Shown here in pieces: positions 1 through 64,000 of a DNA stretch of 64,000 nucleotides. Each line of letters begins with the position of its first letter. The stretch's first letter is position 1. The translations under genes and the position numbers were made by a program. The notes beneath the pieces are model-generated. The model was given only the letters and a program-made list of their open reading frames with translations. It had not been told where the DNA came from and searched no databases. This stretch comes from Anaerolineae bacterium (GTDB lineage Bacteria > Chloroflexota > Anaerolineae > UBA3071). The stretch is from contig JARYMM010000009.1 in assembly GCA_029907105.1 (NCBI GenBank), forward strand, positions 9,044-73,043, written 5' to 3'.

Positions 1-35
1 TCAACCGACCAACGCCATGCCATCAATTGTAGCTC

Positions 36-79
36 CCTCACCCCGCCCTCTCCCAGAGGGAGAGGGGGAAACCCTTCCA
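36..79. repeat. C-rich/G-rich short inverted repeat
   Basis: A C-rich arm (CCCTCTCCC) is followed within a few bases by its complement (GGGAGAGGG), giving a small hairpin downstream of the first minus-strand gene. Similar arms occur near 5,320-5,410 and 24,094-24,118. The remaining bases of 1-173 show no convincing gene. Confidence 0.5.
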
Positions 80-173
80 ATTCGTCTAACACCAACACGT
101 CCAGCCCTGGTAGCGAAGGCAAACGGGCATCATTCTATGTTCACTATGCGAAGAGGCCGCTCTCGAGACGGGA

Positions 174-1265
174 TCACCCCAGCCGCCCGGCCAGGAGCCG
201 CTCCACGGTGTAGCTATCGCCGGCGATGCGCTCCACTTCGCAGCCGGCAGCCCGCAGCGCCGCCTCCGCCTCGGCGCTGACCGCCTCGACGTCGCCGACG
301 ATGAGCACGCGCTGCGCCATCCGCGCTTCCTCCGGCCGGAAGCCAAACGTCGGCTTTCGCGCCAGCAGGTAGTCCAGGGCCAGCAGCAGGCTGGTCTGCG
401 TGCCCGGCGCGTCAGACGGACCGAAAAGCACATATTCGGCCAACACTTTCTCCTCCGCTCCCTCGATCTCCTCCAGCTCCTCCGGCACTTCAGGCTCCAC
501 CGGCAGGGCCAGGTCCACCATAGCCAGCGCCACGCCGTCCAGGACGATCGGTGCCGATTGGACCCCCGTGCCCTCCACGGCCACGACGTAAGTGCCGGCG
601 GCCAACTCCTCGAAACGGTAAAACCCCTCCGGCCCGATCACCTGCCGCGCCACCTCTGCCCCCTCGGCGCTGAGCACGATCACCCGTCCCGCCCCGTGGG
701 TCACCATCCCCTGGATGACGCTTCCCGCCGGCGGCAGCGCACCCTTCGTCGTCCGGCGGAAGACGACGAGAAACGAATGGTGGAACAGGGTGTTGCCCGG
801 CGCTTCGTCGGGATGGCCGGTGTGCAGGTTGATCACCCGGTCGCTGGGCAGCGGCTGCCCTGGCAACCCCAATGCCTGCAGCGCACACACCTGGTACTTC
901 CACATGGGGCAGTTGCTTCCCGGCTCATTAATGGGCTTGTCCACGGTGACGACCTGCTCGCCCCCTTCCCAGGTCACCCGCGCCTGGGCCCCGAACAGGC
1001 GCTGGCCGGCCTCATCCAGGATATCCAGGGAGATGTGGTGCTTGCCGCCGTTTTCATCGGGGGTGAGGTGGTGGACACGCACCGCCTGCCAGTAAAGCTG
1101 GCCCTCCTCGACCTGCGCCTCCTCCACGGCCACGCCGTAAGCGGCGGCATCATTGCCGGGCGGCTCCGGCCCCCACCACACGCCTTCGGCGACCGCCCGC
1201 TTCGGCTTTGCGTAGATTGCCAGCCAGCGTTGCAGGAACTGCCGCACTCGTCCCAGGATGTTCAT
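174..1265 (-). CDS. Carboxypeptidase-regulatory-like protein, partner of upstream glycosidase-like gene
   Basis: A 363-residue protein of unknown function. The N-terminal half (about residues 20-175) is not a family I recognise. Residues about 180-255 form a beta-sandwich of the carboxypeptidase-regulatory type (pattern GSVIQGMV then YRFEELAAGTYVVAVEG). The last 90 residues (from VLAEYVLFGPSDAPGTQTS to the end) closely match the last 90 residues of the protein encoded just upstream, and their IVGD...V.AEAEAALRAAG...RIAGDSY pattern resembles half of a cell-wall-binding repeat 2 unit. I see no signal peptide. Its start overlaps the upstream stop by 4 bases (ATGA), so the two genes are almost certainly co-translated. 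The shared C-terminal domain suggests both proteins bind a common partner or surface, which is an inference. Confidence 0.75.
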   Translation of the reverse strand: MNILGRVRQFLQRWLAIYAKPKRAVAEGVWWGPEPPGNDAAAYGVAVEEAQVEEGQLYWQAVRVHHLTPDENGGKHHISLDILDEAGQRLFGAQARVTWEGGEQVVTVDKPINEPGSNCPMWKYQVCALQALGLPGQPLPSDRVINLHTGHPDEAPGNTLFHHSFLVVFRRTTKGALPPAGSVIQGMVTHGAGRVIVLSAEGAEVARQVIGPEGFYRFEELAAGTYVVAVEGTGVQSAPIVLDGVALAMVDLALPVEPEVPEELEEIEGAEEKVLAEYVLFGPSDAPGTQTSLLLALDYLLARKPTFGFRPEEARMAQRVLIVGDVEAVSAEAEAALRAAGCEVERIAGDSYTVERLLAGRLG

Positions 1266-4200
1266 GGCATCTCCTCCTCAAACAGCCTTTCCAAGGCATA
1301 GCTATCGCCGGCCAGCCGCGTCACCTCGCCGCCGGCCTGGCGCAGGGTCGCCTCGTCGGCCGCGCTCACCGCCGCCTCGTCGCCGACGATGGTCACCCGC
1401 TGCGCCCGCGCCGCCTCGGCCAGGGAGAAGCCCGCCGTGGCCCCACAACGGCGCAGGTACGTCAGGGCCAACAGCAGGTTCGTGCGCGTCCCCGGCGCGT
1501 CGGGCGACCCGAAGAGCAGATAATGGGCGATCACCTTCTCCGGCACCGCGGCGGGCAGGACGACCTCCAGTTCAACGTCGGTCAGGCCGTCCACGGTCAC
1601 CAGGCGGGAGATGCCCTCCGCCGGCAGGAACAGCTCGTACGTCTCCGCCGCCAGCCCGTCGAAACCGTAGCTGCCGTCGGCCCCGGCGCGCGTTTCGGCG
1701 ACGACGCCGCCGGCCAGCCGCAACTGGACGGTCACCTCCGGCCGGGGCAGACCGGCGGCATCGAGCACGCGGCCGCGCAGCGCGCTGCCCGCCGCCTTCT
1801 CCAGCTCGATGGCCGGCAGGGTCAGGGTCCCTGGCCCGGTCACCCACAGGCCCGTGAACTCCTTTCCGCCCACCTCCAGACGGTAGGAGCCGGGCGGCAA
1901 CTGCGAGAAGCGGAAGCGTCCTTCGGCATCCAGGGGGGCACGCTGCGGCCAGTCCCAGCGGTCGGCGAAGAGGTGGGCGACCAACGGCGGCTGCCCGCCC
2001 AGCGCCTGCCCTTCGATCCCCCCCTGCAGGGGAAAGCTCAGGTGGAAGCGCTCCCCCTCCTGCAGGACGATGTCCTCGGCAATACGCCCCAACCCCTCCA
2101 GCTCCAGAACGTAGCTGCCGGGCGTGAGATTGGGGAAGGCGAAAGCCCCCTGCTCGTCCACAGCGGCAACCCAGCTCTCCTCGCCCCGCCGCAGGATGAG
2201 CCGCCGTCCGGCGGGCAGCCCGGGCACGCTGCCCCGCACGGCGCATCCCGTCAGCGGCTCGCCCAGGGGTTGCAGCCGGAAGTTCACCTCATAGGTGATG
2301 GGGTCGCCCTGGCGGCCGGGCACGTTCACGGTCAGCAGGCCGGTGGCCACCTCGCTCTCCCAGTCCCCCTGCGTGACCCGAAGCTGGAACTCGCCAGGCG
2401 TGTGCAGGAACTCGTAGTAGCCGGCAGGCTTGAAGGGGTCCTTGCCCGTGGTCGTCTTGGGAAACTGTGTGCCCGGCTCGGCGTTGCTCCAGCTCATCTG
2501 CACGGCGATGCCGTTGAGCGGTTGGCCGGCGGCATCGGTCACGACGCCATAGAAAATGCGGCGGTTGCCCGTTTCCTCCCGCGACAACAGCCGTTTCTCG
2601 GCCACGACGTAGCGGAAACCGGCCGGCGCGGGGATGGTCAACTCGACCACCTGTGTGCCCCAGCCGTCCAGGGCGATACCGCCCACGGTCACCCCTTCCG
2701 CCCGCAGGCGGTAAAGGCCGGCGCCCAGGGCGGTGAAACGTGCCCGCCCCTCGCCATCGCTGACTGCGCTTTTGGTCAGGCCCTGCGGCCCGCTCAGAGT
2801 GACGGTCACGCCGCTGCGCTGCATGCCCGTCGTGTCGCGCACCACAGCCTCGACGATGCCCTCCCAGCCGGTGCCCAGCCGCAGGTCGAGGCTGCGGGTC
2901 TCGCCCTCGGCCAGGGCTATGGACTGTTGCACCAGGCCGTAACCGGCCACGCCCAGGTCGTACCGTCCGGCGGCCAGGCCGCCGAAGCGGAAGCGCCCCT
3001 CGGCGTCGCTCCTGGCGGTGCGTGCCTCGGCCCCGTCCCGCAAGAGGCGCAGCGCCAGGTCGGCCAGGGGACGGCCGGCCATGGTGCGCACGCGGCCCTC
3101 GATCACGCCGTTCCCCTGGGCCAGCTCCGGCCGAACAACCGACGGCTCGTCCTTCAGCGCCTGCACGATGGGCAGCCTTCCCTTCAGGCCGAACTGCAGG
3201 TCCCAGGCGCTGGTGTACCAGGCCATCTGCTCCCAGGTGTAGTTCCAGTCGCCCAACTGGACGGCGGCGATGAGCCAGGTGCAACAGGAGAAATACCAGG
3301 GCGGCGCCTGGCTCTGCAGGAAGCGGACGATGCCCAGTTGCCATTCCATCTGCGTCTGGGGGTTCACCTTGGCGTAGCGTTTGTCATCGCCCCAGCCGAC
3401 CACCGGGCCGCCCTCGGTGCTGATCACGGGCACGTAGAAGCCCAGGGCATCGTAAATCATCTTGCCCGCCGCCTCCCAGCCGCGGAAACAATTGGGGTCC
3501 TGGAACACGGTCTGGCCGGGGTTGGCGCTCCGGGCGCGCAATTCGTTGACCATGTCCATGTTGCGCCAGTCCCAGGCCCAGTTGTTGAACTTGTCGTAGT
3601 CGGAGCGGCTCATCTCGATCCCCTGAGCGATGACCTCCTCATAGCTGAGGTCGCTGTAGGCCCAGCGGGCATAGGCGGCGAACTCCTGCGGTGTCAGAGG
3701 CCGCCCCCGCTGGTTCACGTCATCGTCGGGGTAATCCAGGGGGTGGTTGAGGGTGTAGTTGTGGATGGCTACCCACGCCCCGTTCTCGAAGAGGTCCCTG
3801 CGGCCCTTGCTGACCACCAGGCTGATGGGGTTGTCCTTCGATCCGGGGCCCATGGCCGGCAGTGCCGGCAGGCCGCCCAGGCCGATGATGAAGTCGGCGT
3901 CCCAGATGAAATTGTCCACGACGACCTCCAGCCAGTTGTCGGGCATGGGGCCCCGCCACTCGGCGGGCAGGTCCGGCTCGTTGTTGGTCTCGAAGTAGCG
4001 CACACCGTGGTCAATCAGGCGCCGCACGGCCTCCGTCTGCCGCCCCGTCAGATGTCCCGGGTTGGGCCGGTCGCGGAACATGCGCACCACGGGCATGATG
4101 TCGGCAGCCAGCAGCCGGCGGCACAGCTCCAGCGAGCTTCCGCCGCCGTCGTCCAGCAGCTTCACCCACTTGATCTTCATGGCCAGAAGTTCGTCCAGCC

Positions 4201-4303
4201 AGAAATCCAGTGCTGCGCCGCTGGGGTGATAGACGCTGGCCGACCAGTGCACGCCGCGGCCGTTATCATCCTTGGGGCGGGGAAAATCCTCAATGCGCAT
4301 CAT
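1262..4303 (-). CDS. Clan-A glycoside-hydrolase-like protein with tandem Cna-B/carboxypeptidase-regulatory domains
   Basis: A 1,013-residue multidomain protein. Residues about 15-385 look like a TIM barrel with the two clan-A glutamates in place: acid/base in FETNNEPDLP (E109) and nucleophile in ISTEGGPV (E297). The substrate cannot be read from sequence. From about residue 400 to 915 there are at least five beta-sandwich modules of the G.V.D..G.P..G..V.L type, ending typically in F..L..G.Y.L. The last 90 residues repeat in the downstream gene. No signal peptide is visible, which is odd for such an architecture. The start at 4303 is supported by an AAGGAGGAGG ribosome-binding site 5 bases upstream. 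The reading frame on the opposite strand is also open over almost the whole length, but this is a codon-bias shadow. Confidence 0.82.
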   Translation of the reverse strand: MMRIEDFPRPKDDNGRGVHWSASVYHPSGAALDFWLDELLAMKIKWVKLLDDGGGSSLELCRRLLAADIMPVVRMFRDRPNPGHLTGRQTEAVRRLIDHGVRYFETNNEPDLPAEWRGPMPDNWLEVVVDNFIWDADFIIGLGGLPALPAMGPGSKDNPISLVVSKGRRDLFENGAWVAIHNYTLNHPLDYPDDDVNQRGRPLTPQEFAAYARWAYSDLSYEEVIAQGIEMSRSDYDKFNNWAWDWRNMDMVNELRARSANPGQTVFQDPNCFRGWEAAGKMIYDALGFYVPVISTEGGPVVGWGDDKRYAKVNPQTQMEWQLGIVRFLQSQAPPWYFSCCTWLIAAVQLGDWNYTWEQMAWYTSAWDLQFGLKGRLPIVQALKDEPSVVRPELAQGNGVIEGRVRTMAGRPLADLALRLLRDGAEARTARSDAEGRFRFGGLAAGRYDLGVAGYGLVQQSIALAEGETRSLDLRLGTGWEGIVEAVVRDTTGMQRSGVTVTLSGPQGLTKSAVSDGEGRARFTALGAGLYRLRAEGVTVGGIALDGWGTQVVELTIPAPAGFRYVVAEKRLLSREETGNRRIFYGVVTDAAGQPLNGIAVQMSWSNAEPGTQFPKTTTGKDPFKPAGYYEFLHTPGEFQLRVTQGDWESEVATGLLTVNVPGRQGDPITYEVNFRLQPLGEPLTGCAVRGSVPGLPAGRRLILRRGEESWVAAVDEQGAFAFPNLTPGSYVLELEGLGRIAEDIVLQEGERFHLSFPLQGGIEGQALGGQPPLVAHLFADRWDWPQRAPLDAEGRFRFSQLPPGSYRLEVGGKEFTGLWVTGPGTLTLPAIELEKAAGSALRGRVLDAAGLPRPEVTVQLRLAGGVVAETRAGADGSYGFDGLAAETYELFLPAEGISRLVTVDGLTDVELEVVLPAAVPEKVIAHYLLFGSPDAPGTRTNLLLALTYLRRCGATAGFSLAEAARAQRVTIVGDEAAVSAADEATLRQAGGEVTRLAGDSYALERLFEEEMP

Positions 4304-4437
4304 GTGGACCTCCTCCTTGCGCTGATAGGGAGACTGGGCGACCAGGAGACAGGGAGACCCGTTGGCTGCTCAATGACAACAGTCTCCTTGTCCCCCGTCT
4401 CCCCCTCATTTCCTGTCAGAACTGCTACGTTGACCAG

Positions 4438-4466
4438 ATTATAGCACACCTTGCAACGGAAAGCAA
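4438..4466 (-). promoter_or_regulatory. Candidate sigma-70 promoter for the glycosidase-like operon
   Basis: Reading the minus strand, TTGCTT (4466-4461) and TATAAT (4443-4438) are separated by 17 bases. Transcription would start near 4431, about 128 bases before the first gene. The intervening stretch contains heptamer-like GGGAGAC/GGAGACA repeats around 4,330-4,420. Confidence 0.5.
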
Positions 4467-4493
4467 CGCTGTTGCTGCCCGTGTCATTGCGAG

Positions 4494-4639
4494 GAGGCGG
4501 TTCTTGCCGACGAAGCAATCCCCAGGTCCCGAATCGGAGATTGCTTCGCTTCACGGGCTTGTGCAGCGATCAGGCGCAAAGCCCAACGTGTAGGGGTGAG
4601 GACACCCCTCGCACTCCCCGGCTTTCGCTATGCACGCCC

Positions 4640-4640
<1 letters not shown>
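4494..4640. repeat. Dispersed repeats in a 336-base gene-free stretch
   Basis: 4494-4555 contains the very common REP-like core GTCATTGCGAGGAGG...GACGAAGCAATC with an inverted GATTGCTTCG arm. 4555-4640 is a degenerate, reverse-oriented copy of a roughly 100-bp repeat also found at 10053-10152 and 44877-44975. Nothing coding is seen between 4304 and 4639. Confidence 0.65.
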
Positions 4641-6590
<1,950 letters not shown>

Positions 6591-6601
<11 letters not shown>

Positions 6602-7808
6602 TCAACCCCACCTCCGCCACCATGCTTTCGTAATTCCAGCCGGAGGCATAGATGCGAATGCTGTTGATGTGCGCCGGCCGCGTGGCCTGCAGAATCTGAA
6701 TCAGATTGCCCGACTCGTAAGGATACCAGACGGCCGAAGGGATCTTCTCCCCGTCCAGGATGGGCCAGTTCTGCTCCGGCTCGCGGTAGTAGAACCCATG
6801 CACCCAGAACTGCTCCTTGCCGTACACGTCGGTGTAGTTCAGGCGCACCATCAACGGGAACTCCGAACTCATGTACCCCCCGCCTGGCAGGCTCTGGAAC
6901 ATCAGACGGACGTCCAGACGCAGGTTGAGGAAGTTATAGTCCCGCACGTCCTGGTCAATGATCTGACTGATACCCGTCTCCGTGTGAATGCCCTCCTCGG
7001 CACGACGGGAGAACAAGACGCCCCGCCGGCCATCGCGGACAACGATCTCTGCTCTCCCTGCCACCACATCAGGGGACTGCTGATAGGTGTCCGTCTGCCA
7101 GGCAGGGGCCAGGGGGTCGGTGAAGTTGCCGTTGACGATGAGGTTGCGCGCCGCGGGCATGGGCGCGGCCGGGGCCTGCCCCCAGAGCACCACGGTGCGC
7201 TGACCCAGGGGCACGACCACCCACTCGCCGGCAGCCCCCACCTGCGCTTCGCCATAGCGCACGGCGATCTCGGTCTGGCCGCCGTTCACCTCTACAGAAT
7301 AACTGCCATCGGCCAGCCGCACCTGGCAATGGGGCGTGTGTACCGTCAGCTCCAGATCCCGAGCGGCCGAGCGGGCCGCCACGATGCGCACGCGCCCGCT
7401 GAGCACCTGCAGCACCAGGCGATAGGGCTCTGGACTGATGGTGAAACGGGGCCTGCGCACCTGTTCGAGGAACACCTCCGTGTTATTGTAAAGCTGCACG
7501 GTGGCCAGAACCGTCTCGCTGCCCTCCTGCCCCACGGTCACCGTCGCCCGATCCACCTCGTCGGTTCTGATGCGCGTCCCTTCGCCGATCTGACGGGCGG
7601 CGACCACGCCGCGCGCCTCGTTAAAGCCCTGTTCCCATACCAGCGGCTTCCCCTGCAGAGGACTCAACTGCGCGGGCAGGGGCACGGTGGTATACAAAAG
7701 ATACCAACGGATGCTCAAGGGCACACCCACTGCCAGAAGGCAGAAAATGGCAAAAGCGGTGATCAAGATAGCCCAGGCGATTCGCTCCGGATTACGACGA
7801 TGCATCAT
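6591..7808 (-). CDS. Membrane-anchored FecR-like protein with C-terminal beta-rich domain
   Basis: A 405-residue protein with one N-terminal transmembrane segment (about residues 10-33). Residues about 85-235 show a FecR-like pattern (VLSGRVRIVAARSAA...VRLADGSYSVEV...VRYGEAQVGAAG). The remainder begins LIVNGNFTDPL and looks like a carbohydrate-binding-type beta-sandwich, as in many surface proteins that start with '(L)V.NG.F'. ATG at 7808 is preceded by AAAGGGGC. A longer reading back to 8000 would cover most of the acylphosphatase gene and is rejected. It lies 29 bases after the acylphosphatase. Whether it belongs to envelope polysaccharide assembly together with the next gene is an inference. 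Confidence 0.72.
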
Positions 7809-7837
7809 TGCCCCTTTCGCCATTCGTACCCTGGCGC

Positions 7838-8140
7838 TCAGAAGCGCACGTTGAAGAAACGGAACTCGCCACTGGCCGCCCCCCAGGTGGTGATAATCTC
7901 CTGCACATACGCCGACCGGGGGCCAACCCATAGCCGGGCCAGCAGCCGTTCCAATGATTGGCGCGGGCCTTCGGCCACCACCTCCACCGAACCGTCCCAC
8001 TGGTTGCGCACGTAGCCGCTCAGACCCAGGGCGCTGGCTTCACGCTGGACGAAGTAGCGAAAGCCCACGCCCTGCACCCGCCCCCGCACGATGGCCCGCA
8101 AACGCTCCTGCTTTTCCTGCGCCTGGTCTGGTTCTGCCAT
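7838..8140 (-). CDS. acyP: Acylphosphatase
   Basis: A small (about 100 residues) acylphosphatase that hydrolyses carboxyl-phosphate bonds such as acetyl or carbamoyl phosphate. The signature [13 protein letters not shown] contains the phosphate-binding loop and catalytic Arg, and [17 protein letters not shown] contains the catalytic Asn. Length is normal for the family. ATG at 8140 is preferred to an upstream TTG at 8164, which lies at the very edge of a palindromic element. Confidence 0.93.
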
Positions 8141-8164
8141 CGGTGAGACCCACTGCGGATTCAA

Positions 8165-8267
8165 AGTATCAGCGGATGGGAATCTGCCCTGAGGGGATCG
8201 TCAGATCCCCGGTTCTCGCCAGGATCTGACGATCCTGGCGGAGCGATTTTTCCATCTGCTGAGTATC
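8165..8267. repeat. Palindromic element, copy 1 (inverted ends plus two hairpins)
   Basis: Imperfect inverted ends (AGTATCAGCGGATGG and CCATCTGCTGAGTATCAG) enclose two stem-loops: GGGGATCGTCAGATCCCC and GCCAGGATCTGACGATCCTGGC. The reverse complement matches 17591-17695 almost base for base. The right end supplies the TGA stop of the radical SAM gene (8268-8266). Confidence 0.88.
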
Positions 8268-9210
8268 AGCGCACCAGCCAGAAAAGCCGTGGCCGTCGCT
8301 CGTCCAACCGCCAGAGGCCGGCCGACTGCACGGCCCTCACCGCTTCCTCGTACTCGGCCGGCGTCAGCCGCCGGTTCAGCTCGGGATACTCAGCCGCCCG
8401 GTAACAGGGGCGATACTGATCCATGACGTTGATGTAGGTGTCCCGGGACACCTCCTGCGCCAGAAAACGGGCAATCTCCGCCGTGCCGGCCAGGCCATTG
8501 GGCAGCACCAGGTGGCGCACCAGCAGCCCGCGCCTGGCGACACCCCGCTCATCCAGGGCCAGGTCCCCCACCTGGCGGTGCATCTCCTTCACCGCCGCCT
8601 GGTTGACCGCCGGATAATCCTTCACCTTCGAGTACTTGCGAGCTGTCGCTTCGTCGGCGTACTTCATGTCCGGCATATAGATGTCGAAAACGCCATCCAA
8701 CAGCCGCAACGCGGCCATCGAATCGTAGCCGCCGGTGTTGTAGACCAAGGGCAGGCGCAACCCGGCCTCGGCGGCGATCAACAGGCCAGCCAAAATCTGC
8801 GCCACGACGTGACTGGGCGAGACGAAATTGATATTATGACAACCTTCGGCCTGTAGCCTGAGCATCATCGCCGCCAGCGTCTCCGGTTCCACCTCTCGCC
8901 CCGTCCCCATCTGGCTGATGTCGTAATTCTGACAGTACTGACAGCGCAGATTGCACCAACTGAAGAAAATTGTCCCCGAGCCGTGCGTGCCCACCAGCGG
9001 GCCTTCCTCGCCGAAATGGGCGTGGTAGCTGCACACCACCGCCCGCTCGCCTGTGTTGCAGCCTCCCACTTCCCCCCGCCGCCGGTCCACACGGCATTGG
9101 CGGGCGCAAAGGTCACACTCCCGCAATCGCTCATAGGCCTCGGCAACCCGCTGCCGTAGCTCCCCGGAGCGGTGCAGGGCCAGGTACGCCGGCTCAAACC
9201 CCTGCGCCAT
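8266..9210 (-). CDS. PflX-like radical SAM Fe-S protein
   Basis: A 314-residue radical SAM enzyme. CNLRCQYC (C86, C90, C93) is the CxxxCxxC motif for the 4Fe-4S cluster and S-adenosylmethionine. A Cys-rich segment upstream (CDLCARQC...CNTGE) is typical of COG1313 (PflX), a family resembling pyruvate-formate-lyase activating enzymes whose substrate is unknown. GTHGSGTIFFSWC and YNTGGYD are characteristic. ATG at 9210 follows a GGGGGAAGG ribosome-binding site. The stop codon lies in the end of the adjacent palindromic element, so the C-terminus may be slightly altered from the ancestral form. Confidence 0.85.
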   Translation of the reverse strand: MAQGFEPAYLALHRSGELRQRVAEAYERLRECDLCARQCRVDRRRGEVGGCNTGERAVVCSYHAHFGEEGPLVGTHGSGTIFFSWCNLRCQYCQNYDISQMGTGREVEPETLAAMMLRLQAEGCHNINFVSPSHVVAQILAGLLIAAEAGLRLPLVYNTGGYDSMAALRLLDGVFDIYMPDMKYADEATARKYSKVKDYPAVNQAAVKEMHRQVGDLALDERGVARRGLLVRHLVLPNGLAGTAEIARFLAQEVSRDTYINVMDQYRPCYRAAEYPELNRRLTPAEYEEAVRAVQSAGLWRLDERRPRLFWLVR

Positions 9211-9241
9211 CTGAACCTTCCCCCCTGCCCTGAAGCTGACC

Positions 9242-9790
9242 TCACCAGTTGACCGCTACCCGCTGCAGTCGCCAATACCTGTCCCGATACTGCACATACC
9301 TGTTCTGCTGCCCAAAGCGGTACAGGTCGCGGGTGACAGCCACGTCCTGCTGGCAATAGGCCAGCACCTTGTCTATCCGGCCCTGTCTGTACCAGTGCAC
9401 GGCCTGAACGCCGTCGGCGGACTTGTCGGTGCCGAGGGTGGCTTCGGCCAGAGCCCCCAGGCTGACCCGAAATCCCAGCCGCTGGTAGATGTGTGCCAGC
9501 ATGTCCACGGTGGGCAGCCGCTGCAGGTCCACGTGGGTGTAGGGCCGCAACACCTCGTAGTCGAAGCGCAAGACATTGAAGCCCACCACCAGGTCGGCAG
9601 CCTGCAGTTCGGCGATCAGGTCGGCGACCTGAGCCTCGGTGTAGTGACGAAACAGGCCGTCGGCGGTGTTGTAGGTTACGGCAGCAGCCAGGCCCAGCCG
9701 GGCGATATGGTGCCAGCCGCCGACCTCATCAATCAAGCGCTGTGTTTCCACATCGAAGAAAACCGTGTGGCCCTTGTCGTTCGCCATCAT
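9242..9790 (-). CDS. DEDDy-type 3'-5' exonuclease (RNase H-like fold)
   Basis: A 182-residue predicted exonuclease of the DnaQ-like superfamily. The metal-binding acidic residues are visible: FFDVETQ (Exo I, D and E), VVGFNVLRFDYEVL (Exo II region) and YCQQDVAVTRDLY (Exo III, Y-x3-D, the DEDDy type). It is a stand-alone domain without polymerase parts and is much shorter than PolB. The role in DNA repair or RNA trimming cannot be assigned. ATG at 9790 or 9787 is next to GGAAGG. It is followed closely by the radical SAM gene on the same strand. Confidence 0.75.
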   Translation of the reverse strand: MMANDKGHTVFFDVETQRLIDEVGGWHHIARLGLAAAVTYNTADGLFRHYTEAQVADLIAELQAADLVVGFNVLRFDYEVLRPYTHVDLQRLPTVDMLAHIYQRLGFRVSLGALAEATLGTDKSADGVQAVHWYRQGRIDKVLAYCQQDVAVTRDLYRFGQQNRYVQYRDRYWRLQRVAVNW

Positions 9791-9892
9791 CCTTCCAGTG
9801 CACCTTATTTCCACCCGTGCGGTTAAACTCAACTCACCCAGAAAAGCTTTTTACCAGCCTTCCTTGGCCCTCTGCAAGAGCCAGCCGAGCAA

Positions 9893-9931
9893 TAGTAGGA
9901 CAACTGCTCGCAGTTGTCCTACTACCTACCA
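9893..9931. repeat. Perfect hairpin repeat
   Basis: TAGTAGGACAACTGC and its complement GCAGTTGTCCTACTA form a near-perfect stem around a two-base loop. A hairpin of the same build, with GTAGGGCAAGAT arms, lies at 36197-36223 upstream of smc. No U-tract follows, so it is more like a REP element than a terminator. Confidence 0.7.
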
Positions 9932-10052
9932 ACCGCACAGGTGGCCTTATTTTTATTGTACCACAGACAGGCTGGGACGGCAATCCAGCTTTATTATACC
10001 TCAGGCCGGGCAAAGTGAAAAGCGCCGCCTCATGCCCCATCATTCACTGGCC

Positions 10053-10152
10053 GGGCGTGCGCAGCGGAAGCCCGGGGAGTACGAGGGGTGCCCCCTCGCT
10101 CATCTCCCACTCCCTACATGTTGGGGCTTGCGCCCAATCGCCGCGCAAGCCC
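10053..10152. repeat. Roughly 100-bp dispersed repeat, copy A
   Basis: Begins GGGCGTGCGCAGCGGAAGCC, has a central GAGGGGTGCCCCCTC palindrome and ends CGCGCAAGCCC. It aligns over its whole length with 44877-44975, and with a degraded reverse copy at 4555-4640. It lies in the 677-base gene-free stretch before the TPR gene, which otherwise contains only repeats and a promoter. Confidence 0.85.
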
Positions 10153-10167
10153 ACTGGCCCATTCATG

Positions 10168-10197
10168 TTTGGATAGATTCGCAAACGATGTTATAAT
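10168..10197 (+). promoter_or_regulatory. Candidate promoter before the TPR gene
   Basis: A perfect TATAAT (10192-10197) is preceded at 18 bases by TTTGGA (10168-10173). It is the only clear -10 hexamer in the stretch, but lies 270 bases upstream of the coding start, with the repeats at 10240-10393 in between. Confidence 0.4.
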
Positions 10198-10239
10198 TTA
10201 GACGCTGTTGGATAAGAAAAAGCCAGGTGACAGTCACTT

Positions 10240-10393
10240 TTGACACCTGAAACCCGCTCAGGAGATGCTTCGCTGGAGTCGGCCGGGCAATGAAGCTTGA
10301 TACCTGAAACCCGCTCAGGAGATGCTTCGCTGGAGTCGGCCGGGCAATGAAGTTTGACACCTGAAACCCGCTCAGCATGACAGGTACGGTTGT
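10240..10393. repeat. Tandem and dispersed 58-bp repeat
   Basis: Two full units and a partial third of a sequence beginning ACACCTGAAACCCGCTCAGG and continuing GAGATGCTTCGCTGGAGTCG. One further copy lies at 24183-24255. The core resembles the 'GAGAT.CTTCGCTG...CTCAGCATGACA' class of intergenic repeats common in several bacterial phyla. Confidence 0.85.
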
Positions 10394-10467
10394 AGTATCA
10401 AGCCGTGGAGAAATCTGCATAGCGCAGCAGAGCCGCAATTCTACAGACAAACACGGGAGAGCAAACC

Positions 10468-12927
10468 ATGGCCAGACACAGCCACAAACAACGTGCCCGA
10501 CGCAGGCACAGCCCGCGACCAGAGCCCAAACCATCAGCAAGCCTGACCACCCTGCTGGCCCAGGCTGAGGAGATGATCCGTCAAGGGCAAATGGCAGAAG
10601 TCATCAACCTGCTGACCCCCCAACTGCCCCATTACGGACAGGTCCCTCATGTTCATGCCCTGTTGTCCATGGCCTACAGCCTTCTGGGCCAACACGAAGA
10701 AGCCATCGCCCACGCCCAAAGCAGCCTGGACCTTGATCCCAGCGACGAACAGGGCCACCTGAACCTGTCCCTGGCTTACATGGACGCAGGCTACTACACC
10801 CTCGCCGCCCATCACCGCCAACGCTGGCTGCGCGCGGTGCCCCACAGCCATCCTGCCTACGCCGACATCCAGCAGATCCAGGAGGAATACGAAGCCGGCA
10901 GCCAACAATTGAAAGACCTGTACCACGTGCCCAATGTGCAGACTGTTATCGAAGCTGGCCGCCGCCTTGACGAAGGACGGCGGGCCCTTGCCCAGGGAAA
11001 ATGGGAGGACGCCCTGAAACATTCACGGGCTGCGGCCAGGCTGATACCCGGTTGGCCGCCACCCCTGAACAACGCCTCCACCGCCTGCTTCTACCTCGGC
11101 CGCGCCAAGGAAGCACTGGCTCTGGCCGACCAGGTGCTGCAGGAGTGCGATCCCCACAATATCCATGCCTTGGGCAACGCCATATGCTACAGCCTGTCCC
11201 TGGGCGATCGGCCCCGTGCCGAGACCTATGGCCAGCGCCTGCGCACCCTGAAGCCGCAGGATGCAGACCTCGCCCTTAAGCAGGCGGAGGGCCTGAGCCT
11301 GCTGGGCGATGACGAGGGCGTCTACCAGTGCCTGAAACGGGCGGAGAGAGCTTATGGCCCCCTCCCGGCGGTGGCCTATTTCTACTGGGGCGTAGCCGCC
11401 GCCAACCGGCAGCGCTGGACAGAAGCAGGGCGATACCTGCAACGGGCGCAATCACTCGGCCTGGACCATCCCTTGCTGGAAGATACCATCAACGCCGTGC
11501 GCCAGCGGCAGCCCGGCCCGCACATTGCCGACCGCTATCCCTATTGGCATTACACCACTCTGGTGTCGCAAAGGGCCATCGAGGAGATGATACAGTTGAT
11601 GATAGAGGAGGAGAAACATGAGCGACGAGACAACAAAGCCTGGGCCCGCCTTCTGCAGCGCTATCCCCAGTTGCCCGCCGTGGCCCGCAAGATGCTCTAC
11701 GAAGATGCCTCCGCCACAAAGCCGGCCCTCTTCTTTCTCGCCGCCATGCGCACCGACGAGTCCCTGGAGACCCTGCGCCAGTTCGGCCAGGGACGACAGG
11801 GCGACTTAGAGGATCGCCTGTTCGCCCTGGGGAGCCTGATAGAGGCCGGGGGCGCTGCGGCGGATACAAGCTTCGATGTATGGATGGACGAAGAGCAACG
11901 CCCGTTGCGATTTGTCCAGCAGGAAATCTCTGACCAGTTCGTGCCCGATTATGCCCAGGAAGTCTGTGATGTCTTCGACGAGGCCTTGGCTGCCCACCGC
12001 CAGGGCGATGACGTAGCGGCAGAGCAAGCCTATTGGCGCATGCTGGCCCTCGAGCCGCGGGCCAAGGAGGCCTATCACAACCTGGCCGTCGTATACGCCA
12101 GCCGGGGCGACATGGACCGGTCCAACGAATATCTGGACAAAGCCCTGGCCATTGACCCTCTCTACGTCTTTCCTCGCGCCGCTCGTGCGGCGCAGGCATT
12201 GGCGAAAGGCGACATCGAAGGAGCCAAGGAGTGGCTGGAGCCGCTGCACACCGTCAGCCGCTGGCATCCACTGGACTTCGCGGCCTACCAAAAAGCCCTG
12301 GCCCATATCGCCATAGCCGAGAAAGATTACCAGACCGCCCGCCACTTGTTGGAGACGGCACAAGAGATCAGCCCTGATGAATCCATAAAAGGGTTGCTGG
12401 ACCACCTGCGGCTCCTCGAGGGCATGGCCAATTTCCCCAAATTGTGGCGGGAATGGGCAGACAGGTATCGCGCCCGCCGTCAGAAAAAGGCGCTGGCCCC
12501 AGACCCCACCCTGGCCGATTGTTTCGCCCTGCTGACCAAAGGGGACATGATTGGCATCCGCCAGGTGCTGGGCATCTCGGGTTGCTCGGCGCTGAAGAAA
12601 GCGGAGCTGGCCAACGTCCTGATGGGGTGGCTCTCCGATCCTTACTGTCTGGAGAGGGTGATCTCAGAGCTGCGCGGCGAAGAGAAAGAGGCCCTGCGCG
12701 ACCTGCTGGCTCACGGCGGGGTCATGGAGTGGCAGGCTTTCGCCGACAGGCACGGGCACGATCTGGAGGAATCGCCCTACCTGGAGTTTCACGCCCAGAG
12801 TCTGGAAACGGTCATGGGGCGGCTGCGGGCAAGGGCCCTGCTTTTCGAGGGCACAGCCGAAGGCCAGCTCATCATCGCCATACCCCGTGAACTGCGGCCC
12901 CTGCTACAGACCCTCCTGGCCTCGTGA
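10468..12927 (+). CDS. Large TPR-repeat protein
   Basis: An 819-residue cytoplasmic protein with a basic N-terminal 20 residues, then tetratricopeptide repeats (for example residues about 55-130, 165-260 and 505-640: A.L.LG..EEAI.HAQ.SL.LDP, AYHNLAVVYASRGDMD). The last 130 residues form a separate domain with a winged-helix-like pattern (LKKAELANVLMGWLSDP ... ERRALRDLL-type helix ... GRLRARALLFEG) that I cannot name. No enzyme motif is seen, so a scaffolding role is the most that can be inferred. ATG at 10468 follows a GGGAGAG ribosome-binding site. It is a lone plus-strand gene between convergent and divergent minus-strand blocks. Confidence 0.82.
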   Translation: MARHSHKQRARRRHSPRPEPKPSASLTTLLAQAEEMIRQGQMAEVINLLTPQLPHYGQVPHVHALLSMAYSLLGQHEEAIAHAQSSLDLDPSDEQGHLNLSLAYMDAGYYTLAAHHRQRWLRAVPHSHPAYADIQQIQEEYEAGSQQLKDLYHVPNVQTVIEAGRRLDEGRRALAQGKWEDALKHSRAAARLIPGWPPPLNNASTACFYLGRAKEALALADQVLQECDPHNIHALGNAICYSLSLGDRPRAETYGQRLRTLKPQDADLALKQAEGLSLLGDDEGVYQCLKRAERAYGPLPAVAYFYWGVAAANRQRWTEAGRYLQRAQSLGLDHPLLEDTINAVRQRQPGPHIADRYPYWHYTTLVSQRAIEEMIQLMIEEEKHERRDNKAWARLLQRYPQLPAVARKMLYEDASATKPALFFLAAMRTDESLETLRQFGQGRQGDLEDRLFALGSLIEAGGAAADTSFDVWMDEEQRPLRFVQQEISDQFVPDYAQEVCDVFDEALAAHRQGDDVAAEQAYWRMLALEPRAKEAYHNLAVVYASRGDMDRSNEYLDKALAIDPLYVFPRAARAAQALAKGDIEGAKEWLEPLHTVSRWHPLDFAAYQKALAHIAIAEKDYQTARHLLETAQEISPDESIKGLLDHLRLLEGMANFPKLWREWADRYRARRQKKALAPDPTLADCFALLTKGDMIGIRQVLGISGCSALKKAELANVLMGWLSDPYCLERVISELRGEEKEALRDLLAHGGVMEWQAFADRHGHDLEESPYLEFHAQSLETVMGRLRARALLFEGTAEGQLIIAIPRELRPLLQTLLAS

Positions 12928-12953
12928 ACGGCGGCAAGCAGCCAGCGACGGCT

Positions 12954-13874
12954 TCACATCAGCCAGCCCAGCAACAGCGTCAGGCTGAGCAGGCTGAGCA
13001 GGGTGGAGAGGAAGACGACACCGGCGACAAAGCGGGGCTCCGTATCGAACTCCGTGGCCAGGATGGTCGCCGTCACCGCCGAGGGCATGCTGGCTTCCAG
13101 GATGCCCACCTGCCGCACCAGCCCGCGCATGCCCAGGAGCGTGGCCAGGCCCACGGCCACCAGCGGCGCCAGAACCAGCTTCAACAGCAGAGCGGCGGCG
13201 ATTCCACCCTTGTGCTCGTTGAGAGAAACACGCGCCAGTTGCATCCCCAGCACGAGGAGCATCACGGGCACCGCCCCCTGCCCGGCGAGCTGCACCGCCT
13301 TGGCCACCGTCTCCGGCAGGGTCAATGCGCAGAGATTGACCAGGAAGCCGGCCAGGCCGGCCCACAGCAGCGGCGTGCGCAGCACGTTGAGCAAGGCCCT
13401 GCGCACGCCTGCCCGTCCCCTGGAAGCGATGTACACGCCGACGCTGTTGACCAGCAGGGCACTGACCACAAAGAACACCAACGCCGTATCCATGCCGAGC
13501 TGGCCAAAAGCGAAGAGATTGAGCGGCAATCCGAAGTTGCCGCAATTGGTGAACATGGCCACCAACAAGAAGCTGCTGCGCAACGGCGGCTCCAGCCGCA
13601 AGGCCCATCCCACGAGCCAGGCCAACGCGCCCTGCACGGCTGTGCTCAGCAGCGTGAAGACGATCATCTGCTGCACGCCGGCACCCCGCCACTCCAGACG
13701 GCTGAGGGAGTTGAACACCAGCGCCGGAATCAACACGTAGAAGGCCAGGCGGGAGATGGGCTGTACCTGCGCCCGCGTGCGCCAGCCGAACAAAACACCC
13801 GCCCCAGCGATCAGAATCACTGGGGCGACCACCTGCAAGAGTATGGAAACAAGCGTGCTGGGAACCATGCTCAT
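12954..13874 (-). CDS. AEC family transporter (auxin efflux carrier-like)
   Basis: A 306-residue inner-membrane protein of the auxin efflux carrier (AEC) family, which moves organic anions such as malate out of cells. About ten hydrophobic segments occur in two halves, with the family features N-terminal YVLIPALVFNSL and C-terminal GILEASMPSAVTATILATEF. Length is typical. It is 26 bases downstream of the HEAT-repeat gene and probably in the same transcript. The substrate is not predictable. Confidence 0.85.
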   Translation of the reverse strand: MSMVPSTLVSILLQVVAPVILIAGAGVLFGWRTRAQVQPISRLAFYVLIPALVFNSLSRLEWRGAGVQQMIVFTLLSTAVQGALAWLVGWALRLEPPLRSSFLLVAMFTNCGNFGLPLNLFAFGQLGMDTALVFFVVSALLVNSVGVYIASRGRAGVRRALLNVLRTPLLWAGLAGFLVNLCALTLPETVAKAVQLAGQGAVPVMLLVLGMQLARVSLNEHKGGIAAALLLKLVLAPLVAVGLATLLGMRGLVRQVGILEASMPSAVTATILATEFDTEPRFVAGVVFLSTLLSLLSLTLLLGWLM

Positions 13875-13900
13875 TCCACGCCGGGCAGCGCTCTCCTCCG

Positions 13901-14848
13901 TCAGCTCTCGGCCAGACTCCAGTCGTCGAGAACCTCCAGCTCATCATCGCCAAACCAGGAAGCCTGCAACAGGGCCTCCTCGACCACCGCCTGCAAGGCC
14001 TCATCGCCGCGCAGCAAACATTCACCCAGGACGCGGCGCGCCCCTTTCCCTCCGATCTTGCCCAAGGCCTCGATGGCCACGTCCCGCACTTCGGCATCCT
14101 CATCGTCAATGAGACGAGACAGCGCAGGGACCGCCTCGCGCAATTCCAGTTCACCGCAAGCGTGCGCCGCCTCGTAGCGCCTGGCCGGCGACGGACTGTC
14201 CAGTTCGCGGAGGAGAACGGAGCGCCAGCGGCGGTCGGCGCTGCGGCCCATGGCGAAAAGGGCACTGACACACAGCTCCTCTTCGCCTCCATGGTAAGCC
14301 TCGGCGATGAGATCGCTCACGCCCGCCTCACTGGAATAGGCCACGGCTTCCAACGCCCGCCGCCGCACCTCCAGCGTTTCTCCCCGGCTGAAGTAGGCTT
14401 CCAGCAGCGCCTGCTCCGCCCTGGCTCCCACGGCTGCGTTGATCTCGCCCAATTCCCCCAGCAGCACAAACCGCCCCAGTGAAGCGGCGGCGGCTGCCCG
14501 CACGGCAGGCTGCTCATCACTCTTCAGAATACGCACCAGGGGACCCACCAGCGCCGTATCTTCATCCTCCCACAGACCCTCGATGGCCAGAAGGCGCACT
14601 TCGGCATCCTTATCGCTCAGCCACCACCGGAACAGGGCCGCGAAATCCGTGTCTATCGTGACCTCGGTCAGTTCCACCAGGGCGCGCAACACAGCCCGCG
14701 CCCGGGCGGCGGAGAGCCGTGGCCACACCTCTTGCACCTCTGCCAGCTCCTCCGGCCCCAGGCCGGAAAGCGCATAGAGCATGGACGGGCGCAACGGCCT
14801 GCCTTCGTCGGCCAGATGTCGCAACACGCGACGCAATTCCTCCCCCAC
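13901..14848 (-). CDS. HEAT-repeat protein
   Basis: A 315-residue alpha-solenoid made of HEAT/PBS-lyase-type repeats of about 30 residues (for example LSAARARAVLRALVELT, DEQPAVRAAAAASLGRF, RRYEAAHACGELEL, EDAEVRDVAIEALGKIGG). Such solenoids act as protein-binding platforms. GTG at 14848 has a GAGGA ribosome-binding site 7 bases upstream. It sits between the LysM gene (13 bases away) and the AEC transporter, forming a likely three-gene unit. Confidence 0.85.
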   Translation of the reverse strand: MGEELRRVLRHLADEGRPLRPSMLYALSGLGPEELAEVQEVWPRLSAARARAVLRALVELTEVTIDTDFAALFRWWLSDKDAEVRLLAIEGLWEDEDTALVGPLVRILKSDEQPAVRAAAAASLGRFVLLGELGEINAAVGARAEQALLEAYFSRGETLEVRRRALEAVAYSSEAGVSDLIAEAYHGGEEELCVSALFAMGRSADRRWRSVLLRELDSPSPARRYEAAHACGELELREAVPALSRLIDDEDAEVRDVAIEALGKIGGKGARRVLGECLLRGDEALQAVVEEALLQASWFGDDELEVLDDWSLAES

Positions 14849-14861
14849 AGACTATCCTCAC

Positions 14862-16298
14862 TCAATGCCAGATGAACGTGCGCTGCTCGCTTTCCGGGCT
14901 GAGCGGCTGGCCAATGATGCGGCCGGCGTCATCTCGAAGGACGCCGCCCGCCTCGTCCCTGCTCACCCGCATCACCTGCACGTACCAGCGGTAGCGCCGG
15001 CCAAACTCCTGCGGTGCCCGGCCGTTGAGCCAGGCTTCTACTTGCCAGCTTGTCTCCTGCACAAACTGCTCGTGAATCCATTCCGTCTGCTCTTCGCCGA
15101 CCACGCAGCCCACATGGACGACATATCCCTCATCCGCCTCCAGTGGGCCCACGCTTTCCCACTCCAATCGGATAAGCGACATTTCGCCTCCGGAATAGGG
15201 CGTGCCATCGCCGGGGTTGGTCAACACAGGGGCCGGGAAACGCAGCGCTGCGGTCGGTGTAACCGTGGGTGACGGCGTAGGCGTGGCCGGCGGCGGGGTT
15301 GGCGTGGGCACAGGCGGCGGCGTGGCCCCAGGCGGAGGAATCACCAGCCGCTGCCCCACGCGCAGCCGGGTCGGATCGGTGATGCCATTGGCCGCCATCA
15401 GCGCCTGGGCGGTGATGCCGAAGCGGCGGGCGATGCTATCCGGCGAATCGCCGGCCTGGACGACGTAAGTGCGTGCCTCTGCGGCCGCCACAGGTGAAGC
15501 CGTCGGCGTGGCCGTGGGCACGGGCGTGGCCGAGGGAACCGCCGCCAGGACCGCCACCGGCGTGGCCGTGCTCTCGGCTGCTGCCGTGGCCGTAGCCGTG
15601 GGCTGTGGCTCCGCCGCAGGCGAGGCCGCAGGGCCCGGCTCAGGTGGAACCGTCGGCGAAGGCGTGGGCGTCGCCGTCGGCGGATGGGGGATGATGAGCT
15701 CCTGCCCCACCTGCAAGGCGCTGGGGTTGGTGATGCCGTTGACCGCCATCAGCTCTTCGGCGGTGATGCCAAACTGGCTGGCGATGTAGGCCGGTGTATC
15801 GCCACGCTGCACCTTGTACGTGCGATAAGGGGGCGTCGGCGGGGGACTGGGCGATGCCGTGGGGGTGGGCGAGGGTATGGGCGTGTCTGTGACCGGGGGC
15901 GTGGCCGTCGCCGTAGGGGAAGGCGTCGGCGTGGACGTGGGCGGCAGGATAACTGTGGGCAATACGGCAACAGGCGCCTGTGCCAGCCAGGAAGCCGCCA
16001 CGCGCAGGTACTCGGCCGAGCGCTGCCGCCAGGCATCCGGATCAAGGCGCAGGCGGCCGCTCAAGACCAGCGCCAGCACGACAACCAGCACCAGGCCTGA
16101 AGCCAACCGGCCCCACCCCCAGAGGCGCGCCGGCTGCAACTCACGACCACAGGAAGAACAGATGACCAGTTGCGCTGAGACCTTGGCGCCGCAACGACGA
16201 CACCGTACCAGCCTGGGTTGCCGCCGCTGACGGGCGCCACACTCCGGGCAGATGGCGAGGCCCGTCTCTAACTCGGCCCCGCACCGTTTGCATTCCAT
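14862..16298 (-). CDS. Zinc-ribbon, transmembrane, double-LysM protein
   Basis: A 478-residue envelope protein. Two zinc ribbons at the N-terminus (CKRCGAELETGLAICPECG and CRRCGAKVSAQLVICSSCG) are followed by one transmembrane helix (about residues 64-84), then an outer region of Thr/Pro/Ser-rich linkers with two LysM domains (YKVQRGDTPAYIASQFGI..., YVVQAGDSPDSIARRFGI...) for peptidoglycan binding. A final beta-sandwich (about residues 355-478; VLTNPGDGTPYSGGEMSLIRLEW) occurs in Chloroflexota LysM proteins. Zinc ribbon inside and LysM outside suggests envelope anchoring with a cytoplasmic contact. ATG at 16298 follows GTGAGG; a GTG three codons upstream is an alternative. Confidence 0.85.
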   Translation of the reverse strand: MECKRCGAELETGLAICPECGARQRRQPRLVRCRRCGAKVSAQLVICSSCGRELQPARLWGWGRLASGLVLVVVLALVLSGRLRLDPDAWRQRSAEYLRVAASWLAQAPVAVLPTVILPPTSTPTPSPTATATPPVTDTPIPSPTPTASPSPPPTPPYRTYKVQRGDTPAYIASQFGITAEELMAVNGITNPSALQVGQELIIPHPPTATPTPSPTVPPEPGPAASPAAEPQPTATATAAAESTATPVAVLAAVPSATPVPTATPTASPVAAAEARTYVVQAGDSPDSIARRFGITAQALMAANGITDPTRLRVGQRLVIPPPGATPPPVPTPTPPPATPTPSPTVTPTAALRFPAPVLTNPGDGTPYSGGEMSLIRLEWESVGPLEADEGYVVHVGCVVGEEQTEWIHEQFVQETSWQVEAWLNGRAPQEFGRRYRWYVQVMRVSRDEAGGVLRDDAGRIIGQPLSPESEQRTFIWH

Positions 16299-16343
16299 GA
16301 GCCTCACCCATGTCTCACGCCGGGAAGCCAGCGAACAGGTAGA

Positions 16344-16438
16344 TTCAGCAGGTCACGATAGCTCGCGGTAGACGGCCACGTCCACCGCCTTTCTGCCGGT
16401 CTTGGCAGTCCGACAGGAGCAGATTGTGATATACTGAG
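16344..16438. repeat. Palindromic element, divergent copy
   Basis: Imperfect inverted ends (TTCAGCAGGTCACGATAGCTC, and CTCAGTATATCACAATCTGC read on the other strand) flank two stems: GCGGTAGAC...GTCCACCGC and CGGTCTTGGCAGTCCG. The ends match 42189-42306 and the stems match 31375-31460, linking these elements into one family. Confidence 0.72.
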
Positions 16439-16471
16439 ATTGCCTATCGGCCCAACAAGCCCGACCGCTCG

Positions 16472-17566
16472 CTACAACCCGAGCTGAGACCAATCCACAA
16501 GCTTGACTTTCATCAGGATATTCTGAACGTCCTGAACGCTCACGATCACGGCCAGGACGACGAGGAGCACCAGGCCGATGGCATGAATGGCGCCTTCCCG
16601 CTCCGGAGCCACCCGCTCCCCTCGAATGGCCTCGGCGACGACGAAGAGCAGGCGGCCACCATCGAGGCCTGGCAGGGGCAACAGGTTGGTCAAGGCAACA
16701 GCGGCGTTCAGTATGCCCGCCAGATAAAAGATGACGAACCACTGGCCGCTGGCCATGATGTACTGCGTCGCACTGCTGGCCAGTTGGCCGATGCCCAGGG
16801 GCCCGATGGGCCGCACCGCTTCCAGGGGCACAATGCCCCGCAGCAGCAGCAGCGGCAATGACAGGGTCACCACCAGGAACCGGCCGGTCAGCTTCAGGCC
16901 CTGCAGGACAGCCTGATGCAGGGGGAAACGGCGGATAGCCATCACGGGACTTAGTCCCACCCCCAGGTGCCCTGTCCCATCTGTTTCCACTTTCGGTCGG
17001 GCCTTGATGAAGACCAGCTCTCCCTGCCGATGCACGACCAACTCGATGACCTGGTTGGGATGGGCTTTCACGTAGGAACTCAGATCCTCCATGCCGTACA
17101 GGACCTGGTCATCAATCTGGGTGACGATGTCGCCGACCTGCAGGCCGGCCTCGGCCGCCGGCGTGCCTGCAAACACCTCGCTGATGCGCGCACCGTACTG
17201 GGGCATGGGGTAGCCCACCGTGAAAGCCGCCGTGAACATGACGACGGCCAGCAGGAGATTCATGCCCGCGCCGGCCAATAACACGGCCACGCGCACCCGC
17301 TTGGGTGCGATCACAAAACTCCCCGGTCCCTCAGGGTCATCCTCCCCTTTCAGCCGCACGAGGCCGCCCAGGGGGATGGCGTTGATGGTGTATTCCGTCC
17401 CGCCCCGGCGAAACAGGGTGGCCAGACGAGGCGGATAACCGAAGCCGAACTCCTCAACGACCACGCCGCTGCGCTTGGCCACCAGGAAATGCCCCAGTTC
17501 GTGCACCAGCAGCATGATGCTCAACAAGAGCACAGCGCCAAGAACGCCCGTAACTTGAGAAAGCAT
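16472..17566 (-). CDS. rseP: RIP site-2 metalloprotease
   Basis: A 364-residue intramembrane zinc protease of the M50B family, which cuts anti-sigma factors or signal-peptide remnants inside the membrane. The zinc site HELGH is at residues 22-26 in the first transmembrane segment; a PDZ domain lies at about residues 125-205 (GTPAAEAGLQVGDIVTQID); the third ligand motif NLLPLPGLDGGR lies near residue 300. Only one PDZ domain is present, as in Gram-positive and Chloroflexota forms, against two in E. coli RseP. ATG at 17566 follows AGAGGAG. No sigma/anti-sigma pair is visible in the window. Confidence 0.93.
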   Translation of the reverse strand: MLSQVTGVLGAVLLLSIMLLVHELGHFLVAKRSGVVVEEFGFGYPPRLATLFRRGGTEYTINAIPLGGLVRLKGEDDPEGPGSFVIAPKRVRVAVLLAGAGMNLLLAVVMFTAAFTVGYPMPQYGARISEVFAGTPAAEAGLQVGDIVTQIDDQVLYGMEDLSSYVKAHPNQVIELVVHRQGELVFIKARPKVETDGTGHLGVGLSPVMAIRRFPLHQAVLQGLKLTGRFLVVTLSLPLLLLRGIVPLEAVRPIGPLGIGQLASSATQYIMASGQWFVIFYLAGILNAAVALTNLLPLPGLDGGRLLFVVAEAIRGERVAPEREGAIHAIGLVLLVVLAVIVSVQDVQNILMKVKLVDWSQLGL

Positions 17567-17590
17567 GGACGACTCCTCTAGCTCACATTG

Positions 17591-17695
17591 GTATACTCAG
17601 TAGATGGAAAATCGCTCCGCCAGGATTGTCAATCCTGGCGAAAACCGGGGATCTGACGATCCCCTCAGAGCAAATTTCCATCCACTGATACTCAG
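17591..17695. repeat. Palindromic element, copy 2
   Basis: Plus-strand counterpart of 8165-8267: end ACTCAGTAGATGGAAAATCG, stem GCCAGGATTGTCAATCCTGGC, stem GGGGATCTGACGATCCCC, end TTTCCATCCACTGATACTCAG. A third, truncated end (AGTATCAGTGACGGGAAATC) is at 17765-17790, just beyond the stop of the isoprenoid fusion gene. Confidence 0.9.
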
Positions 17696-17800
17696 CATAT
17701 CCCGATGGCCTGCCAGGGATTGCCAAATCAACCGCTATTATAGCCCTTTTGGCAAGATATGGCAAGTATCAGTGACGGGAAATCGCTCCTGCCGCCGCGG

Positions 17801-19177
17801 TCAGAACGCATCAGCCCGGATGAGGGTGCCCACTTCCAGGCCAGCATCGCCCAACACGCGGGTCAACAGCCCAACCTCCAGACCCGAGATCAAGCGCACC
17901 TGCAAATAAGGCAACTCCTCCACCAGTGCGCACATCGTCCGCACCTTGGCCAGCATGCCGCCCGTCACGTCCGTGCCCTGAGCGCCGTCCATAAGGGGCG
18001 AGAGCGCGGCCAGCCGCCGCGGGGTGATCTCGGCAATCACCTGAGGCTGACCATTATCAGAGCGCATCACGCCAGGCACCGCCCCGGCCAGCACGAGGCG
18101 GTCGGGCTTCAGCCGCCGGGCCAGCCAGGCGAAAATCTCCTCGGTGGAGACGATGGTGCCGCCGCGCACCTCGTCCAGGGCCACGTCGCCGTAGAGCAGC
18201 GGCACCAGGCCGCGCAGCAACGCTTCGGCAACAGGACGCCAGTCCAGGGCTACCAGTTCCCCATCGCGGCAGCAAGCCGAAGCGGAGGGTTGCAGGCTCC
18301 ACACGGGCACGCCCGCCTGCCAGAAGGCGTCGGCAACCAGGCGGTTGAGCCGCTGGGCAGCCAACGCCGTCTCGGCAAAGCCCCGCCAGCCTGCGGCATC
18401 GCTCACGCCGCAACGGGTGCCGTAGCGCTCCCCGGCCATGTGGCCGAAGGAGCCGCTGCCATGCCCCAGGACCAGCCGCAGCCCAGGGCGAGCGGCCAGG
18501 GCCTCGGCCACCTCCCCCGCCAACCGTCGGATCACCTCCGGCCGCGCCGTTGCCTCCCGCGTCTTGTCCGTGATCAGCGAGCCGCCCAGCTTCAAAAAGA
18601 CCAGCTCTGCGGATTGCGGATTGCGGATTGCGGATTGCGGAATGCGGATTGCGGAATGCGGATTGTGGATTGCGGATTGCGGATTGTGGATTGCGGAATG
18701 CGGATTGTGGATTGCGGGTTGCGGATTGCGGATTGTGAGGTTTGGATTTTGGATTTTGGATTTTGAAGTTGCCCTGATCTCTACCCGCTCGCCGTCCACG
18801 ATCACCCAATCACCCGTATGGATTTGGCTTATGTCAATTTCATCCAGCATGGGGATATCGGCCAGGATGGCCCCTACGGCCACGATGGGTTCGCTCCGGG
18901 CATTGAGCATCGCTGCCGGCGCATGGCCACTGTGCGCCAGGCGCAGGAGGGTGTATGAGCCCACCGTGCTGCCCTTGCCGCCGGGAAAGACCAGGACTCG
19001 TCCGGCGATGCACTGTCCCTCCAGCGGGTGCCCCGGTTCGATGATGACCCCTGTCTCCGGGTCCACGCCGCCCAGGAAGCCGATGGGCTGCGGCGAGACC
19101 AGGGCTTCCCCCTCGGCTCGCCCGGCCCGGATCACCCGACCCACCAGGAGTGCGGAATGGGGGGTGCAGATGGTCAT
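17801..19177 (-). CDS. Fusion: aconitase-X swivel domain (phosphomevalonate dehydratase small subunit type) to isopentenyl phosphate kinase
   Basis: A 458-residue single reading frame. Residues 1-136 are a DUF126/aconitase-X small subunit (SPQPIGFLGGVDPETGVIIE, HPLEGQCIAGRVLVFPGGKGS). Residues about 137-190 are a low-complexity linker encoded by a heptanucleotide tract (repeats of AIHNPQS). Residues 191-458 are isopentenyl phosphate kinase: FLKLGGSLITDK nucleotide loop, GHGSGSFGH, and a C-terminal TDVTGGMLAKV. In the archaeal-type mevalonate route phosphomevalonate dehydratase acts two steps before this kinase, so the fusion joins enzymes of one pathway. The large dehydratase subunit and the decarboxylase are not in the window. 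The start at 19177 overlaps the selA stop (ATGA). No ATG or GTG precedes the kinase domain, supporting true fusion. Hydroxyproline dehydratases share the swivel fold, but the kinase makes that less likely. Confidence 0.82.
   Translation of the reverse strand: MTICTPHSALLVGRVIRAGRAEGEALVSPQPIGFLGGVDPETGVIIEPGHPLEGQCIAGRVLVFPGGKGSTVGSYTLLRLAHSGHAPAAMLNARSEPIVAVGAILADIPMLDEIDISQIHTGDWVIVDGERVEIRATSKSKIQNPNLTIRNPQPAIHNPHSAIHNPQSAIHNPHSAIRIPQSAIRNPQSAELVFLKLGGSLITDKTREATARPEVIRRLAGEVAEALAARPGLRLVLGHGSGSFGHMAGERYGTRCGVSDAAGWRGFAETALAAQRLNRLVADAFWQAGVPVWSLQPSASACCRDGELVALDWRPVAEALLRGLVPLLYGDVALDEVRGGTIVSTEEIFAWLARRLKPDRLVLAGAVPGVMRSDNGQPQVIAEITPRRLAALSPLMDGAQGTDVTGGMLAKVRTMCALVEELPYLQVRLISGLEVGLLTRVLGDAGLEVGTLIRADAF
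18606..18771. repeat. Heptanucleotide tandem tract (GCGGATT type) inside a coding fusion
   Basis: About 23 imperfect units of GCGGATT, GCGGAAT and GTGGATT, then TTGGATT. On the minus strand all three frames are open because the 7-base period cycles through phases; the frame in use encodes the linker between the two enzyme domains. The same unit occurs at 35698-35731 in the start of another gene. Confidence 0.93.
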
Positions 19178-20547
19178 TCCGCTTTCCCCCAGGCGTGGCG
19201 TACGGCGGCCAGCAGCGCCGCATCTTCCTCCGGCAGTACGGTGCGGGGATCGAGCAGCAGGCGGTTCGCCTCGATGCGTCCGATGACCGGCGGCTCCTGC
19301 GCTCGCAGGCGCGCCGCCAGGGCGTCGGGTGAGGCCGGCTCCAGGGCCACGACCACGGTGGGCAGTGTCTGGCCGGGCAAGGAGCCGCCGCCCACGGTGG
19401 AGTGCGCCGCCTGGGTCGAGGCCGGGATACCCATCGCCTGTAATTGAGCTGCCCAGGCTTCGGAGCGAGCGCGCAGGCCATCCAATGGTGCGGCGATCAT
19501 CTGCCAGATGGGGATTTCCGCCACCGCCTCCCCGCGCAGGTAATGCAGCAGCGTGGCCTGCAAGCCTGCCAGCGTGGTTTTGTCCACCCGCAAGGCCCGC
19601 GTCAGCGGGTGCCGTCGCAGCCGCTCCACCAGCGGCTTCTGGCCGACGATGAGGCCCGCCTGGGGGCCGCCCAGCAGCTTGTCGCCGCTGAAGGTGGTGA
19701 GCGCAGCGCCGGCGGCCACGCTCTGCTGCACGGTGGGCTCGGCGGCCAGGCCAAAGGCCGACGTGTCCAGCAGCGTGCCGCTGCCCAGGTCGTTGACCAC
19801 GGGCAGGCTGTGTTGTCGCCCCAGGGCCACCAGCTCGTCCAGCGTCACGTCCTCGCTGAAGCCGAGCACCTGGAAATTGGAGCGGTGCGCCGCCAGCAGC
19901 AGCGCCGTGGCCGGGCCAATGGCCGCCGCGAAATCCCGTCGGTGGGTGCGGTTGGTGCTGCCCACTTCCACCAGCCGGGCGCCGCTCTGCGCCATCACCT
20001 CCGGGATGCGGAAGCCGCCGCCGATCTCGATGAGCTGGCCGCGGGAAATGATGACCTCCCTCCCTCTGGCCAGGGCGGTCAAGGCCAGCAGCACCGCGCC
20101 GGCGTTGTTGTTGACCACCAGGGCGGCCTCGGCTCCGGTCAGCCGGCAAAGCAGTTCCTCGGCATGCACGTAACGGGAGCCGCGCTGCCCTGCTGCCAGG
20201 TCGTACTCCAGGTTGCTGTAGCCCGTGCCCGCTTCCACCATGGCCTGGCGGGCTGCCCGGCTCAGGGGGGCCCGGCCCAGGTTGGTGTGGATGATGACAC
20301 CGGTGGCGTTGATCACCGGCCGCAGCGTGGGGCGGGTCAGGCTTGTCAGCCGCGCCCGTGCCGCAGCGATCAGCGCCTCCGCTGCAGGGCACGGCCGGCC
20401 ACCCAGGATGGCCTCTCGGGCCTCATCCAGGGTCTCGCGCAGGGCCGTCACCGTCAGCGTGTGGCCATAGGCGGCCAAAACCTGGGCCATTTCGGGTTGT
20501 TGCAGCAGGCGGTCCACAGCGGGCAGCTTGCGCAGCTCTTCCTGCAT
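19174..20547 (-). CDS. selA: L-seryl-tRNA(Sec) selenium transferase
   Basis: A 457-residue PLP enzyme that converts Ser-tRNA(Sec) to Sec-tRNA(Sec) with selenophosphate. Family features are clear: N-terminal RKLPAVDRLL, NATGVIIHTNLGRAPLS, SNLEYDLAAGQRGSRY, NNNAGAVLLAL, NDLGSGTLLD, the PLP lysine in TFSGDKLLGGPQAG (about residue 290) and a C-terminal RIEANRLLLDPRT. Length is normal. A GGAGG site lies 6 bases before ATG 20547. No selB, selC or selD is in the window; the gene overlaps the isoprenoid fusion gene, a pairing with no known functional logic. Confidence 0.95.
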   Translation of the reverse strand: MQEELRKLPAVDRLLQQPEMAQVLAAYGHTLTVTALRETLDEAREAILGGRPCPAAEALIAAARARLTSLTRPTLRPVINATGVIIHTNLGRAPLSRAARQAMVEAGTGYSNLEYDLAAGQRGSRYVHAEELLCRLTGAEAALVVNNNAGAVLLALTALARGREVIISRGQLIEIGGGFRIPEVMAQSGARLVEVGSTNRTHRRDFAAAIGPATALLLAAHRSNFQVLGFSEDVTLDELVALGRQHSLPVVNDLGSGTLLDTSAFGLAAEPTVQQSVAAGAALTTFSGDKLLGGPQAGLIVGQKPLVERLRRHPLTRALRVDKTTLAGLQATLLHYLRGEAVAEIPIWQMIAAPLDGLRARSEAWAAQLQAMGIPASTQAAHSTVGGGSLPGQTLPTVVVALEPASPDALAARLRAQEPPVIGRIEANRLLLDPRTVLPEEDAALLAAVRHAWGKAE

Positions 20548-20580
20548 GCCATCCTCCGGACAGGCTAATATACCCTTAAT

Positions 20581-20665
20581 GCCTATCCTAAAAGTCTCAC
20601 CGCTCCCGCTGGACCTTGGTCCAGCGGCGGACTAAGGTCCGCCTTGAGCGGTTTTCAGGATAGGC
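20581..20665. repeat. 85-bp palindromic element with perfect 9-bp ends
   Basis: Ends GCCTATCCT and AGGATAGGC are perfect inverted repeats, extended imperfectly to CCGCTC/GAGCGG. Inside are two stems: CCGCTGGACCTTGGTCCAGCGG and GGCGGACTAAGGTCCGCC. The layout equals that of the 8165 and 17591 elements, but the sequence is different. It lies between selA and the tRNA-Val terminator. Confidence 0.8.
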
Positions 20666-20697
20666 TCTTAAAGGATAAGCCCCCTCCTAAGAAACGA

Positions 20698-20716
20698 GCC
20701 CCCAACGACTGGGGGC
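20698..20716 (-). terminator. Intrinsic terminator of the tRNA-Val gene
   Basis: On the minus strand GCCCCC-AGTCGTT-GGGGGC forms a strong stem followed by TCGTTTCTT. It begins about 15 bases beyond the tRNA 3' end. Confidence 0.75.
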
Positions 20717-20730
20717 CTCAAGGTAACAAG

Positions 20731-21210
20731 TGGGCGAAACAGGACTCGAACCTGTGACCTCTTCCTTGTCTTGCCGCATCGGCTTTCACCGACCACATAC
20801 AATGTGTTGCGGTCTGGACTATATCTTGGCCGTCTCAGGCCCGCTGCTTGCAGTCTCTGAGGCGTCCCGAAAGCTCCTATAGTCCTTATGCCAGTGGACA
20901 CCGACTGTCTGTTGATTCCGAGATGGTGTTATGCGCAAGTGAAGGGCTGCCTTCTGTCCAATCTCGCTCTGAGGCACGTAGTACACCAAGTCGGTATCTG
21001 GACAGTAGAAGCTTTAAGGTTCCCTGCTGGTCACCCATAACTATCCAGGTTGCTTTTCCAGCCCTCATGTCCATCCTCTCGGATCACATTGTGGCGAACC
21101 CGGCTTTAGGGCTTCCCAGCATACAGCAGCGTCCACCGTGCCGGTTCATTTTCCCAGGCACGGGCTCACAAATGTAAGGGAAGCGCTCTAACCTGCTGAG
21201 CTATTCGCCC
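20731..21210 (-). tRNA. tRNA-Val(UAC) interrupted by a group I intron
   Basis: Exon 1 is 21210-21176 (35 nt): GGGCGAA acceptor, GCTC/GAGC D stem, CTTCC anticodon stem, then C-U-U. Exon 2 is 20769-20731 (39 nt): ACAA, GGAAG, variable loop AGGTC, T stem ACAGG/CCTGT with TTCGAGT loop, TTCGCCC and discriminator A. All four stems pair after joining, and the anticodon loop becomes CUUACAA, giving anticodon UAC (Val). CCA is not encoded. The 406-nt insert lies between anticodon bases 34 and 35. A TTGCGT-17-TATAAT promoter (21249-21221) precedes it and an intrinsic terminator follows. Confidence 0.92.
20770..21175 (-). ncRNA. Group I self-splicing intron in tRNA-Val
   Basis: A 406-nt intron. The splice junctions fit group I rules: the 5' exon ends in U and forms a P1 hairpin CUUAC-AUUU-GUGAG, with a U-G pair at the splice site; the intron ends in G. 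The conserved core is visible as R element CCTCAGAGACTGCA and an exact S element AAGATATAGTCC separated by a P8-type hairpin (GGCC-TGAGAC-GGCC). No homing endonuclease frame of convincing length is present. Position 34/35 is the same as in the cyanobacterial tRNA-Leu(UAA) intron, which is of subgroup IC3; subgroup here is inferred. Confidence 0.92.
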
Positions 21211-21220
21211 ACACACTGAC

Positions 21221-21249
21221 ATTATACCGGCAGACCAGACCAGACGCAA
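21221..21249 (-). promoter_or_regulatory. Promoter of the tRNA-Val gene
   Basis: Reading the minus strand, TTGCGT (21249-21244), a 17-base spacer and a perfect TATAAT (21226-21221) place the start of transcription just before the tRNA 5' end at 21210. Confidence 0.65.
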
Positions 21250-21282
21250 ATGCGGCTATGCCCATCGCCCTCGAGGGGATGC

Positions 21283-21867
21283 CTACCTGCTGTATGTCCC
21301 CATCAGCTCCGCCTGGGCCAGGATGTGCCCCTCCATGGCCTTGAGGAGCTGCCCCTTGTCCGCTCCGGCCTTCAGGTCCAGCACCGTGTCCAGGGCATAC
21401 AACTTGAAGAAGTAGCGATGGGTGCCACGCGGCGGACAGGGGCCGCCGTAGCCCAGCCGCCGCCAACTGTTCCGCCCGTGCCGGCTGCCATCGGCCAGCT
21501 CGGCATCCGAGGAGACGGCTTCCGGCAGGCCGCGACTTGTGGCGGGCAGGTTGTAGAGCACCCAGTGGACCCAGGTACCCGCCGGCGCATCGGGGTCGTC
21601 GGCGATGAGGGCCAGACTGCGCGTGCCCGCCGGTGGGTCACCCCAGGAAAGCGGCGGCGAGATGTCCTGGCCGTCGCAGGTGTACTTACGGGGGATCGGC
21701 TTCCCCTGAACAAAGGCTGTGCTCGTCAGTTCAAAAGCCATCGCTTGCTCTCCTTTCTCCGGCAACGTCGCCGGAACTGCCGTGGGTGGCGCTGCGCGCT
21801 GACACCCCCCCACCATCAGCCCACACAGCAAGAACAACAGCCAGATACATCGCTTCGGCCCGATCAT
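21283..21867 (-). CDS. YbhB/YbcL-type PEBP-family lipoprotein
   Basis: A 194-residue phosphatidylethanolamine-binding/Raf-kinase-inhibitor-like protein. An N-terminal signal (CIWLLFLLCGLMVGGC) ends in a lipobox Cys, so it is probably anchored on the outer face of the membrane. Core motifs: GKPIPRKYTCDGQDISPPLSW, IADDPDAPAGTWVHWVLYNLP, GYGGPCPPRGTHRYFFKLYALD. Known YbhB proteins bind small ligands and their role is unsettled. ATG at 21867 is chosen because it starts the signal peptide; it lies 2 bases after the ftsK stop. Confidence 0.9.
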   Translation of the reverse strand: MIGPKRCIWLLFLLCGLMVGGCQRAAPPTAVPATLPEKGEQAMAFELTSTAFVQGKPIPRKYTCDGQDISPPLSWGDPPAGTRSLALIADDPDAPAGTWVHWVLYNLPATSRGLPEAVSSDAELADGSRHGRNSWRRLGYGGPCPPRGTHRYFFKLYALDTVLDLKAGADKGQLLKAMEGHILAQAELMGTYSR

Positions 21868-21868
21868 G

Positions 21869-24073
21869 CTACCACTCCTCCTCGTCGGCGTTGTCCACCC
21901 CCTCTCCCCGCAGGACTTCGCGCCCGCGGCCGCCGCCCTCGTCAGGGCCGACAATGCCCTCCTCCTCCAGGATTTCCATCAGCCGCGCCGCCCGCGGGAA
22001 GCCGATGCGCAGCTTGCGCTGCAGGAAGGAGGTGGAGACCCGATCGTAGTCCCGGACGAGGGCCACAGCCTGGTCAAACAGTTCATCTTCTTGAGCCGCC
22101 CCTTCCAGCAGCCCCTCCCAGGGATAGGCTCCCTCGTCCGAGGGTTGGGGCCCGCCTTGCCGCCGCCAGAAGTTGACCAGCGCCTGGGTCTCCCGGCCGG
22201 TGACAAAGCAGCCCTGCGCCCGCACCAGGCCGCTGGCTTCGGGCGACATGAAGAGCATATCGCCGCGGCCCAGCAACTGCTCCGCCCCCGCCTGATCCAG
22301 GATCACCCGGCTGTCCACCTGCGAGGTGACGGTGAAGGCGATGCGGGCAGGGAAATTGGCCTTGATCAACCCGGTGACCACGTCCACGCTGGGCCGCTGC
22401 GTGGCGACGACCAGGTGAATGCCCGTGGCGCGGGACATCTGCGCCAGGCGGCAGACGCTGCGCTCCACCTCATCGGGGGCGACCATCATCATGTCCGCCA
22501 GCTCGTCTATGACCAAGACGATGTGCGGCAACGGCTCGTAGCGGGTCTGAGACCCGCCCCTGCGCCGCCTGGCCAGCCGGTTGTAATCGTCAATGTTGCG
22601 CGCCTGCACGGCGTGAAACTGCCGGTAGCGCTCGTCCATCTGCAGGGTGAGCCAGGTCAGCGCCCCGACGGCCTGTTCCAGCTCCACCACCACGGGGGCC
22701 AGCAGATGGGGGATGCCGTTGTACACGGGCAACTCCACCATCTTGGGGTCCATCAGCAGCAGGCGCAGCGTTTCCGGGGTGTTGTGGAAGAGCAGACAGG
22801 TGATGATGGCGTTGATGCACACCGACTTGCCCGAGCCGGTGGCCCCGGCGATGAGCAGGTGGGGCATGGCGGCCAGATCGGCCACCACCGGCTCGCCGGA
22901 GACGTTGCGGCCCAACGCGATGGCCAGGTTCGACCTGGCCGCCAGGCGGCGGAATTCCGGCGATTCCAGCACGCCGCGCAGGGCCACCAGGGCCACCCGG
23001 TCATTGGGCACCTCGATGCCTACGTAGGGGTAGCCCGGCACCGGAGCCTCGATGCGGATGGGCGAAGCGGCCAGGGCCAGGGCCAGGTCGTTGGACAGAC
23101 GCAGGATGCGCTGCACGGACACCTTACGGTCGTAGACCGTGCCATCGGCCCGGCGGTGCGGCACCGTCAGCGGCTGCACGGCAAACTGGGTCACCGTGGG
23201 CCCCTGTTTCACGTCCACCACCCGCACGGGCACGCCGAACTCGCTGAGCGTTTGCTCGATGACCTGCGACTTGTAATCGGCGTTGGTGTCGCCGAATTCC
23301 TCGCTGCGGTCCACGTGCAGCAGGTCCAGCGGCGGCAGGCGATCGTCGGCCGGCCGCTCCGGCAGCGGACGCTCGGCCTTCGGCCGGGGCTCCTTTTTCT
23401 TGACAGCCCGGCGAGGCGGGGCAGGTGGTGGAACGGCAACTGCTGCCCGAGTGGGCTCTACTTCCTCAAGTGCTCCCCTGCCCCCCTGCTCCCCTGCTCT
23501 CCCTTGCCCGGCCGCCACGAGCATTCGCAGACCTTCCCGCCAGCCCAGAGGCGCCCAGCGGTACATCATCCACAAGCCCAGGGCGACGAATAGAAGCAGC
23601 AGCAACCGCCCCAGGAGCGGGCCCAGCCACTGCCCCAGGAACATGCTGATGACCCACCCCACCAGGCCGCCGCCGCGCCCCTGCTCGGCCCAGGCCAGGG
23701 CCTTCTCGCCGTCGCCCCAGCGATGCGTCAGGGCCAGCAGGGCCACGAGGAAGACCTCCAGGCCGACCAGGGCTTCCCAGCGCCCGGCGAAGCGCAGCCG
23801 CTCGCCGGCCAGCACGATGACAGCCGCGGCCCACAGCAGCAGCGCCAGCGGGTAGGCTCCCCAGCCCAACAGCCGCCGCGAAAGAGGCACCCAGGAGGCG
23901 TTGGCCAGGAGCAGGTCCACAACCAGCAAAACGCCGAGCAGCAGGATGATGTAGGGGCGGGTCTGCGACCCGCCCTCGCGCCCCTGAATCCACGCCAGCC
24001 AGGGCGGAAGGCCGGCCCGTGCAGGCTTACCCTTCGACGGCTTGCGCTCTCTCCGACTACGCTGCACGCTCAT
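21869..24073 (-). CDS. ftsK: FtsK/SpoIIIE DNA translocase
   Basis: A 734-residue DNA pump that clears chromosomes from the division septum. Four hydrophobic segments occupy the N-terminal 170 residues, then a Pro/Lys-rich linker, an alpha domain (RVVDVKQGPTVTQFAVQP) and the RecA-like motor with Walker A GATGSGKSV, Walker B HIVLVIDELADMMM and a conserved ATQRPSVDVVTGLIKANFPARIAF. The C-terminal gamma domain (YDRVSTSFLQRKLRIGFPRAARLME) reads KOPS-like guide sites. The short linker matches Gram-positive SpoIIIE rather than E. coli FtsK. ATG at 24073 is preferred; an in-frame GTG at 24091 is possible. Confidence 0.95.
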   Translation of the reverse strand: MSVQRSRRERKPSKGKPARAGLPPWLAWIQGREGGSQTRPYIILLLGVLLVVDLLLANASWVPLSRRLLGWGAYPLALLLWAAAVIVLAGERLRFAGRWEALVGLEVFLVALLALTHRWGDGEKALAWAEQGRGGGLVGWVISMFLGQWLGPLLGRLLLLLFVALGLWMMYRWAPLGWREGLRMLVAAGQGRAGEQGGRGALEEVEPTRAAVAVPPPAPPRRAVKKKEPRPKAERPLPERPADDRLPPLDLLHVDRSEEFGDTNADYKSQVIEQTLSEFGVPVRVVDVKQGPTVTQFAVQPLTVPHRRADGTVYDRKVSVQRILRLSNDLALALAASPIRIEAPVPGYPYVGIEVPNDRVALVALRGVLESPEFRRLAARSNLAIALGRNVSGEPVVADLAAMPHLLIAGATGSGKSVCINAIITCLLFHNTPETLRLLLMDPKMVELPVYNGIPHLLAPVVVELEQAVGALTWLTLQMDERYRQFHAVQARNIDDYNRLARRRRGGSQTRYEPLPHIVLVIDELADMMMVAPDEVERSVCRLAQMSRATGIHLVVATQRPSVDVVTGLIKANFPARIAFTVTSQVDSRVILDQAGAEQLLGRGDMLFMSPEASGLVRAQGCFVTGRETQALVNFWRRQGGPQPSDEGAYPWEGLLEGAAQEDELFDQAVALVRDYDRVSTSFLQRKLRIGFPRAARLMEILEEEGIVGPDEGGGRGREVLRGEGVDNADEEEW

Positions 24074-24093
24074 CCCATTCCGCTCTCCCACCC

Positions 24094-24255
24094 CAACCCC
24101 TTCCCTCTCCCAAGGGAGGGTACGTAAAATGGGATATAAGCCTGATCGCTGCGCTCAGGTTCTCGCGTCACCATGCAGGCAAGAGATGCTTCGCTGGAGT
24201 CGGCCGGGCAATGAAGTTTGACGCCTGAAACCCGCTCAGCATGACAAGTACGGTT
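24094..24255. repeat. Intergenic repeats between ftsK and the S1-domain gene
   Basis: 24094-24118 is a C-rich/G-rich inverted arm pair (CCCTCTCCCAAGGGAGGG). 24183-24255 is a copy of the 58-bp repeat at 10240-10393 (GAGATGCTTCGCTGGAGTCG then ACGCCTGAAACCCGCTCAGC). No gene is seen in the stretch. Confidence 0.75.
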
Positions 24256-24285
24256 GACTACCCGTTCTCCCCTGTCACTATGTGA

Positions 24286-25314
24286 TCAGTCACCGGTCCC
24301 CGGCTCAGCACGACTATACGCCTGGCGCAGGCTCAGCGCCAGACGGCGGTTGGCGCTGTCAATCTCCAGGATGCGCGCCGTGACTTCGCGGCCTTCCTGC
24401 ACTACCATACGCGGATGCATGAAGTCGCCATTGGCCAATTCCGAGACGTGGATGAGGCCCTCCACCCCCTCTTCCAATTGCACGAAGGCTCCAAAACTCA
24501 CCACATTGGTGATCACCCCGCGCACGAGCTGCCCTACCTTGTACCGCTCATCCACCAGGCTCCAGGGGTCCGGCGTCAACCGCTTCAGGCTGAGAGCGAC
24601 CTTGCGCTCGGCCTGGTTGACGCCGATGACGTACACCTTCAGTTCATCCCCCTGCCGGAGCACCTCTGAGGGGTGTGCCACCCATCCCCAGGAAAGCTCC
24701 GAGATGTGGATCAGCCCTTCCACCCCGCCCAGGTCCACGAAGATGCCAAAGGGATGCACGCGCGTCACCCGGCCTGTGCAGATGTCGCCCGGGCAGAGGC
24801 GGGCCAACAGGTCGCCGGCCCGTGCCTCCCCACAGGCTGCCCGCTCGGAAAGGATCAGACGGCGCAGGTCGCGGTCCACCTCGATCACCCGCAAACGGAG
24901 GGTCTGCCCCACCCGAGACTCCAGCGCCTGCATGCGCCCATCGCTGTCGGCGAAGTGCGGCATGCCGGAGAGCTGGGAATAGGGCACGAAGCCGCGCAAC
25001 TGGCCCCAGGAAACCAGCAATCCCCCGCGATTGAAGCCGTCGGCGAGCAACTCCAACACCTCGCCCGTCTCCAGGGCTTCCTCTGCCAACTGCCAGGCGC
25101 GCTCCAGGCTGATTGCCAGCCCCCTTGCCTCATCCTCCGCCGCCAAAGGCTCACTCCCTCCCTCGGAGACCCCGTTGCCTCCCCCTTCTCCCCCGATCCT
25201 GCCGCCTGCGGCCGGCGCGACCGGCGGGAACATGGCGTCTACCTCGCGCAACAACGCCTGCCAATACGCCTCATCGTTCTCCTCACTCCACCTGGCTGTT
25301 TCATCCCAGCCCAT
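24286..25314 (-). CDS. Triple S1-domain RNA-binding protein (ribosomal protein S1-like)
   Basis: A 342-residue protein with an acidic N-terminus and three S1 OB-fold domains: a divergent first (VLELLADGFNRGGLLVSW), and two canonical ones (GRVTRVHPFGIFVDLGGVEGLIHISELSW; GVITNVVSFGAFVQLEEGVEGLIHVSELA). It probably plays the mRNA-binding role of ribosomal protein S1, which has four to six domains in other phyla. ATG at 25314 has GGAGG 9 bases upstream and lies 5 bases after the sensor gene's stop, so the two are probably co-transcribed. Confidence 0.88.
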   Translation of the reverse strand: MGWDETARWSEENDEAYWQALLREVDAMFPPVAPAAGGRIGGEGGGNGVSEGGSEPLAAEDEARGLAISLERAWQLAEEALETGEVLELLADGFNRGGLLVSWGQLRGFVPYSQLSGMPHFADSDGRMQALESRVGQTLRLRVIEVDRDLRRLILSERAACGEARAGDLLARLCPGDICTGRVTRVHPFGIFVDLGGVEGLIHISELSWGWVAHPSEVLRQGDELKVYVIGVNQAERKVALSLKRLTPDPWSLVDERYKVGQLVRGVITNVVSFGAFVQLEEGVEGLIHVSELANGDFMHPRMVVQEGREVTARILEIDSANRRLALSLRQAYSRAEPGTGD

Positions 25315-25318
25315 CTTG

Positions 25319-27262
25319 TTATCCCTCCGTCCGATGTGATCCATTCGTCTGCAAGACCTCCGCTACTTCCATATCCACCAATACCCTGGCCACCTCCTCA
25401 ATGGCCAGCCGCTGCTTGCGATACAGGTCCGACTCGCTCATGGCCAGATGGCGGGCGATTTCCCGCACCTGCTTGCGTTGAATGAAGCGCAAGTCCAGGA
25501 TGTTATACAGCAGCCATTCGGGAGCTGTCATGCGCCGTTCGCCCGCCGGGCGCAGGTGTTCGATGGCCTGACGCAGCACCGCCCGCAGGGCGCGGATGGG
25601 ATTACCTTCGTGCTCCTGCAAGGCCCGCGTCACGATGCGCAAGCCCAGGAGGGGACTGCGCACGAGCTTGGGGCCACCCCAGTAATGGCGCAGGGCATCG
25701 CGCACCCACTGCAGGAAATCGGGCTGGGCGGCCAGCTCTCCTTCGGGAAGAAGGGGGAGGAAAGCAGGAGAGCCCACGTAGCGGATGTCCCCTCGCCACT
25801 GCTGGATGCGTTCGATCTGGGGGATGATCCGCTGCAGGGCCACGAACACGCTTTGCTGCAGGTGACGGTCTTCCAGCGCGGCGGCGGCCCGGTCGAGCAG
25901 GGTACGCACGATTTTCTCCTGCTCCGGCGAGCACGGCGTGGTGTCACGCGTGGCCACGCCCAGGAGGCCCAACGTCTGCTCCCCTCCCTGGCTGCGCAGG
26001 CGCCACAGACGATAGCCGTCCAACTGGATGAAGCCGTTGGCGGAGCGATCCTCCGCTTCGCCCGGCGGCGCAATGAGCAGACGGGCCAACTGCCCACTCA
26101 GGAGCGGCTCGATCTCATCCCGCGCCCCGCAACTGGCCTCCACTCGCGCTCCCTCGTCGGCAGGCACGACGATGAAGCCGACTTTCACCCGCAGCAAATC
26201 GCACAGAGCGATGAGCACGTTTTGCAGGAACTGCGCCAGGTCGCTGCTGGTCAGCAGCCGCTTGTCCAGTTCCTGGATCCAGGTGATCTCCTCTCGATCC
26301 TGGCGGTAAATGAGGCGGTCAATCCAGGGCTTGGCCAGGTTGATGAGCAACTGCAGGAAGACAATCGTGCCCACGACGGCAAAGATGAGCACGGTGTCCC
26401 GCGGCAGGCCCAGGATGTCCTCCACGCGGGGGATGACGAGCATGACGGCGATGACGCAGATGCCGACGAAGGGGCCGCGCAGCAGGTAGTGGATGAAGCT
26501 GTGCTTGACCACCCGGTCGGGCATGAGCACACCGTAGTAGGCCACGCTGTAGGACATGATCACCAGCATGGCGCCCACGCCCAGGTTGCCAACCAGGGTG
26601 AGCAGCAGCACCGCCTCGGGGGAAATCTGGCCGGCCATGCGGGCGAAGACGAGGTAGGGGAAGACGCCCAGGCCAGGCCCGGCGAAGGAGATGGCCAGAT
26701 AGGCCATGCGCCGCCGCGAGGCGGCGGTGAGACAGCGACGCCAGGCCCGGTAGAGGTTCCAGGCTCCATAGAGGGCCGTCAGGGCGAAGTAGACGGTGAA
26801 AAGCCCGAAGAGGGGGCCGGCCGCCAGGTGGCTGACCGGCGGCACAAACTCGCCGTCGTACACCAGCAGGTCGGTGAAGGCGGCCAGGCCAAACAGCACC
26901 GCGCTCCACACATAGCTGACCACCACCAGGCGGCGGCGGCGCCGCGAGCGGGCGTTGGTGGTACACAACAAGGCGTCGGAGAAGTCGAAGTAGGCGGCGG
27001 GCACGAAGGCGATGCCCAGCCACTGCACACGCAGCCACAGGTTGGCCGCGCTGGCCGTGCTCACCCGGGGCAAGATGATATCGCCGCCATAGACCACCAG
27101 CACGCAGCCCAGCAGGGCACAGAAACCCCGCACCACCTCGCTGCGCAGATTGTGGGTCAGCATGTAAATCAGTTCCGAGAAGGCAAGGATGACGATGGCT
27201 GAGGAAAGTATGAGGTTGCCGAAGGAGAGGAAATCAGTCCAGTCCAAAGTCACCGCGGTCAT
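25319..27262 (-). CDS. 7TM-GAF-HTH membrane sensor
   Basis: A 647-residue protein. Residues about 10-320 contain eight or nine hydrophobic segments resembling the N-terminal 7TM sensor of some histidine kinases. Residues about 340-500 form a GAF-like domain. No H-box, ATPase, GGDEF or phosphatase motif follows. Instead the last 70 residues hold a helix-turn-helix of sigma-70 region 4 or HTH_8 type (VREIARHLAMSESDLYRKQRLAIEEV). This would be a membrane-bound one-component regulator, an inference from domain order. It directly precedes the S1-domain gene. ATG at 27262. Confidence 0.75.
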   Translation of the reverse strand: MTAVTLDWTDFLSFGNLILSSAIVILAFSELIYMLTHNLRSEVVRGFCALLGCVLVVYGGDIILPRVSTASAANLWLRVQWLGIAFVPAAYFDFSDALLCTTNARSRRRRRLVVVSYVWSAVLFGLAAFTDLLVYDGEFVPPVSHLAAGPLFGLFTVYFALTALYGAWNLYRAWRRCLTAASRRRMAYLAISFAGPGLGVFPYLVFARMAGQISPEAVLLLTLVGNLGVGAMLVIMSYSVAYYGVLMPDRVVKHSFIHYLLRGPFVGICVIAVMLVIPRVEDILGLPRDTVLIFAVVGTIVFLQLLINLAKPWIDRLIYRQDREEITWIQELDKRLLTSSDLAQFLQNVLIALCDLLRVKVGFIVVPADEGARVEASCGARDEIEPLLSGQLARLLIAPPGEAEDRSANGFIQLDGYRLWRLRSQGGEQTLGLLGVATRDTTPCSPEQEKIVRTLLDRAAAALEDRHLQQSVFVALQRIIPQIERIQQWRGDIRYVGSPAFLPLLPEGELAAQPDFLQWVRDALRHYWGGPKLVRSPLLGLRIVTRALQEHEGNPIRALRAVLRQAIEHLRPAGERRMTAPEWLLYNILDLRFIQRKQVREIARHLAMSESDLYRKQRLAIEEVARVLVDMEVAEVLQTNGSHRTEG

Positions 27263-27302
27263 GGTATCCCAACGCCCAGGTTATCAACCATAAGAAACCA
27301 CA

Positions 27303-27336
27303 CCGGTTACGCTTTACGTTTTACATTACGCCACAC
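27303..27336. repeat. Short heptanucleotide tract (GTTACGC/TTTACGT/TTTACAT)
   Basis: Four imperfect 7-base units lie between the GNAT stop and the sensor gene. Confidence 0.6.
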
Positions 27337-27851
27337 ACGAAAAAAAGGGCGATGTCGCGATTGGCGAAATAGCGATCGTTGAAGCCGCAGAAGCGACAGC
27401 CGAGGTGGTGGCAGAAGCGGATGGCCGGATCGTTCTTGCTCTGCACGGCGAACATCATCCGCCGCACTGCCCGTTGTTGCCCCCAGCGCATGGCCTCGCG
27501 CAGCAAAGCCGTGCCCAGGCCCCGCCGCCGATAGGGGCGGTCAACGACCAGGTTGTGCACCCACGCCAGGTGCTGGTCGCGTTGCACACCCACGTCCACG
27601 TAGCCGCGCACCTGGCCGTCCACCTCGGCCACCAGAACACAGCCGCCCTGATCCCAACGGTTCAGCAGCTCTCCGCCCGGCGCGGGGTAGGAAGCCTGCA
27701 TAGGCCGGGGCAGGTACACCTTGCGCAAGGCCACGGAAATGCCCATCTCATCCTCTCGCTGTTCCAGTTGCCAGACGCAAGCCGTCTCGTAGGAACTGTC
27801 CAGATTGAAGCAATCGTTAAGGTCGTGCAGAACAGCAGAGCGGATGAACAT
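27321..27851 (-). CDS. GNAT-family N-acetyltransferase
   Basis: A 176-residue acetyltransferase. The acetyl-CoA loop is VVDRPYRRRGLGTALL (the R/Q-x-x-G-x-G/A motif), preceded by the beta4 strand HLAWVHNLVVD and followed by a helix and FCHHLGCRFCGFND. The substrate is unknown. Its ATG overlaps the phosphoribosyltransferase stop by one base (TGATG), indicating translational coupling. The C-terminus ends beside a heptamer tract. Confidence 0.87.
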   Translation of the reverse strand: MFIRSAVLHDLNDCFNLDSSYETACVWQLEQREDEMGISVALRKVYLPRPMQASYPAPGGELLNRWDQGGCVLVAEVDGQVRGYVDVGVQRDQHLAWVHNLVVDRPYRRRGLGTALLREAMRWGQQRAVRRMMFAVQSKNDPAIRFCHHLGCRFCGFNDRYFANRDIALFFVCGVM

Positions 27852-28414
27852 CAATGCCCTTCGTCCAGAAACAGGGGCAGGTTCCCCAGAGCGATGATAC
27901 CCCGCCACCGCTCGGGGTCGTTGCCTTCGGTGAATACGGCCGCCTCGGCCACCACGGTGCCGCCGGCACGCTGCACCAGGCGGCGCATCCCTTCCAGTGT
28001 GCCGCCGGTGCTGACCACATCGTCCACGATGATGACCCGCTTGCCCCGCAGCAAGGACAGGTCCTTCTCGTCCAGCCACAGCATCTGCGGCTGGCCGGTG
28101 GTGATGGAGAGCACTTCTTCGCCCAGGGCCTCGCCCATGTAGGTTTTGCGGCTTTTGCGGGCGACGACGTAGGGCAGGCCGGTGTCCACCGCCAGTTGGT
28201 AGGCCAGGGGGATGCTTTTCACCTCGGCGGTGATCAGGACATCGGCATCCCGCGGCAGCCGTTCGGCCAGCGCTTTGGACGTCGCCTGCACGATCTCGGT
28301 GTCCCCCAGGATGTTGAAAATGGCGATGCGCACGCCGGGTGCGACTTCAAACAAAGGCAGGTGGCGGGTCAAGCCACAGAGTTCGACTGTGTAGGTTTCT
28401 CGCTTGCTGGTCAT
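27851..28414 (-). CDS. Type I phosphoribosyltransferase (adenine-PRTase-like)
   Basis: A 187-residue PRPP-dependent transferase. The PRPP-binding loop is VIIVDDVVSTGGTLEGM; ADVLITAEVKSIPLAYQLA matches the PPi loop region of APRT-like enzymes, and RKSRKTYMGEAL replaces the usual catalytic flexible loop. It may salvage adenine or act as a regulator of the PurR/XpeR type; the sequence does not decide. ATG at 28414 has GGGGAG 9 bases upstream. It is followed by the GNAT gene. Confidence 0.82.
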   Translation of the reverse strand: MTSKRETYTVELCGLTRHLPLFEVAPGVRIAIFNILGDTEIVQATSKALAERLPRDADVLITAEVKSIPLAYQLAVDTGLPYVVARKSRKTYMGEALGEEVLSITTGQPQMLWLDEKDLSLLRGKRVIIVDDVVSTGGTLEGMRRLVQRAGGTVVAEAAVFTEGNDPERWRGIIALGNLPLFLDEGH

Positions 28415-28432
28415 CGCAGACATCTCCCCGCT

Positions 28433-28461
28433 TGACAAATAGTTTAATCTGAGTTAAGGTA
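28433..28461 (+). promoter_or_regulatory. Candidate promoter upstream of the zinc carboxypeptidase
   Basis: TTGACA (28433-28438), a 17-base spacer and TAAGGT (28456-28461). The -10 is weak and the distance to the gene is about 240 bases, so this is tentative. Confidence 0.3.
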
Positions 28462-28482
28462 GGACATGCACCGGCCGCGCGG

Positions 28483-28608
28483 TTATGCACCGTGTTGCTT
28501 CTGGTGGGTGGGAATGAGCCGGATCAAGGAGCGCATGGCATCATTTTCTGCTGTCTGTTTGAGATTCGTCCCGGCTTTTTCCTCATCCCATTCAAAGTTA
28601 GGTCTCAT
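28483..28608 (-). pseudogene. BrnT-toxin-like remnant
   Basis: The short frame starting at 28608 reads MRPNFEWDEEKAGTNLKQ, which matches the start of BrnT/DUF497 RNase toxins (FEWD..KA..NLKKH). After about 20 residues the similarity stops and a termination codon follows at 28483; no BrnA antitoxin gene is present. It is probably a degraded toxin-antitoxin locus in the 290-base gap between the PRTase and peptidase genes. Confidence 0.4.
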
Positions 28609-28704
28609 TGCAGTCGCCCCTTGGCGATAATATCCTACTATGACGCGGGCCTTAAAGATTGTATCAGAACTGTCCATTCATGTCAAACCCGGAGGAAAGC
28701 ACCT

Positions 28705-30366
28705 ATGATGCCACACACTCGTCGCCTGGCCGGATGGCTCCTGCTGAGCGCGCTGTTGGGGCTAAGCCTGGCTGCCGGTGCCCGCGGCCAGGAGCAGGAA
28801 CCGGAACGCTTCTACACCGTGCAGATCAGCGCTGTGACGCGCCAGCAGCGGACGGCCATCGCCCGTCTGGGCCTGGCCATTGACGCCGTCAGCCCCGATG
28901 CCGTGACCGTCACCGTCAGCCAGGGCGAGCTGGAGCGTCTACGGCGAGAAGGGTTCCGCCTGCTCAGCGTCCAGCCGCTGCAATTCCCCATTGACGACCA
29001 GGACTATCACACCTACGCCGAGATGGTGGCCGAGATCACACAGGCTGCTGCCGACCACCCCGAGATCGTGCAACTGGCCGTCGTCGGGCGCAGCATCGAA
29101 GGGCGGAACATTTACGCCGTGAAGATCAGCGACAACGTGGCCAGCGACGAGGCCGAGCCGGAAGTGCTCCTCTTCGCCCTCACCCACGCCCGCGAGCACC
29201 TCACCGTCGAGCAGGCACTGGACCTCATCGCCTACTTCACCGACAACTACGGCCGGCGCGGCGACGTCACCAACCTGGTCAACGAACGGGAGATCTGGAT
29301 CCTGCCCAACGTCAATCCCGACGGCGACGAATACGACCGGCTGGGCAACGGCTGGTATCGCAACTGGCGCAAGAACCGCCGCAACAATGGTGATGGCACC
29401 TGGGGCGTGGACCTCAACCGCAACTACGGCTATCGCTGGGGCTACGACAATGTGGGCTCCAGCCCCTACACAAGCAGCCAGACCTACCGCGGCCCGGCTC
29501 CCTTCTCCGAACCGGAAACGCAGGCTATTCGCGACTTCGCCCTGGCCCACCCCGATCTGGTGGCCTCCATCAGCTTCCACACCTACGGCGAGCTGATCCT
29601 CTGGCCTTACGGCTACACCTACGCAGACGTGCCCGCCGACATGACAGCCGAGGACCACGCCGTCTTCGTGGAGATGGGCCGAAGGATGGCCGCGCTGAAC
29701 GGCTACACCGCCATGCAGGCCAGCGACCTCTATCCGACCAACGGCGACAGCGACGACTGGCTCTACGGCCAACGGGGCATCTTCGCCTTCACCTTCGAGC
29801 TCTATCCCCCCACGACCAGCCCGGACTTCTACCCGGACGACGACGTGATCCCGGCCCAAACATCTCGCAATCGGCAAGCGGTCAGCGCCCTCATCGGCGT
29901 GGCCGACAACCCGCACAAGGTCATCGGCCTGGGCGGGGACAACACGCCGCCGACGGCGATGCTGCTCTCGCCGGCCGCCGGAGCAACGATCAGCGGCGAG
30001 GTGCTGTTGCAGGCCATGGCCGAGGATGACGTGGGCGTCACCCTGGTGGAATTTCAAGCCGACGGAGTGCCCATCGGCCTGGACACCAGCGCACCTTACA
30101 CTGCCGCCTGGGGGATTGAGGCGATGCCTGGCCCGCACGTGCTTGCCGTCCGCGCCTACGACCACGGCCACAACATAGGCCTCTCCGCGCCGGTGGCCGT
30201 CACCGTGGTCATCTCCGAGCCGACGCCCACAGCGACGCCGACCGCCACCGTCACGCCGAGTCCTACGGCCACCCCGACGGCGACGCCCACGGCCACAGCA
30301 ACACCGGTCTGGCCGCGCCGCCTTTTCCTGCCGCTGCTGGTCACCAGCCCGCCTGCGGATACCTGA
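28705..30366 (+). CDS. Secreted M14 zinc carboxypeptidase with Ig-like domain and T/P-rich anchor tail
   Basis: A 553-residue exported metallopeptidase. A signal peptide (residues 1-28) precedes a propeptide-like region and the M14 catalytic domain: zinc ligands in HAREH (H161, E164) and SFHTYGE (H292), substrate Arg/Asn in LNRNYGYRWG, and the general base in FTFELYPP (E365). Residues about 430-515 form an Ig-like domain (TPPTAMLLSPAAGATISG). The tail is a Thr/Pro linker (PTATPTATVTPSPTA) ending in RRLFLPLLVTS, a C-terminal type frequent in Chloroflexota secreted proteins. ATG at 28705 (or 28708) follows GGAGGAAAG. It probably digests extracellular peptides. Confidence 0.92.
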   Translation: MMPHTRRLAGWLLLSALLGLSLAAGARGQEQEPERFYTVQISAVTRQQRTAIARLGLAIDAVSPDAVTVTVSQGELERLRREGFRLLSVQPLQFPIDDQDYHTYAEMVAEITQAAADHPEIVQLAVVGRSIEGRNIYAVKISDNVASDEAEPEVLLFALTHAREHLTVEQALDLIAYFTDNYGRRGDVTNLVNEREIWILPNVNPDGDEYDRLGNGWYRNWRKNRRNNGDGTWGVDLNRNYGYRWGYDNVGSSPYTSSQTYRGPAPFSEPETQAIRDFALAHPDLVASISFHTYGELILWPYGYTYADVPADMTAEDHAVFVEMGRRMAALNGYTAMQASDLYPTNGDSDDWLYGQRGIFAFTFELYPPTTSPDFYPDDDVIPAQTSRNRQAVSALIGVADNPHKVIGLGGDNTPPTAMLLSPAAGATISGEVLLQAMAEDDVGVTLVEFQADGVPIGLDTSAPYTAAWGIEAMPGPHVLAVRAYDHGHNIGLSAPVAVTVVISEPTPTATPTATVTPSPTATPTATPTATATPVWPRRLFLPLLVTSPPADT

Positions 30367-30379
30367 TTCCGCATTCCAC

Positions 30380-31342
30380 TCACGGGGCAGGCGTGGGCGT
30401 GAACAGCAATATCCCTTGTTGCATAAGGAAGGCCAGGCGCACCCTGGCCAGGGCCATCAGTTCGACTTCGTTCCTCTCCTCTGCCAGCCGCGAGGCCTGC
30501 TCGTAGGCGGCCAGGGCCTCCGCCACCCGTCCTTGCAGCTCGCGGGCATTGCCGAGCAGGTAGTATCCTCTGGGCGACTGGGGATCGGCCTCCAGGATGG
30601 CCTGGGCCTCGGCCAGGGCCTTCTCGCCCTGCCCCAGACGCACGTAGACCTGCCCACGGCTCATGTGAAAATCGGCTGCCTCGGACAGGGCACGCGCCGC
30701 GGAGAAAGCCTCGGCCGCCTTCTCCTCCTGGCCGGTGAGCTCGTACAGCGCGCCACGCCACAGGTGCAGCTCGACGTTGTCGGGGCGCAGGGCCTGGGCC
30801 TCCTCGAACCTGGCCAGAGCGGAGGCATAGTCTCCCTGGTCCAGGAACTGCTCGGCCTCCATCTGCAGCGTCTGCACCTGGACGGTCAGCGGGTCGGGGG
30901 CCAGGAAACGCCGGTAGACCAAGGAGGCGGCAGCCAGCAGCGCGGCCAGCACGAGCAGGCTCAGCAGCAAACGCTGCAGGCCACGCCGGCGGGCGGCGCG
31001 CACCTCCTCATCCAGATACCACCACCAGTGTGCAGGGTCTGGCTGCATCGTTTGCCGCGCCGCGGCCAGCCCGCCGCTGGCGCGCAGCTCCCGCAACAGC
31101 GCAGAGGCCTTGCGGTGGAGCTGTCCGTGCAGGGTGCTCAGCCGCGCCTGCTCTGGACGCAGGTCCACGCCGCGGGCCTCCAGTTGCGGCATCAGTTCGG
31201 CGATACGGTCGAGGCCGTGCAAAATGCTCAACGCATTGCTGCCAGAGCCGCGCAGCTTGCCCAAAGCCCGCTCGCACTCGCCGAGCAGGCTGCGCAGTTC
31301 GTCGGCAGGAGTGATCTTCTCTTCTGGCAATACCTTCACCAT
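30380..31342 (-). CDS. Membrane-anchored TPR protein
   Basis: A 320-residue protein: an alpha-helical cytoplasmic N-terminus (about residues 1-125), a transmembrane helix (about residues 126-146, LLLSLLVLAALLAAASLVY) and a C-terminal half with at least three TPRs (AEQFLDQGDYASALARFEEAQALRPDN, GALYELTGQEEKAAEAFSAA, GQVYVRLGQGEKALAEAQAILEADP). No enzyme motif is seen. It ends in TPTPAP. It converges with the peptidase gene, 13 bases apart. Confidence 0.8.
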   Translation of the reverse strand: MVKVLPEEKITPADELRSLLGECERALGKLRGSGSNALSILHGLDRIAELMPQLEARGVDLRPEQARLSTLHGQLHRKASALLRELRASGGLAAARQTMQPDPAHWWWYLDEEVRAARRRGLQRLLLSLLVLAALLAAASLVYRRFLAPDPLTVQVQTLQMEAEQFLDQGDYASALARFEEAQALRPDNVELHLWRGALYELTGQEEKAAEAFSAARALSEAADFHMSRGQVYVRLGQGEKALAEAQAILEADPQSPRGYYLLGNARELQGRVAEALAAYEQASRLAEERNEVELMALARVRLAFLMQQGILLFTPTPAP

Positions 31343-31374
31343 CGCACCACACCCAACATCAGACCTTAGATGTA

Positions 31375-31460
31375 GCTACTTCCGCTCAGCGTGGACTGCC
31401 AAGTCCACGCCCTTGCCGCCGGACTTGACAGTCCGGCGGGAGCTGATGCGAAAATGTGGG
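31375..31460. repeat. Palindromic element related to 16344-16438
   Basis: Two adjacent stems, GCGTGGACTGCCAAGTCCACGC and GCCGGACTTGACAGTCCGGC, between weakly inverted ends. The second stem and the following GGGAGC match the 16344-16438 element. Confidence 0.65.
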
Positions 31461-31481
31461 CCTAGATTTGGATTTCCCAGC

Positions 31482-32360
31482 TTACCCCTTCTTCTCCCTG
31501 GCCTGGCGAGCCCTCTCCTGTCTCTTGTACTCCTCGTACACCCGGCCCACCCCCGATTTGATCTGGGAGTGGATCTTACTGCGGCGGGACTGGGGGACGT
31601 GGAACCAGGTGCGCAGGTCCTCGACCAGCGCAGCCCCCGTCTCGTGCTTGCCCACGCCCTGCTGATAGTATTCCCACACCCGCGCCTGCAGATGGCGGAG
31701 GAAAGAGACCATGTAGTCCAGTTCTTTGAGACCACACAGCGCGCCATGTCCGGGAACGATATAGGCGGCATCGAGGTTACGGATCAGTTCCAGCCCGGCC
31801 AGCCAATCGCGGGAGTTGGACTGGGCCATGTAGGGGTGCTCGTCAATCCAGATGGTGTCCCCCACGAAAACCACCCGCTCCACCGGCAGCCAGACGATGG
31901 AGGTGGCCATGGTGTGGCCACCGATGTGGATGATCTGGATTTCCCGCCCCCCTTTGCGCAGCGTCAGTTTCCTGGTGAAAGTGATCTGCGGGCGGATGAT
32001 GCGCATGCGGGAGAGGGAGAATTGCGCCTGCAGTTGCGGCTCCCGCTTGAAGGAGTCGATCACGCGCTGCTTGAAGTTGTCGCCGTAGCCACGCATGTCC
32101 CGCCAGGCCCGTTCGTGGGCGATGATCGGCGCCGGCAGGAAGAACTGATTGCCCATGATATGGCCGCGGTGGTGGTCGGTGTTGATGACGTAGAGCACGG
32201 GTTTGCCGCTGATGTGTTCCATTTGGCGCCGCCAATGCATGGCCTGCTCCGGAAGGACAGGCGTGTCCACGGCAATGGGGCCTTCATCGGTGACGATGAA
32301 GCCGACGTTGGCCCCGCGGTATTCCAGCTCCACATAGACGCCAGGGGCGATTTCTTCCAT
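31482..32360 (-). CDS. MBL-fold metallo-hydrolase
   Basis: A 292-residue metallo-beta-lactamase-fold enzyme. The metal motif is NTDHHRGHIMGN (H-x-R-G-H variant of HxHxDH), with further ligands in GGHTMATSIVWLP and VPGHGALCG. Residues from about 215 form a helical, basic tail. The variant places it among cyclase/hydrolase-like MBL proteins of unknown substrate. ATG at 32360 follows GGGAGGTCG. It is downstream of the AlaX gene, separated by a heptamer tract (32380-32413). Confidence 0.8.
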   Translation of the reverse strand: MEEIAPGVYVELEYRGANVGFIVTDEGPIAVDTPVLPEQAMHWRRQMEHISGKPVLYVINTDHHRGHIMGNQFFLPAPIIAHERAWRDMRGYGDNFKQRVIDSFKREPQLQAQFSLSRMRIIRPQITFTRKLTLRKGGREIQIIHIGGHTMATSIVWLPVERVVFVGDTIWIDEHPYMAQSNSRDWLAGLELIRNLDAAYIVPGHGALCGLKELDYMVSFLRHLQARVWEYYQQGVGKHETGAALVEDLRTWFHVPQSRRSKIHSQIKSGVGRVYEEYKRQERARQAREKKG

Positions 32361-32379
32361 TGCTTCGACCTCCCGAGGG

Positions 32380-32413
32380 TGAGTTTCAGGTTTCGGGTTT
32401 CACGTCTCCCGTT
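32380..32413. repeat. Short heptanucleotide tract (GTTTCAG/GTTTCGG/GTTTCAC)
   Basis: Five imperfect 7-base units span the gap and the last codons of the alanyl-tRNA editing gene (ending KRET). Confidence 0.65.
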
Positions 32414-33605
32414 TTCGCAGGGCTTCCTCGGCTGCGGCCAGGGCCTCGGCCAGGGGAGCGTCTCCCGGTGCGCCACCCTGCGCCCAGTCGGGCCGGCCAC
32501 CGCCCCGCCCGCCGATGCGCTGACAGGCCAGGCGCATGAGCTTGCCCATGTCGGCAGAGACATCGGGGGCGCGGGCGAAGGTGAGCTGCGGCTTCTCGCC
32601 CGCCCAGCCCAGGAGAGCGACGCAGCCGGGCCGCCCGGCCAACTGCGTGGCCAGCGCTTTCACCGCCCCGGCCTCCCACTCCTCCGCCCGGAACAGCACT
32701 TTGACTATGCGAAGGCCATCCTCTTCTTCCGCTTCGGCGTAGAGACGCCCGGCCTCGGCGGCAACCAGCGCCTCCTGCGCCACCCGCAGCGCCCGCCGGG
32801 CCTCCCTCACTTCCTCCGCCAGGCGCTGCGCTGCCTCCAGCAGCTCCTCCTCGCCGGTGGTGAAGTGGCCAACCAGGGCCTGCAGCAACCTGTGCTTGCG
32901 CTCGTAGTCGGCCAGGGCCCGCCCGCCGCAGAGAAAGGTGACCCGCGTCGTGCCGCCGCGGTGACGTTCAGCGCGGGTGATCTTGATCAGGCCCACCTCG
33001 GCGGTACTGCGCAGGTGGGTGCCGCCGCAGGCCGAGCAGTCGAAGCCGGCGATTTCCACTACCCGAACGGCCCCCTCCACCGCTGGCGGGCGGCGCAGCG
33101 GCAGGGCCGCCAGCTCCCCGGCATCCACGAAGCGACAACGCACGGGGCGGTTTTCGCTGACCACGCGGTTGGCCAGCGCCTCTGCTGCCGCCAACGCCTC
33201 GGCGGACATGTCGGTGCGGTCGAGGTCAATGGTGCTGGCCTCCGCCCCCAGGTGGAAGCTCACCGTCTCCGCACCCAGGGTCTGGATGAAGGCCTGGGAG
33301 AGGATGTGCTGGCCGGTGTGTTGCTGCATGTGATCGAAGCGGCGCGCCCAGTCAATGCGCCCGTGGACATCATCGGCGGCCAGCTCGCCGGCCAGGATGT
33401 GCCGTGGGCCTTCGTCGGAAGGCTGCACGTCCACCACCGCCACGCCGTTGAGCTCGCCCAGGTCGCAGGGTTGGCCGCCGCCTTCGGGGTAGAAAGCGGT
33501 GCGGTCCAGGATCACGGCCGGCCGGCCGTCCACCTCCAGCCGCCGCAGCACACGGGCATCGAACTGGCGCAGGTAAGGGTCGTCGTAGTACAGACAGTGC
33601 ACCAT
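32400..33605 (-). CDS. Alanyl-tRNA editing protein AlaX with DHHA1 domain
   Basis: A 401-residue trans-editing hydrolase that removes Ser or Gly from mischarged tRNA-Ala. The N-terminal part has TAFYPEGGGQPCDLG; the zinc-binding editing site is HTGQH (HxxxH) and CGGTH (CxxxH); the C-terminal third is a coiled coil plus a DHHA1 domain (ending CQRIGGRGGGRPDWAQGG, the Gly-rich tRNA-elbow motif). This is the long AlaX-II type. ATG at 33605 has GGAG 7 bases upstream; an in-frame TTG 7 codons earlier is less likely. Confidence 0.9.
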   Translation of the reverse strand: MVHCLYYDDPYLRQFDARVLRRLEVDGRPAVILDRTAFYPEGGGQPCDLGELNGVAVVDVQPSDEGPRHILAGELAADDVHGRIDWARRFDHMQQHTGQHILSQAFIQTLGAETVSFHLGAEASTIDLDRTDMSAEALAAAEALANRVVSENRPVRCRFVDAGELAALPLRRPPAVEGAVRVVEIAGFDCSACGGTHLRSTAEVGLIKITRAERHRGGTTRVTFLCGGRALADYERKHRLLQALVGHFTTGEEELLEAAQRLAEEVREARRALRVAQEALVAAEAGRLYAEAEEEDGLRIVKVLFRAEEWEAGAVKALATQLAGRPGCVALLGWAGEKPQLTFARAPDVSADMGKLMRLACQRIGGRGGGRPDWAQGGAPGDAPLAEALAAAEEALRKRET

Positions 33606-33668
33606 TTCTATCTCCGCATTGAGCAAAAAGTAGACAAGGAATTATGAAAGCCAGAGCAGGCCTTGCCC

Positions 33669-35741
33669 CTATGGCCCACGCGTCACCTGGACCCGGCCCA
33701 GGAGGAAGGTGTCGGACCGGGGTTGGCCCTGGGCGTCCAGGCATTGAGCGCGGCGGCCATCCTGGGCCGAGTACAGGCCGGTCACCAGCCGGTATACGCC
33801 GGCGGGGGTGTCTTCCTGCACCTGGATGGGCGTCCACTGCAGGAAGTGGTCGCCCGGCCGCCAGAAGGCGCTGGGCAGCCCCAGGCCATCGCCCTGGCCC
33901 CAGCGGGCGCCCTCCTCGTCGAGCAAATGGTTGAAGATGCTCCACATGCGGGTCACCTGCTCGGGGAGCACCTCGTCCAGCGCCCACCAGGCGCGCAGGG
34001 TTGCCGAGCCGCCGGCAGGCATGGCCGCGGGCAGGTCCACGCCCCACAGGCGGGCGCCGTTGTCAAAGGGCACGCTCAGCGGCTGCTGCGGCCAGGCGGC
34101 CAGCTCCTGTGCCGGGCGTGCCGGCAGCGTCCAGATGCGCAGCGTGGGGCCGTCGGGCACTCGTACCGTGGCCTCCTCCCGTCCCCAGCCCTGCAAGGCG
34201 GCCAGGACATCCGGCTGTTCCACCGTGGTCAGGTAGAGCAGCTCCCGCTCCCAGGGCAGGAGCAGGGCCGGCGTCTCCTCGCCGTTGAGGAAGCGGGGGT
34301 CGAGCGGCGGCCGCAGGAGGTAGGCCAGCAGCGTGGGCCGTCCTTCGTAGACCGGATCCACGCCCTCGGTCATGACGGCGATTTCGGAGAGGCCGTGGGC
34401 GGCGGCCACCGTCCGGGCAGCCGCGGCGGCGCGTTGCCAGTAGCGCAGCGGCACGTCGAACCCTCCCCCTGCACCGTAGCGGTCCACCGCGCCGTAGAAG
34501 GCCAGGACGCTGCTGGCCTGGGTGAAGGCGGTAAAGGCCAGAAGGGCCAGGGCGGCAAGAGGCAAGAGGCAGGAGGCAGGAGGCAAGAGGGACAAACCCT
34601 GACCCTTGCCCTTCTGGACGGGTGCATGGCCTGCCCCTGCGCCAGGAGGAAAAGATCCCCGCAGGAGCCTGCCCAGCGGCAGCGCGGCCAGGAGGAAGAG
34701 CCCCGGGATGAGCAGCGTCAGGTACTGCCGCTGCACCTTGATGGAGTGGCGGGTGAGGAGCAGCAGGGGCACGGCCAGCCACAAGAGCAGCAGGGCGTGG
34801 CGCTCACGCTCGCCTGGGGCGCGAAGACAGGACCAGATGGCATAGGCCAGCCCGGCCAGCAACAGCGCCGCCATCAGGGCGCCGGTCCAGGTCAGCCAGG
34901 TGCGATAGGGCAGGAAACGCAGGGCGCCCTCGGGGCTGAGCAGCTCCTGGATGCGCGTGCCGGCGGCCAGGTGCAGCGTCTGGCGCAGGGCGGCGGCATC
35001 CACCTGCGCCGGCTGGTCCAGCACCTGCGCGTTCACCCGACCCCAGACATCTGCCCGCTGGGGCCAGAGATAGGCGGCGTAGGGCAGGGTCACCAGCACC
35101 CAGGCTCCTGCGCCGAGCAGGGTGGGCAGCGCTCGCCAGCGTCGCCAGGTGAAGAGCAAGAGCAGGAACACGAAGGGCAGGTAGAGCCAGGCCAGCACGT
35201 GCGTCTGCCCCTGCACGCCCAGGGCCAGGAGCAGGGGCAGGGCCGCCCAGGGCTGTCGCCTGAGCACCAGCCTGTAGCTCAGGTACAGAATGAGCACGCT
35301 GAGCAAAGGCAGCGGGTGCGCCCACAGCTTGCGTTCGTAGAGAATGCACCAGGGGTTGACGGCGTAGAACAGGGCGGCGGCCAGGGCCGTGGGCCGGTCG
35401 AAGAACTCCGCCGCCAGCCGATAGGTGCCGGCCACGGCCAGCACTCCCAGCAGGCCACTGAAGAGCACGCTGAGCGCCGGGTTGCGTCCCACGGCGGCGG
35501 GCGCGGCGAAGAGGTAGAAGCTGAAGGCGGGCCTTTCCACGCCCCAGGAGGTCTCGCCGGAGACGCGAGGCAGCGCCTGGCCCTGGGCCACCTGAGCGGC
35601 CACGGTCAGCGTGTGCGCCTCGTCGTATTTGAATTCCACCAGGTCTGGCTGCGCCAGGCGCAGGGAGGTGGCCAGCAAGATGATGAGCAGGATGGAGAAT
35701 TGCGGATTGTGGATTGTGGATTGCGGATTGTGTCGTTGCAT
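33669..35741 (-). CDS. GT39-like polytopic membrane glycosyltransferase
   Basis: A 690-residue GT-C membrane protein with about a dozen hydrophobic segments. The first outer loop carries FKYDEAHT, the acidic motif of GT39/ArnT enzymes using polyprenyl-phosphate sugars. A soluble C-terminal region (from about residue 480) follows. ATG at 35741 is chosen; its first residues (QRHNPQSTIHNPQ) are encoded by a GCGGATT-type heptamer tract (35698-35731), so the start may have moved. A second tract (34555-34600) encodes LPPASCLLPLA in a membrane-proximal segment. Architecture parallels the protein at 4640-6601, but sequences diverge. Confidence 0.78.
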   Translation of the reverse strand: MQRHNPQSTIHNPQFSILLIILLATSLRLAQPDLVEFKYDEAHTLTVAAQVAQGQALPRVSGETSWGVERPAFSFYLFAAPAAVGRNPALSVLFSGLLGVLAVAGTYRLAAEFFDRPTALAAALFYAVNPWCILYERKLWAHPLPLLSVLILYLSYRLVLRRQPWAALPLLLALGVQGQTHVLAWLYLPFVFLLLLFTWRRWRALPTLLGAGAWVLVTLPYAAYLWPQRADVWGRVNAQVLDQPAQVDAAALRQTLHLAAGTRIQELLSPEGALRFLPYRTWLTWTGALMAALLLAGLAYAIWSCLRAPGERERHALLLLWLAVPLLLLTRHSIKVQRQYLTLLIPGLFLLAALPLGRLLRGSFPPGAGAGHAPVQKGKGQGLSLLPPASCLLPLAALALLAFTAFTQASSVLAFYGAVDRYGAGGGFDVPLRYWQRAAAAARTVAAAHGLSEIAVMTEGVDPVYEGRPTLLAYLLRPPLDPRFLNGEETPALLLPWERELLYLTTVEQPDVLAALQGWGREEATVRVPDGPTLRIWTLPARPAQELAAWPQQPLSVPFDNGARLWGVDLPAAMPAGGSATLRAWWALDEVLPEQVTRMWSIFNHLLDEEGARWGQGDGLGLPSAFWRPGDHFLQWTPIQVQEDTPAGVYRLVTGLYSAQDGRRAQCLDAQGQPRSDTFLLGRVQVTRGP
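35698..35731. repeat. Heptanucleotide tract (GCGGATT/GTGGATT) at the start of a GT39-like gene
   Basis: Four to five 7-base units identical in type to those at 18606-18771, here encoding the N-terminus of the membrane protein. Confidence 0.85.
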
Positions 35742-35848
35742 CCATCCCCTCGCTTGCGTCAGGCTGGGGTCAGCCCTGCCCCTGCCTGGCAGGCTGTCGC
35801 CCAGGCGAAGTATAGCAGGAAAGGGGGATTCTGTCAACCGTCCCCATC

Positions 35849-36223
35849 TTTGGCAATCCGCCGCGAACAACTGTGATCTGGTGAAATTCGCTGTTCGCTA
35901 TTTGCCATGTCGCGGCATATATGGTAGCATTGAGAGTACAATCTACGTCGGCTGTGTTGTTTCTTTGCTGGTTCTTGCTGAAAGGCCAGGGCGGTGAACG
36001 CATCCCTTTTTCTCCGGCCTGATTGCGGTAGCCTCAGTGTGTATCCCCGGCGCGCCAATGCGGATGGCTGCATACCCCATCCCGTCGGCGCGTTGTGGTT
36101 TCCTACCCTTATAGCAACATGATTCTGGACGAACTGGGACAGCGTTGGCTTCATGAGGACGACCAGCACTTGGACAAGTTCGGCCACTGACGAGTCGTAG
36201 GGCAAGATAGCATCTTGCCCTAC
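35849..36223. other. Gene-free stretch with repeat fragments upstream of smc
   Basis: 35849-35886 matches one end of the palindromic element at 42189-42306 (TTTGGCAATCC then GCGAACAA.TGTGATC). 36197-36223 is a perfect stem (GTAGGGCAAGAT/ATCTTGCCCTAC). A 23-codon open frame at 36119-36190 and its antisense have no recognisable match. I see no larger gene or RNA here. Confidence 0.55.
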
Positions 36224-36253
36224 TTGACAATTAACCCTTGGTGCCGTTATACT
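36224..36253 (+). promoter_or_regulatory. Strong sigma-70 promoter giving a leaderless smc mRNA
   Basis: TTGACA (36224-36229), an 18-base spacer and TATACT (36248-36253). The smc ATG begins at 36260, only 6 bases after the -10 hexamer, where transcription would normally start. No ribosome-binding site fits in between. Confidence 0.7.
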
Positions 36254-36259
36254 GTTAAC

Positions 36260-39200
36260 ATGCCCAAGCTCAAGCACCTGGAACTGCAAGGCTACAAGAC
36301 CTTCGCCAGCAGAACCGAATTCCTCTTCGACGAGGGGATCACGGCCATCGTCGGGCCCAACGGCAGCGGCAAATCGAACATCGCCGACGCCATCCGCTGG
36401 GCGCTGGGCGAGCAGAGCTTCCGCACGCTGCGCGGGCGGCAGACGGAGGACATGATCTTCCACGGCTCCGAACAACGCCCCCGCCTGGGCATGGCCTCGG
36501 TCACCCTGACCCTGGACAACAGCGAGGGCTGGCTGCCCACGGAGTTCGCCGAGGTGGCCATCTCCCGTCGCGCCTACCGCTCGGGCGAGAACGAGTACCT
36601 GCTCAACAACACCCGCGTGCGCCTGCGCGACATCCTGGAACTCCTGGCCCCCACCGGCCTCAGCCGGCGCACCTACACCGTCATCGGCCAGGGTCTGGTG
36701 GATGCCGCGCTCAGCCTGCGGCCGGAGGAGCGCCGCACCCTCTTCGAAGAGGCCGCCGGCATCGCCGCCATCAAGGACAAGCGGCAGGAAGCGGTCAGCA
36801 GGCTGGAGGAAACGCAGGCCAACCTCCTGCGCGTGCGCGACATCATCAACGAGATCACCCCCCGCCTGCTCCGACTGGAAGAGCAGGCCCAGCGGGCCCG
36901 AGAGGCCGCCCAGGCGCAGGCCGACCTGCGGGCGCTGCTGCGCACCTGGCACGGCTACCGCTGGCAGCGGGCGTTGCAGGCCCTGAACGAGGCGCAAGTC
37001 CGGCTGGAGCAAGCCCAGCAGTCGGTGCAGCAGCAACAGGCACAGGCAGCAGCGGTGGAGGCGCAGATCAACGCTTTGCAGGAGCGGCAGGCGGCCCTGC
37101 GGCAGGAACTGAGCCAGTGGCAGCGCCAGAGCGGGGAATTGCACCGCCAGGCGGAGAGCGTGCAGCGGGAACTGGCCGTACGCCAGGAGCGGTCGCGGCT
37201 GCTCGGCCAACGGTTGGAGGAGATCGAACGGGAGCTGGCCGGGCTGCGGGCACGCCAGGAGGCGCAGGCCGGACGGGTGGCGGCCACGGAAGCAGAGCTG
37301 GCCGAGGTCACCGCCCGCTGGCAGGGGCTGGCGGCGCAGGTGGCCGAGGCGCAGGAGCGTTTGCAGGCCCAGCAGGCCGCCTTCCGGCAACAGCAGGCGG
37401 CGGTGGAACGGCTGCAGGAAACCTTCCTCGACCTGGCCGCCCGGCTGGCGGAAGGGGAACAGCAACGCCAGCAACTGGAGGCCCGTCGGCAACAGGTGGC
37501 CGGGGAGAAAGCCCGACACGAAGAGGCTCACGCCGCCGCCCAAGGCGAGATCGAACACTGGACGACGGAACTGGCGGCCCTCGCCCAGAAAATGGCCGCG
37601 CATCAAGAGGAGATGGGCGAGCTGGAAGCCCGACGGCGGCAGCAGCGAGAGGCACTGGCGGCGGCGGAAAGGGAACAGGCCGAGGCCAGAGAGCGGCTGG
37701 CTGCCGCCGGGCGAGCGCACATGCGGCTGCAGGACCGCCTGGACCTGCTGAGGCGGCTGCAAGAAGAGGGCGAAGGCTATGCCGCCGGCGTGCGGGCGCT
37801 GCTGCAGGCGGGCATTGGCGGCATCCTCGGCCCTGTGGCCGAATGTCTGCGCGTCCCGCCGCGGCTGGAGCGGGCCGTGGAGGCAGCACTGGGCAGCCGG
37901 CTGCAGGACCTGGTCGTCGAACGCTGGACCGACGCCGAAGCGGCCATCGGCTGGCTGCGCCGCGAAGGGGCCGGCCGCGCCACCCTCCTGCCCCTGGACA
38001 GCCTCCGCCCGCCGGAGGCCATCACCGCGCCCCAGGGGCGTGGCATCCTGGGGCTGGCCAGCGACCTGGTGGAGGCCGACGAGCGGCTGCGGCCGGCCGT
38101 GCACCTGCTGCTGGGGCGCACCCTCATCGTCGAAGACCTGGCTACAGCCCGCCGCGTCCTGGAGACCAGTCCCATCCCCTTGCACATCGCCACCCTGGAC
38201 GGCGAGATTGTGCACAGCGATGGCCGTATCAGCGGCGGCAGCGGCGAGGGCAGCGTGCTGGCCCGTGAGCGGGAGCGGCGGGAGCTGCCGGCCCGCCTGC
38301 AGGCGGCGGCGCAGGCCGTCGAACAGGCCGAGGCCGTCTGTCAAGGAGCGGCAGAGGAGACGGCGCGCTGCCGCACAGCCCTCGACGAAACCGAAGCCGC
38401 CTTCCGCACCCTGTTCGCGGCGCTGGAGAAGGCCAGGGCCGCCCAGGCGGAGGCGCAGCGTCCGCTGGACCTGGCGCGGCAGCGGGCCACCTGGCACCAG
38501 GACCTGGCCGCTCAAGCCGCCGATGAGCTGATACGACTACACGAAAAAAGCTCCGAACTGGCCGCTGCCAGGGAGCTCGTGCAACAGCAAGAGGCCGAAC
38601 GGCGCTCGGCGCTGGCCGAGGCGCAGCAAACTCTGATGGCCCTGGATACCACCGCACAGCAGAGAGAGCTGGCCGCCCTGCAGGCCGAATTTTCGCTATG
38701 CGAAGGACAGCGAGAGGGACTGAAAGCGGTGCTGGCCGGACAACAGGAAACGCTGGCCCAGATCGCCGGGCAGATCCGGGACCGCCAGGCACAGGCGTCG
38801 GCGCTGTCCGGCCAGCAGACGGAGTCGCAGGCGCAGATCGCCGCCCAGCTCGCCCAGGCTGAGCAATTGACCGCTCAGGTACAGGAGATCGCCACGCGCA
38901 TCGCCCCGGCGGAAGCGGAGTCGGAGCGCTGGGCCGCGGAGCAGGCAGCGTTGGAAAGCCAGGGGCGAACTTTGCAGATGCGGCTACGACAGGAAGAGGC
39001 ACGGGCGAATCAGGCCCTCTTGACGGCACAGCGACGTCAGGATGAACTGGAAGCTCTGTACCGGGAAATCGAGAGCGACCTGGGGCCGGTGGAAGTGGCG
39101 GGCAGCGAACGCCTCACCTTCCTGCAGCCGCCTCTCCCCCTCCCCTTGCCCACGGAGAGATTGCCCCTGGTTCAGGAGTTGCCCCAGGGGGTGGACGGGG

Positions 39201-39844
39201 ACATCCGTCGTCTGCGGGGGCAACTGCGCCGGCTGGGCAGCGTGAACCCTGACGCGCCGGCCGAATACGAAGCCGCGCTGGATCGGCACCGCTTCCTCAC
39301 CACGCAGGCCGCCGACCTGGAAAAAGGCGCTCAATCGCTACGCGAAGTGATCGCCGAACTGGATCGGTTGATGGAGCAGGAGTTCGAGCGCACCTTCCAG
39401 GCCGTGGCTGCGCAGTTCAAGGAGTATTTCACTGCTCTCTTCGGCGGCGGCACGGCGCGGCTGGAGCTGACCGATCCCGACGATCTGACGCATACCGGCG
39501 TGGAGATCGTGGCTCGCCCGCCCGGCAAGCGGGCGCAGAGCCTGGCCCTGCTCTCCGGCGGCGAGCGCTCGCTGACCGCCATCGCCCTCATCTTCGCCAT
39601 CCTCAAGGTCAGTCCCACGCCCTTCTGCGTGCTGGATGAGGTGGATGCCATGCTGGACGAGGCTAATGTGGGACGCTTCCGCTCGCTGCTCAAGGAACTG
39701 GCGGAGAGCACGCAATTCGTGGTTATCACCCATAACCGCGGCACCATCGAAGCCGCCGACACCATCTACGGCGTCTCCATGGGGGCAGACAGCGTCTCCC
39801 AGGTGGTCTCGCTCAAACTGCATGGTGAGCAGATGGCCCGCTGA
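36260..39844 (+). CDS. smc: Chromosome segregation protein SMC
   Basis: A 1,194-residue condensin ATPase. N-terminal head: [11 protein letters not shown] and Walker [10 protein letters not shown] (residues 31-39). Two long Gln/Ala/Glu-rich coiled coils (about 170-505 and 680-1010) flank a hinge (about 515-640: [23 protein letters not shown] ... [11 protein letters not shown]). C-terminal head: signature [13 protein letters not shown] and Walker [17 protein letters not shown]. Length matches bacterial SMC. The start has no Shine-Dalgarno sequence; the promoter predicts a leaderless transcript. ScpA and ScpB are not in the window. A DMT transporter gene follows after 10 bases. Confidence 0.97.
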
Positions 39845-39854
39845 GGAAGCCCGC

Positions 39855-40733
39855 ATGCGCCACGCCCGCACCCTGCTGCTGGCCCTGCTCGTCACCTTCC
39901 TCTGGGGGGCGAGCTTCGTGCTGACCAAGATGGCCCTGGCCGAGCTTGGCCCGTTGACCATCGCCCTCTACCGCTGGCTGATCGCCACCCTGGTCTTTGC
40001 CATTGCCTTCCTGTTGCAGGGAGAACTGCCCATCCTGCGACAGGCCCTGCGGCAGGATTTCTTCCCCTTCGCCGTGCTGGGCCTGGTGGGCATCTCCGCC
40101 TTTTACGCCTTCCAGAACGCCGCCCTGCGCTTCACCACCGCCGTCAACGTCGGCCTGCTCATCAATTTTTGCACTATCTTCATTGCTGTGCTGGGTGTGC
40201 TGTGGCTGAAGGAGCGGCTGGGCAGACTGGCTGTCCTCGGCATTGCCCTTTCCTTCGCCGGGGCCACGCTGGCGAGCTGGCCCAACCGGGCGATGGAATT
40301 GGAAAGGGGGCACCTGCTGGGGGATGGGCTGACGTTGCTGGCGGCGCTGTGGGCGGCCATCTACACCGTTTACGGCAAACGGATCGTGGCCCGCTACCCG
40401 CCGGCGGTGGTCACAGGGCTGGCGGCGGGGTTCGGCACGCTGTTGCTGCTGCCCTGGGCGGCGTGGGAAGGGTTGGCCCTGCCCCGTTCGGCGCTGGTAT
40501 GGGGGGCACTGCTGACCCTGGGAGTGGGCTCCAGCGCCCTGGCCAACCTGTGGTGGTGGCGTATTCTGCAACGGGTGGATGCGGCGCGGGCCGGCACCTT
40601 CCTGTTGCTGATCCCCGTCGTCTCCACACTGCTGGCCGTCGCTGTTCTGAGGGAGACGATGCCGCCGGCCGGCGCTGCTGGCGCGGCGCTGGTGCTCCTG
40701 GGCGTCTATCTCACGCAGCGGTCAGCCGACTGA
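39855..40733 (+). CDS. DMT/EamA-family transporter
   Basis: A 292-residue membrane protein with ten predicted helices as two EamA repeats (WGASFVLTKMALAELGPLTIALYRWLIA; WAAIYTVYGKRIVARYPP). This superfamily exports or imports small metabolites; the substrate is unknown. ATG at 39855 lies 10 bases after the smc stop with GAGGAAGC upstream, so it is probably co-transcribed with smc. Confidence 0.9.
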   Translation: MRHARTLLLALLVTFLWGASFVLTKMALAELGPLTIALYRWLIATLVFAIAFLLQGELPILRQALRQDFFPFAVLGLVGISAFYAFQNAALRFTTAVNVGLLINFCTIFIAVLGVLWLKERLGRLAVLGIALSFAGATLASWPNRAMELERGHLLGDGLTLLAALWAAIYTVYGKRIVARYPPAVVTGLAAGFGTLLLLPWAAWEGLALPRSALVWGALLTLGVGSSALANLWWWRILQRVDAARAGTFLLLIPVVSTLLAVAVLRETMPPAGAAGAALVLLGVYLTQRSAD

Positions 40734-40974
40734 GCCAATCAACTCCAACACAAATCCCCCTGTGACAAGGTGTCGTGGAGGGAGTCCGGGCTAAACGATT
40801 CTCATACTCTTCCAGATTCAACAAGTAGTCAGAGAAGTCCGATTCGGCAACTTCCAGCGCTTCGTTGAAATGAGTCCATAACTGCCAGCGCGTGCTGTCG
40901 TGCTTCATCAACAGGAAGTCCATTCCCAGGCAAACATAGCCCAAGTTCGTGCGCCGCGCAAGCCCGGGGAGCAT
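40711..40974 (-). pseudogene. Orphan short frame, possible gene remnant
   Basis: A frame with natural-looking protein sequence (GMDFLLMKHDSTRWQLWTH, ALEVAESDFSDYLLNLEEY) overlaps the 3' end of the secreted propeller gene in another frame. I know no family for it. It has no clear start or ribosome-binding site and may be the 3' remnant of a lost gene against which the propeller gene's tail was fused. Confidence 0.3.
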
Positions 40975-42172
40975 GCAAGGCTGCCGATGGGCCGATTAAC
41001 GCTTGCAGCAGCGGCAGGTATAGGAGCCGGTGCAGGTACAGCCACACCTGGCCGCCTTGCGCCCAGTTCACCGTGCCGACAAAAAGTGAGTTGCCGAAGA
41101 CGGCCACGCTGTTATCGTAGTAGGGCGATCTGTTGCTTCTGTCACCAAAACCACCATACCCCACCTGCTCCCAAGACGTGCCGTTCGGGGTGCGCCACAC
41201 CTCCAGGCCGGTGGCCGGGTTGCCGACGACGAGATAGAGCTGGCCGGCGAGGACCTCCAGAGCCGGCGTCGCCCGCGTATCGGGGTTGCCGAAGCCGTTA
41301 TCCACCACCTTCTGCCAGTCGCTGCCGTTACAGGTCTGACACCGCCAGACCTGAGCACCGCCTCCGGCAGCGTGCCCTGTGCCAGCATACAGATAGCCGT
41401 CGAAAGCAGCCAGGGCGGTCACCCCATAGTTGCCCACGTCCCCAAAGCCGTCCTGGTTGACCTGCTTCCAGGAACCGCTGTACCCGCTGCTGCTGCGCCA
41501 CACCTCGCCTCCGGTCGCAAAGTTCAGCGTTCCGGCGTAGAGGTAACCATTGAAGACCTCAAAAGAGGCGATCCCCGCGTTGTTGACATCGCCGTTGAAG
41601 CCATTGGCCACGACGCGCGTCCAGGTTCCGCTGTCTCCGCTGGCGCTGCGCCAGATTTCGCCACCGTGGGCATCACTGTAACTGAAAGTGCCGGCGTAGA
41701 GCCGGCCGCCGAAAGCGGCGAAACGGAAGATCTCGGCGTTGGTGGGGTCGCCAAAGCCCTGGCTGACCACCCGCGTCCAGGTGAGGCCATCGGGGCTGCG
41801 GTAGACCTCGCCGCCATTGACCTCATCGGCCCAGGTGCCTGCATATAACTGGCCATTGAAGGGGAAAAGATGGTCAATCCCCATGTTGTAGGCAGTGCCG
41901 AAGCCGTCGGTCAGCACCTCAGTCCAGTCGAAGCCATCGCTGGTGCGCCACAGTTGGGCCCCGCTGCCGCTCTCATTGCTCGTGCCGGCATAGAGCTGTC
42001 CGCCGAATGGGGTCAGCGTCAGCACTCCCGAATTGCCGGCATCACCGAAACCGCTGGCGTTGGTCTGCACCCAGGAGGGCGGCCCTCCCTCCACAGGCAC
42101 GCTCCAGGCAAAGGCCAGGACAAAGGCCAGGCTGCCGCTCAGGGCAAGCATGACGGCGCTTCGCGTTTTCAT
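40829..42172 (-). CDS. Secreted beta-propeller-like repeat protein
   Basis: A 447-residue exported protein. A signal peptide (residues 1-25) is followed by at least seven repeats of about 50 residues with the pattern GFGD..N.GV..L..F.G.LYAGT....G.EVWRS.DG..W..V, like a bladed propeller. After the last blade comes RLLYLPLLQ, resembling the 'YLPL' ends of other Chloroflexota secreted proteins. The final 55 residues beyond it read into an overlapping unrelated frame and are probably not ancestral. ATG at 42172 has AAAGGAGTG 8 bases upstream. A palindromic element sits just upstream. Function unknown. Confidence 0.8.
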   Translation of the reverse strand: MKTRSAVMLALSGSLAFVLAFAWSVPVEGGPPSWVQTNASGFGDAGNSGVLTLTPFGGQLYAGTSNESGSGAQLWRTSDGFDWTEVLTDGFGTAYNMGIDHLFPFNGQLYAGTWADEVNGGEVYRSPDGLTWTRVVSQGFGDPTNAEIFRFAAFGGRLYAGTFSYSDAHGGEIWRSASGDSGTWTRVVANGFNGDVNNAGIASFEVFNGYLYAGTLNFATGGEVWRSSSGYSGSWKQVNQDGFGDVGNYGVTALAAFDGYLYAGTGHAAGGGAQVWRCQTCNGSDWQKVVDNGFGNPDTRATPALEVLAGQLYLVVGNPATGLEVWRTPNGTSWEQVGYGGFGDRSNRSPYYDNSVAVFGNSLFVGTVNWAQGGQVWLYLHRLLYLPLLQALIGPSAALHAPRACAAHELGLCLPGNGLPVDEARQHALAVMDSFQRSAGSCRIGLL

Positions 42173-42188
42173 AGGCTTCACTCCTTTC

Positions 42189-42306
42189 CTCAGTACATCA
42201 CAATTTGCTCCCGCTGGATCGCCAGGCTTGTCCTGGGCGAAGCGAAGGATCCAGCAACCTGGCGACGGATTTGGCAATCCACGGCGAACAATTGTGATCA
42301 ACTGAA
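42189..42306. repeat. Palindromic element with conserved CTCAGTA...ATCACAATT ends
   Basis: Ends CTCAGTACATCACAATTTGC and (reverse strand) TTCAGTTGATCACAATTGTT match over 15 of about 20 bases. Inside, GCTGGATC...GGATCCAGC encloses a smaller CCAGG/CCTGG stem, followed by GGATTTGGCAATCC. The right end supplies the last codons and TGA of the methyltransferase. Confidence 0.82.
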
Positions 42307-43056
42307 TCTATCCACGCCGCAACCGACACAGGCCGGCCTGAGCACGGCGTACAGGTTAAGGTCACCTTCCTTCCCGTCAGCGCGAAAGGTCTCCGCCAAC
42401 TCCAACCCCGCCGCTGCCGCCAGCGCACGCACCTCCTCTTCGTTCACCAGGTGGCAATAGCGGTAGGCCACGCCCCCCTGCCGCCATTCGAGCAGATAGT
42501 CGCCATCCTCCAACCCGTCAGGGTCAATTCCCACCCTAGACCAGGGGACGACCTTCCGGCGCAGGCGCTCGACAGAGGTGAACTGCCAGTTGGCCAGGGC
42601 CAGGACGCCACCTGGCCGCAACAGCGCCGCGGCCTGACGCAGCAGCTCCAGACGCCGCTCAAAGCCGGGGATGTGTTGCAACACGGCCAGGGCCAGCACG
42701 GCGTCAAAACGCCGACCCTGCACAGCCTCCGTCCAACCCGGATCGGCCAGATTGACTATGCGAAAGGCGGCGGCCACGTTGCTCAGGTGCGCCGTGGCCT
42801 CCCGCGCCAGGGCCAGCAGGTCGGGGCTGAAGTCGAGGCCCAGGTAGGTGATGTCGCGGCGGTGCTTGTCGAGGAAGCAGGCCAGGCGGCCATTGCCGCA
42901 GCCAAGGTCCACGACGTGAGCCCCGTCGGGGAGATAAGGCAGGAGGCGGATGAAGCCCGGCCAGGGGGTGGCGCGGCTGGCCGAGAACCGGGCGGCGAAT
43001 TCGCTGTAGAACCGCCGGTTGAGCTCAAGCAACCTGGCATCCAATTCAGTGTCCAT
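42298..43056 (-). CDS. Class I SAM-dependent methyltransferase (Trm9-like)
   Basis: A 252-residue methyltransferase. Motif I is HVVDLGCGNGRL, then YLGLDFS, ALAVLQHIPG and LLRPGGVLALANWQF. The N-terminal LLELNRRFYSEFAARFSASR...PWPGF matches the Trm9/ALKBH8 group, which modifies wobble uridines in eukaryotic tRNA; bacterial relatives are uncharacterised, so only the fold is certain. ATG at 43056. Its last residues (RFS, stop) lie within the end of a palindromic element. The glycosyltransferase gene lies 42 bases upstream across a heptamer tract (43076-43117). Confidence 0.83.
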   Translation of the reverse strand: MDTELDARLLELNRRFYSEFAARFSASRATPWPGFIRLLPYLPDGAHVVDLGCGNGRLACFLDKHRRDITYLGLDFSPDLLALAREATAHLSNVAAAFRIVNLADPGWTEAVQGRRFDAVLALAVLQHIPGFERRLELLRQAAALLRPGGVLALANWQFTSVERLRRKVVPWSRVGIDPDGLEDGDYLLEWRQGGVAYRYCHLVNEEEVRALAAAAGLELAETFRADGKEGDLNLYAVLRPACVGCGVDRFS

Positions 43057-43075
43057 CGCCTTACCAACTTGAGGA

Positions 43076-43117
43076 CGAAAGACGAATTTCGTCATTGGTC
43101 ATTCGTCGTTCGTCGCC
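43076..43117. repeat. Heptanucleotide tract (ATTCGTC/GTTCGTC)
   Basis: Six imperfect 7-base units between and overlapping the methyltransferase and GT2 genes. It encodes the end (ATNDE) of the glycosyltransferase. Related units occur at 44131-44152 and 49770-49840. Confidence 0.75.
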
Positions 43118-44097
43118 TCTGTGCGCCAGTGGATTTCGGGGCGCGACCAGTGGCGCAGCCGCCACCACCAGCCGACAGGGTAGCCGAGCATCTTGGCCAC
43201 ATCGCCCACGACGCGGATGACCGGCACCAGGGCCGCGGCTTGCAGCCGCTCCAGCCTGTTGAGGTTGCCCCACAGGCCGCGCAAGCGCTGCCACGGCACC
43301 CGGCAGTAGGCCACAGCGCCGACCAGCAGAAGCAGCCACCAGGCCGGGTGATGCCAGGCCCCCAGGAAGAGCAGGCTGGGCAGAGCGACGAGATAGGTGG
43401 CATAGCGCACAGCGTGCCGCTTGCGCCACAGGTCGGCTTTGCCGTCGCCGCGGGCATAGCGATAGTACTGGCGGAAAAAGGAACGCAACGTCGGGCGGGG
43501 GCGGAAGTAAGCGACAGCGCGCGGGGCCCAGGGGAAGGGGCCATAACGCTCGCGCAGGCGAAAGTCGAAGATCAGGTCCTCGCAGTAATCCAGCCACTCC
43601 GGATAGCCGCCCGCAGCCTGCCAGGCCTGGCGGGTGAAGGCCACAGAACGGCTGGAAGGGAGGAACGTCCGGGCGTCAATGTCGGTGTGGACGGGGAGGG
43701 TCGTCGCGCCCAGGGCGGTCTCGAAGACGGTCTTTGGGTCGGGCAGGAAAAAGCCGGAAACGACCGCAGGCGGTGAGGGCGAGGCAAAAAGCTGCGTCAG
43801 TTCCTCCAGCCATTCGGGCATCAGCCGCACGCCGGCATCGGTGGAAGCGATGATCTCTCCGCTGGCCGCGGCGATGGCCCGATTGCGCCCCTGGCTGATG
43901 TTGCATCCCGGCTCGACCAGCACGCGCAGCGGCAGGCGGTCGGCGTAGCTCTCAACGATGGCCACCGTGTCATCGCTGGAGCCGCCATCTACGATGACCA
44001 CCTCGTCAGGGGCGCGGGTCTGAGCCAGCAGGCTGTCCAGCAGCCGCCGGATGGACTGCCCTTCGTTGAGCACGGTGACGATGACCGAAATGCGCAC
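43099..44097 (-). CDS. Family 2 glycosyltransferase with C-terminal membrane segments
   Basis: A 332-residue GT-A enzyme: VIVTVLNEGQSIRRLLDSLLAQ, VIVDGGSSDDT, GRNRAIAAASGEIIASTDAG (DxD-like position), FRLRERYGPF. Two hydrophobic segments near residues 240-275 anchor it to the membrane. Acceptor and donor are unknown. GTG at 44097 follows GGAGGAGACACC. The last residues derive from a heptamer tract. Confidence 0.87.
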   Translation of the reverse strand: MRISVIVTVLNEGQSIRRLLDSLLAQTRAPDEVVIVDGGSSDDTVAIVESYADRLPLRVLVEPGCNISQGRNRAIAAASGEIIASTDAGVRLMPEWLEELTQLFASPSPPAVVSGFFLPDPKTVFETALGATTLPVHTDIDARTFLPSSRSVAFTRQAWQAAGGYPEWLDYCEDLIFDFRLRERYGPFPWAPRAVAYFRPRPTLRSFFRQYYRYARGDGKADLWRKRHAVRYATYLVALPSLLFLGAWHHPAWWLLLLVGAVAYCRVPWQRLRGLWGNLNRLERLQAAALVPVIRVVGDVAKMLGYPVGWWWRLRHWSRPEIHWRTEATNDE

Positions 44098-44147
44098 GGT
44101 GTCTCCTCCAGATTACCGTTGCCCTGCGATTGGTCATTCGTCGTTGG

Positions 44148-44795
44148 TCACCAGAGGCCTGCCCGACGGTTGAAGAAGGGGTTCAGCCGCCGCTCGCGGC
44201 CGACGGTAGTGGCCGGGCCGTGGCCGGTCAGCACGGCGTAGTCGTCGCCCAAGGGGAAGATGCGCGTCTCCACAGAGCGGATGAGCGTGGCATGATCGCC
44301 ACCGGGCAGGTCGCTGCGCCCTATAGACCCCTGGAAAAGCAGGTCGCCGACGAAAACCCGTCGTCCGGCGTGATCCACCAGAGAAACGCTGCCTGGCGAA
44401 TGGCCCGGCGTCAGCCGCACCTCCAGTTCGCACTTGCCAAAGGCCACCGGCTCGTCCTCGCTGAGATAGCCATCCACTGTCGGCGGAGGGCCAGGGTCGT
44501 AACCCAGCCAGAGACGCGTCCAGTCCTGCAATACGGCCAGCACGGGCTCCTCCAGCGGATGCAACAGGAAAGGCGCTCCTGTTTCTTCGCATAGACCACG
44601 CACGCCAAGCACGTGGTCGAGGTGGGCATGCGTGGCGATGACCTGCTTCAAATGCAGCTCCAACTGCCGCAAGCGTGCCGCAATTCGTGGTGCTTCGTCG
44701 CCAGGGTCAATGACCACAGCTTCACGGGTTTGTTCACAGCCAAGGATATAGCAATTGGCCTGTAAGGGGCCCACGGCCAGGGTCTCCACGATCAT
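44148..44795 (-). CDS. MBL-fold hydrolase (glyoxalase II/YcbL-like)
   Basis: A 215-residue zinc hydrolase. It has THAHLDHVLG (HxHxDH), TPGHSPGSVSLVD, VFVGDLLFQGSIGRSDLPGGD and LTGHGPATTVGRE, the full pattern of glyoxalase II-like proteins such as YcbL, which split S-lactoylglutathione or related thioesters. Length fits the short YcbL type. ATG at 44795 follows AAGGAGAC. Confidence 0.9.
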   Translation of the reverse strand: MIVETLAVGPLQANCYILGCEQTREAVVIDPGDEAPRIAARLRQLELHLKQVIATHAHLDHVLGVRGLCEETGAPFLLHPLEEPVLAVLQDWTRLWLGYDPGPPPTVDGYLSEDEPVAFGKCELEVRLTPGHSPGSVSLVDHAGRRVFVGDLLFQGSIGRSDLPGGDHATLIRSVETRIFPLGDDYAVLTGHGPATTVGRERRLNPFFNRRAGLW

Positions 44796-44876
44796 GGAAG
44801 TCTCCTTGAGGGGCTGGGAGATCGGTCACTTCTACCCCTTATTGTAACCGAAGGGGGACGGGAAGTCAAACGCCTG

Positions 44877-44975
44877 GGGCGTGCGCAGCGGAAGCCGGGG
44901 AGTACGAGGGGTACCCCCTCGCTCATCTCCCATCCCCTACATGTTGGGGCCTGCGCCCAATCGCTGCGCAAGCCC
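44877..44975. repeat. Roughly 100-bp dispersed repeat, copy B
   Basis: About 95% identical to 10053-10152, including GAGGGGTACCCCCTC and the CGCTGCGCAAGCCC end. Confidence 0.88.
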
Positions 44976-44982
44976 GGTCAAG

Positions 44983-45011
44983 TTGCACAGAGAGGGGATT
45001 GATGTTATCAT
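44983..45011 (+). promoter_or_regulatory. Candidate promoter of the dihydropyrimidinase operon
   Basis: TTGCAC (44983-44988), 17 bases, TATCAT (45006-45011). Start of transcription would be about 45018, leaving a leader of only 9-10 bases that carries AAGGTGAG before ATG 45027. The -35 lies immediately after the dispersed repeat. Confidence 0.5.
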
Positions 45012-45026
45012 TGGACAAGGTGAGCC

Positions 45027-46403
45027 ATGGGAGATTACGACCTGGTCATTGCCAACGGGACGGTGGTCACGGCGGAGGCAGTCTACATCGCCGACGTCGG
45101 CATCGTTGGCGAGGAGATCGCGGCCATCGGGCAGGGGCTGCGCGGGAGACGCACGCTGGACGCCGGCGGCTGTTACGTGCTGCCCGGCGCGGTGGACGTG
45201 CACGTGCACCTGCAGATGCCGGTGAGCGGTGGCCGCTATGTGAGCAGCGATGACTTCGCCAGCGGCACCATCGCCGCCGCCCACGGCGGCACGACGACGG
45301 TCATTGATTTCGTGGAGCCACAGCCGGGGCAGAGCCTGCGGGAGGCGCTGGCCGCCCGTCGCGCCGAAGCCGACGGCAAGGTGGCTGTGGACTACGGCCT
45401 GCACATGACCATCCCCACCTGGCATGCCGACGAACCGCAGGCCCTGGCCGAGATCCCCGCCCTCATCGAGGCAGGCGTGCCCACTTTCAAGCTCTACCTG
45501 GCCTACGCCGGCCTGCGCCTGGACGATGCCCAGCTCTACACAGTGCTGAAAGCCCTGGCCTCCCACGGCGGACTGCCCATCGTGCACTGCGAGAACGGCC
45601 CCCTCTGCGACCGCCTGCGGGCAGAGGCGCTGGCCGAGGGGCACACGGCGCCGCGCCACCACGCCCTGACGCGGCCGCCGCGCCAGGAGGCGGAGGCCGT
45701 GGGCCGGGCGCTGGACATCGCCGCCCTGGCCGCAGCACCGCTCTATGTGGTGCACGTCTCCTGCGCCGAAGCGCTGGAGCGCATCGTCGCCGCCCGACGG
45801 CGCGGCCAACCCGTCTTCGCCGAGACCTGCCCCCAGTACCTGACGCTGACCGCGGAGATGCTGGAACGCACCGGCGGCGAGCGATACATCTGCGCACCGC
45901 CTCTGCGGCGTGAGGCCGATCAGATGGCCTTGTGGGGCGGACTGGCGCGGGGTGAGTTGCAGACCGTGGCCACCGACCATTGCCCCTTCACCCTGGCCGA
46001 GAAAGCCGAAGGGGCCGACTTCACGCAGGTGCCCGGCGGACTGCCCGGCATCGAGGCGCGCTTAAGTCTGCTGCACACGCTGGGCGTGCGCGGCGGCCAC
46101 CTCAGCCTGAGCCGCTGGGTGGAGGTGTGCTGCACCGCCCCGGCCCGGCTGGCGGGCCTCTCGCGCAAGGGGCACATTATCCCCGGCGCCGACGCCGACC
46201 TGGTGATCTTCGACCCCGTCCGCCAGGTCACGCTGAGCGCCGATTCACTACACGAAAGAGCTGGCTGGACACCCTACGAGGGCCTGCGCCTGCACGGCTG
46301 GCCGCGGCTCACCTTGAGCCGCGGGGAGGTGATCGTCGAGGAAGGCCGCTTCACAGGCCAACCAGGCCATGGGCACTTTGTGGCCCGTTTTGACGTGACA
46401 TGA
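45027..46403 (+). CDS. Dihydropyrimidinase/D-hydantoinase
   Basis: A 458-residue amidohydrolase that opens dihydropyrimidine or hydantoin rings. It has DVHVH (H59, H61) for the first metals, the carboxylated Lys in VPTFKLYLAY (K155), IVHCENG and YVVHVSCAEALE histidines, and the catalytic Asp in VATDHCPF. ETCPQYLTLT and APPLRREADQ are typical of the family. Length is normal. It overlaps the next gene by 4 bases (ATGA), coupling it to a membrane regulator. Confidence 0.92.
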   Translation: MGDYDLVIANGTVVTAEAVYIADVGIVGEEIAAIGQGLRGRRTLDAGGCYVLPGAVDVHVHLQMPVSGGRYVSSDDFASGTIAAAHGGTTTVIDFVEPQPGQSLREALAARRAEADGKVAVDYGLHMTIPTWHADEPQALAEIPALIEAGVPTFKLYLAYAGLRLDDAQLYTVLKALASHGGLPIVHCENGPLCDRLRAEALAEGHTAPRHHALTRPPRQEAEAVGRALDIAALAAAPLYVVHVSCAEALERIVAARRRGQPVFAETCPQYLTLTAEMLERTGGERYICAPPLRREADQMALWGGLARGELQTVATDHCPFTLAEKAEGADFTQVPGGLPGIEARLSLLHTLGVRGGHLSLSRWVEVCCTAPARLAGLSRKGHIIPGADADLVIFDPVRQVTLSADSLHERAGWTPYEGLRLHGWPRLTLSRGEVIVEEGRFTGQPGHGHFVARFDVT

Positions 46404-47731
46404 TCGAGGAACGCCAACCGCTGAGCGAGCGGGAGCGAGAGATCCTGCAACTGGTGGTCACCGGCGCCACCAACCTGCAGATCGCCCGCCGCCTGATGAT
46501 CAGCCCCAACACGGTCAAGGTGCACCTGCGCAACATCTACGAGAAGATGGGCGTGCAGTCGCGCACCGAAGCCAGCATGGTGGCCGTGCGCGAGGGTTGG
46601 GTGGCATTGGCAGGAGTGGAAGCGGCGCCGGCAGCTCCCCCTGTCCGCCGTCAATGGCCGGCGATCGCCCTCTGGCAGCGCGTCTACCTGCTGGCCGCGC
46701 TGGCCGTGGTGCTGCTGGCCTTCTTCTATCCGCAGTTCAGCCGCGGCAGAACGGCATCGTCTCCCGCCAGCGACCTCAGCGATCCGCCTCTGTTGGCCGA
46801 CCTGACCGGCCTGGGGGTGGGTGACGAGCAGTGGACTGCCCAGGCCATGATGCCTGCGGCCCGCAGCCGGTTGGCCCTGGTGCCTTACGAAGGGAAACTG
46901 TATGCCATCGCCGGGGCCACGGCCACGGGCGTGAGCGGGATCGTGGAGGTCTACGACCCGGAAAGCAACGGCTGGCTGCCCCGCGCTGCCAAGCCCACGC
47001 CGGTCAGCAATGTGGGCGGCGTCGTGCTCGAAGGCCTGATCTACGTGCCTGGAGGGTATACAGCAGAGGGTGAGGTGACGGACGTGCTGGAGGTGTACGA
47101 CCCGCAAGGCGACACCTGGCACACACGGGCAGCCCTGCCACAGCCGCTGTGCGCCTATGCCATCGCCTCGGCAGAAGGGCGTATGTACCTCTTCGGCGGC
47201 TGGGACGGAGAGCAGTACGTGAGCGCCGTGTACATCTACGACCCGACCACTGACGGCTGGGCGAGCGGCACGCCGCTTTCGTCGGCGCGGGGCTTCGCCG
47301 CTGCCGGCGAGTTGGAGGGGCTCATCTTCGTGGCCGGCGGATACGACGGCCGGCGGGAGCTCGCCTTGTTGGAGGTATACGATCCGGGCCAGGAGGCCCG
47401 GGGGAAGAGGCCATGGGCCACACGGGCGGCCATGGCCGCGCCGCGCGGCGGTCTGGGGATGGCGGTGACCGGCTCGGCCCTGTACGTCATCGGCGGTGGC
47501 TGGGAGCAGGCGGTGGATTTCAACGAGCGCTACGACCCCCATACCGACACCTGGTCCAGCATCCCCACTCCGCTGCCGGACCAGTGGCGTCACCTGGGCG
47601 TGGCTGCCCTGGGCGAACGCATCTTCGCCATCGGCGGCTGGAGCGGCGGGCATCTGGCCGTCAATCAGGAGTACCGAACGCTGCTCTACCGCATCCACCT
47701 GCCTCTGGGCAGTAAAGGCAGCGGCCAGTAG
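46400..47731 (+). CDS. Transmembrane LuxR-type regulator with extracytoplasmic Kelch propeller
   Basis: A 443-residue protein with an unusual order: LuxR/GerE helix-turn-helix at residues 8-65 (LSEREREILQLVVTGATNLQ, SPNTVKVHLRNIYEKMGV), a single transmembrane helix (about 91-110), then about six Kelch repeats (VEVYDPESNGWLPRAAKP, MYLFGGWDGEQYVSAVYIYD, LYVIGGGWEQAVDFNERYDP). No receiver domain is present. This fits a ToxR-like membrane one-component regulator whose propeller faces outward. It overlaps the dihydropyrimidinase gene and probably shares its transcript. The ligand is unknown. Confidence 0.87.
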   Translation: MIEERQPLSEREREILQLVVTGATNLQIARRLMISPNTVKVHLRNIYEKMGVQSRTEASMVAVREGWVALAGVEAAPAAPPVRRQWPAIALWQRVYLLAALAVVLLAFFYPQFSRGRTASSPASDLSDPPLLADLTGLGVGDEQWTAQAMMPAARSRLALVPYEGKLYAIAGATATGVSGIVEVYDPESNGWLPRAAKPTPVSNVGGVVLEGLIYVPGGYTAEGEVTDVLEVYDPQGDTWHTRAALPQPLCAYAIASAEGRMYLFGGWDGEQYVSAVYIYDPTTDGWASGTPLSSARGFAAAGELEGLIFVAGGYDGRRELALLEVYDPGQEARGKRPWATRAAMAAPRGGLGMAVTGSALYVIGGGWEQAVDFNERYDPHTDTWSSIPTPLPDQWRHLGVAALGERIFAIGGWSGGHLAVNQEYRTLLYRIHLPLGSKGSGQ

Positions 47732-47734
47732 ACG

Positions 47735-48634
47735 CTACAGCGCAGGGGCGGCGAGCCTCCTGATTTTCTCCAGCGTATCCCGCCAACTGATGCGCGAAAG
47801 GCCCAGTTTTTGCCGCAACTGCTCTTCGGGCACCCCTCGGCGATAATCGCGCACCGCAGCCGTCCAGCGCAACTGCTCGAAAGAGACGCCGCCGGGGATA
47901 TCGGCCAGCCTGGCCATATCGCCCAGGACGTATTCCAGATTGCGGGCCGTGCATTCGAAGAGCCGCACCTGGGGCTGATACTGCCGGAGATACTGCTGCA
48001 AGGCGGGCAGAAGCTGGGGGCTGAGAGCCAGCCTCCGCTCTTTGTGGGCCATGCGCGGGTTGCGGTAGCGAATGAAGAGCACCGGCGCCCGGGGATTGGA
48101 AAGGTCCAGGTGTTGCAGTTCGATGCCCATACACTCGCTCTTTTTGATGCCCGTTTGCAGCAGCAGGCTGACCAGGAGGTAAGGACGGGCGTCCGGTTGG
48201 GGGGCCCAAAGCAGGTCGCGGGTGACGGAGAGCAGCCGCTCCACCTGGTCATCGTAGAGGATGGCCGGCAAGGGGGTGGGCGTAGGGCGATGCACCAGCG
48301 CCGCCGCCGGGTCGTGGGGCAACACGCCGCTTTCCGCCAGCCAGCCGAAGAAGACCTTGAGCGTGGTCACACGGCGGGCGTAGGATTTGGGGCTGCACGG
48401 CTTGCCACGACGCAGCAGCAGATAGGCCAGGAAGTCGTTGAGATCCCTGGTGGCGATCTCCCCCACAGGCTTGTGGCTGCCCAGGTATCCGGCCAGAATG
48501 TTCAGGTCCCCCAGGAAGGCTTTGATCGTGTTTTCGGCAAAGCCCTGGCGCAACATGTGCTCACGGAAGGGTTCCTGGGCCTCCGCCAGCGAGGATTGAG
48601 CCGTCAGACTCGGAGCAGCGGTTGCGGTTGACAT
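47735..48634 (-). CDS. Tyrosine recombinase-like protein with degenerate active site
   Basis: A 299-residue XerC/D-fold protein. The N-terminal SAM-like domain is normal (FREHMLRQGFAENTIKAFLGDL). In the catalytic domain most of the R-K-H-R-H-Y set is altered: TGIKKSE replaces TGLRxSE (Arg to Lys), SFEQLRWTAAV replaces HxLRHTFAT (both His changed, Arg kept), and the final Tyr position is in RDTLEKI. Only the Lys (KERRLALS) and one Arg remain. Cleavage activity is therefore doubtful, and a DNA-binding role is possible. ATG at 48634 follows GGAGGTG. Overall fold assigned with good confidence. Confidence 0.83.
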   Translation of the reverse strand: MSTATAAPSLTAQSSLAEAQEPFREHMLRQGFAENTIKAFLGDLNILAGYLGSHKPVGEIATRDLNDFLAYLLLRRGKPCSPKSYARRVTTLKVFFGWLAESGVLPHDPAAALVHRPTPTPLPAILYDDQVERLLSVTRDLLWAPQPDARPYLLVSLLLQTGIKKSECMGIELQHLDLSNPRAPVLFIRYRNPRMAHKERRLALSPQLLPALQQYLRQYQPQVRLFECTARNLEYVLGDMARLADIPGGVSFEQLRWTAAVRDYRRGVPEEQLRQKLGLSRISWRDTLEKIRRLAAPAL

Positions 48635-48718
48635 GATTTCACCTCCGACTATGCCCGGCGACCGGATGACTATCCTCTGCTACCTCTCCGGCCCTTTTTC
48701 GCGTAGCCATCGGCGACT

Positions 48719-48747
48719 ATCTTAGCAGAAATGGCAGCAATTGTCAA
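48719..48747 (-). promoter_or_regulatory. Strong promoter of the recombinase-like gene
   Basis: Minus strand TTGACA (48747-48742), 17 bases, TAAGAT (48724-48719); start near 48712, 78 bases before the ATG. Confidence 0.65.
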
Positions 48748-48782
48748 GCGGGGCAGTCCCCATAGCTCCAGGAAACTCCCTC

Positions 48783-48811
48783 TTGACAGCAGACACACTT
48801 TGTGTTATCCT
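48783..48811 (+). promoter_or_regulatory. Promoter of the MBL-fold gene
   Basis: TTGACA (48783-48788), 17 bases, TATCCT (48806-48811). It is divergent from the recombinase promoter, with 35 bases between the two -35 boxes. Confidence 0.65.
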
Positions 48812-48885
48812 GTAGTCCGGAAGCCGGTGCCTTTTGCCTGCTCTCACTCCAACGCCAGCAACATCCTCGAAGGAGCAATGCATTC

Positions 48886-49773
48886 ATGCAACGGGAACGA
48901 ATAGCCGACGACACCTACGTCTTCACCAGCGACCTGTACCTCGAAGTGACCGCCGGCGCCATCCTCACCCCCGAAGGCACGGTCGTCATTGACACCCTCC
49001 CCTTTCCCCAGGAAACCCGCCAGATGCGAGAACTTCTGCTGAAATTGTCTCCTGCCGGCATCCGCTACGTGCTCCTCACGCACTCCCACGGCGATCACAG
49101 CTACGGCAGCTACCTCTTCCCCGAAGCAGAGCTGATCGCCCACCGGCGGTGCTGGGAACTGCTGCAGACGGTGGGCAGGCAAGCCCTGCGCAAAGCGCAG
49201 GCGGAAACGCCCGAACTGGCCGAAGTGGAGATCCGCCTGCCGCCGATGGTCTTCGAGGAGGTACTAACCTTGCGCCTGGGCGGCAAAACGATACAGGCCA
49301 TGTACTCGCCCGGCCACGCCCCCGATCTGTCCATCGTCTACGTAAGGGAGGACCGCATCCTCTTCGGCAGCGACACGGTGATGCCGGTGCCCTACATCGT
49401 GGGCGGCAACATCCCGGCGTTGATCAACTCCCTGCGCATGCTGCGCGAACTGCCCATCGAGGCCATCGTCCAGGGACACGGGCGGGTGCTCCTGCGCGGA
49501 GAAGTGCGAGAAACCCTCGATTCCAGCATCAAGTACCTGCAGAATATCGTGCACATCGCCAGGGAGAAAGCCGAGGCCCGGGCCCCACGGCGGGAATTGC
49601 TGAAGATTGACATCGAAGCGTGCGGCAAATCGCGCATCCCGCTGGACGGCCTGGTACAGCGGTTGCATCAGGCGAACCTGCTGTATCTTTACGACCGCTA
49701 CCGCGCCGAATTGGAGCGGTGCGAATCCTCTTCGGGCAACGCCGACCCCGGCACTCGCCCGCCTGACCAATGA
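48886..49773 (+). CDS. MBL-fold metallo-hydrolase
   Basis: A 295-residue metallo-beta-lactamase-fold enzyme: THSHGDHSYGSYLFP (HxHxDH), YSPGHAPDLSIVYV, LFGSDTVMPVPYIVGG and VQGHGRV. C-terminal 90 residues are helical. The substrate is unknown; it resembles the quinoprotein relay/cyclase branch loosely. ATG at 48886 has AAGGAG 10 bases upstream. A heptamer tract (49770-49840) starts at its stop. Confidence 0.85.
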   Translation: MQRERIADDTYVFTSDLYLEVTAGAILTPEGTVVIDTLPFPQETRQMRELLLKLSPAGIRYVLLTHSHGDHSYGSYLFPEAELIAHRRCWELLQTVGRQALRKAQAETPELAEVEIRLPPMVFEEVLTLRLGGKTIQAMYSPGHAPDLSIVYVREDRILFGSDTVMPVPYIVGGNIPALINSLRMLRELPIEAIVQGHGRVLLRGEVRETLDSSIKYLQNIVHIAREKAEARAPRRELLKIDIEACGKSRIPLDGLVQRLHQANLLYLYDRYRAELERCESSSGNADPGTRPPDQ

Positions 49774-49840
49774 CACATGACGAACGACGAATGACCAACG
49801 ACGAGGACAAGTTACGTCCTTCGTCTTTCGTCTTTCGTCT
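49770..49840. repeat. Heptanucleotide tract (TGACGAA/CGACGAA, then TCTTTCG)
   Basis: Two runs of 7-base units in opposite base composition (TGACACA, TGACGAA, CGACGAA, TGACCAA, then CTTCGTC, TTTCGTC) fill the gap between the convergent MBL and aminotransferase genes. The two runs are partly complementary and could pair. Confidence 0.75.
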
Positions 49841-49863
49841 GATATTCGGCAACACAGCGACCG

Positions 49864-51204
49864 CTACGCTAACCCCATCTCCTCTTCCAGATCGGCCAGC
49901 GTGCGCTCAAAGATGGTCAGGGCCTCGTCCACGAACTCCGGCGGCACGTTGAGCGCCGGTATGAAGCGCACTGTGCTCTCGCCACAGCCCAACAGCAGCA
50001 GCCCATGCTCGAAGGCACGCACGAGCAGCGCTTCGCGTAGTGCCTCCGCCGGTTCCTTGCTCTCCCTGTCCCGCACCAGCTCCACACCGATCATCAGCCC
50101 CTTGCCGCGCACATCGCCCATCGTCGGGTGCAGCGCCTGCATTTCGCGCAGGCGGGCCAGCATGACCTCTCCCTGCGCCGCCGCATTCTCCACGTAGCCG
50201 TTCTGCAGGAGGCGGATGGTGGCCAGAGATGCCGCACAGGCCAGGGGATTGCCGCCGTAGGTGTTGGCGTGCGCGCCGGGCGGCCAGGTCATCAGACGCT
50301 TGCGGCCGACCATGGCCCCCAGCGGCAGGCCAGAAGCGATCCCTTTGGCCAGGCAGATGATGTCCGGCTCCACGCCCCAATGCTCGACGGCAAACATCTT
50401 GCCCGTGCGTCCGAAACCGGTCTGCACCTCGTCAACTACCAGCAGGATGTCGTAACGGTCACACAGCGCCCGCAGGCGGGGCAGCCAGGCCGGCGGGGGC
50501 ACGACGTAGCCGCCCTCTCCCTGGATCGGTTCCACCACGATGGCCGCTACCTCGCTGGCAGGCACAAACTTCGCAAAAAGCTGTCTCTCGATAAACTCCA
50601 GGCAGTAGACATCGCAGTCGGGGTAAGTAAGATGGTAGGGGCAGCGATAACAGTAGCCGTAGGGAACGTGACTCACGCCGGGCAGCAGCGGGGCAAACCG
50701 CTCGCGCTGCACCGGCCTGGAGGCCGTCAGGCTCAGCGAGCCCAGCGAGCGGCCATGGAAAGCACCGATGAAAGCGATGAGGCGAGAGCGGCCCGTGGCA
50801 TAGCGGGCCAGCTTGATGGCCGCCTCTACCGATTCCGTGCCTGAGTTGGTCAGGAAAACCTGCGTCTCCTCGCCGATGGGCACGATCTCGTTGAGCTTTT
50901 GGGCCAACTCGATCTGTGCAGGGTAGGTGAAATCGGCCCCCGCCATGTGCAGGAAGCGGTCGGCCTGATCCTTGATCGCCTGCACCACCTCGGGGTGCGC
51001 ATGGCCGGTGGCCGTGACGGCGATGCCCGAGGTGAAATCCAGGTAACGATGGCCATCCACGTCCCACACTTCGCTGCCGCGCCCGTGATCCATGACGAAG
51101 GGATAGGGGCGAGTGTAGGAAGGGGAAAACGCTGCCGCGTCCCGCTGCAGATAGGCCTGAGCCTTGGGGCCTGGCAGAACGCGGCCGGGATGAGATGACG
51201 TCAT
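49864..51204 (-). CDS. Class III PLP aminotransferase (GABA/acetylornithine type)
   Basis: A 446-residue omega-amino-acid aminotransferase. It has [62 protein letters not shown], the PLP Asp in [13 protein letters not shown] and Lys in [17 protein letters not shown] Cys-rich insertion ([20 protein letters not shown]) is seen in some archaeal and thermophile GABA aminotransferases. Which amine donor it uses is not decided by sequence. ATG at 51204 follows AAGGAGGATACC. Confidence 0.9.
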
Positions 51205-51238
51205 TGTCAGGTATCCTCCTTAAGAATTACGTCGTCGC

Positions 51239-53608
51239 TTACGGAGCAAGAAGCTCGATGTCCAGACCGGACAGGGCGATTGTACCACCCTCCGCAGCGG
51301 CCTGCAAACGGAGCACGGTATCTCCAGCAGGCACGGCGAAGCGCCCGCTGATGTAGTGACCCGGCTCGTCGCCCACACGGAAACCGCCGATAACGGCGTC
51401 GCCCAGCCAGAGCGTGAGTTCACCCTCACCGGCGGCGCGGGCCTGCAAGCACAGGCGCAGGGCCGTTTCCTGCGGCGCATGGATGAGCAGTGTGCTTTGG
51501 GGGGCGATCGTCCGCCAGGGCTGCCCCTCCCGCACCTCCCTGCTCCCCCACCCCTCTCCCAGGATGAGGAAAGGCCGCCTCACGGCCGGCGGCTGGACGC
51601 GGTAAACAGTCAGCCGCTCATCGGCGTAAAGCGGCGGCTGCGCAGCGAAGATTCCCTGCGCCAACCGCATGGTCAGCTCCCGCTCCTGCCCACCCGCCGG
51701 CATTTTGTAGCCGTCCAACACGACATAGCGCACGTCCAGATACTCAAACACGCTGGGGGCCACCTCGGCCAGGTTGTGGGCGATGACATCAGGCCCCAGG
51801 TGACGGAAACTTTGCAGTACGGGGGCGCGCTGCACCAGCGTGCGCGGGTCATCGCGGGAGATGTAGGCCGAAGTCAGCCGCTTACGATGCACGGTCTGGT
51901 AAAGCAGATAGCCGGGCCGGTCCCAGTTCATGGGCAGGTTGAGGATGGCGAAGTCGCCAGGCTCGGCGGCCAGTGTGCGATACCAGTCCGGCGTGTCGGG
52001 TGGGGACATGGGGTACGGGGCAGGCCAAAATTCGAAAAGAATAAGTGCTGCCGATAGCAAGGCAATGCCCTTTCCAAAACCTGTGGGGAGACGGGGAGAG
52101 GGGGAGACGGGAAGAGGAGGTAAATGGGATTCCTTAAACCCCATGGCCCTTGCCAAACCGCGGGCGGCCAGCATGGCCAGGCTGAGCATGACCATGACGT
52201 CGAAACGGCTGACGGAGCGGGAGATGTTGAGGAAGGGGACCAGGCGGTGCAGCAGCGCGTAGGGCAGCGGGATCTCGCCGCCGCCCGGCAAGAGCGCCGT
52301 GTGGCCGCCGATGTGGAGGACGGGGCCGAGGGAGAGCAGGAAGAAGGCCAGCAGGCTGTACAGCCAGAGTGATGTGTGAAGTGTGATACGTGATACGTGA
52401 TGCGTGATGCGTGATACGTGATGCGTGGTGCGTGGTGCGTGGTGCGTGGTGCGCGCCGGCAGGAGGGCGATCAGGGCCAGGAGCAGGGGCAGGAAGCCGG
52501 CGAAGACGGTGCGTTCCGAGGTCGTGCTGGTGAAGCGGGCGGCCCAGGCTTTGGCCTGCCGGCCCCAGAGCGGATGGAACTCCTGCGGCGTGACGAAGGC
52601 CAGCAGGTCGGCAGAGAGGTCGCGGGCCTGAGCGGGATCGGGCACCATGAAGCGGAACCGCCGCGCCTCGCCCAGCATGGGCCCCAACAACGGCGATAGC
52701 ACCAGCCCGAAGGTCAGGCCGATGGCCGCCACGGTGAGGACGGCACGCCCGGTCAGGCAGCGACGGCAGGCCAGCACCACCAGCAGCAGGGCGGTGAAGA
52801 GCAGGCAGTAGAAGACGTAGTACCAGTCGCAGAGCGCCACCAGGATGAGGAAGAAGGCGGCCAGCCAAGCGTCACGACGGGGAACGAGGGACGAGGGACG
52901 AGGCAACGAGGGATGAGGCAACGAGGGATGAGGCAACGAGGGACGAGGCAACGAGGGATGAGGCAACGAGGATGAAGGAGGTGAAGTGAGCGCTTTGAGA
53001 AGGTACAGGATGTAGAAGGGAATCCATTGCAAGGAGATGACCTGCATGTGGCCCAGGAGGTGGGCGAAGTGGAAGGGGGCGAAGGTGTATATGAGGCCGG
53101 CGACGAAGGCGAGAAGGCGGAGGTTGGAAGTTGGAGGTTGGAGGTTGGAAATTGGAGGTTGGAGGTTGGAAGTTGGAGGTTGGAGGTTGGAGGTTGGGTT
53201 TTGTGCTCGTTGGGCCAATACATGCAGCGCCAGCAGGTAGGCGCCGTAGCCGCCAAGGGCGAAAGAGAAGAGCACCACTGTGTTGTAGGCGGGCAGCAGG
53301 CCCCAGGCCAGTTGCACAGGCAGTGTCAGCAGGCCGTTGAAGGGATTGAGGGTGTGGAAATAGAGGCTGACGCCGGTGGGATGGTAGAGCAGGTCGGTGG
53401 TGAAGGGCGAGCGGTGCTCCTCCAGCAGTGCTACCCTCATCCACCACAGGTTCCAGGCGTTCTGCCAGCCGTCGAAGCCGTCGCCGGGGATGGCCGTGGC
53501 GAACTGGATGACCAGGGGATAAGTCAGCAGGAGGGTCAGCAGCAGGTAGGCAGCCAGCGGACAGATGTCAGGCCACCGTCTGCTCCTACGGATTGTCAGC
53601 GAGGTCAC
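51239..53608 (-). CDS. Large polytopic membrane protein (GT-C-like) with three repeat-derived inserts
   Basis: A 789-residue membrane protein with about ten hydrophobic segments and a soluble C-terminal part (from about residue 500) ending in a beta-sandwich (GELTLWLGDAVIGGF, ISGRFAVPAGDTVLRL). The N-terminal pattern (PGDGFDGWQNAWNLWWMR, DLLYHPTGVSLYFHT) is shared by uncharacterised GT-C-like proteins of Chloroflexota. Three low-complexity inserts lie in loops: PTSNLQPPTSNLQPP (DNA 53118-53206), SLPHPSLPRPSLPHP (52880-52975) and TTHHAPRTTHHVSR (52375-52458). Each derives from a different tandem repeat. GTG at 53608 overlaps the upstream cyclodeaminase gene by 23 bases. Confidence 0.75.
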   Translation of the reverse strand: MTSLTIRRSRRWPDICPLAAYLLLTLLLTYPLVIQFATAIPGDGFDGWQNAWNLWWMRVALLEEHRSPFTTDLLYHPTGVSLYFHTLNPFNGLLTLPVQLAWGLLPAYNTVVLFSFALGGYGAYLLALHVLAQRAQNPTSNLQPPTSNLQPPISNLQPPTSNLRLLAFVAGLIYTFAPFHFAHLLGHMQVISLQWIPFYILYLLKALTSPPSSSLPHPSLPRPSLPHPSLPHPSLPRPSSLVPRRDAWLAAFFLILVALCDWYYVFYCLLFTALLLVVLACRRCLTGRAVLTVAAIGLTFGLVLSPLLGPMLGEARRFRFMVPDPAQARDLSADLLAFVTPQEFHPLWGRQAKAWAARFTSTTSERTVFAGFLPLLLALIALLPARTTHHAPRTTHHVSRITHHVSRITLHTSLWLYSLLAFFLLSLGPVLHIGGHTALLPGGGEIPLPYALLHRLVPFLNISRSVSRFDVMVMLSLAMLAARGLARAMGFKESHLPPLPVSPSPRLPTGFGKGIALLSAALILFEFWPAPYPMSPPDTPDWYRTLAAEPGDFAILNLPMNWDRPGYLLYQTVHRKRLTSAYISRDDPRTLVQRAPVLQSFRHLGPDVIAHNLAEVAPSVFEYLDVRYVVLDGYKMPAGGQERELTMRLAQGIFAAQPPLYADERLTVYRVQPPAVRRPFLILGEGWGSREVREGQPWRTIAPQSTLLIHAPQETALRLCLQARAAGEGELTLWLGDAVIGGFRVGDEPGHYISGRFAVPAGDTVLRLQAAAEGGTIALSGLDIELLAP
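52375..52458. repeat. Heptanucleotide tract (GTGATAC/GTGATGC/GTGGTGC)
   Basis: About eleven 7-base units, in frame inside the membrane-protein gene. A shorter GGGGAGAC-type tract lies at 52083-52112 in the same gene. Confidence 0.9.
52880..52975. repeat. 15-bp tandem tract (GAGGCAACGAGGGAT)
   Basis: Six units made of alternating 7- and 8-base halves (GGATGAG, GCAACGAG). The 15-bp period encodes the 5-residue repeat SLPHP/SLPRP on the minus strand. Confidence 0.9.
53118..53206. repeat. Heptanucleotide tract (GGAGGTT/GGAAGTT)
   Basis: About twelve 7-base units. Minus-strand translation gives the heptapeptide PTSNLQP repeated four times. Confidence 0.92.
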
Positions 53609-54206
53609 GACTCAGCAGCCTTTCCACTTCGCTCCGCACCTGGTCAGCGAAGGCGGTATCCTTGAGGCCGGGCAGGTTGGTCTGCACGTTGAGGATGGCG
53701 CCGCGCAGGGCCGCCTCCGCCAGCAGAATGGCCACGCGGCCATCGCTGGCAGCGCTGGGATTGCCTGTCCTGGCCACGAAGCGGGCCAGGCCCAGCACCT
53801 CGGCGCAATCACGGGCCACGCCTAAGGGTACCAGAGTAGCCTCTTGCAGCGCAGCCTGGATGGCGGCAGCGCGGGCTTCCTGCTCGGCCTGGCTGCCGCG
53901 GGGCAGCCGGCAGGCGGCGACCACGGCGGCATAGGCCCGAGCATCGTCGTCCACGGCCTGGGTGAGCCGCCCACGCAGCCGCTCGGCCTGTTGCAGCGCC
54001 TCCTGCATTTCCGTCTGGACGGCAGCGAACCTCTCCCGGCCCAGCGTCAACCGGCAGACCATGCTCACCAGGGCGGCAGCCAGGGCGCCGGCCAGTGCCG
54101 CGGCGCTGCCCCCGCCAGGGGCAGGCTCGCCGGAGGCCAGTTGCTCCAGGAATGTCGCCAGCGGCCGCTGGGCGGAAGAGGGGGCGGAAGGAACAGAGCA
54201 GTCCAT
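53586..54206 (-). CDS. Cyclodeaminase/cyclohydrolase-family protein
   Basis: A 206-residue all-helical protein of the FTCD C-terminal/FchA family, which acts on formimino- or methenyl-tetrahydrofolate. Signature: LEQLASGEPAPGGGSAAALAG, VSMVCRLTLG, DDDARAYAAVVAACRLPR and a C-terminal NVQTNLPGLKD. Stand-alone forms serve as methenyl-THF cyclohydrolase or formimino-THF cyclodeaminase. ATG at 54206 has AGGAG 9 bases upstream. It overlaps the start of the membrane protein gene downstream. No other folate genes are adjacent. Confidence 0.88.
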   Translation of the reverse strand: MDCSVPSAPSSAQRPLATFLEQLASGEPAPGGGSAAALAGALAAALVSMVCRLTLGRERFAAVQTEMQEALQQAERLRGRLTQAVDDDARAYAAVVAACRLPRGSQAEQEARAAAIQAALQEATLVPLGVARDCAEVLGLARFVARTGNPSAASDGRVAILLAEAALRGAILNVQTNLPGLKDTAFADQVRSEVERLLSRDLADNP

Positions 54207-54237
54207 GTTCACGTGCTCCTATTCGGCATGCGAAGGA

Positions 54238-54290
54238 CACTCTTCGCTGCACTCAGACTCTTCGCTGCGCTCAGAGTGACTTTTTGCGGT
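54238..54290. repeat. CTCTTCGCTGC.CTCAGA direct repeat
   Basis: Two adjacent copies of ACTCTTCGCTGC(A/G)CTCAGA, related to the common intergenic TTCGCTGCGCTCAG repeat class, in the gap between the cyclodeaminase and hsp20 genes. Confidence 0.6.
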
Positions 54291-54345
54291 ACGGCCATTA
54301 TATCATAGGGTATGACGGGCAGCGAAATGGCGCCCCTGGCCAATT

Positions 54346-54373
54346 TTGAAGGAGGGCCCTTCTGTGGTAAAAT
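54346..54373 (+). promoter_or_regulatory. Candidate hsp20 promoter
   Basis: TTGAAG (54346-54351), 16 bases, TAAAAT (54368-54373); start near 54380, 40 bases before the ATG. No CIRCE or HAIR inverted repeat is visible nearby. Confidence 0.45.
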
Positions 54374-54419
54374 GGTGTTGCCGAGATTGGCAAGCTGTAG
54401 CGAAGGACGAGGAGTGGTC

Positions 54420-54857
54420 ATGAAGCAATCATATGACGACGAGGTGGAATGGATTCAGGCCGAGGTGAATCGCGTCCTGACCGAGACCATACCCGGCCGT
54501 TGGCGGCCCGAGCGGAGCTCCATCTGGCATCCGCCCACCGACGTCTATGAGACCGACGACAGCGTGGTGGTGATTATAGAGATCGCCGGCCTGAAGCAGG
54601 GAAGCTACGAGCTGACCTTGAGTAACCGCACGCTGACCGTCAGGGGGCAGCGGCAGGATCCGGCCGACAAGCTGGCCTATCACCAGATGGAAATCCGCTA
54701 CGGTGAATTCCGGACTCAGGTCTATCTGCCCTGGCCACTGCGCAGCACCGACCAGGGGATTGAGGCCACGTATGAAGATGGCTTCTTGCGCGTGGTGCTG
54801 GCCAAAGCGCAGCCGCGACGCATCCCCATCAGGCATAAGCGCGAGGAGTGCGAGTGA
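54420..54857 (+). CDS. Hsp20 small heat-shock protein
   Basis: A 145-residue alpha-crystallin chaperone that holds unfolding proteins. The domain runs from about residue 40 (PPTDVYETDDSVVVIIEIAGL) to 135 (VYLPWPLRSTDQGIEATYEDGFLRVVLAKA), ending in RRIPIRHK with the I-x-I-type oligomerisation motif (IPI). ATG at 54420 follows GAGGAGTGG. It lies 78 bases before lon, separated by a short AAGAAGC/AAGAGGC heptamer run (54866-54895). Confidence 0.93.
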   Translation: MKQSYDDEVEWIQAEVNRVLTETIPGRWRPERSSIWHPPTDVYETDDSVVVIIEIAGLKQGSYELTLSNRTLTVRGQRQDPADKLAYHQMEIRYGEFRTQVYLPWPLRSTDQGIEATYEDGFLRVVLAKAQPRRIPIRHKREECE

Positions 54858-54935
54858 GGCGGACAAAAGGCAAGAAGCAAGAGGCAAGAAGAGAGGGCCA
54901 GGCAGTTATAAAGAGATGATGAGAGGATAGGGACC

Positions 54936-57512
54936 GTGGAAACGCAAGGTGTGAAGAGACAACGGACAAGATCAAGGATCGAACAGAGAACGAGAGGAGC
55001 AACCGTGCCACTTTTTGGACGCGATCGAAGCAGCCGACAGAAACGAGATCAGGAAACAACGCTGCCGGCTGTGGTGCAGACAGAGGGCATTCTCGGCATA
55101 CCCTCAGAGCTGCCCATCCTGCCCCTGCGGGGGGTGGTGGTGTACCCGATGATGTGGCTGCCGCTGACCGTGGGCCAGCCCCGCTCCATCCGCCTGGTGG
55201 ACGACGTCGTGGTCGAAGATCGCATGATCGGCCTGGTGACGGCGAAGAATGTCGAGCAGGAAGAGCCGGGGCCGGATGATGTGTACTCCGTGGGCACGGC
55301 GGCCATCGTGCATCGGCTGCTGAAAGCGCCGGATGGCACGGTGCGGCTGATCGTGCAGGGGCTGGAACGCATCCGCATCGGCCCCTTCACCCAGGTGCAG
55401 CCTTACCTGCGGGCCTACGTCCAGCCGGCTCCCGAGGTGCTGGAGGAGACGGTGGAGATGGAGGCGTTGATGCGCAACGCCGTGGACATCTTCCGCCGCC
55501 TCATCTCGCTGGTGCCGCATCTGCCGGAGGAGCTGGAGATCGCGGCCATGAACGTGGACGACGCCCGACAGCTCGTCTACCTCATCGCTTCCAGCCTGCG
55601 CCTGGACATCCAGAGCGCGCAGGAGATTCTGGAAATTGACCGCGTGCGGGACAAGCTGGTCAAGCTGACCATCTTGCTGAACAAAGAGCTGGAGGTCCTG
55701 GAACTGGGGCGCAAGATCCAGAGCGAGGCCCAGTCCGAGATGGAGAAGATGCAGCGGGAGTACTTCCTGCGCGAGCAGATGAAGGCCATCCGCAAGGAAC
55801 TGGGCGAGGAAGACGAGACGGCGGCGGAGATCAAGGAGATCGAAGAGCGCATCGCTGCCGCGGGCATGCCGGAGGAGGCGGAGAAAGAGGCGAAACGCGA
55901 GCTTGACCGCATGCGTAAGATGCCGCCGCAGGCTGCCGAGTACTCGGTAATCAAGACCTATCTGGACTGGATGACCAGCCTGCCCTGGCAGAAAAGCACG
56001 GAGGATAATCTGGACATCGCCCATGCCCGCCAGGTGCTGGAGGAAGACCACTACGGCCTGGAAGACATCAAGGAGCGCATCCTGGAGTTTCTGGCCGTGC
56101 GCAATCTGCGGCTGGAACGCAAGGAGGAACGGGAGGCGGCAGAAGCCGAAGGCATGGTGGACTACATCCGCCGCGAACGGGAGGGGGTCATCCTCTGCTT
56201 TATCGGGCCGCCGGGCACGGGCAAGACCTCGCTGGGCCGCTCCATCGCCCGCGCCATGGGCCGCAAGTTCATCCGCATGTCCCTGGGCGGCATCCGCGAC
56301 GAGGCGGAGATTCGCGGCTTTCGCCGCACCTATATCGGCTCCATGCCCGGCCGCATCATCCAGATGCTGCGACGGGTGGAAAGCAAGAACCCCGTGTTCA
56401 TGCTGGACGAGATAGACAAGCTGGGTCACGACTACCGCGGCGACCCCTCCTCCGCCCTGCTGGAGGTGCTCGATCCGGAGCAGAACGTGGAGTTCCGCGA
56501 CCACTACCTGGACGTGCCTTTCGACCTCTCGCAGGTGTTCTTCATCACCACCGGCAACTGGATTGATCCCATCCCCGGCCCGCTGCGCGACCGCATGGAG
56601 ATCATTGAGCTCTCATCCTACACCGAAGAGGAGAAGGTCAAGATCGCCGAAGGCTATCTCATCCCACGCCAGATCCGGGAGAACGGCCTGCGGCCGGAGG
56701 AGATCCGCTTTGAGGAGGCGGCTGTGCGCCGCGTGATCCGCGAGTACACCCGCGAGGCCGGTGTGCGCAACCTGGAGCGAGAGCTGGGCTCCATCTGTCG
56801 CAAGGTGGCCACCAAGGTGGCCGAAAAGGGCGAAGGAGCAGGCGGCGAGACCACCGTGATCACTGCCGAGTCGGTGCCCGATTACCTGGGCAAGCGCAAG
56901 TACTACGACGAGACGGCCGAGCGGCTGGACATCCCCGGCGTGGCCATCGCCCTGGCCTGGACGCCCACGGGCGGCGACATCCTGTTCATCGAGGCCACGC
57001 GCATGGCCGGGAACAAGGGGTTCATCATCACCGGCCAATTGGGCGACATTATGAAGGAGAGCGCCCAGGCGGCGCTGAGCTATGTGCGCTCCAAAGCCGC
57101 CGAATTGGGCATCCCGGAGGGTGCTTTCGAGAAACACGACATCCATCTGCACATCCCCGCCGGAGCCACACCCAAGGATGGCCCGTCGGCCGGGGTGACC
57201 ATGGCCACGGCGCTGGCCAGCCTGTTCACCGGCCGCAAGGTGCGTCCCAACCTGGGCATGACCGGCGAGATCACGCTGCGGGGCAAGGTGCTGCCCATCG
57301 GCGGGGTGAAGGAGAAGGTGCTGGCTGCCTACCGCGCCGGGCTGGACACAGCCATCCTGCCGGCACGCAACGAGAAAGACCTGGACGAGGTGCCGGAGGA
57401 GGTGCGCAACAAGATGCGCTTCATCTTCGTCGAGCGGATGGATGAGGTGCTGGCTGCCGCCCTGCTGGATGCCACGGAGCACGCTGCACAGGACAAGCAG
57501 TCAGTCGAATAG
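54936..57512 (+). CDS. lon: ATP-dependent Lon protease
   Basis: An 858-residue AAA+ serine protease that degrades damaged and regulatory proteins. N-terminal substrate-binding domain ([15 protein letters not shown]), coiled coil, Walker [10 protein letters not shown] (about residue 425), Walker [11 protein letters not shown], sensor region, and the catalytic dyad Ser in [11 protein letters not shown] (about residue 752) and Lys in [11 protein letters not shown] (about 795). A basic 40-residue N-terminal extension is present if the GTG at 54936 is used; a GTG 23 codons downstream would shorten it. A terminator follows at 57667. Pairing with hsp20 suggests a proteostasis unit. Confidence 0.96.
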
Positions 57513-57666
57513 GCTTTCCCGTAGAGGCTGCGCTCGACAAGTGCAAGCGTAAGTTTTGAAGAAATGAAACGACGGTTGAAAGAAGATGGCGTCCTTTAGC
57601 GTTGCCTTCCCAGAGTCCTGGAGATAAGAGTCTCATCACAGTGGCGTGATGAGGGGCAGGGATATG

Positions 57667-57701
57667 AAAGGGCCACTCTCCGTTGCGAGAGTGGCCCTTT
57701 T
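57667..57701 (+). terminator. Intrinsic terminator after lon
   Basis: AAAGGGCCACTCTC and GAGAGTGGCCCTTTT form a perfect 14-base stem around CGTTGC, followed by T's. The A/T flanks make it usable from both sides, so it may also serve the minus-strand DMT gene. The remaining bases of 57513-57866 hold a short CCCCGTCTCCCCCTC heptamer-like run (57705-57740) and no gene. Confidence 0.9.
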
Positions 57702-57866
57702 CCTCTCCTTAATCTCCCCGTCTCCCCCTCACCCCGTCTTCCGGTCAAGATCGCGCAGGTGCTTGGTGCGATTGAGATAGGCCAGCCGGTGAGAGTTTCC
57801 ATTTGCCTCCTTAACTCTACAGGGAGATCATCCACATTTGCAAGAGCCTCGAAAGAGGCGATAACG

Positions 57867-58736
57867 CTATCTGCCGCGCGTGTTCACCAGGATGACGCCA
57901 CAGAGCGATAGCCCGCCGCCGGCGAGGGAGAGGGTCGTGGGCATCTCCCTCAGCCAGGCCCAGGCGATCAGGGTGGCCAGCACCGGCGAAAGGTATAGAA
58001 AGCTGGCGGCAATGGAGGCCGGCGCCCGCGAGAGGGCATAGGTCCAGGTCACGTAGGCCAGGGCGGCAGGGAAAACGCCCAGGTAGATGATGGCCAGGGT
58101 CGCCTCCGGCGGTGCCGAGCGCACCACCCCCGCCAGGCCGGGCAGGTAGATCAGCATGAAGAGCGTCCCCGCCCAGATGGTGTAGGCCGCGAACTGCAAG
58201 GCGCTGTAGCGCCGCAGATAGGGCTTCTGGAAGACAAAGTAGAGGCTGGTGCCCAGGGCAGCCAGCAGGATCAGGAAAGCACCGGGATCGAAGCGCACCC
58301 CCTCCCCTTCCCCCAGGGCGATCAGGGCCACGCCGCCAAAGCTCACCCCGATGCCCAGCCAGCCCCATAGTTTCAGCCGCTCGCCCAGGAAGGCTGTGGC
58401 CAGCAGGGCGGTGAACATGGGGCCGGAGGCGATGAGCAGGCTGGCCGCGCCGGCGGTCACCGTGACCTCGCCATAAGATAGGGCCAGGTGGTAAACGGTG
58501 ATGCCCACAAAGCCTAACAGCAGGATGGCCGGCAGGTCGCGCCCGCGCGGCAGCGGCATGCGGGTCAGCAGGGCGTACACCGCCAGCACCGCCGAGGCTA
58601 CCAGGAAGCGCAACAGGGCCAGATGTCCCGGAGCGTAGGCGGTCAGGCCGGCTCGAATGCCGGCGAAGGCCGAGGCCCAGAAGATGAGCGTGATCCCAAT
58701 GGCCATCAGGAGGCGAGCGTCCAGGCGCGTTCTCAT
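57867..58736 (-). CDS. DMT/EamA-family transporter
   Basis: A 289-residue membrane protein with ten helices in two EamA repeats ([65 protein letters not shown]). Substrate unknown. ATG at 58736. It lies 26 bases downstream of the FAH-family gene and probably shares its transcript. Confidence 0.92.
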
Positions 58737-58762
58737 GGCTTTAGGCAGGACCTGGCACGGTA

Positions 58763-59752
58763 TTACGGGATGATTGCCTTGTCCCCGGTGGGCAGATGGA
58801 CTGGCCAGTAGCGGCGCGCGGCAGCGGCGGCAACGGGATTGCTGAGCAGGCCGATCCTCTCGATCTCCACTTCCACCAGATCGCCTGGCTTCAAGAACAC
58901 GGGCGGATCACGGAACACGCCAACGCCATGGGGCGTGCCGGTGCAGATGACGTCCCCCGGCAGCAGCGTGCAGGTGCGGCTGATGAACTCCACCAACATG
59001 GGAATGTCGAAGATCAACTGGTCGGTGTTGGAATCCTGCATGACCACACCGTTCAGCTGGCAACGAATGGCCAATTTATGCGGATCGCCCACCTCGTCGG
59101 CTGTGACCAGGTAAGGGCCCATGGGGCAGAAAGTGTCGAAGGACTTGCCGCGCACCCACTGCCCGTCGCCGAACTGCACATCGCGGGCCGTGACGTCGTT
59201 GACGATGGTGTAGCCGGCGATATAGTCGTAGGCCTCGTCGGCGGTCACGAGGCGCGCCCGGCGGCCGATGACCACGGCCAGCTCAGCCTCGTAGTCCACC
59301 TGGCTGCTGGCCTCCGCCGGCCAGGTGATGGCTTCCCCCGGCCCGATCACCGCCGTGGAGAACTTGGCGAAGAGGATGGGAGCCTTGGGTGGTGGCAGGT
59401 TCTGCTCGCGGGCATGATCGGCGTAGTTCATGCCCACGCCGATGATTTTGCCGGGGTTGGGAACAGGAGGACCCAGGTGCACCTTGGACAAGAGGGACAG
59501 GAAGTCTGCTGCAGCTGTGTCTGCCAGGCCAGAGGAGTGCACCCAGTTGGCGACAGACTGCGCCGCCTGCCAGACGGGAGGGCCCGCTTGCAGGAAGCTC
59601 AGCATGTCTGCCGGAAGCGCGGCCAGGTGGGAGTGGGCACCCTTGGCCTCAGGGGGCAAAGCCTGGAACGCCGCCGCCAGATCCACCACAAGCGAGCCCA
59701 GCAAAGCCCCAAGTCGCAAACCATCCTTATGACGAAATGTCAGCAACTTCAT
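58763..59752 (-). CDS. Fumarylacetoacetate hydrolase-family protein
   Basis: A 329-residue FAH-fold enzyme (hydratase, decarboxylase or acylpyruvase acting on 2-oxo acids). The metal site is visible as [12 protein letters not shown] (E-x-E) plus a later D in [39 protein letters not shown] and [22 protein letters not shown] are family hallmarks. An N-terminal domain of about 95 residues is present. The exact substrate is not inferable. ATG at 59752 follows AGAGAGGTGTCC. Confidence 0.9.
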
Positions 59753-59789
59753 GGACACCTCTCTGGCTTGTTCTCGCCTGCCAAAAACG

Positions 59790-59829
59790 AACTCAGGAAC
59801 CCGTTTTCTCGGAGAAAACGGGTTCCTGG
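59790..59829. repeat. Long perfect hairpin
   Basis: CAGGAACCCGTTTTCTC and GAGAAAACGGGTTCCTG form a 17-base stem with a 2-3 base loop. It lies 14 bases beyond the 3' end of the tRNA-Arg fragment. No T-tract follows on either strand, so it is probably a REP-type element rather than a terminator. Confidence 0.8.
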
Positions 59830-59842
59830 ATAACTTTCAATC

Positions 59843-59893
59843 TGGCGCCCCCGGCGCGACTCGAACGCGCAGCCTACGGATTCGAAGTCCGGC
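59843..59893 (-). pseudogene. 3' fragment of tRNA-Arg(UCG)
   Basis: The minus strand carries the anticodon arm CCGGA-CUUCGAA-UCCG(U), variable loop, T arm GCGCG-TTCGAGT-CGCGC, 3' acceptor strand CGGGGGC, discriminator G and an encoded CCA. The matching 5' half (GCCCCCG acceptor and D arm) is absent upstream, where unrelated sequence (GGGTCCTTTGGTG) joins at about base 26. Such 3' halves are left at the ends of integrated elements that use tRNA genes as attachment sites. Confidence 0.75.
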
Positions 59894-60028
59894 ACCAAAG
59901 GACCCGCAAAATGAGGCTATTTCGGACAACGGACTGCGCTTTGGGGAAAGCCCGAAAACAAAGTCCGCGAGCCGTTTGTGAACCGGACAATAGTATACCA
60001 GAAATCGGGGGAGATGCCAACTACAAGA

Positions 60029-61186
60029 CTACCCGAGCAGACGACGAACCAGAGCAACCCCGTACGCCGCCAGCCGCACCAGGTGGAGCACATAGGCCCA
60101 GGCCAACCACAGCCCATCACTGGCCCAGGGATAGCGATATTGCAGGCGTGGCCGATCGGGCAGGAAGACGGTCCACAACCACACCCGCAACGTATCCCGC
60201 CAGCGGTCCTTAAGCAGAAAGCTCAGGGTGCTGTGATCCTGCTGGCTGAGCGCCCGGGCAGGGGAACTCACCAGCCAGGCCGGGGTGACGAACCGTTCCA
60301 CGAGACGCTGGCGATACGGCGAGGGCCGCAGCGCGTCCAATACCGCCTGCGGGACGGCTGTCCCCAGCAGCATGCAGGCAAAGCTCAGGGCAAACCAGGC
60401 CGCCGTCTTCAAGCGGGCGGCGACCACCCGCTGCACGAACAGATCCCGGTCTATCGTTACCCTGTGGACGAACAGATGGATGTCCAGATAGCCCAGGATG
60501 TAACCAAGGGCATGGGAGGCCTGATGTAGACAAAGGTGCAGCAGCGTGTCCTCCGGGCTGAGGGCCAGCGCTGGTCTTCCCTCCACCATCACCCTTACAG
60601 CCCTGCCCCAGAACGCCCCGATGTCCAGATCATGGCAGCGCTGCAGGCCATACCCTTCGCTGATGAGATGCCAGTGGGCTTCCATTCTGATCGTGACGTC
60701 GCCCAGCTGCCTTTCGTAGCCGCGATGCTTGTCTGGCCCGCAGTGGCCATCCCAGGCATAGCCTATGGCTTCCAGCAGAGCACCCAAGCGGGCCATCTCT
60801 TCCCGAGGCACCAGGATATCCAGATCGCCCATAGGGCGCAGTGCCGGGTTGGGATACAGGCCCTTGGCCAGGATAGCCCCTTTGAGCAGGACGACGGGGA
60901 TGCCGGCCTCCTCCAGAGCGCTCAGCAGGAGGCTCAACTCCTGGCTCAACAGCACGCTGCGGCCAGCGGCTGCAGTGTACGCCGCCGCCCAAGGCTGCCG
61001 AAACTCCTCCAATCCGCCATCTGCCATCGGCAATCCGCCATCGCCTTGGGCCAGGTAGTGCAGCACAGGCCACAGCGGCCTCAGCGCGGGGCAAGAGAGC
61101 GCCGTCATGTCGTTGGTATAAAAAGGGCGGCAGTATCGCCACAAGTGCCACACTGCCGCTCTCAGCACCTCGCCTCGATCAGCCAT
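60029..61186 (-). CDS. Nucleotidyltransferase-fold protein (NTP_transf_5 type)
   Basis: A 385-residue protein with the PF14907-type core: IPVVLLKGAILAKGLYPNPA, then LRPMGDLDILVPREEMARLG, where GDLDILV carries the paired metal-binding Asp of the polymerase-beta fold. Such proteins sit in capsule and antibiotic clusters; the substrate is unknown. The C-terminus is helical with hydrophobic stretches. A heptamer run (61010-61050) encodes LPMADGG near residue 55. ATG at 61186 overlaps the upstream glycosyltransferase stop (TGATG). Confidence 0.8.
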   Translation of the reverse strand: MADRGEVLRAAVWHLWRYCRPFYTNDMTALSCPALRPLWPVLHYLAQGDGGLPMADGGLEEFRQPWAAAYTAAAGRSVLLSQELSLLLSALEEAGIPVVLLKGAILAKGLYPNPALRPMGDLDILVPREEMARLGALLEAIGYAWDGHCGPDKHRGYERQLGDVTIRMEAHWHLISEGYGLQRCHDLDIGAFWGRAVRVMVEGRPALALSPEDTLLHLCLHQASHALGYILGYLDIHLFVHRVTIDRDLFVQRVVAARLKTAAWFALSFACMLLGTAVPQAVLDALRPSPYRQRLVERFVTPAWLVSSPARALSQQDHSTLSFLLKDRWRDTLRVWLWTVFLPDRPRLQYRYPWASDGLWLAWAYVLHLVRLAAYGVALVRRLLG

Positions 61187-62304
61187 CACCGATTCCGTGT
61201 ACTTGAATCCGTTGTATTCAGCCAGGATCCCTCACCTGGCTGGCCGCCGCCCCGCCAAGACGGCCCAAAGCGAAGGATCCCACACATCAGACCTGCCGCC
61301 GCGGCGAGGGCGCTCACCAGGGTCAACGGCAGCGCGATCAGCCCAACAAGAGGGTCGCGACGCAGGGTGCGCAGGACAAAGGGCACAGCGGTGAGCACAA
61401 AGCCGCCCATAAGAGCGGCGGCCAGGGCCCAGGCAAAGGGCCACACCAATCCCGCCGCCAGGCTGAGGGCGATGAGCGGCACCAGCCCGATCTGCAGCTT
61501 CTGGCTGAGCGGCGTGCGGGAATCGTCCGCCACTTTCTGGGGATGCCGCTGGTAGACCCGGGCGCGCCAGTAGGCATAGATGAACTTGCGCCGGACATAG
61601 GCCAGCAGAGATTCGGGATGGAGGTGATACACCACGGCCTCAGGTTCAAGCACCAGACGGTACCCGGCTTCGCAGAGGCGGAAAGACAGGTCTGTGTCCT
61701 CGGCCCCGCCCAGTTCGGCGGCAAAGCCCCCCACCGCAGCGAAGACCTGGCGGCGGTAGCCGGCAGTGCCAGAACTGACGAAGTCGGTATAGGGCCTGCG
61801 GGCAATGCGCTCGTAGCGCATGTCGTACTCGGCCTGAATGAAGCGCGGGATCAGGCCCTGCTGAGGGGAGCGCACCACGCCGCCCACGCCGGCCACGCCG
61901 TCCTGTTGCAATGCCGAGATCATCCGTTCCACCCAGTCGTCCGCCGGCACACAGTCGGCATCGAGGAAGAGCACGAAGTCGCCGCCAGCCAGGCAAGCCC
62001 CGGCGTTGCGGGCAACAGCCGCCCCCTGCCGGGGTTGGCGGATCAAAGTGATCAAGCTCAGAGGGCGAGGATTTGATACCCCGGTCAGTCCTGTTCCCGA
62101 TGGCGAGTCCCTATTGGCCACGTCCCGAGCCCGGATAAAGCGCTGGACAACCTCTGCTGTGCCATCGGTGGAGCCATCGTCCACAACGATGACCTCGTAC
62201 TGCTGGCGCGGGATGCTCTGCCGCTCCAGGGCCTGGAGGCATGAGGCGATCGTGCGGGCGGCGTTATAAGCCGGTATAACGATGGAAAAGGAAGGAGAGA
62301 TCAT
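61186..62304 (-). CDS. Family 2 glycosyltransferase, membrane-anchored
   Basis: A 372-residue GT-A enzyme: FSIVIPAYNAARTIASCL, VIVVDDGSTDGTAEVV, QGAAVARNAGACLAGGDFVLFLDADC (DxD), GGAEDTDLSFRLCEAG (ED/base) and RRKFIYAYWRARVYQRHP. Two to three membrane segments at the C-terminus (residues about 270-350). It probably adds sugars to a lipid-linked glycan. ATG at 62304 lies 41 bases inside the 3' end of the flippase-like gene. Confidence 0.88.
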   Translation of the reverse strand: MISPSFSIVIPAYNAARTIASCLQALERQSIPRQQYEVIVVDDGSTDGTAEVVQRFIRARDVANRDSPSGTGLTGVSNPRPLSLITLIRQPRQGAAVARNAGACLAGGDFVLFLDADCVPADDWVERMISALQQDGVAGVGGVVRSPQQGLIPRFIQAEYDMRYERIARRPYTDFVSSGTAGYRRQVFAAVGGFAAELGGAEDTDLSFRLCEAGYRLVLEPEAVVYHLHPESLLAYVRRKFIYAYWRARVYQRHPQKVADDSRTPLSQKLQIGLVPLIALSLAAGLVWPFAWALAAALMGGFVLTAVPFVLRTLRRDPLVGLIALPLTLVSALAAAAGLMCGILRFGPSWRGGGQPGEGSWLNTTDSSTRNR

Positions 62305-63358
62305 GTCTTGCCCCCGGACGCACCGTATACCACCACAAGCACAGGCCTCCCAGCGCCGTGGGTGGCAGGAAGACCACGAAGTAAAGCGCAATGCCATAAC
62401 TTAAGGCCATGGTGCCCTCCACGCCAAAGACCGAAAGGGCCAGGACACACAGGTAGTGAAACACCCCCAGCCTGCCGGGGGCGGAGGGCACAGCCACTCC
62501 CACCTGCAGGACAGCCAGGACGAATACCGCTGCGGCAAGGGGCAAGGACAGGCCCAGGGCCAGAAAAACAACGTAGTTCACCAACACATTGAGCATCCAG
62601 ATCAGCAGGGACCAGGCCTGAAGCTGCAACCCCACCCTGGGAGAGCGCAACACATCCAGGCTGCGCAAGCCCGTCTCCAGGGCCTCCCGCGCCGGCCGGC
62701 GCCAGCGCGGGGGGAGGAAACGGGCCCCTGGCGCCGCCAGGCGCAGCAACCGCTCCTGGCCGTAGGAAACCCCCAGGGCGGTGCTGAAAAAGGCCACGGC
62801 GAACACGGCCAGGGCCGTTCTGGAGTCCTGGAACCAGGAAGGGAGCGTGACGAACAAAGGCGTCAGCAACAGGAGCACCAGCAGCATCAGGATGTCCAGC
62901 CATTTCTCGACCACAATGGTGCCCAGGGTGTGCGCCGGGCGGCGGCCGGCGGTGGAGTTCATGAAGTAAATGCGCGCTATCTCGCCGCCGCGCGCCGGGA
63001 GCACGATGTTCAGCATCTGGCCGATGAGCAGAATGGCGGCCAGAGGGAGGACCGGCAGGCCCTCCTGGGCCGGGTGATAGAGCAGCTTCCAGCGCAGGGC
63101 GCGCAAGGGAGCGCTGAGGAGCACCAGGGCCAGGGCCAGGGCCACGTAACGGTAGCGGACGAGGGCAAAGGTCGCCAGCACCTGGTCCAGGGGGGCCTTG
63201 CGCAGGGCGAGCCACAGGAAGAGCAGGCTGAGGAGGGTGCCCAGGACGATGCGCAACGCTCGCCCGTTCAGCCATGGCCAGAGGCCGTGGGCTTGCTTCG
63301 GCGGCGAACCGTTCCCCGGTGGCAGGGCACTGCCCGGTGAGCGCTCTTCCCCGTTCAC
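62264..63358 (-). CDS. LPG-synthase-TM/UPF0104 flippase-like membrane protein
   Basis: A 364-residue protein of the lysylphosphatidylglycerol-synthetase transmembrane family (AglD-like), with eight or so helices: LSLLFLWLALRKAPLDQVLA, LRALRWKLLYHP, GQMLNIVLPARGGEIARIYF, VVEKWLDILMLLVLLL, VPSAPGRLGVFHYLCVLAL. Members occur in glycolipid and polysaccharide clusters and may flip lipid-linked sugars. GTG at 63358 overlaps the upstream ligase stop by 4 bases. Confidence 0.88.
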   Translation of the reverse strand: MNGEERSPGSALPPGNGSPPKQAHGLWPWLNGRALRIVLGTLLSLLFLWLALRKAPLDQVLATFALVRYRYVALALALVLLSAPLRALRWKLLYHPAQEGLPVLPLAAILLIGQMLNIVLPARGGEIARIYFMNSTAGRRPAHTLGTIVVEKWLDILMLLVLLLLTPLFVTLPSWFQDSRTALAVFAVAFFSTALGVSYGQERLLRLAAPGARFLPPRWRRPAREALETGLRSLDVLRSPRVGLQLQAWSLLIWMLNVLVNYVVFLALGLSLPLAAAVFVLAVLQVGVAVPSAPGRLGVFHYLCVLALSVFGVEGTMALSYGIALYFVVFLPPTALGGLCLWWYTVRPGARHDLSFLFHRYTGL

Positions 63359-64000
63359 GCTGGCTCCTCAACGACACGTTCCCGGCGCCGCCGCGGTTCG
63401 TAAGACGCCAGAGACAGAAACCCCAGCGCCACGCCGCCGGCCAGGCCGATGGCCAGGCCGATGTAGGGCCGATTGCCAATGAAGGCAATGGACAGCAGGG
63501 AGAAGAGGATCCAATAACCAAAGGCCAGCAGGTGTCTGAGCCAGGAGGCCAGGCCTTCTGAGCAGAGGGGCTGGGGGGCGGAGGTGCGGAGGTGCGGAGG
63601 TGCGGAGGTATAGAGCTGCCGGTACAGGCCGGCGACCACGGCCAGGAAGACCCACATGACCACCCCAGGCTTGGTACCCAACAGGAAAGCGTCGGTGATG
63701 CCGAAGACCTGATGGGCCAGCATGCCACAGGCCAGACCCATGGTGGCAGCGCGCAACCCGGAGGGAGGAAGGAGCCGATAAGTTCGCCAGGCGGCGATGA
63801 AACACGCGCTGAGCAGGGCAATGTAGGCCACCAGCGTGGGAAGGCCCATGTCCACGGCCACCTGCAACAGCTCGTTGTGGGCGTGGGCCACCTGGGCATC
63901 TGGGCCGATCAGGAAAAGGGGATAGAGCACGTGCACCACGCGGTCGAAGGTGCCGATGCCGATGCCCGTGAAAGGGAAGTCCTGGATCATGTACAGCGCC
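63355..64000 (-). CDS. O-antigen ligase/polymerase-like protein, C-terminal part
   Basis: Truncated by the window edge; the 5' end lies beyond 64000. Visible part: FTGIGIGTF near the start, then AHAHNELLQVAVDMGLPTLVAYIALL, the conserved WzyC/O-antigen-ligase loop with its functional His, followed by several transmembrane segments and a basic tail. A GCGGAGGT octamer tract (63578-63612) encodes the loop TSAPPHLRTSAP. It heads an overlapping four-gene unit: ligase, flippase-like protein, GT2, nucleotidyltransferase. Confidence 0.82.
   Translation of the reverse strand, partial: ALYMIQDFPFTGIGIGTFDRVVHVLYPLFLIGPDAQVAHAHNELLQVAVDMGLPTLVAYIALLSACFIAAWRTYRLLPPSGLRAATMGLACGMLAHQVFGITDAFLLGTKPGVVMWVFLAVVAGLYRQLYTSAPPHLRTSAPQPLCSEGLASWLRHLLAFGYWILFSLLSIAFIGNRPYIGLAIGLAGGVALGFLSLASYEPRRRRERVVEEPA
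63578..63612. repeat. Octanucleotide tract (GCGGAGGT)
   Basis: Four 8-base units, in frame inside the ligase-like gene, falling in a hydrophilic loop between membrane helices. Confidence 0.85.

Follow-up and report, generated by a model that had tools for sequence, protein, structure and literature searches.

A predicted group I intron splitting the anticodon of the sole tRNA-Val(UAC) gene found in a member of the Chloroflexota

Introduction

How could a bacterium produce tRNA-Val(UAC) when the only gene found for it is split inside the anticodon? The question is raised by a locus of an Anaerolineae bacterium (Chloroflexota), situated in a 64,000-nt stretch of contig JARYMM010000009.1, the whole of which we call the window. 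With a probability of about 0.93, we conclude that the insert is a group I intron lying between wobble base U34 and A35 of the sole tRNA-Val(UAC) gene found in this genome.

Bacterial tRNA introns are usually described from few tRNAs. Reviews cover the Leu(UAA) and fMet introns of cyanobacteria and proteobacterial tRNA introns (PMC3984707, PMC4033280), and the authors of tRNAscan-SE add Ile(CAU) cases, stating that their program was not designed for such introns (PMC8450103). Group I introns occur in Arg(UCU) and Leu(UAA) tRNAs of giant sulfur bacteria (BOGUAY, Thiomargarita; PMC4853749), tRNAs with group I introns are mentioned without detail for circularized CPR and Chloroflexi genomes (PMC8172020), and Anaerolineae hold nearly all of the tmRNA introns at one T-loop subsite (PMC11915505). 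The 'group I introns' of 22–49 nt in cyanobacterial tRNAs (PMC5733544) are too short for group I and were not taken as a precedent. The original prediction, made by reading this DNA, stated that no well-studied case is known in bacterial tRNA-Val(UAC), and in the open papers that we searched we likewise found no group I intron reported for a bacterial tRNA-Val; since subscription papers or the 2025 intron database (PMC11835236) could hold entries, priority is not claimed.

The split tRNA-Val(UAC) gene

The two exons (Table 1) join to a 74-nt sequence that ARAGORN folds and types as tRNA-Val(UAC). When introns are allowed, the program also calls the gene on the unspliced window, with an intron of 406 nt, and both runs agree with the tRNA that had originally been rebuilt from 21210–21176 and 20769–20731. 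The exons are fully paired. A default ARAGORN scan without introns calls zero tRNAs in the window. Owing to an ACA direct repeat, the junction could be shifted by up to 3 nt, all placements giving an identical tRNA; we place it at 34/35 because the U·G pair, the terminal G and P10 (see below) all pick this position. No full sigma-70 promoter match was found upstream of the gene.

Table 1. Features of the tRNA-Val(UAC) locus in window coordinates
Feature	Position	Strand	Basis or remark
selA, conserved neighbour marking the orthologous locus	19174–20547	-	PF03841, E 1.8e-140
Intrinsic-terminator-like hairpin 3' of the tRNA	20697–20717	-	Weak: 0.7 expected by chance
3' exon of tRNA-Val(UAC), 39 nt, starts at A35, CCA not encoded	20731–20769	-	ARAGORN; intronless orthologues
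Predicted group I intron, 406 nt, U34/A35, last base G (20770)	20770–21175	-	ARAGORN; L081 orthologue of 275 nt; full-length Intron_gpI alignment
P9 region: stem CCGCA/UGCGG around two hairpins, the second with a GAAA loop (20792–20779)	20774–20812	-	
S element AAGAUAUAGUCC with P7 3' strand (20821–20817)	20816–20827	-	Sequence; P7 pairing
P8 hairpin GGCC-UGAGAC-GGCC	20828–20841	-	4/4 pairs changed on both sides among relatives
P3 3' strand GCAGCG	20842–20847	-	P3 pairing test
R element CAGAGACUGCA with P7 5' strand (20855–20851)	20849–20859	-	P7 pairing across introns
PD-(D/E)XK homing endonuclease remnant, C-terminal third, P6 loop	20876–21010	-	PF11645; absent from L081
P4: 21121–21116/21030–21025	within 21025–21121	-	
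P5: 21112–21109/21036–21033	within 21025–21121	-	
P5a of the extended P5 arm	21103–21097/21051–21045	-	Compensatory differences between the two Val introns
P5 tip hairpin AUCC-GAGA-GGAU	21084–21073	-	Compensatory differences between the two Val introns
P3 5' strand CGCUGC, partner 20847–20842	21126–21131	-	114/114 cells paired
P2: CCGUGCC/GGCACGG	21136–21163	-	Paired in both Val introns, sequences differ
P1: CUUAC 21178–21174/GUGAG 21169–21165, U·G at 5' splice site	21165–21178	-	
Internal guide UGUGAG	21170–21165	-	Its UGU can pair with 3' exon ACA (P10)
5' exon of tRNA-Val(UAC), 35 nt, nt 1–34, ends C32-U33-U34	21176–21210	-	ARAGORN, spliced and unspliced; intronless orthologues
TATAAT, possible -10 box, 10 nt upstream of the tRNA	21221–21226	-	Seen in sequence

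Empty sites and a second intron-bearing gene

We searched 298 genomes of the class with the spliced tRNA and obtained full-length intronless matches in many of them, with identities of up to 97%. The intronless tRNA-Val lies directly upstream of selA in 8 of 30 loci read, as in the window, and these orthologues equal the predicted spliced product except for a few substitutions. Compared with these orthologues, the window's gene carries an insertion precisely where the junction was predicted.

The gene order at this locus is ftsK–PEBP–tRNA-Val–selA (window 19174–21954), and the tRNA-Val/selA pair is kept in several families of the class. A tRNA-Sec match is present in the window's genome (71.4 bits, G000:C53:22939-23033), and selA is therefore probably in use. 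Near-identical short repeats at about 18660–18760 of the window, reading as repeated NPQSAIHNPQSAI in one frame (from the list of open reading frames only), directly precede a kinase-like frame that comes after selA.

We scanned 84,980 species genomes for a pattern made up of the S element, G-ACA and the T arm in this order. Nine matches resulted, eight due to chance and one real; because the S element had to be exact, divergent Val introns would go unseen. The real match, L081, belongs to Chloroflexi bacterium Bse_26, in which tRNA-Val(UAC) carries a 275-nt intron at the same site and likewise lies directly upstream of selA. Its sequence is that of an Intron_gpI match at G294:C70:23594-23854, the contig place at which the covariance model described below also has a match. 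A search of related genomes for the same intron had been suggested with the original prediction, and it is this copy that was found. The two introns are identical at 216 of 271 aligned bases and their exons at 66 of 74, and the differences in P2, P5a, the P5 tip hairpin, P8 and P9 preserve pairing.

Intronless members of L081's own family (f15) share the locus, so the presence of the intron is sporadic. Within the window's family, a DNA search returned only the window itself plus other tRNAs, and the single sister genome (G001, 73% complete) yielded no tRNA-Val(UAC), with or without an intron. Pattern matches in viral contigs were rejected as they are not tRNAs, and phage and plasmid collections gave no match.

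An intact second tRNA-Val(UAC), which the original prediction regarded as a sign that this copy is decaying, was not found in the window's genome, a draft of 133 contigs that is 92.7% complete and from which an intronless copy could therefore be missing. The other valine tRNAs found there are Val(GAC) and Val(CAC). No other tRNA-Val(UAC) was found in the draft genome of L081 either. By standard decoding rules, the GUA codon needs a UAC tRNA. Since a second Val(UAC) was found in neither genome and GUA has to be decoded, splicing of the intron should be essential in both, with a reservation for their draft status.

Structure of the intron

The insert has a P3-P7-P8 core with R and S elements, a U·G pair in P1, a terminal G and a P10 pairing, all of them features of group I introns. 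The U-G pair at the 5' splice site and the final G were correctly foreseen (U34·G, G at 20770), and the S element AAGATATAGTCC at 20827–20816 and the R element CAGAGACTGCA at 20859–20849 are where they had been claimed to be. P1 contains three exon base pairs only, and the introns of relatives are alike in this respect. The IC3 picture is a compact one; the extended P5 arm of the window's intron, with its GAGA loop and A-rich stretch, is unlike it.

We built a covariance model from the two Val introns, comprising P6 to P9 and nine exon bases. With this model, related introns were detected in 37 of the 396 genomes of the class; the rest of the phylum yielded few. Among 57 aligned matches, 92.2% of P6–P9 cells are paired (29–40% when slid) and 27 of 32 pairs are changed on both sides, figures that lean towards structure because the alignment was fitted to the model. 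P7 is paired in 97.8% of cells across 55 distinct introns and, like P8, includes pairs in which both sides have changed. P3, which lay outside the model, is paired in every one of 114 cells from 19 related introns with 13 distinct 5' strands, and the guide fits the host's 3' exon (P10) in 43 of 63 pairs, as against 30.4 after shuffling; 0 of 5000 shuffles were as high in either test, although these shuffle figures overstate significance since the rows are related. The P10 of the window's intron, UGU/ACA, forms 3/3 pairs, and the fit is full in both Val introns. In Lys(UUU) introns, one of the three bases fits.

The Rfam model Intron_gpI (RF00028) aligns with the window's intron from end to end, at 15.7 bits and thus below the gathering score of 50, which is a detection cut-off and not a defining feature of group I introns. 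An Rfam scan of the window at the gathering score found nothing. The low score is probably due to an insert of about 130 nt in P6; the L081 orthologue, which is without it, reaches 44.6 bits (E 9e-10), also below 50. A missing Intron_gpI hit had been named as evidence against an intron. With a weak score in the window and a higher one in the orthologue, such a reading would be misleading here.

An endonuclease remnant in P6

The original prediction was right to describe the 406-nt insert as a group I intron, but it missed that the insert is more than intron core: about 130 nt of it (21010–20876) are a homing-endonuclease remnant. This part matches PF11645 (PDDEXK_5) with 32 bits (curated cut-off 26.1; E 1.5e-7) over profile positions 91–136 of 138 and is surrounded by an open stop-to-stop frame at 21013–20822 on the minus strand. 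It is without profile positions 1–90, a start, the catalytic half or an upstream frame. Because positions 1–90 are missing, the endonuclease should be inactive, and with only its C-terminal third left the intron should no longer be mobile by itself.

Complete or near-complete copies of PF11645 are found in introns of Arg(UCU), Ser(UGA) and Lys(CUU) tRNAs (129.9, 75.5 and 69.2 bits, respectively), and reading of the Arg(UCU) sequence places the endonuclease in the same P6 loop. One Arg intron has an endonuclease with an internal deletion (L133), another apparently keeps only the C-terminal end (L134), and the L081 intron has no endonuclease gene. From intact to absent, the endonucleases of these related introns form a decay series.

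PD-(D/E)XK genes, ranging from intact ones to C-terminal pieces, are present in tRNA introns L132, L133, L134, L119, L121, L126 and L135, and C-terminal parts remain in frame in about three introns. Two long tRNA-Leu(UAA) introns, L141 (684 nt) and L144 (739 nt), encode a protein that by appearance is HNH-like.

Related introns in other tRNAs

Intron_gpI matches occur in 82 of 396 genomes of the class (loci L045–L149), and many of the loci read are tRNA anticodon loops, of about nine isoacceptors. Hosts were assigned by the U/G boundary rule; ARAGORN host calls for split tRNAs were often wrong (Thr for Asn, Ser for Arg, and Leu, Ser or Arg for CAU) and were corrected. In this class, introns follow U34 in Val(UAC), Arg(UCU), Ser(UGA), Lys(UUU), Leu(UAA) and one uncertain Pro tRNA, U35 in Lys(CUU), Asn(GUU) and Tyr(GUA), and U33 in CAU tRNAs. 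For the Lys(UUU) introns, the rule also permits Asn(GUU) with a 33/34 site, and we chose Lys because these introns resemble the others at 34/35.

The window's genome contains a second group I intron (L041, G000:C89:53902-54183), which is 366 nt long and follows U35 (35/36) of tRNA-Asn(GUU), again the sole gene found there for its tRNA. It scores 52.5 bits with Intron_gpI and has a short, weak LAGLIDADG-like start (14.5 bits, E 0.043).

In a tree of the intron core, the two Val introns are sisters (100/97) and fall into a set of 13 (96/94) together with introns of Lys(UUU), Lys(CUU), Arg(UCU), Ser(UGA) and the uncertain Pro, most Leu introns being outside. As the alignment is short (129 columns) and its rows were picked with a Val-derived model, the tree favours, and does not prove, an origin of the Val intron among the Arg/Lys/Ser introns. 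We see about an even chance that one intron lineage of the class moved among tRNAs that share the 5' exon end U33-U34. It would occupy the 34/35 site of Val(UAC), Arg(UCU), Ser(UGA), Lys(UUU) and Leu(UAA) tRNAs at the least and have close kin at 35/36 in Lys(CUU); the three P10 guide bases would have been re-tuned in several hosts, so that few changes would switch the tRNA.

Alternative explanations

The truncated endonuclease and the low Rfam score might also be expected of a group I intron that has decayed, lost its splicing and left a dead tRNA gene, particularly as a draft genome could hide another Val(UAC) copy. However, the core helices, R, S, the U·G pair, the terminal G and P10 are all intact and match an independent orthologue, the fully paired exons are nearly identical to intronless orthologues, and the gene is the sole Val(UAC) found in two genomes. 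Moreover, it is well established that the ribozyme of a group I intron is unharmed when the endonuclease is lost. We therefore regard decay as very improbable. An assembly chimera, or some other insertion that is not an intron of the tRNA-Val gene, has to be considered for a single draft assembly of metagenome type, but L081 independently has the same insert at the same base, the helices of the two copies covary, and in both genomes the surrounding sequence is that of the conserved tRNA-Val/selA locus, which leaves this explanation a negligible probability.

A different matter, which concerns origin only and is compatible with a group I intron in tRNA-Val, is whether the Val intron arose, as had been proposed, by direct transfer of a tRNA-Leu(UAA) intron to the equivalent site of a new tRNA. 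The two share the 34/35 site, the 5' exon end CUU and the GAG guide, and trees joining Val to smaller Leu groups are not rejected (p-AU 0.09–0.15). On the other hand, the free tree groups Val with Lys, Arg(UCU) and Ser(UGA), a clade of Val with all Leu introns is rejected (p-AU 0.012), and the PD-(D/E)XK gene is one that Val shares with introns of Arg, Ser and Lys tRNAs; in the Leu introns, the two long ones that bear an open reading frame hold the HNH-looking protein instead. The proposal fits in the kind of event, a move to a new tRNA at the same position, while tRNA-Leu(UAA) is not favoured as the donor, and direct descent from the Leu intron seems to us rather unlikely.

Proposed splicing and history

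For the group I intron in tRNA-Val(UAC), we propose the following course. Once transcribed, the intron would fold on P3–P8, and the CUU at the end of the 5' exon would pair with GAG of the internal guide to form P1, with U·G at the cut. Exogenous guanosine would cut after U34, the guide's UGU would align the ACA of the 3' exon in P10, and ligation of U34 to A35, behind the terminal G, would yield a normal tRNA-Val. Formerly the intron carried in P6 a PD-(D/E)XK homing endonuclease, a type of enzyme by which introns are copied into unoccupied sites, and it has probably been retained because precise loss is rare. The Val intron is one member of a set that occupies the anticodon loops of several tRNAs in the class.

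Discussion

Our analysis adds tRNA-Val(UAC) as a new host of an element whose kind is known; more interesting is how widely such introns have spread through anticodon loops, and the Val introns belong to a little-described intron family spread among several tRNA genes of the class. A tRNA that should be essential is missed here by tRNA finders without an intron option, and its intron is missed at the standard Rfam cut-off. Related introns with intact, shrinking and absent endonucleases, and with guides fitting several hosts, make a change of host gene testable, and the same set allows one to test what retains introns after loss of mobility.

The Val intron resembles the cyanobacterial and plastid Leu(UAA) introns, the cyanobacterial fMet introns and the proteobacterial introns, including those of Ile(CAU), in its group I core, its anticodon-loop site and its small size, and its 34/35 site is that of the Leu(UAA) introns read in this class. 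It differs from the known bacterial tRNA introns in its host, tRNA-Val(UAC), its extended P5 arm and its kin in Arg(UCU), Lys and Ser(UGA) tRNAs of the class. Arg(UCU), a host in the giant sulfur bacteria (PMC4853749), is also the commonest host among the close kin described here, a likeness by host tRNA alone; those introns are from a different phylum and host and were published without structure or subgroup. The remnant in the window and the intact reading frames of related introns belong to the same Pfam family (PF11645) as the I-Ssp6803I-type PD-(D/E)XK homing endonuclease (PMC3943268), from which the window's copy differs in being without profile positions 1–90.
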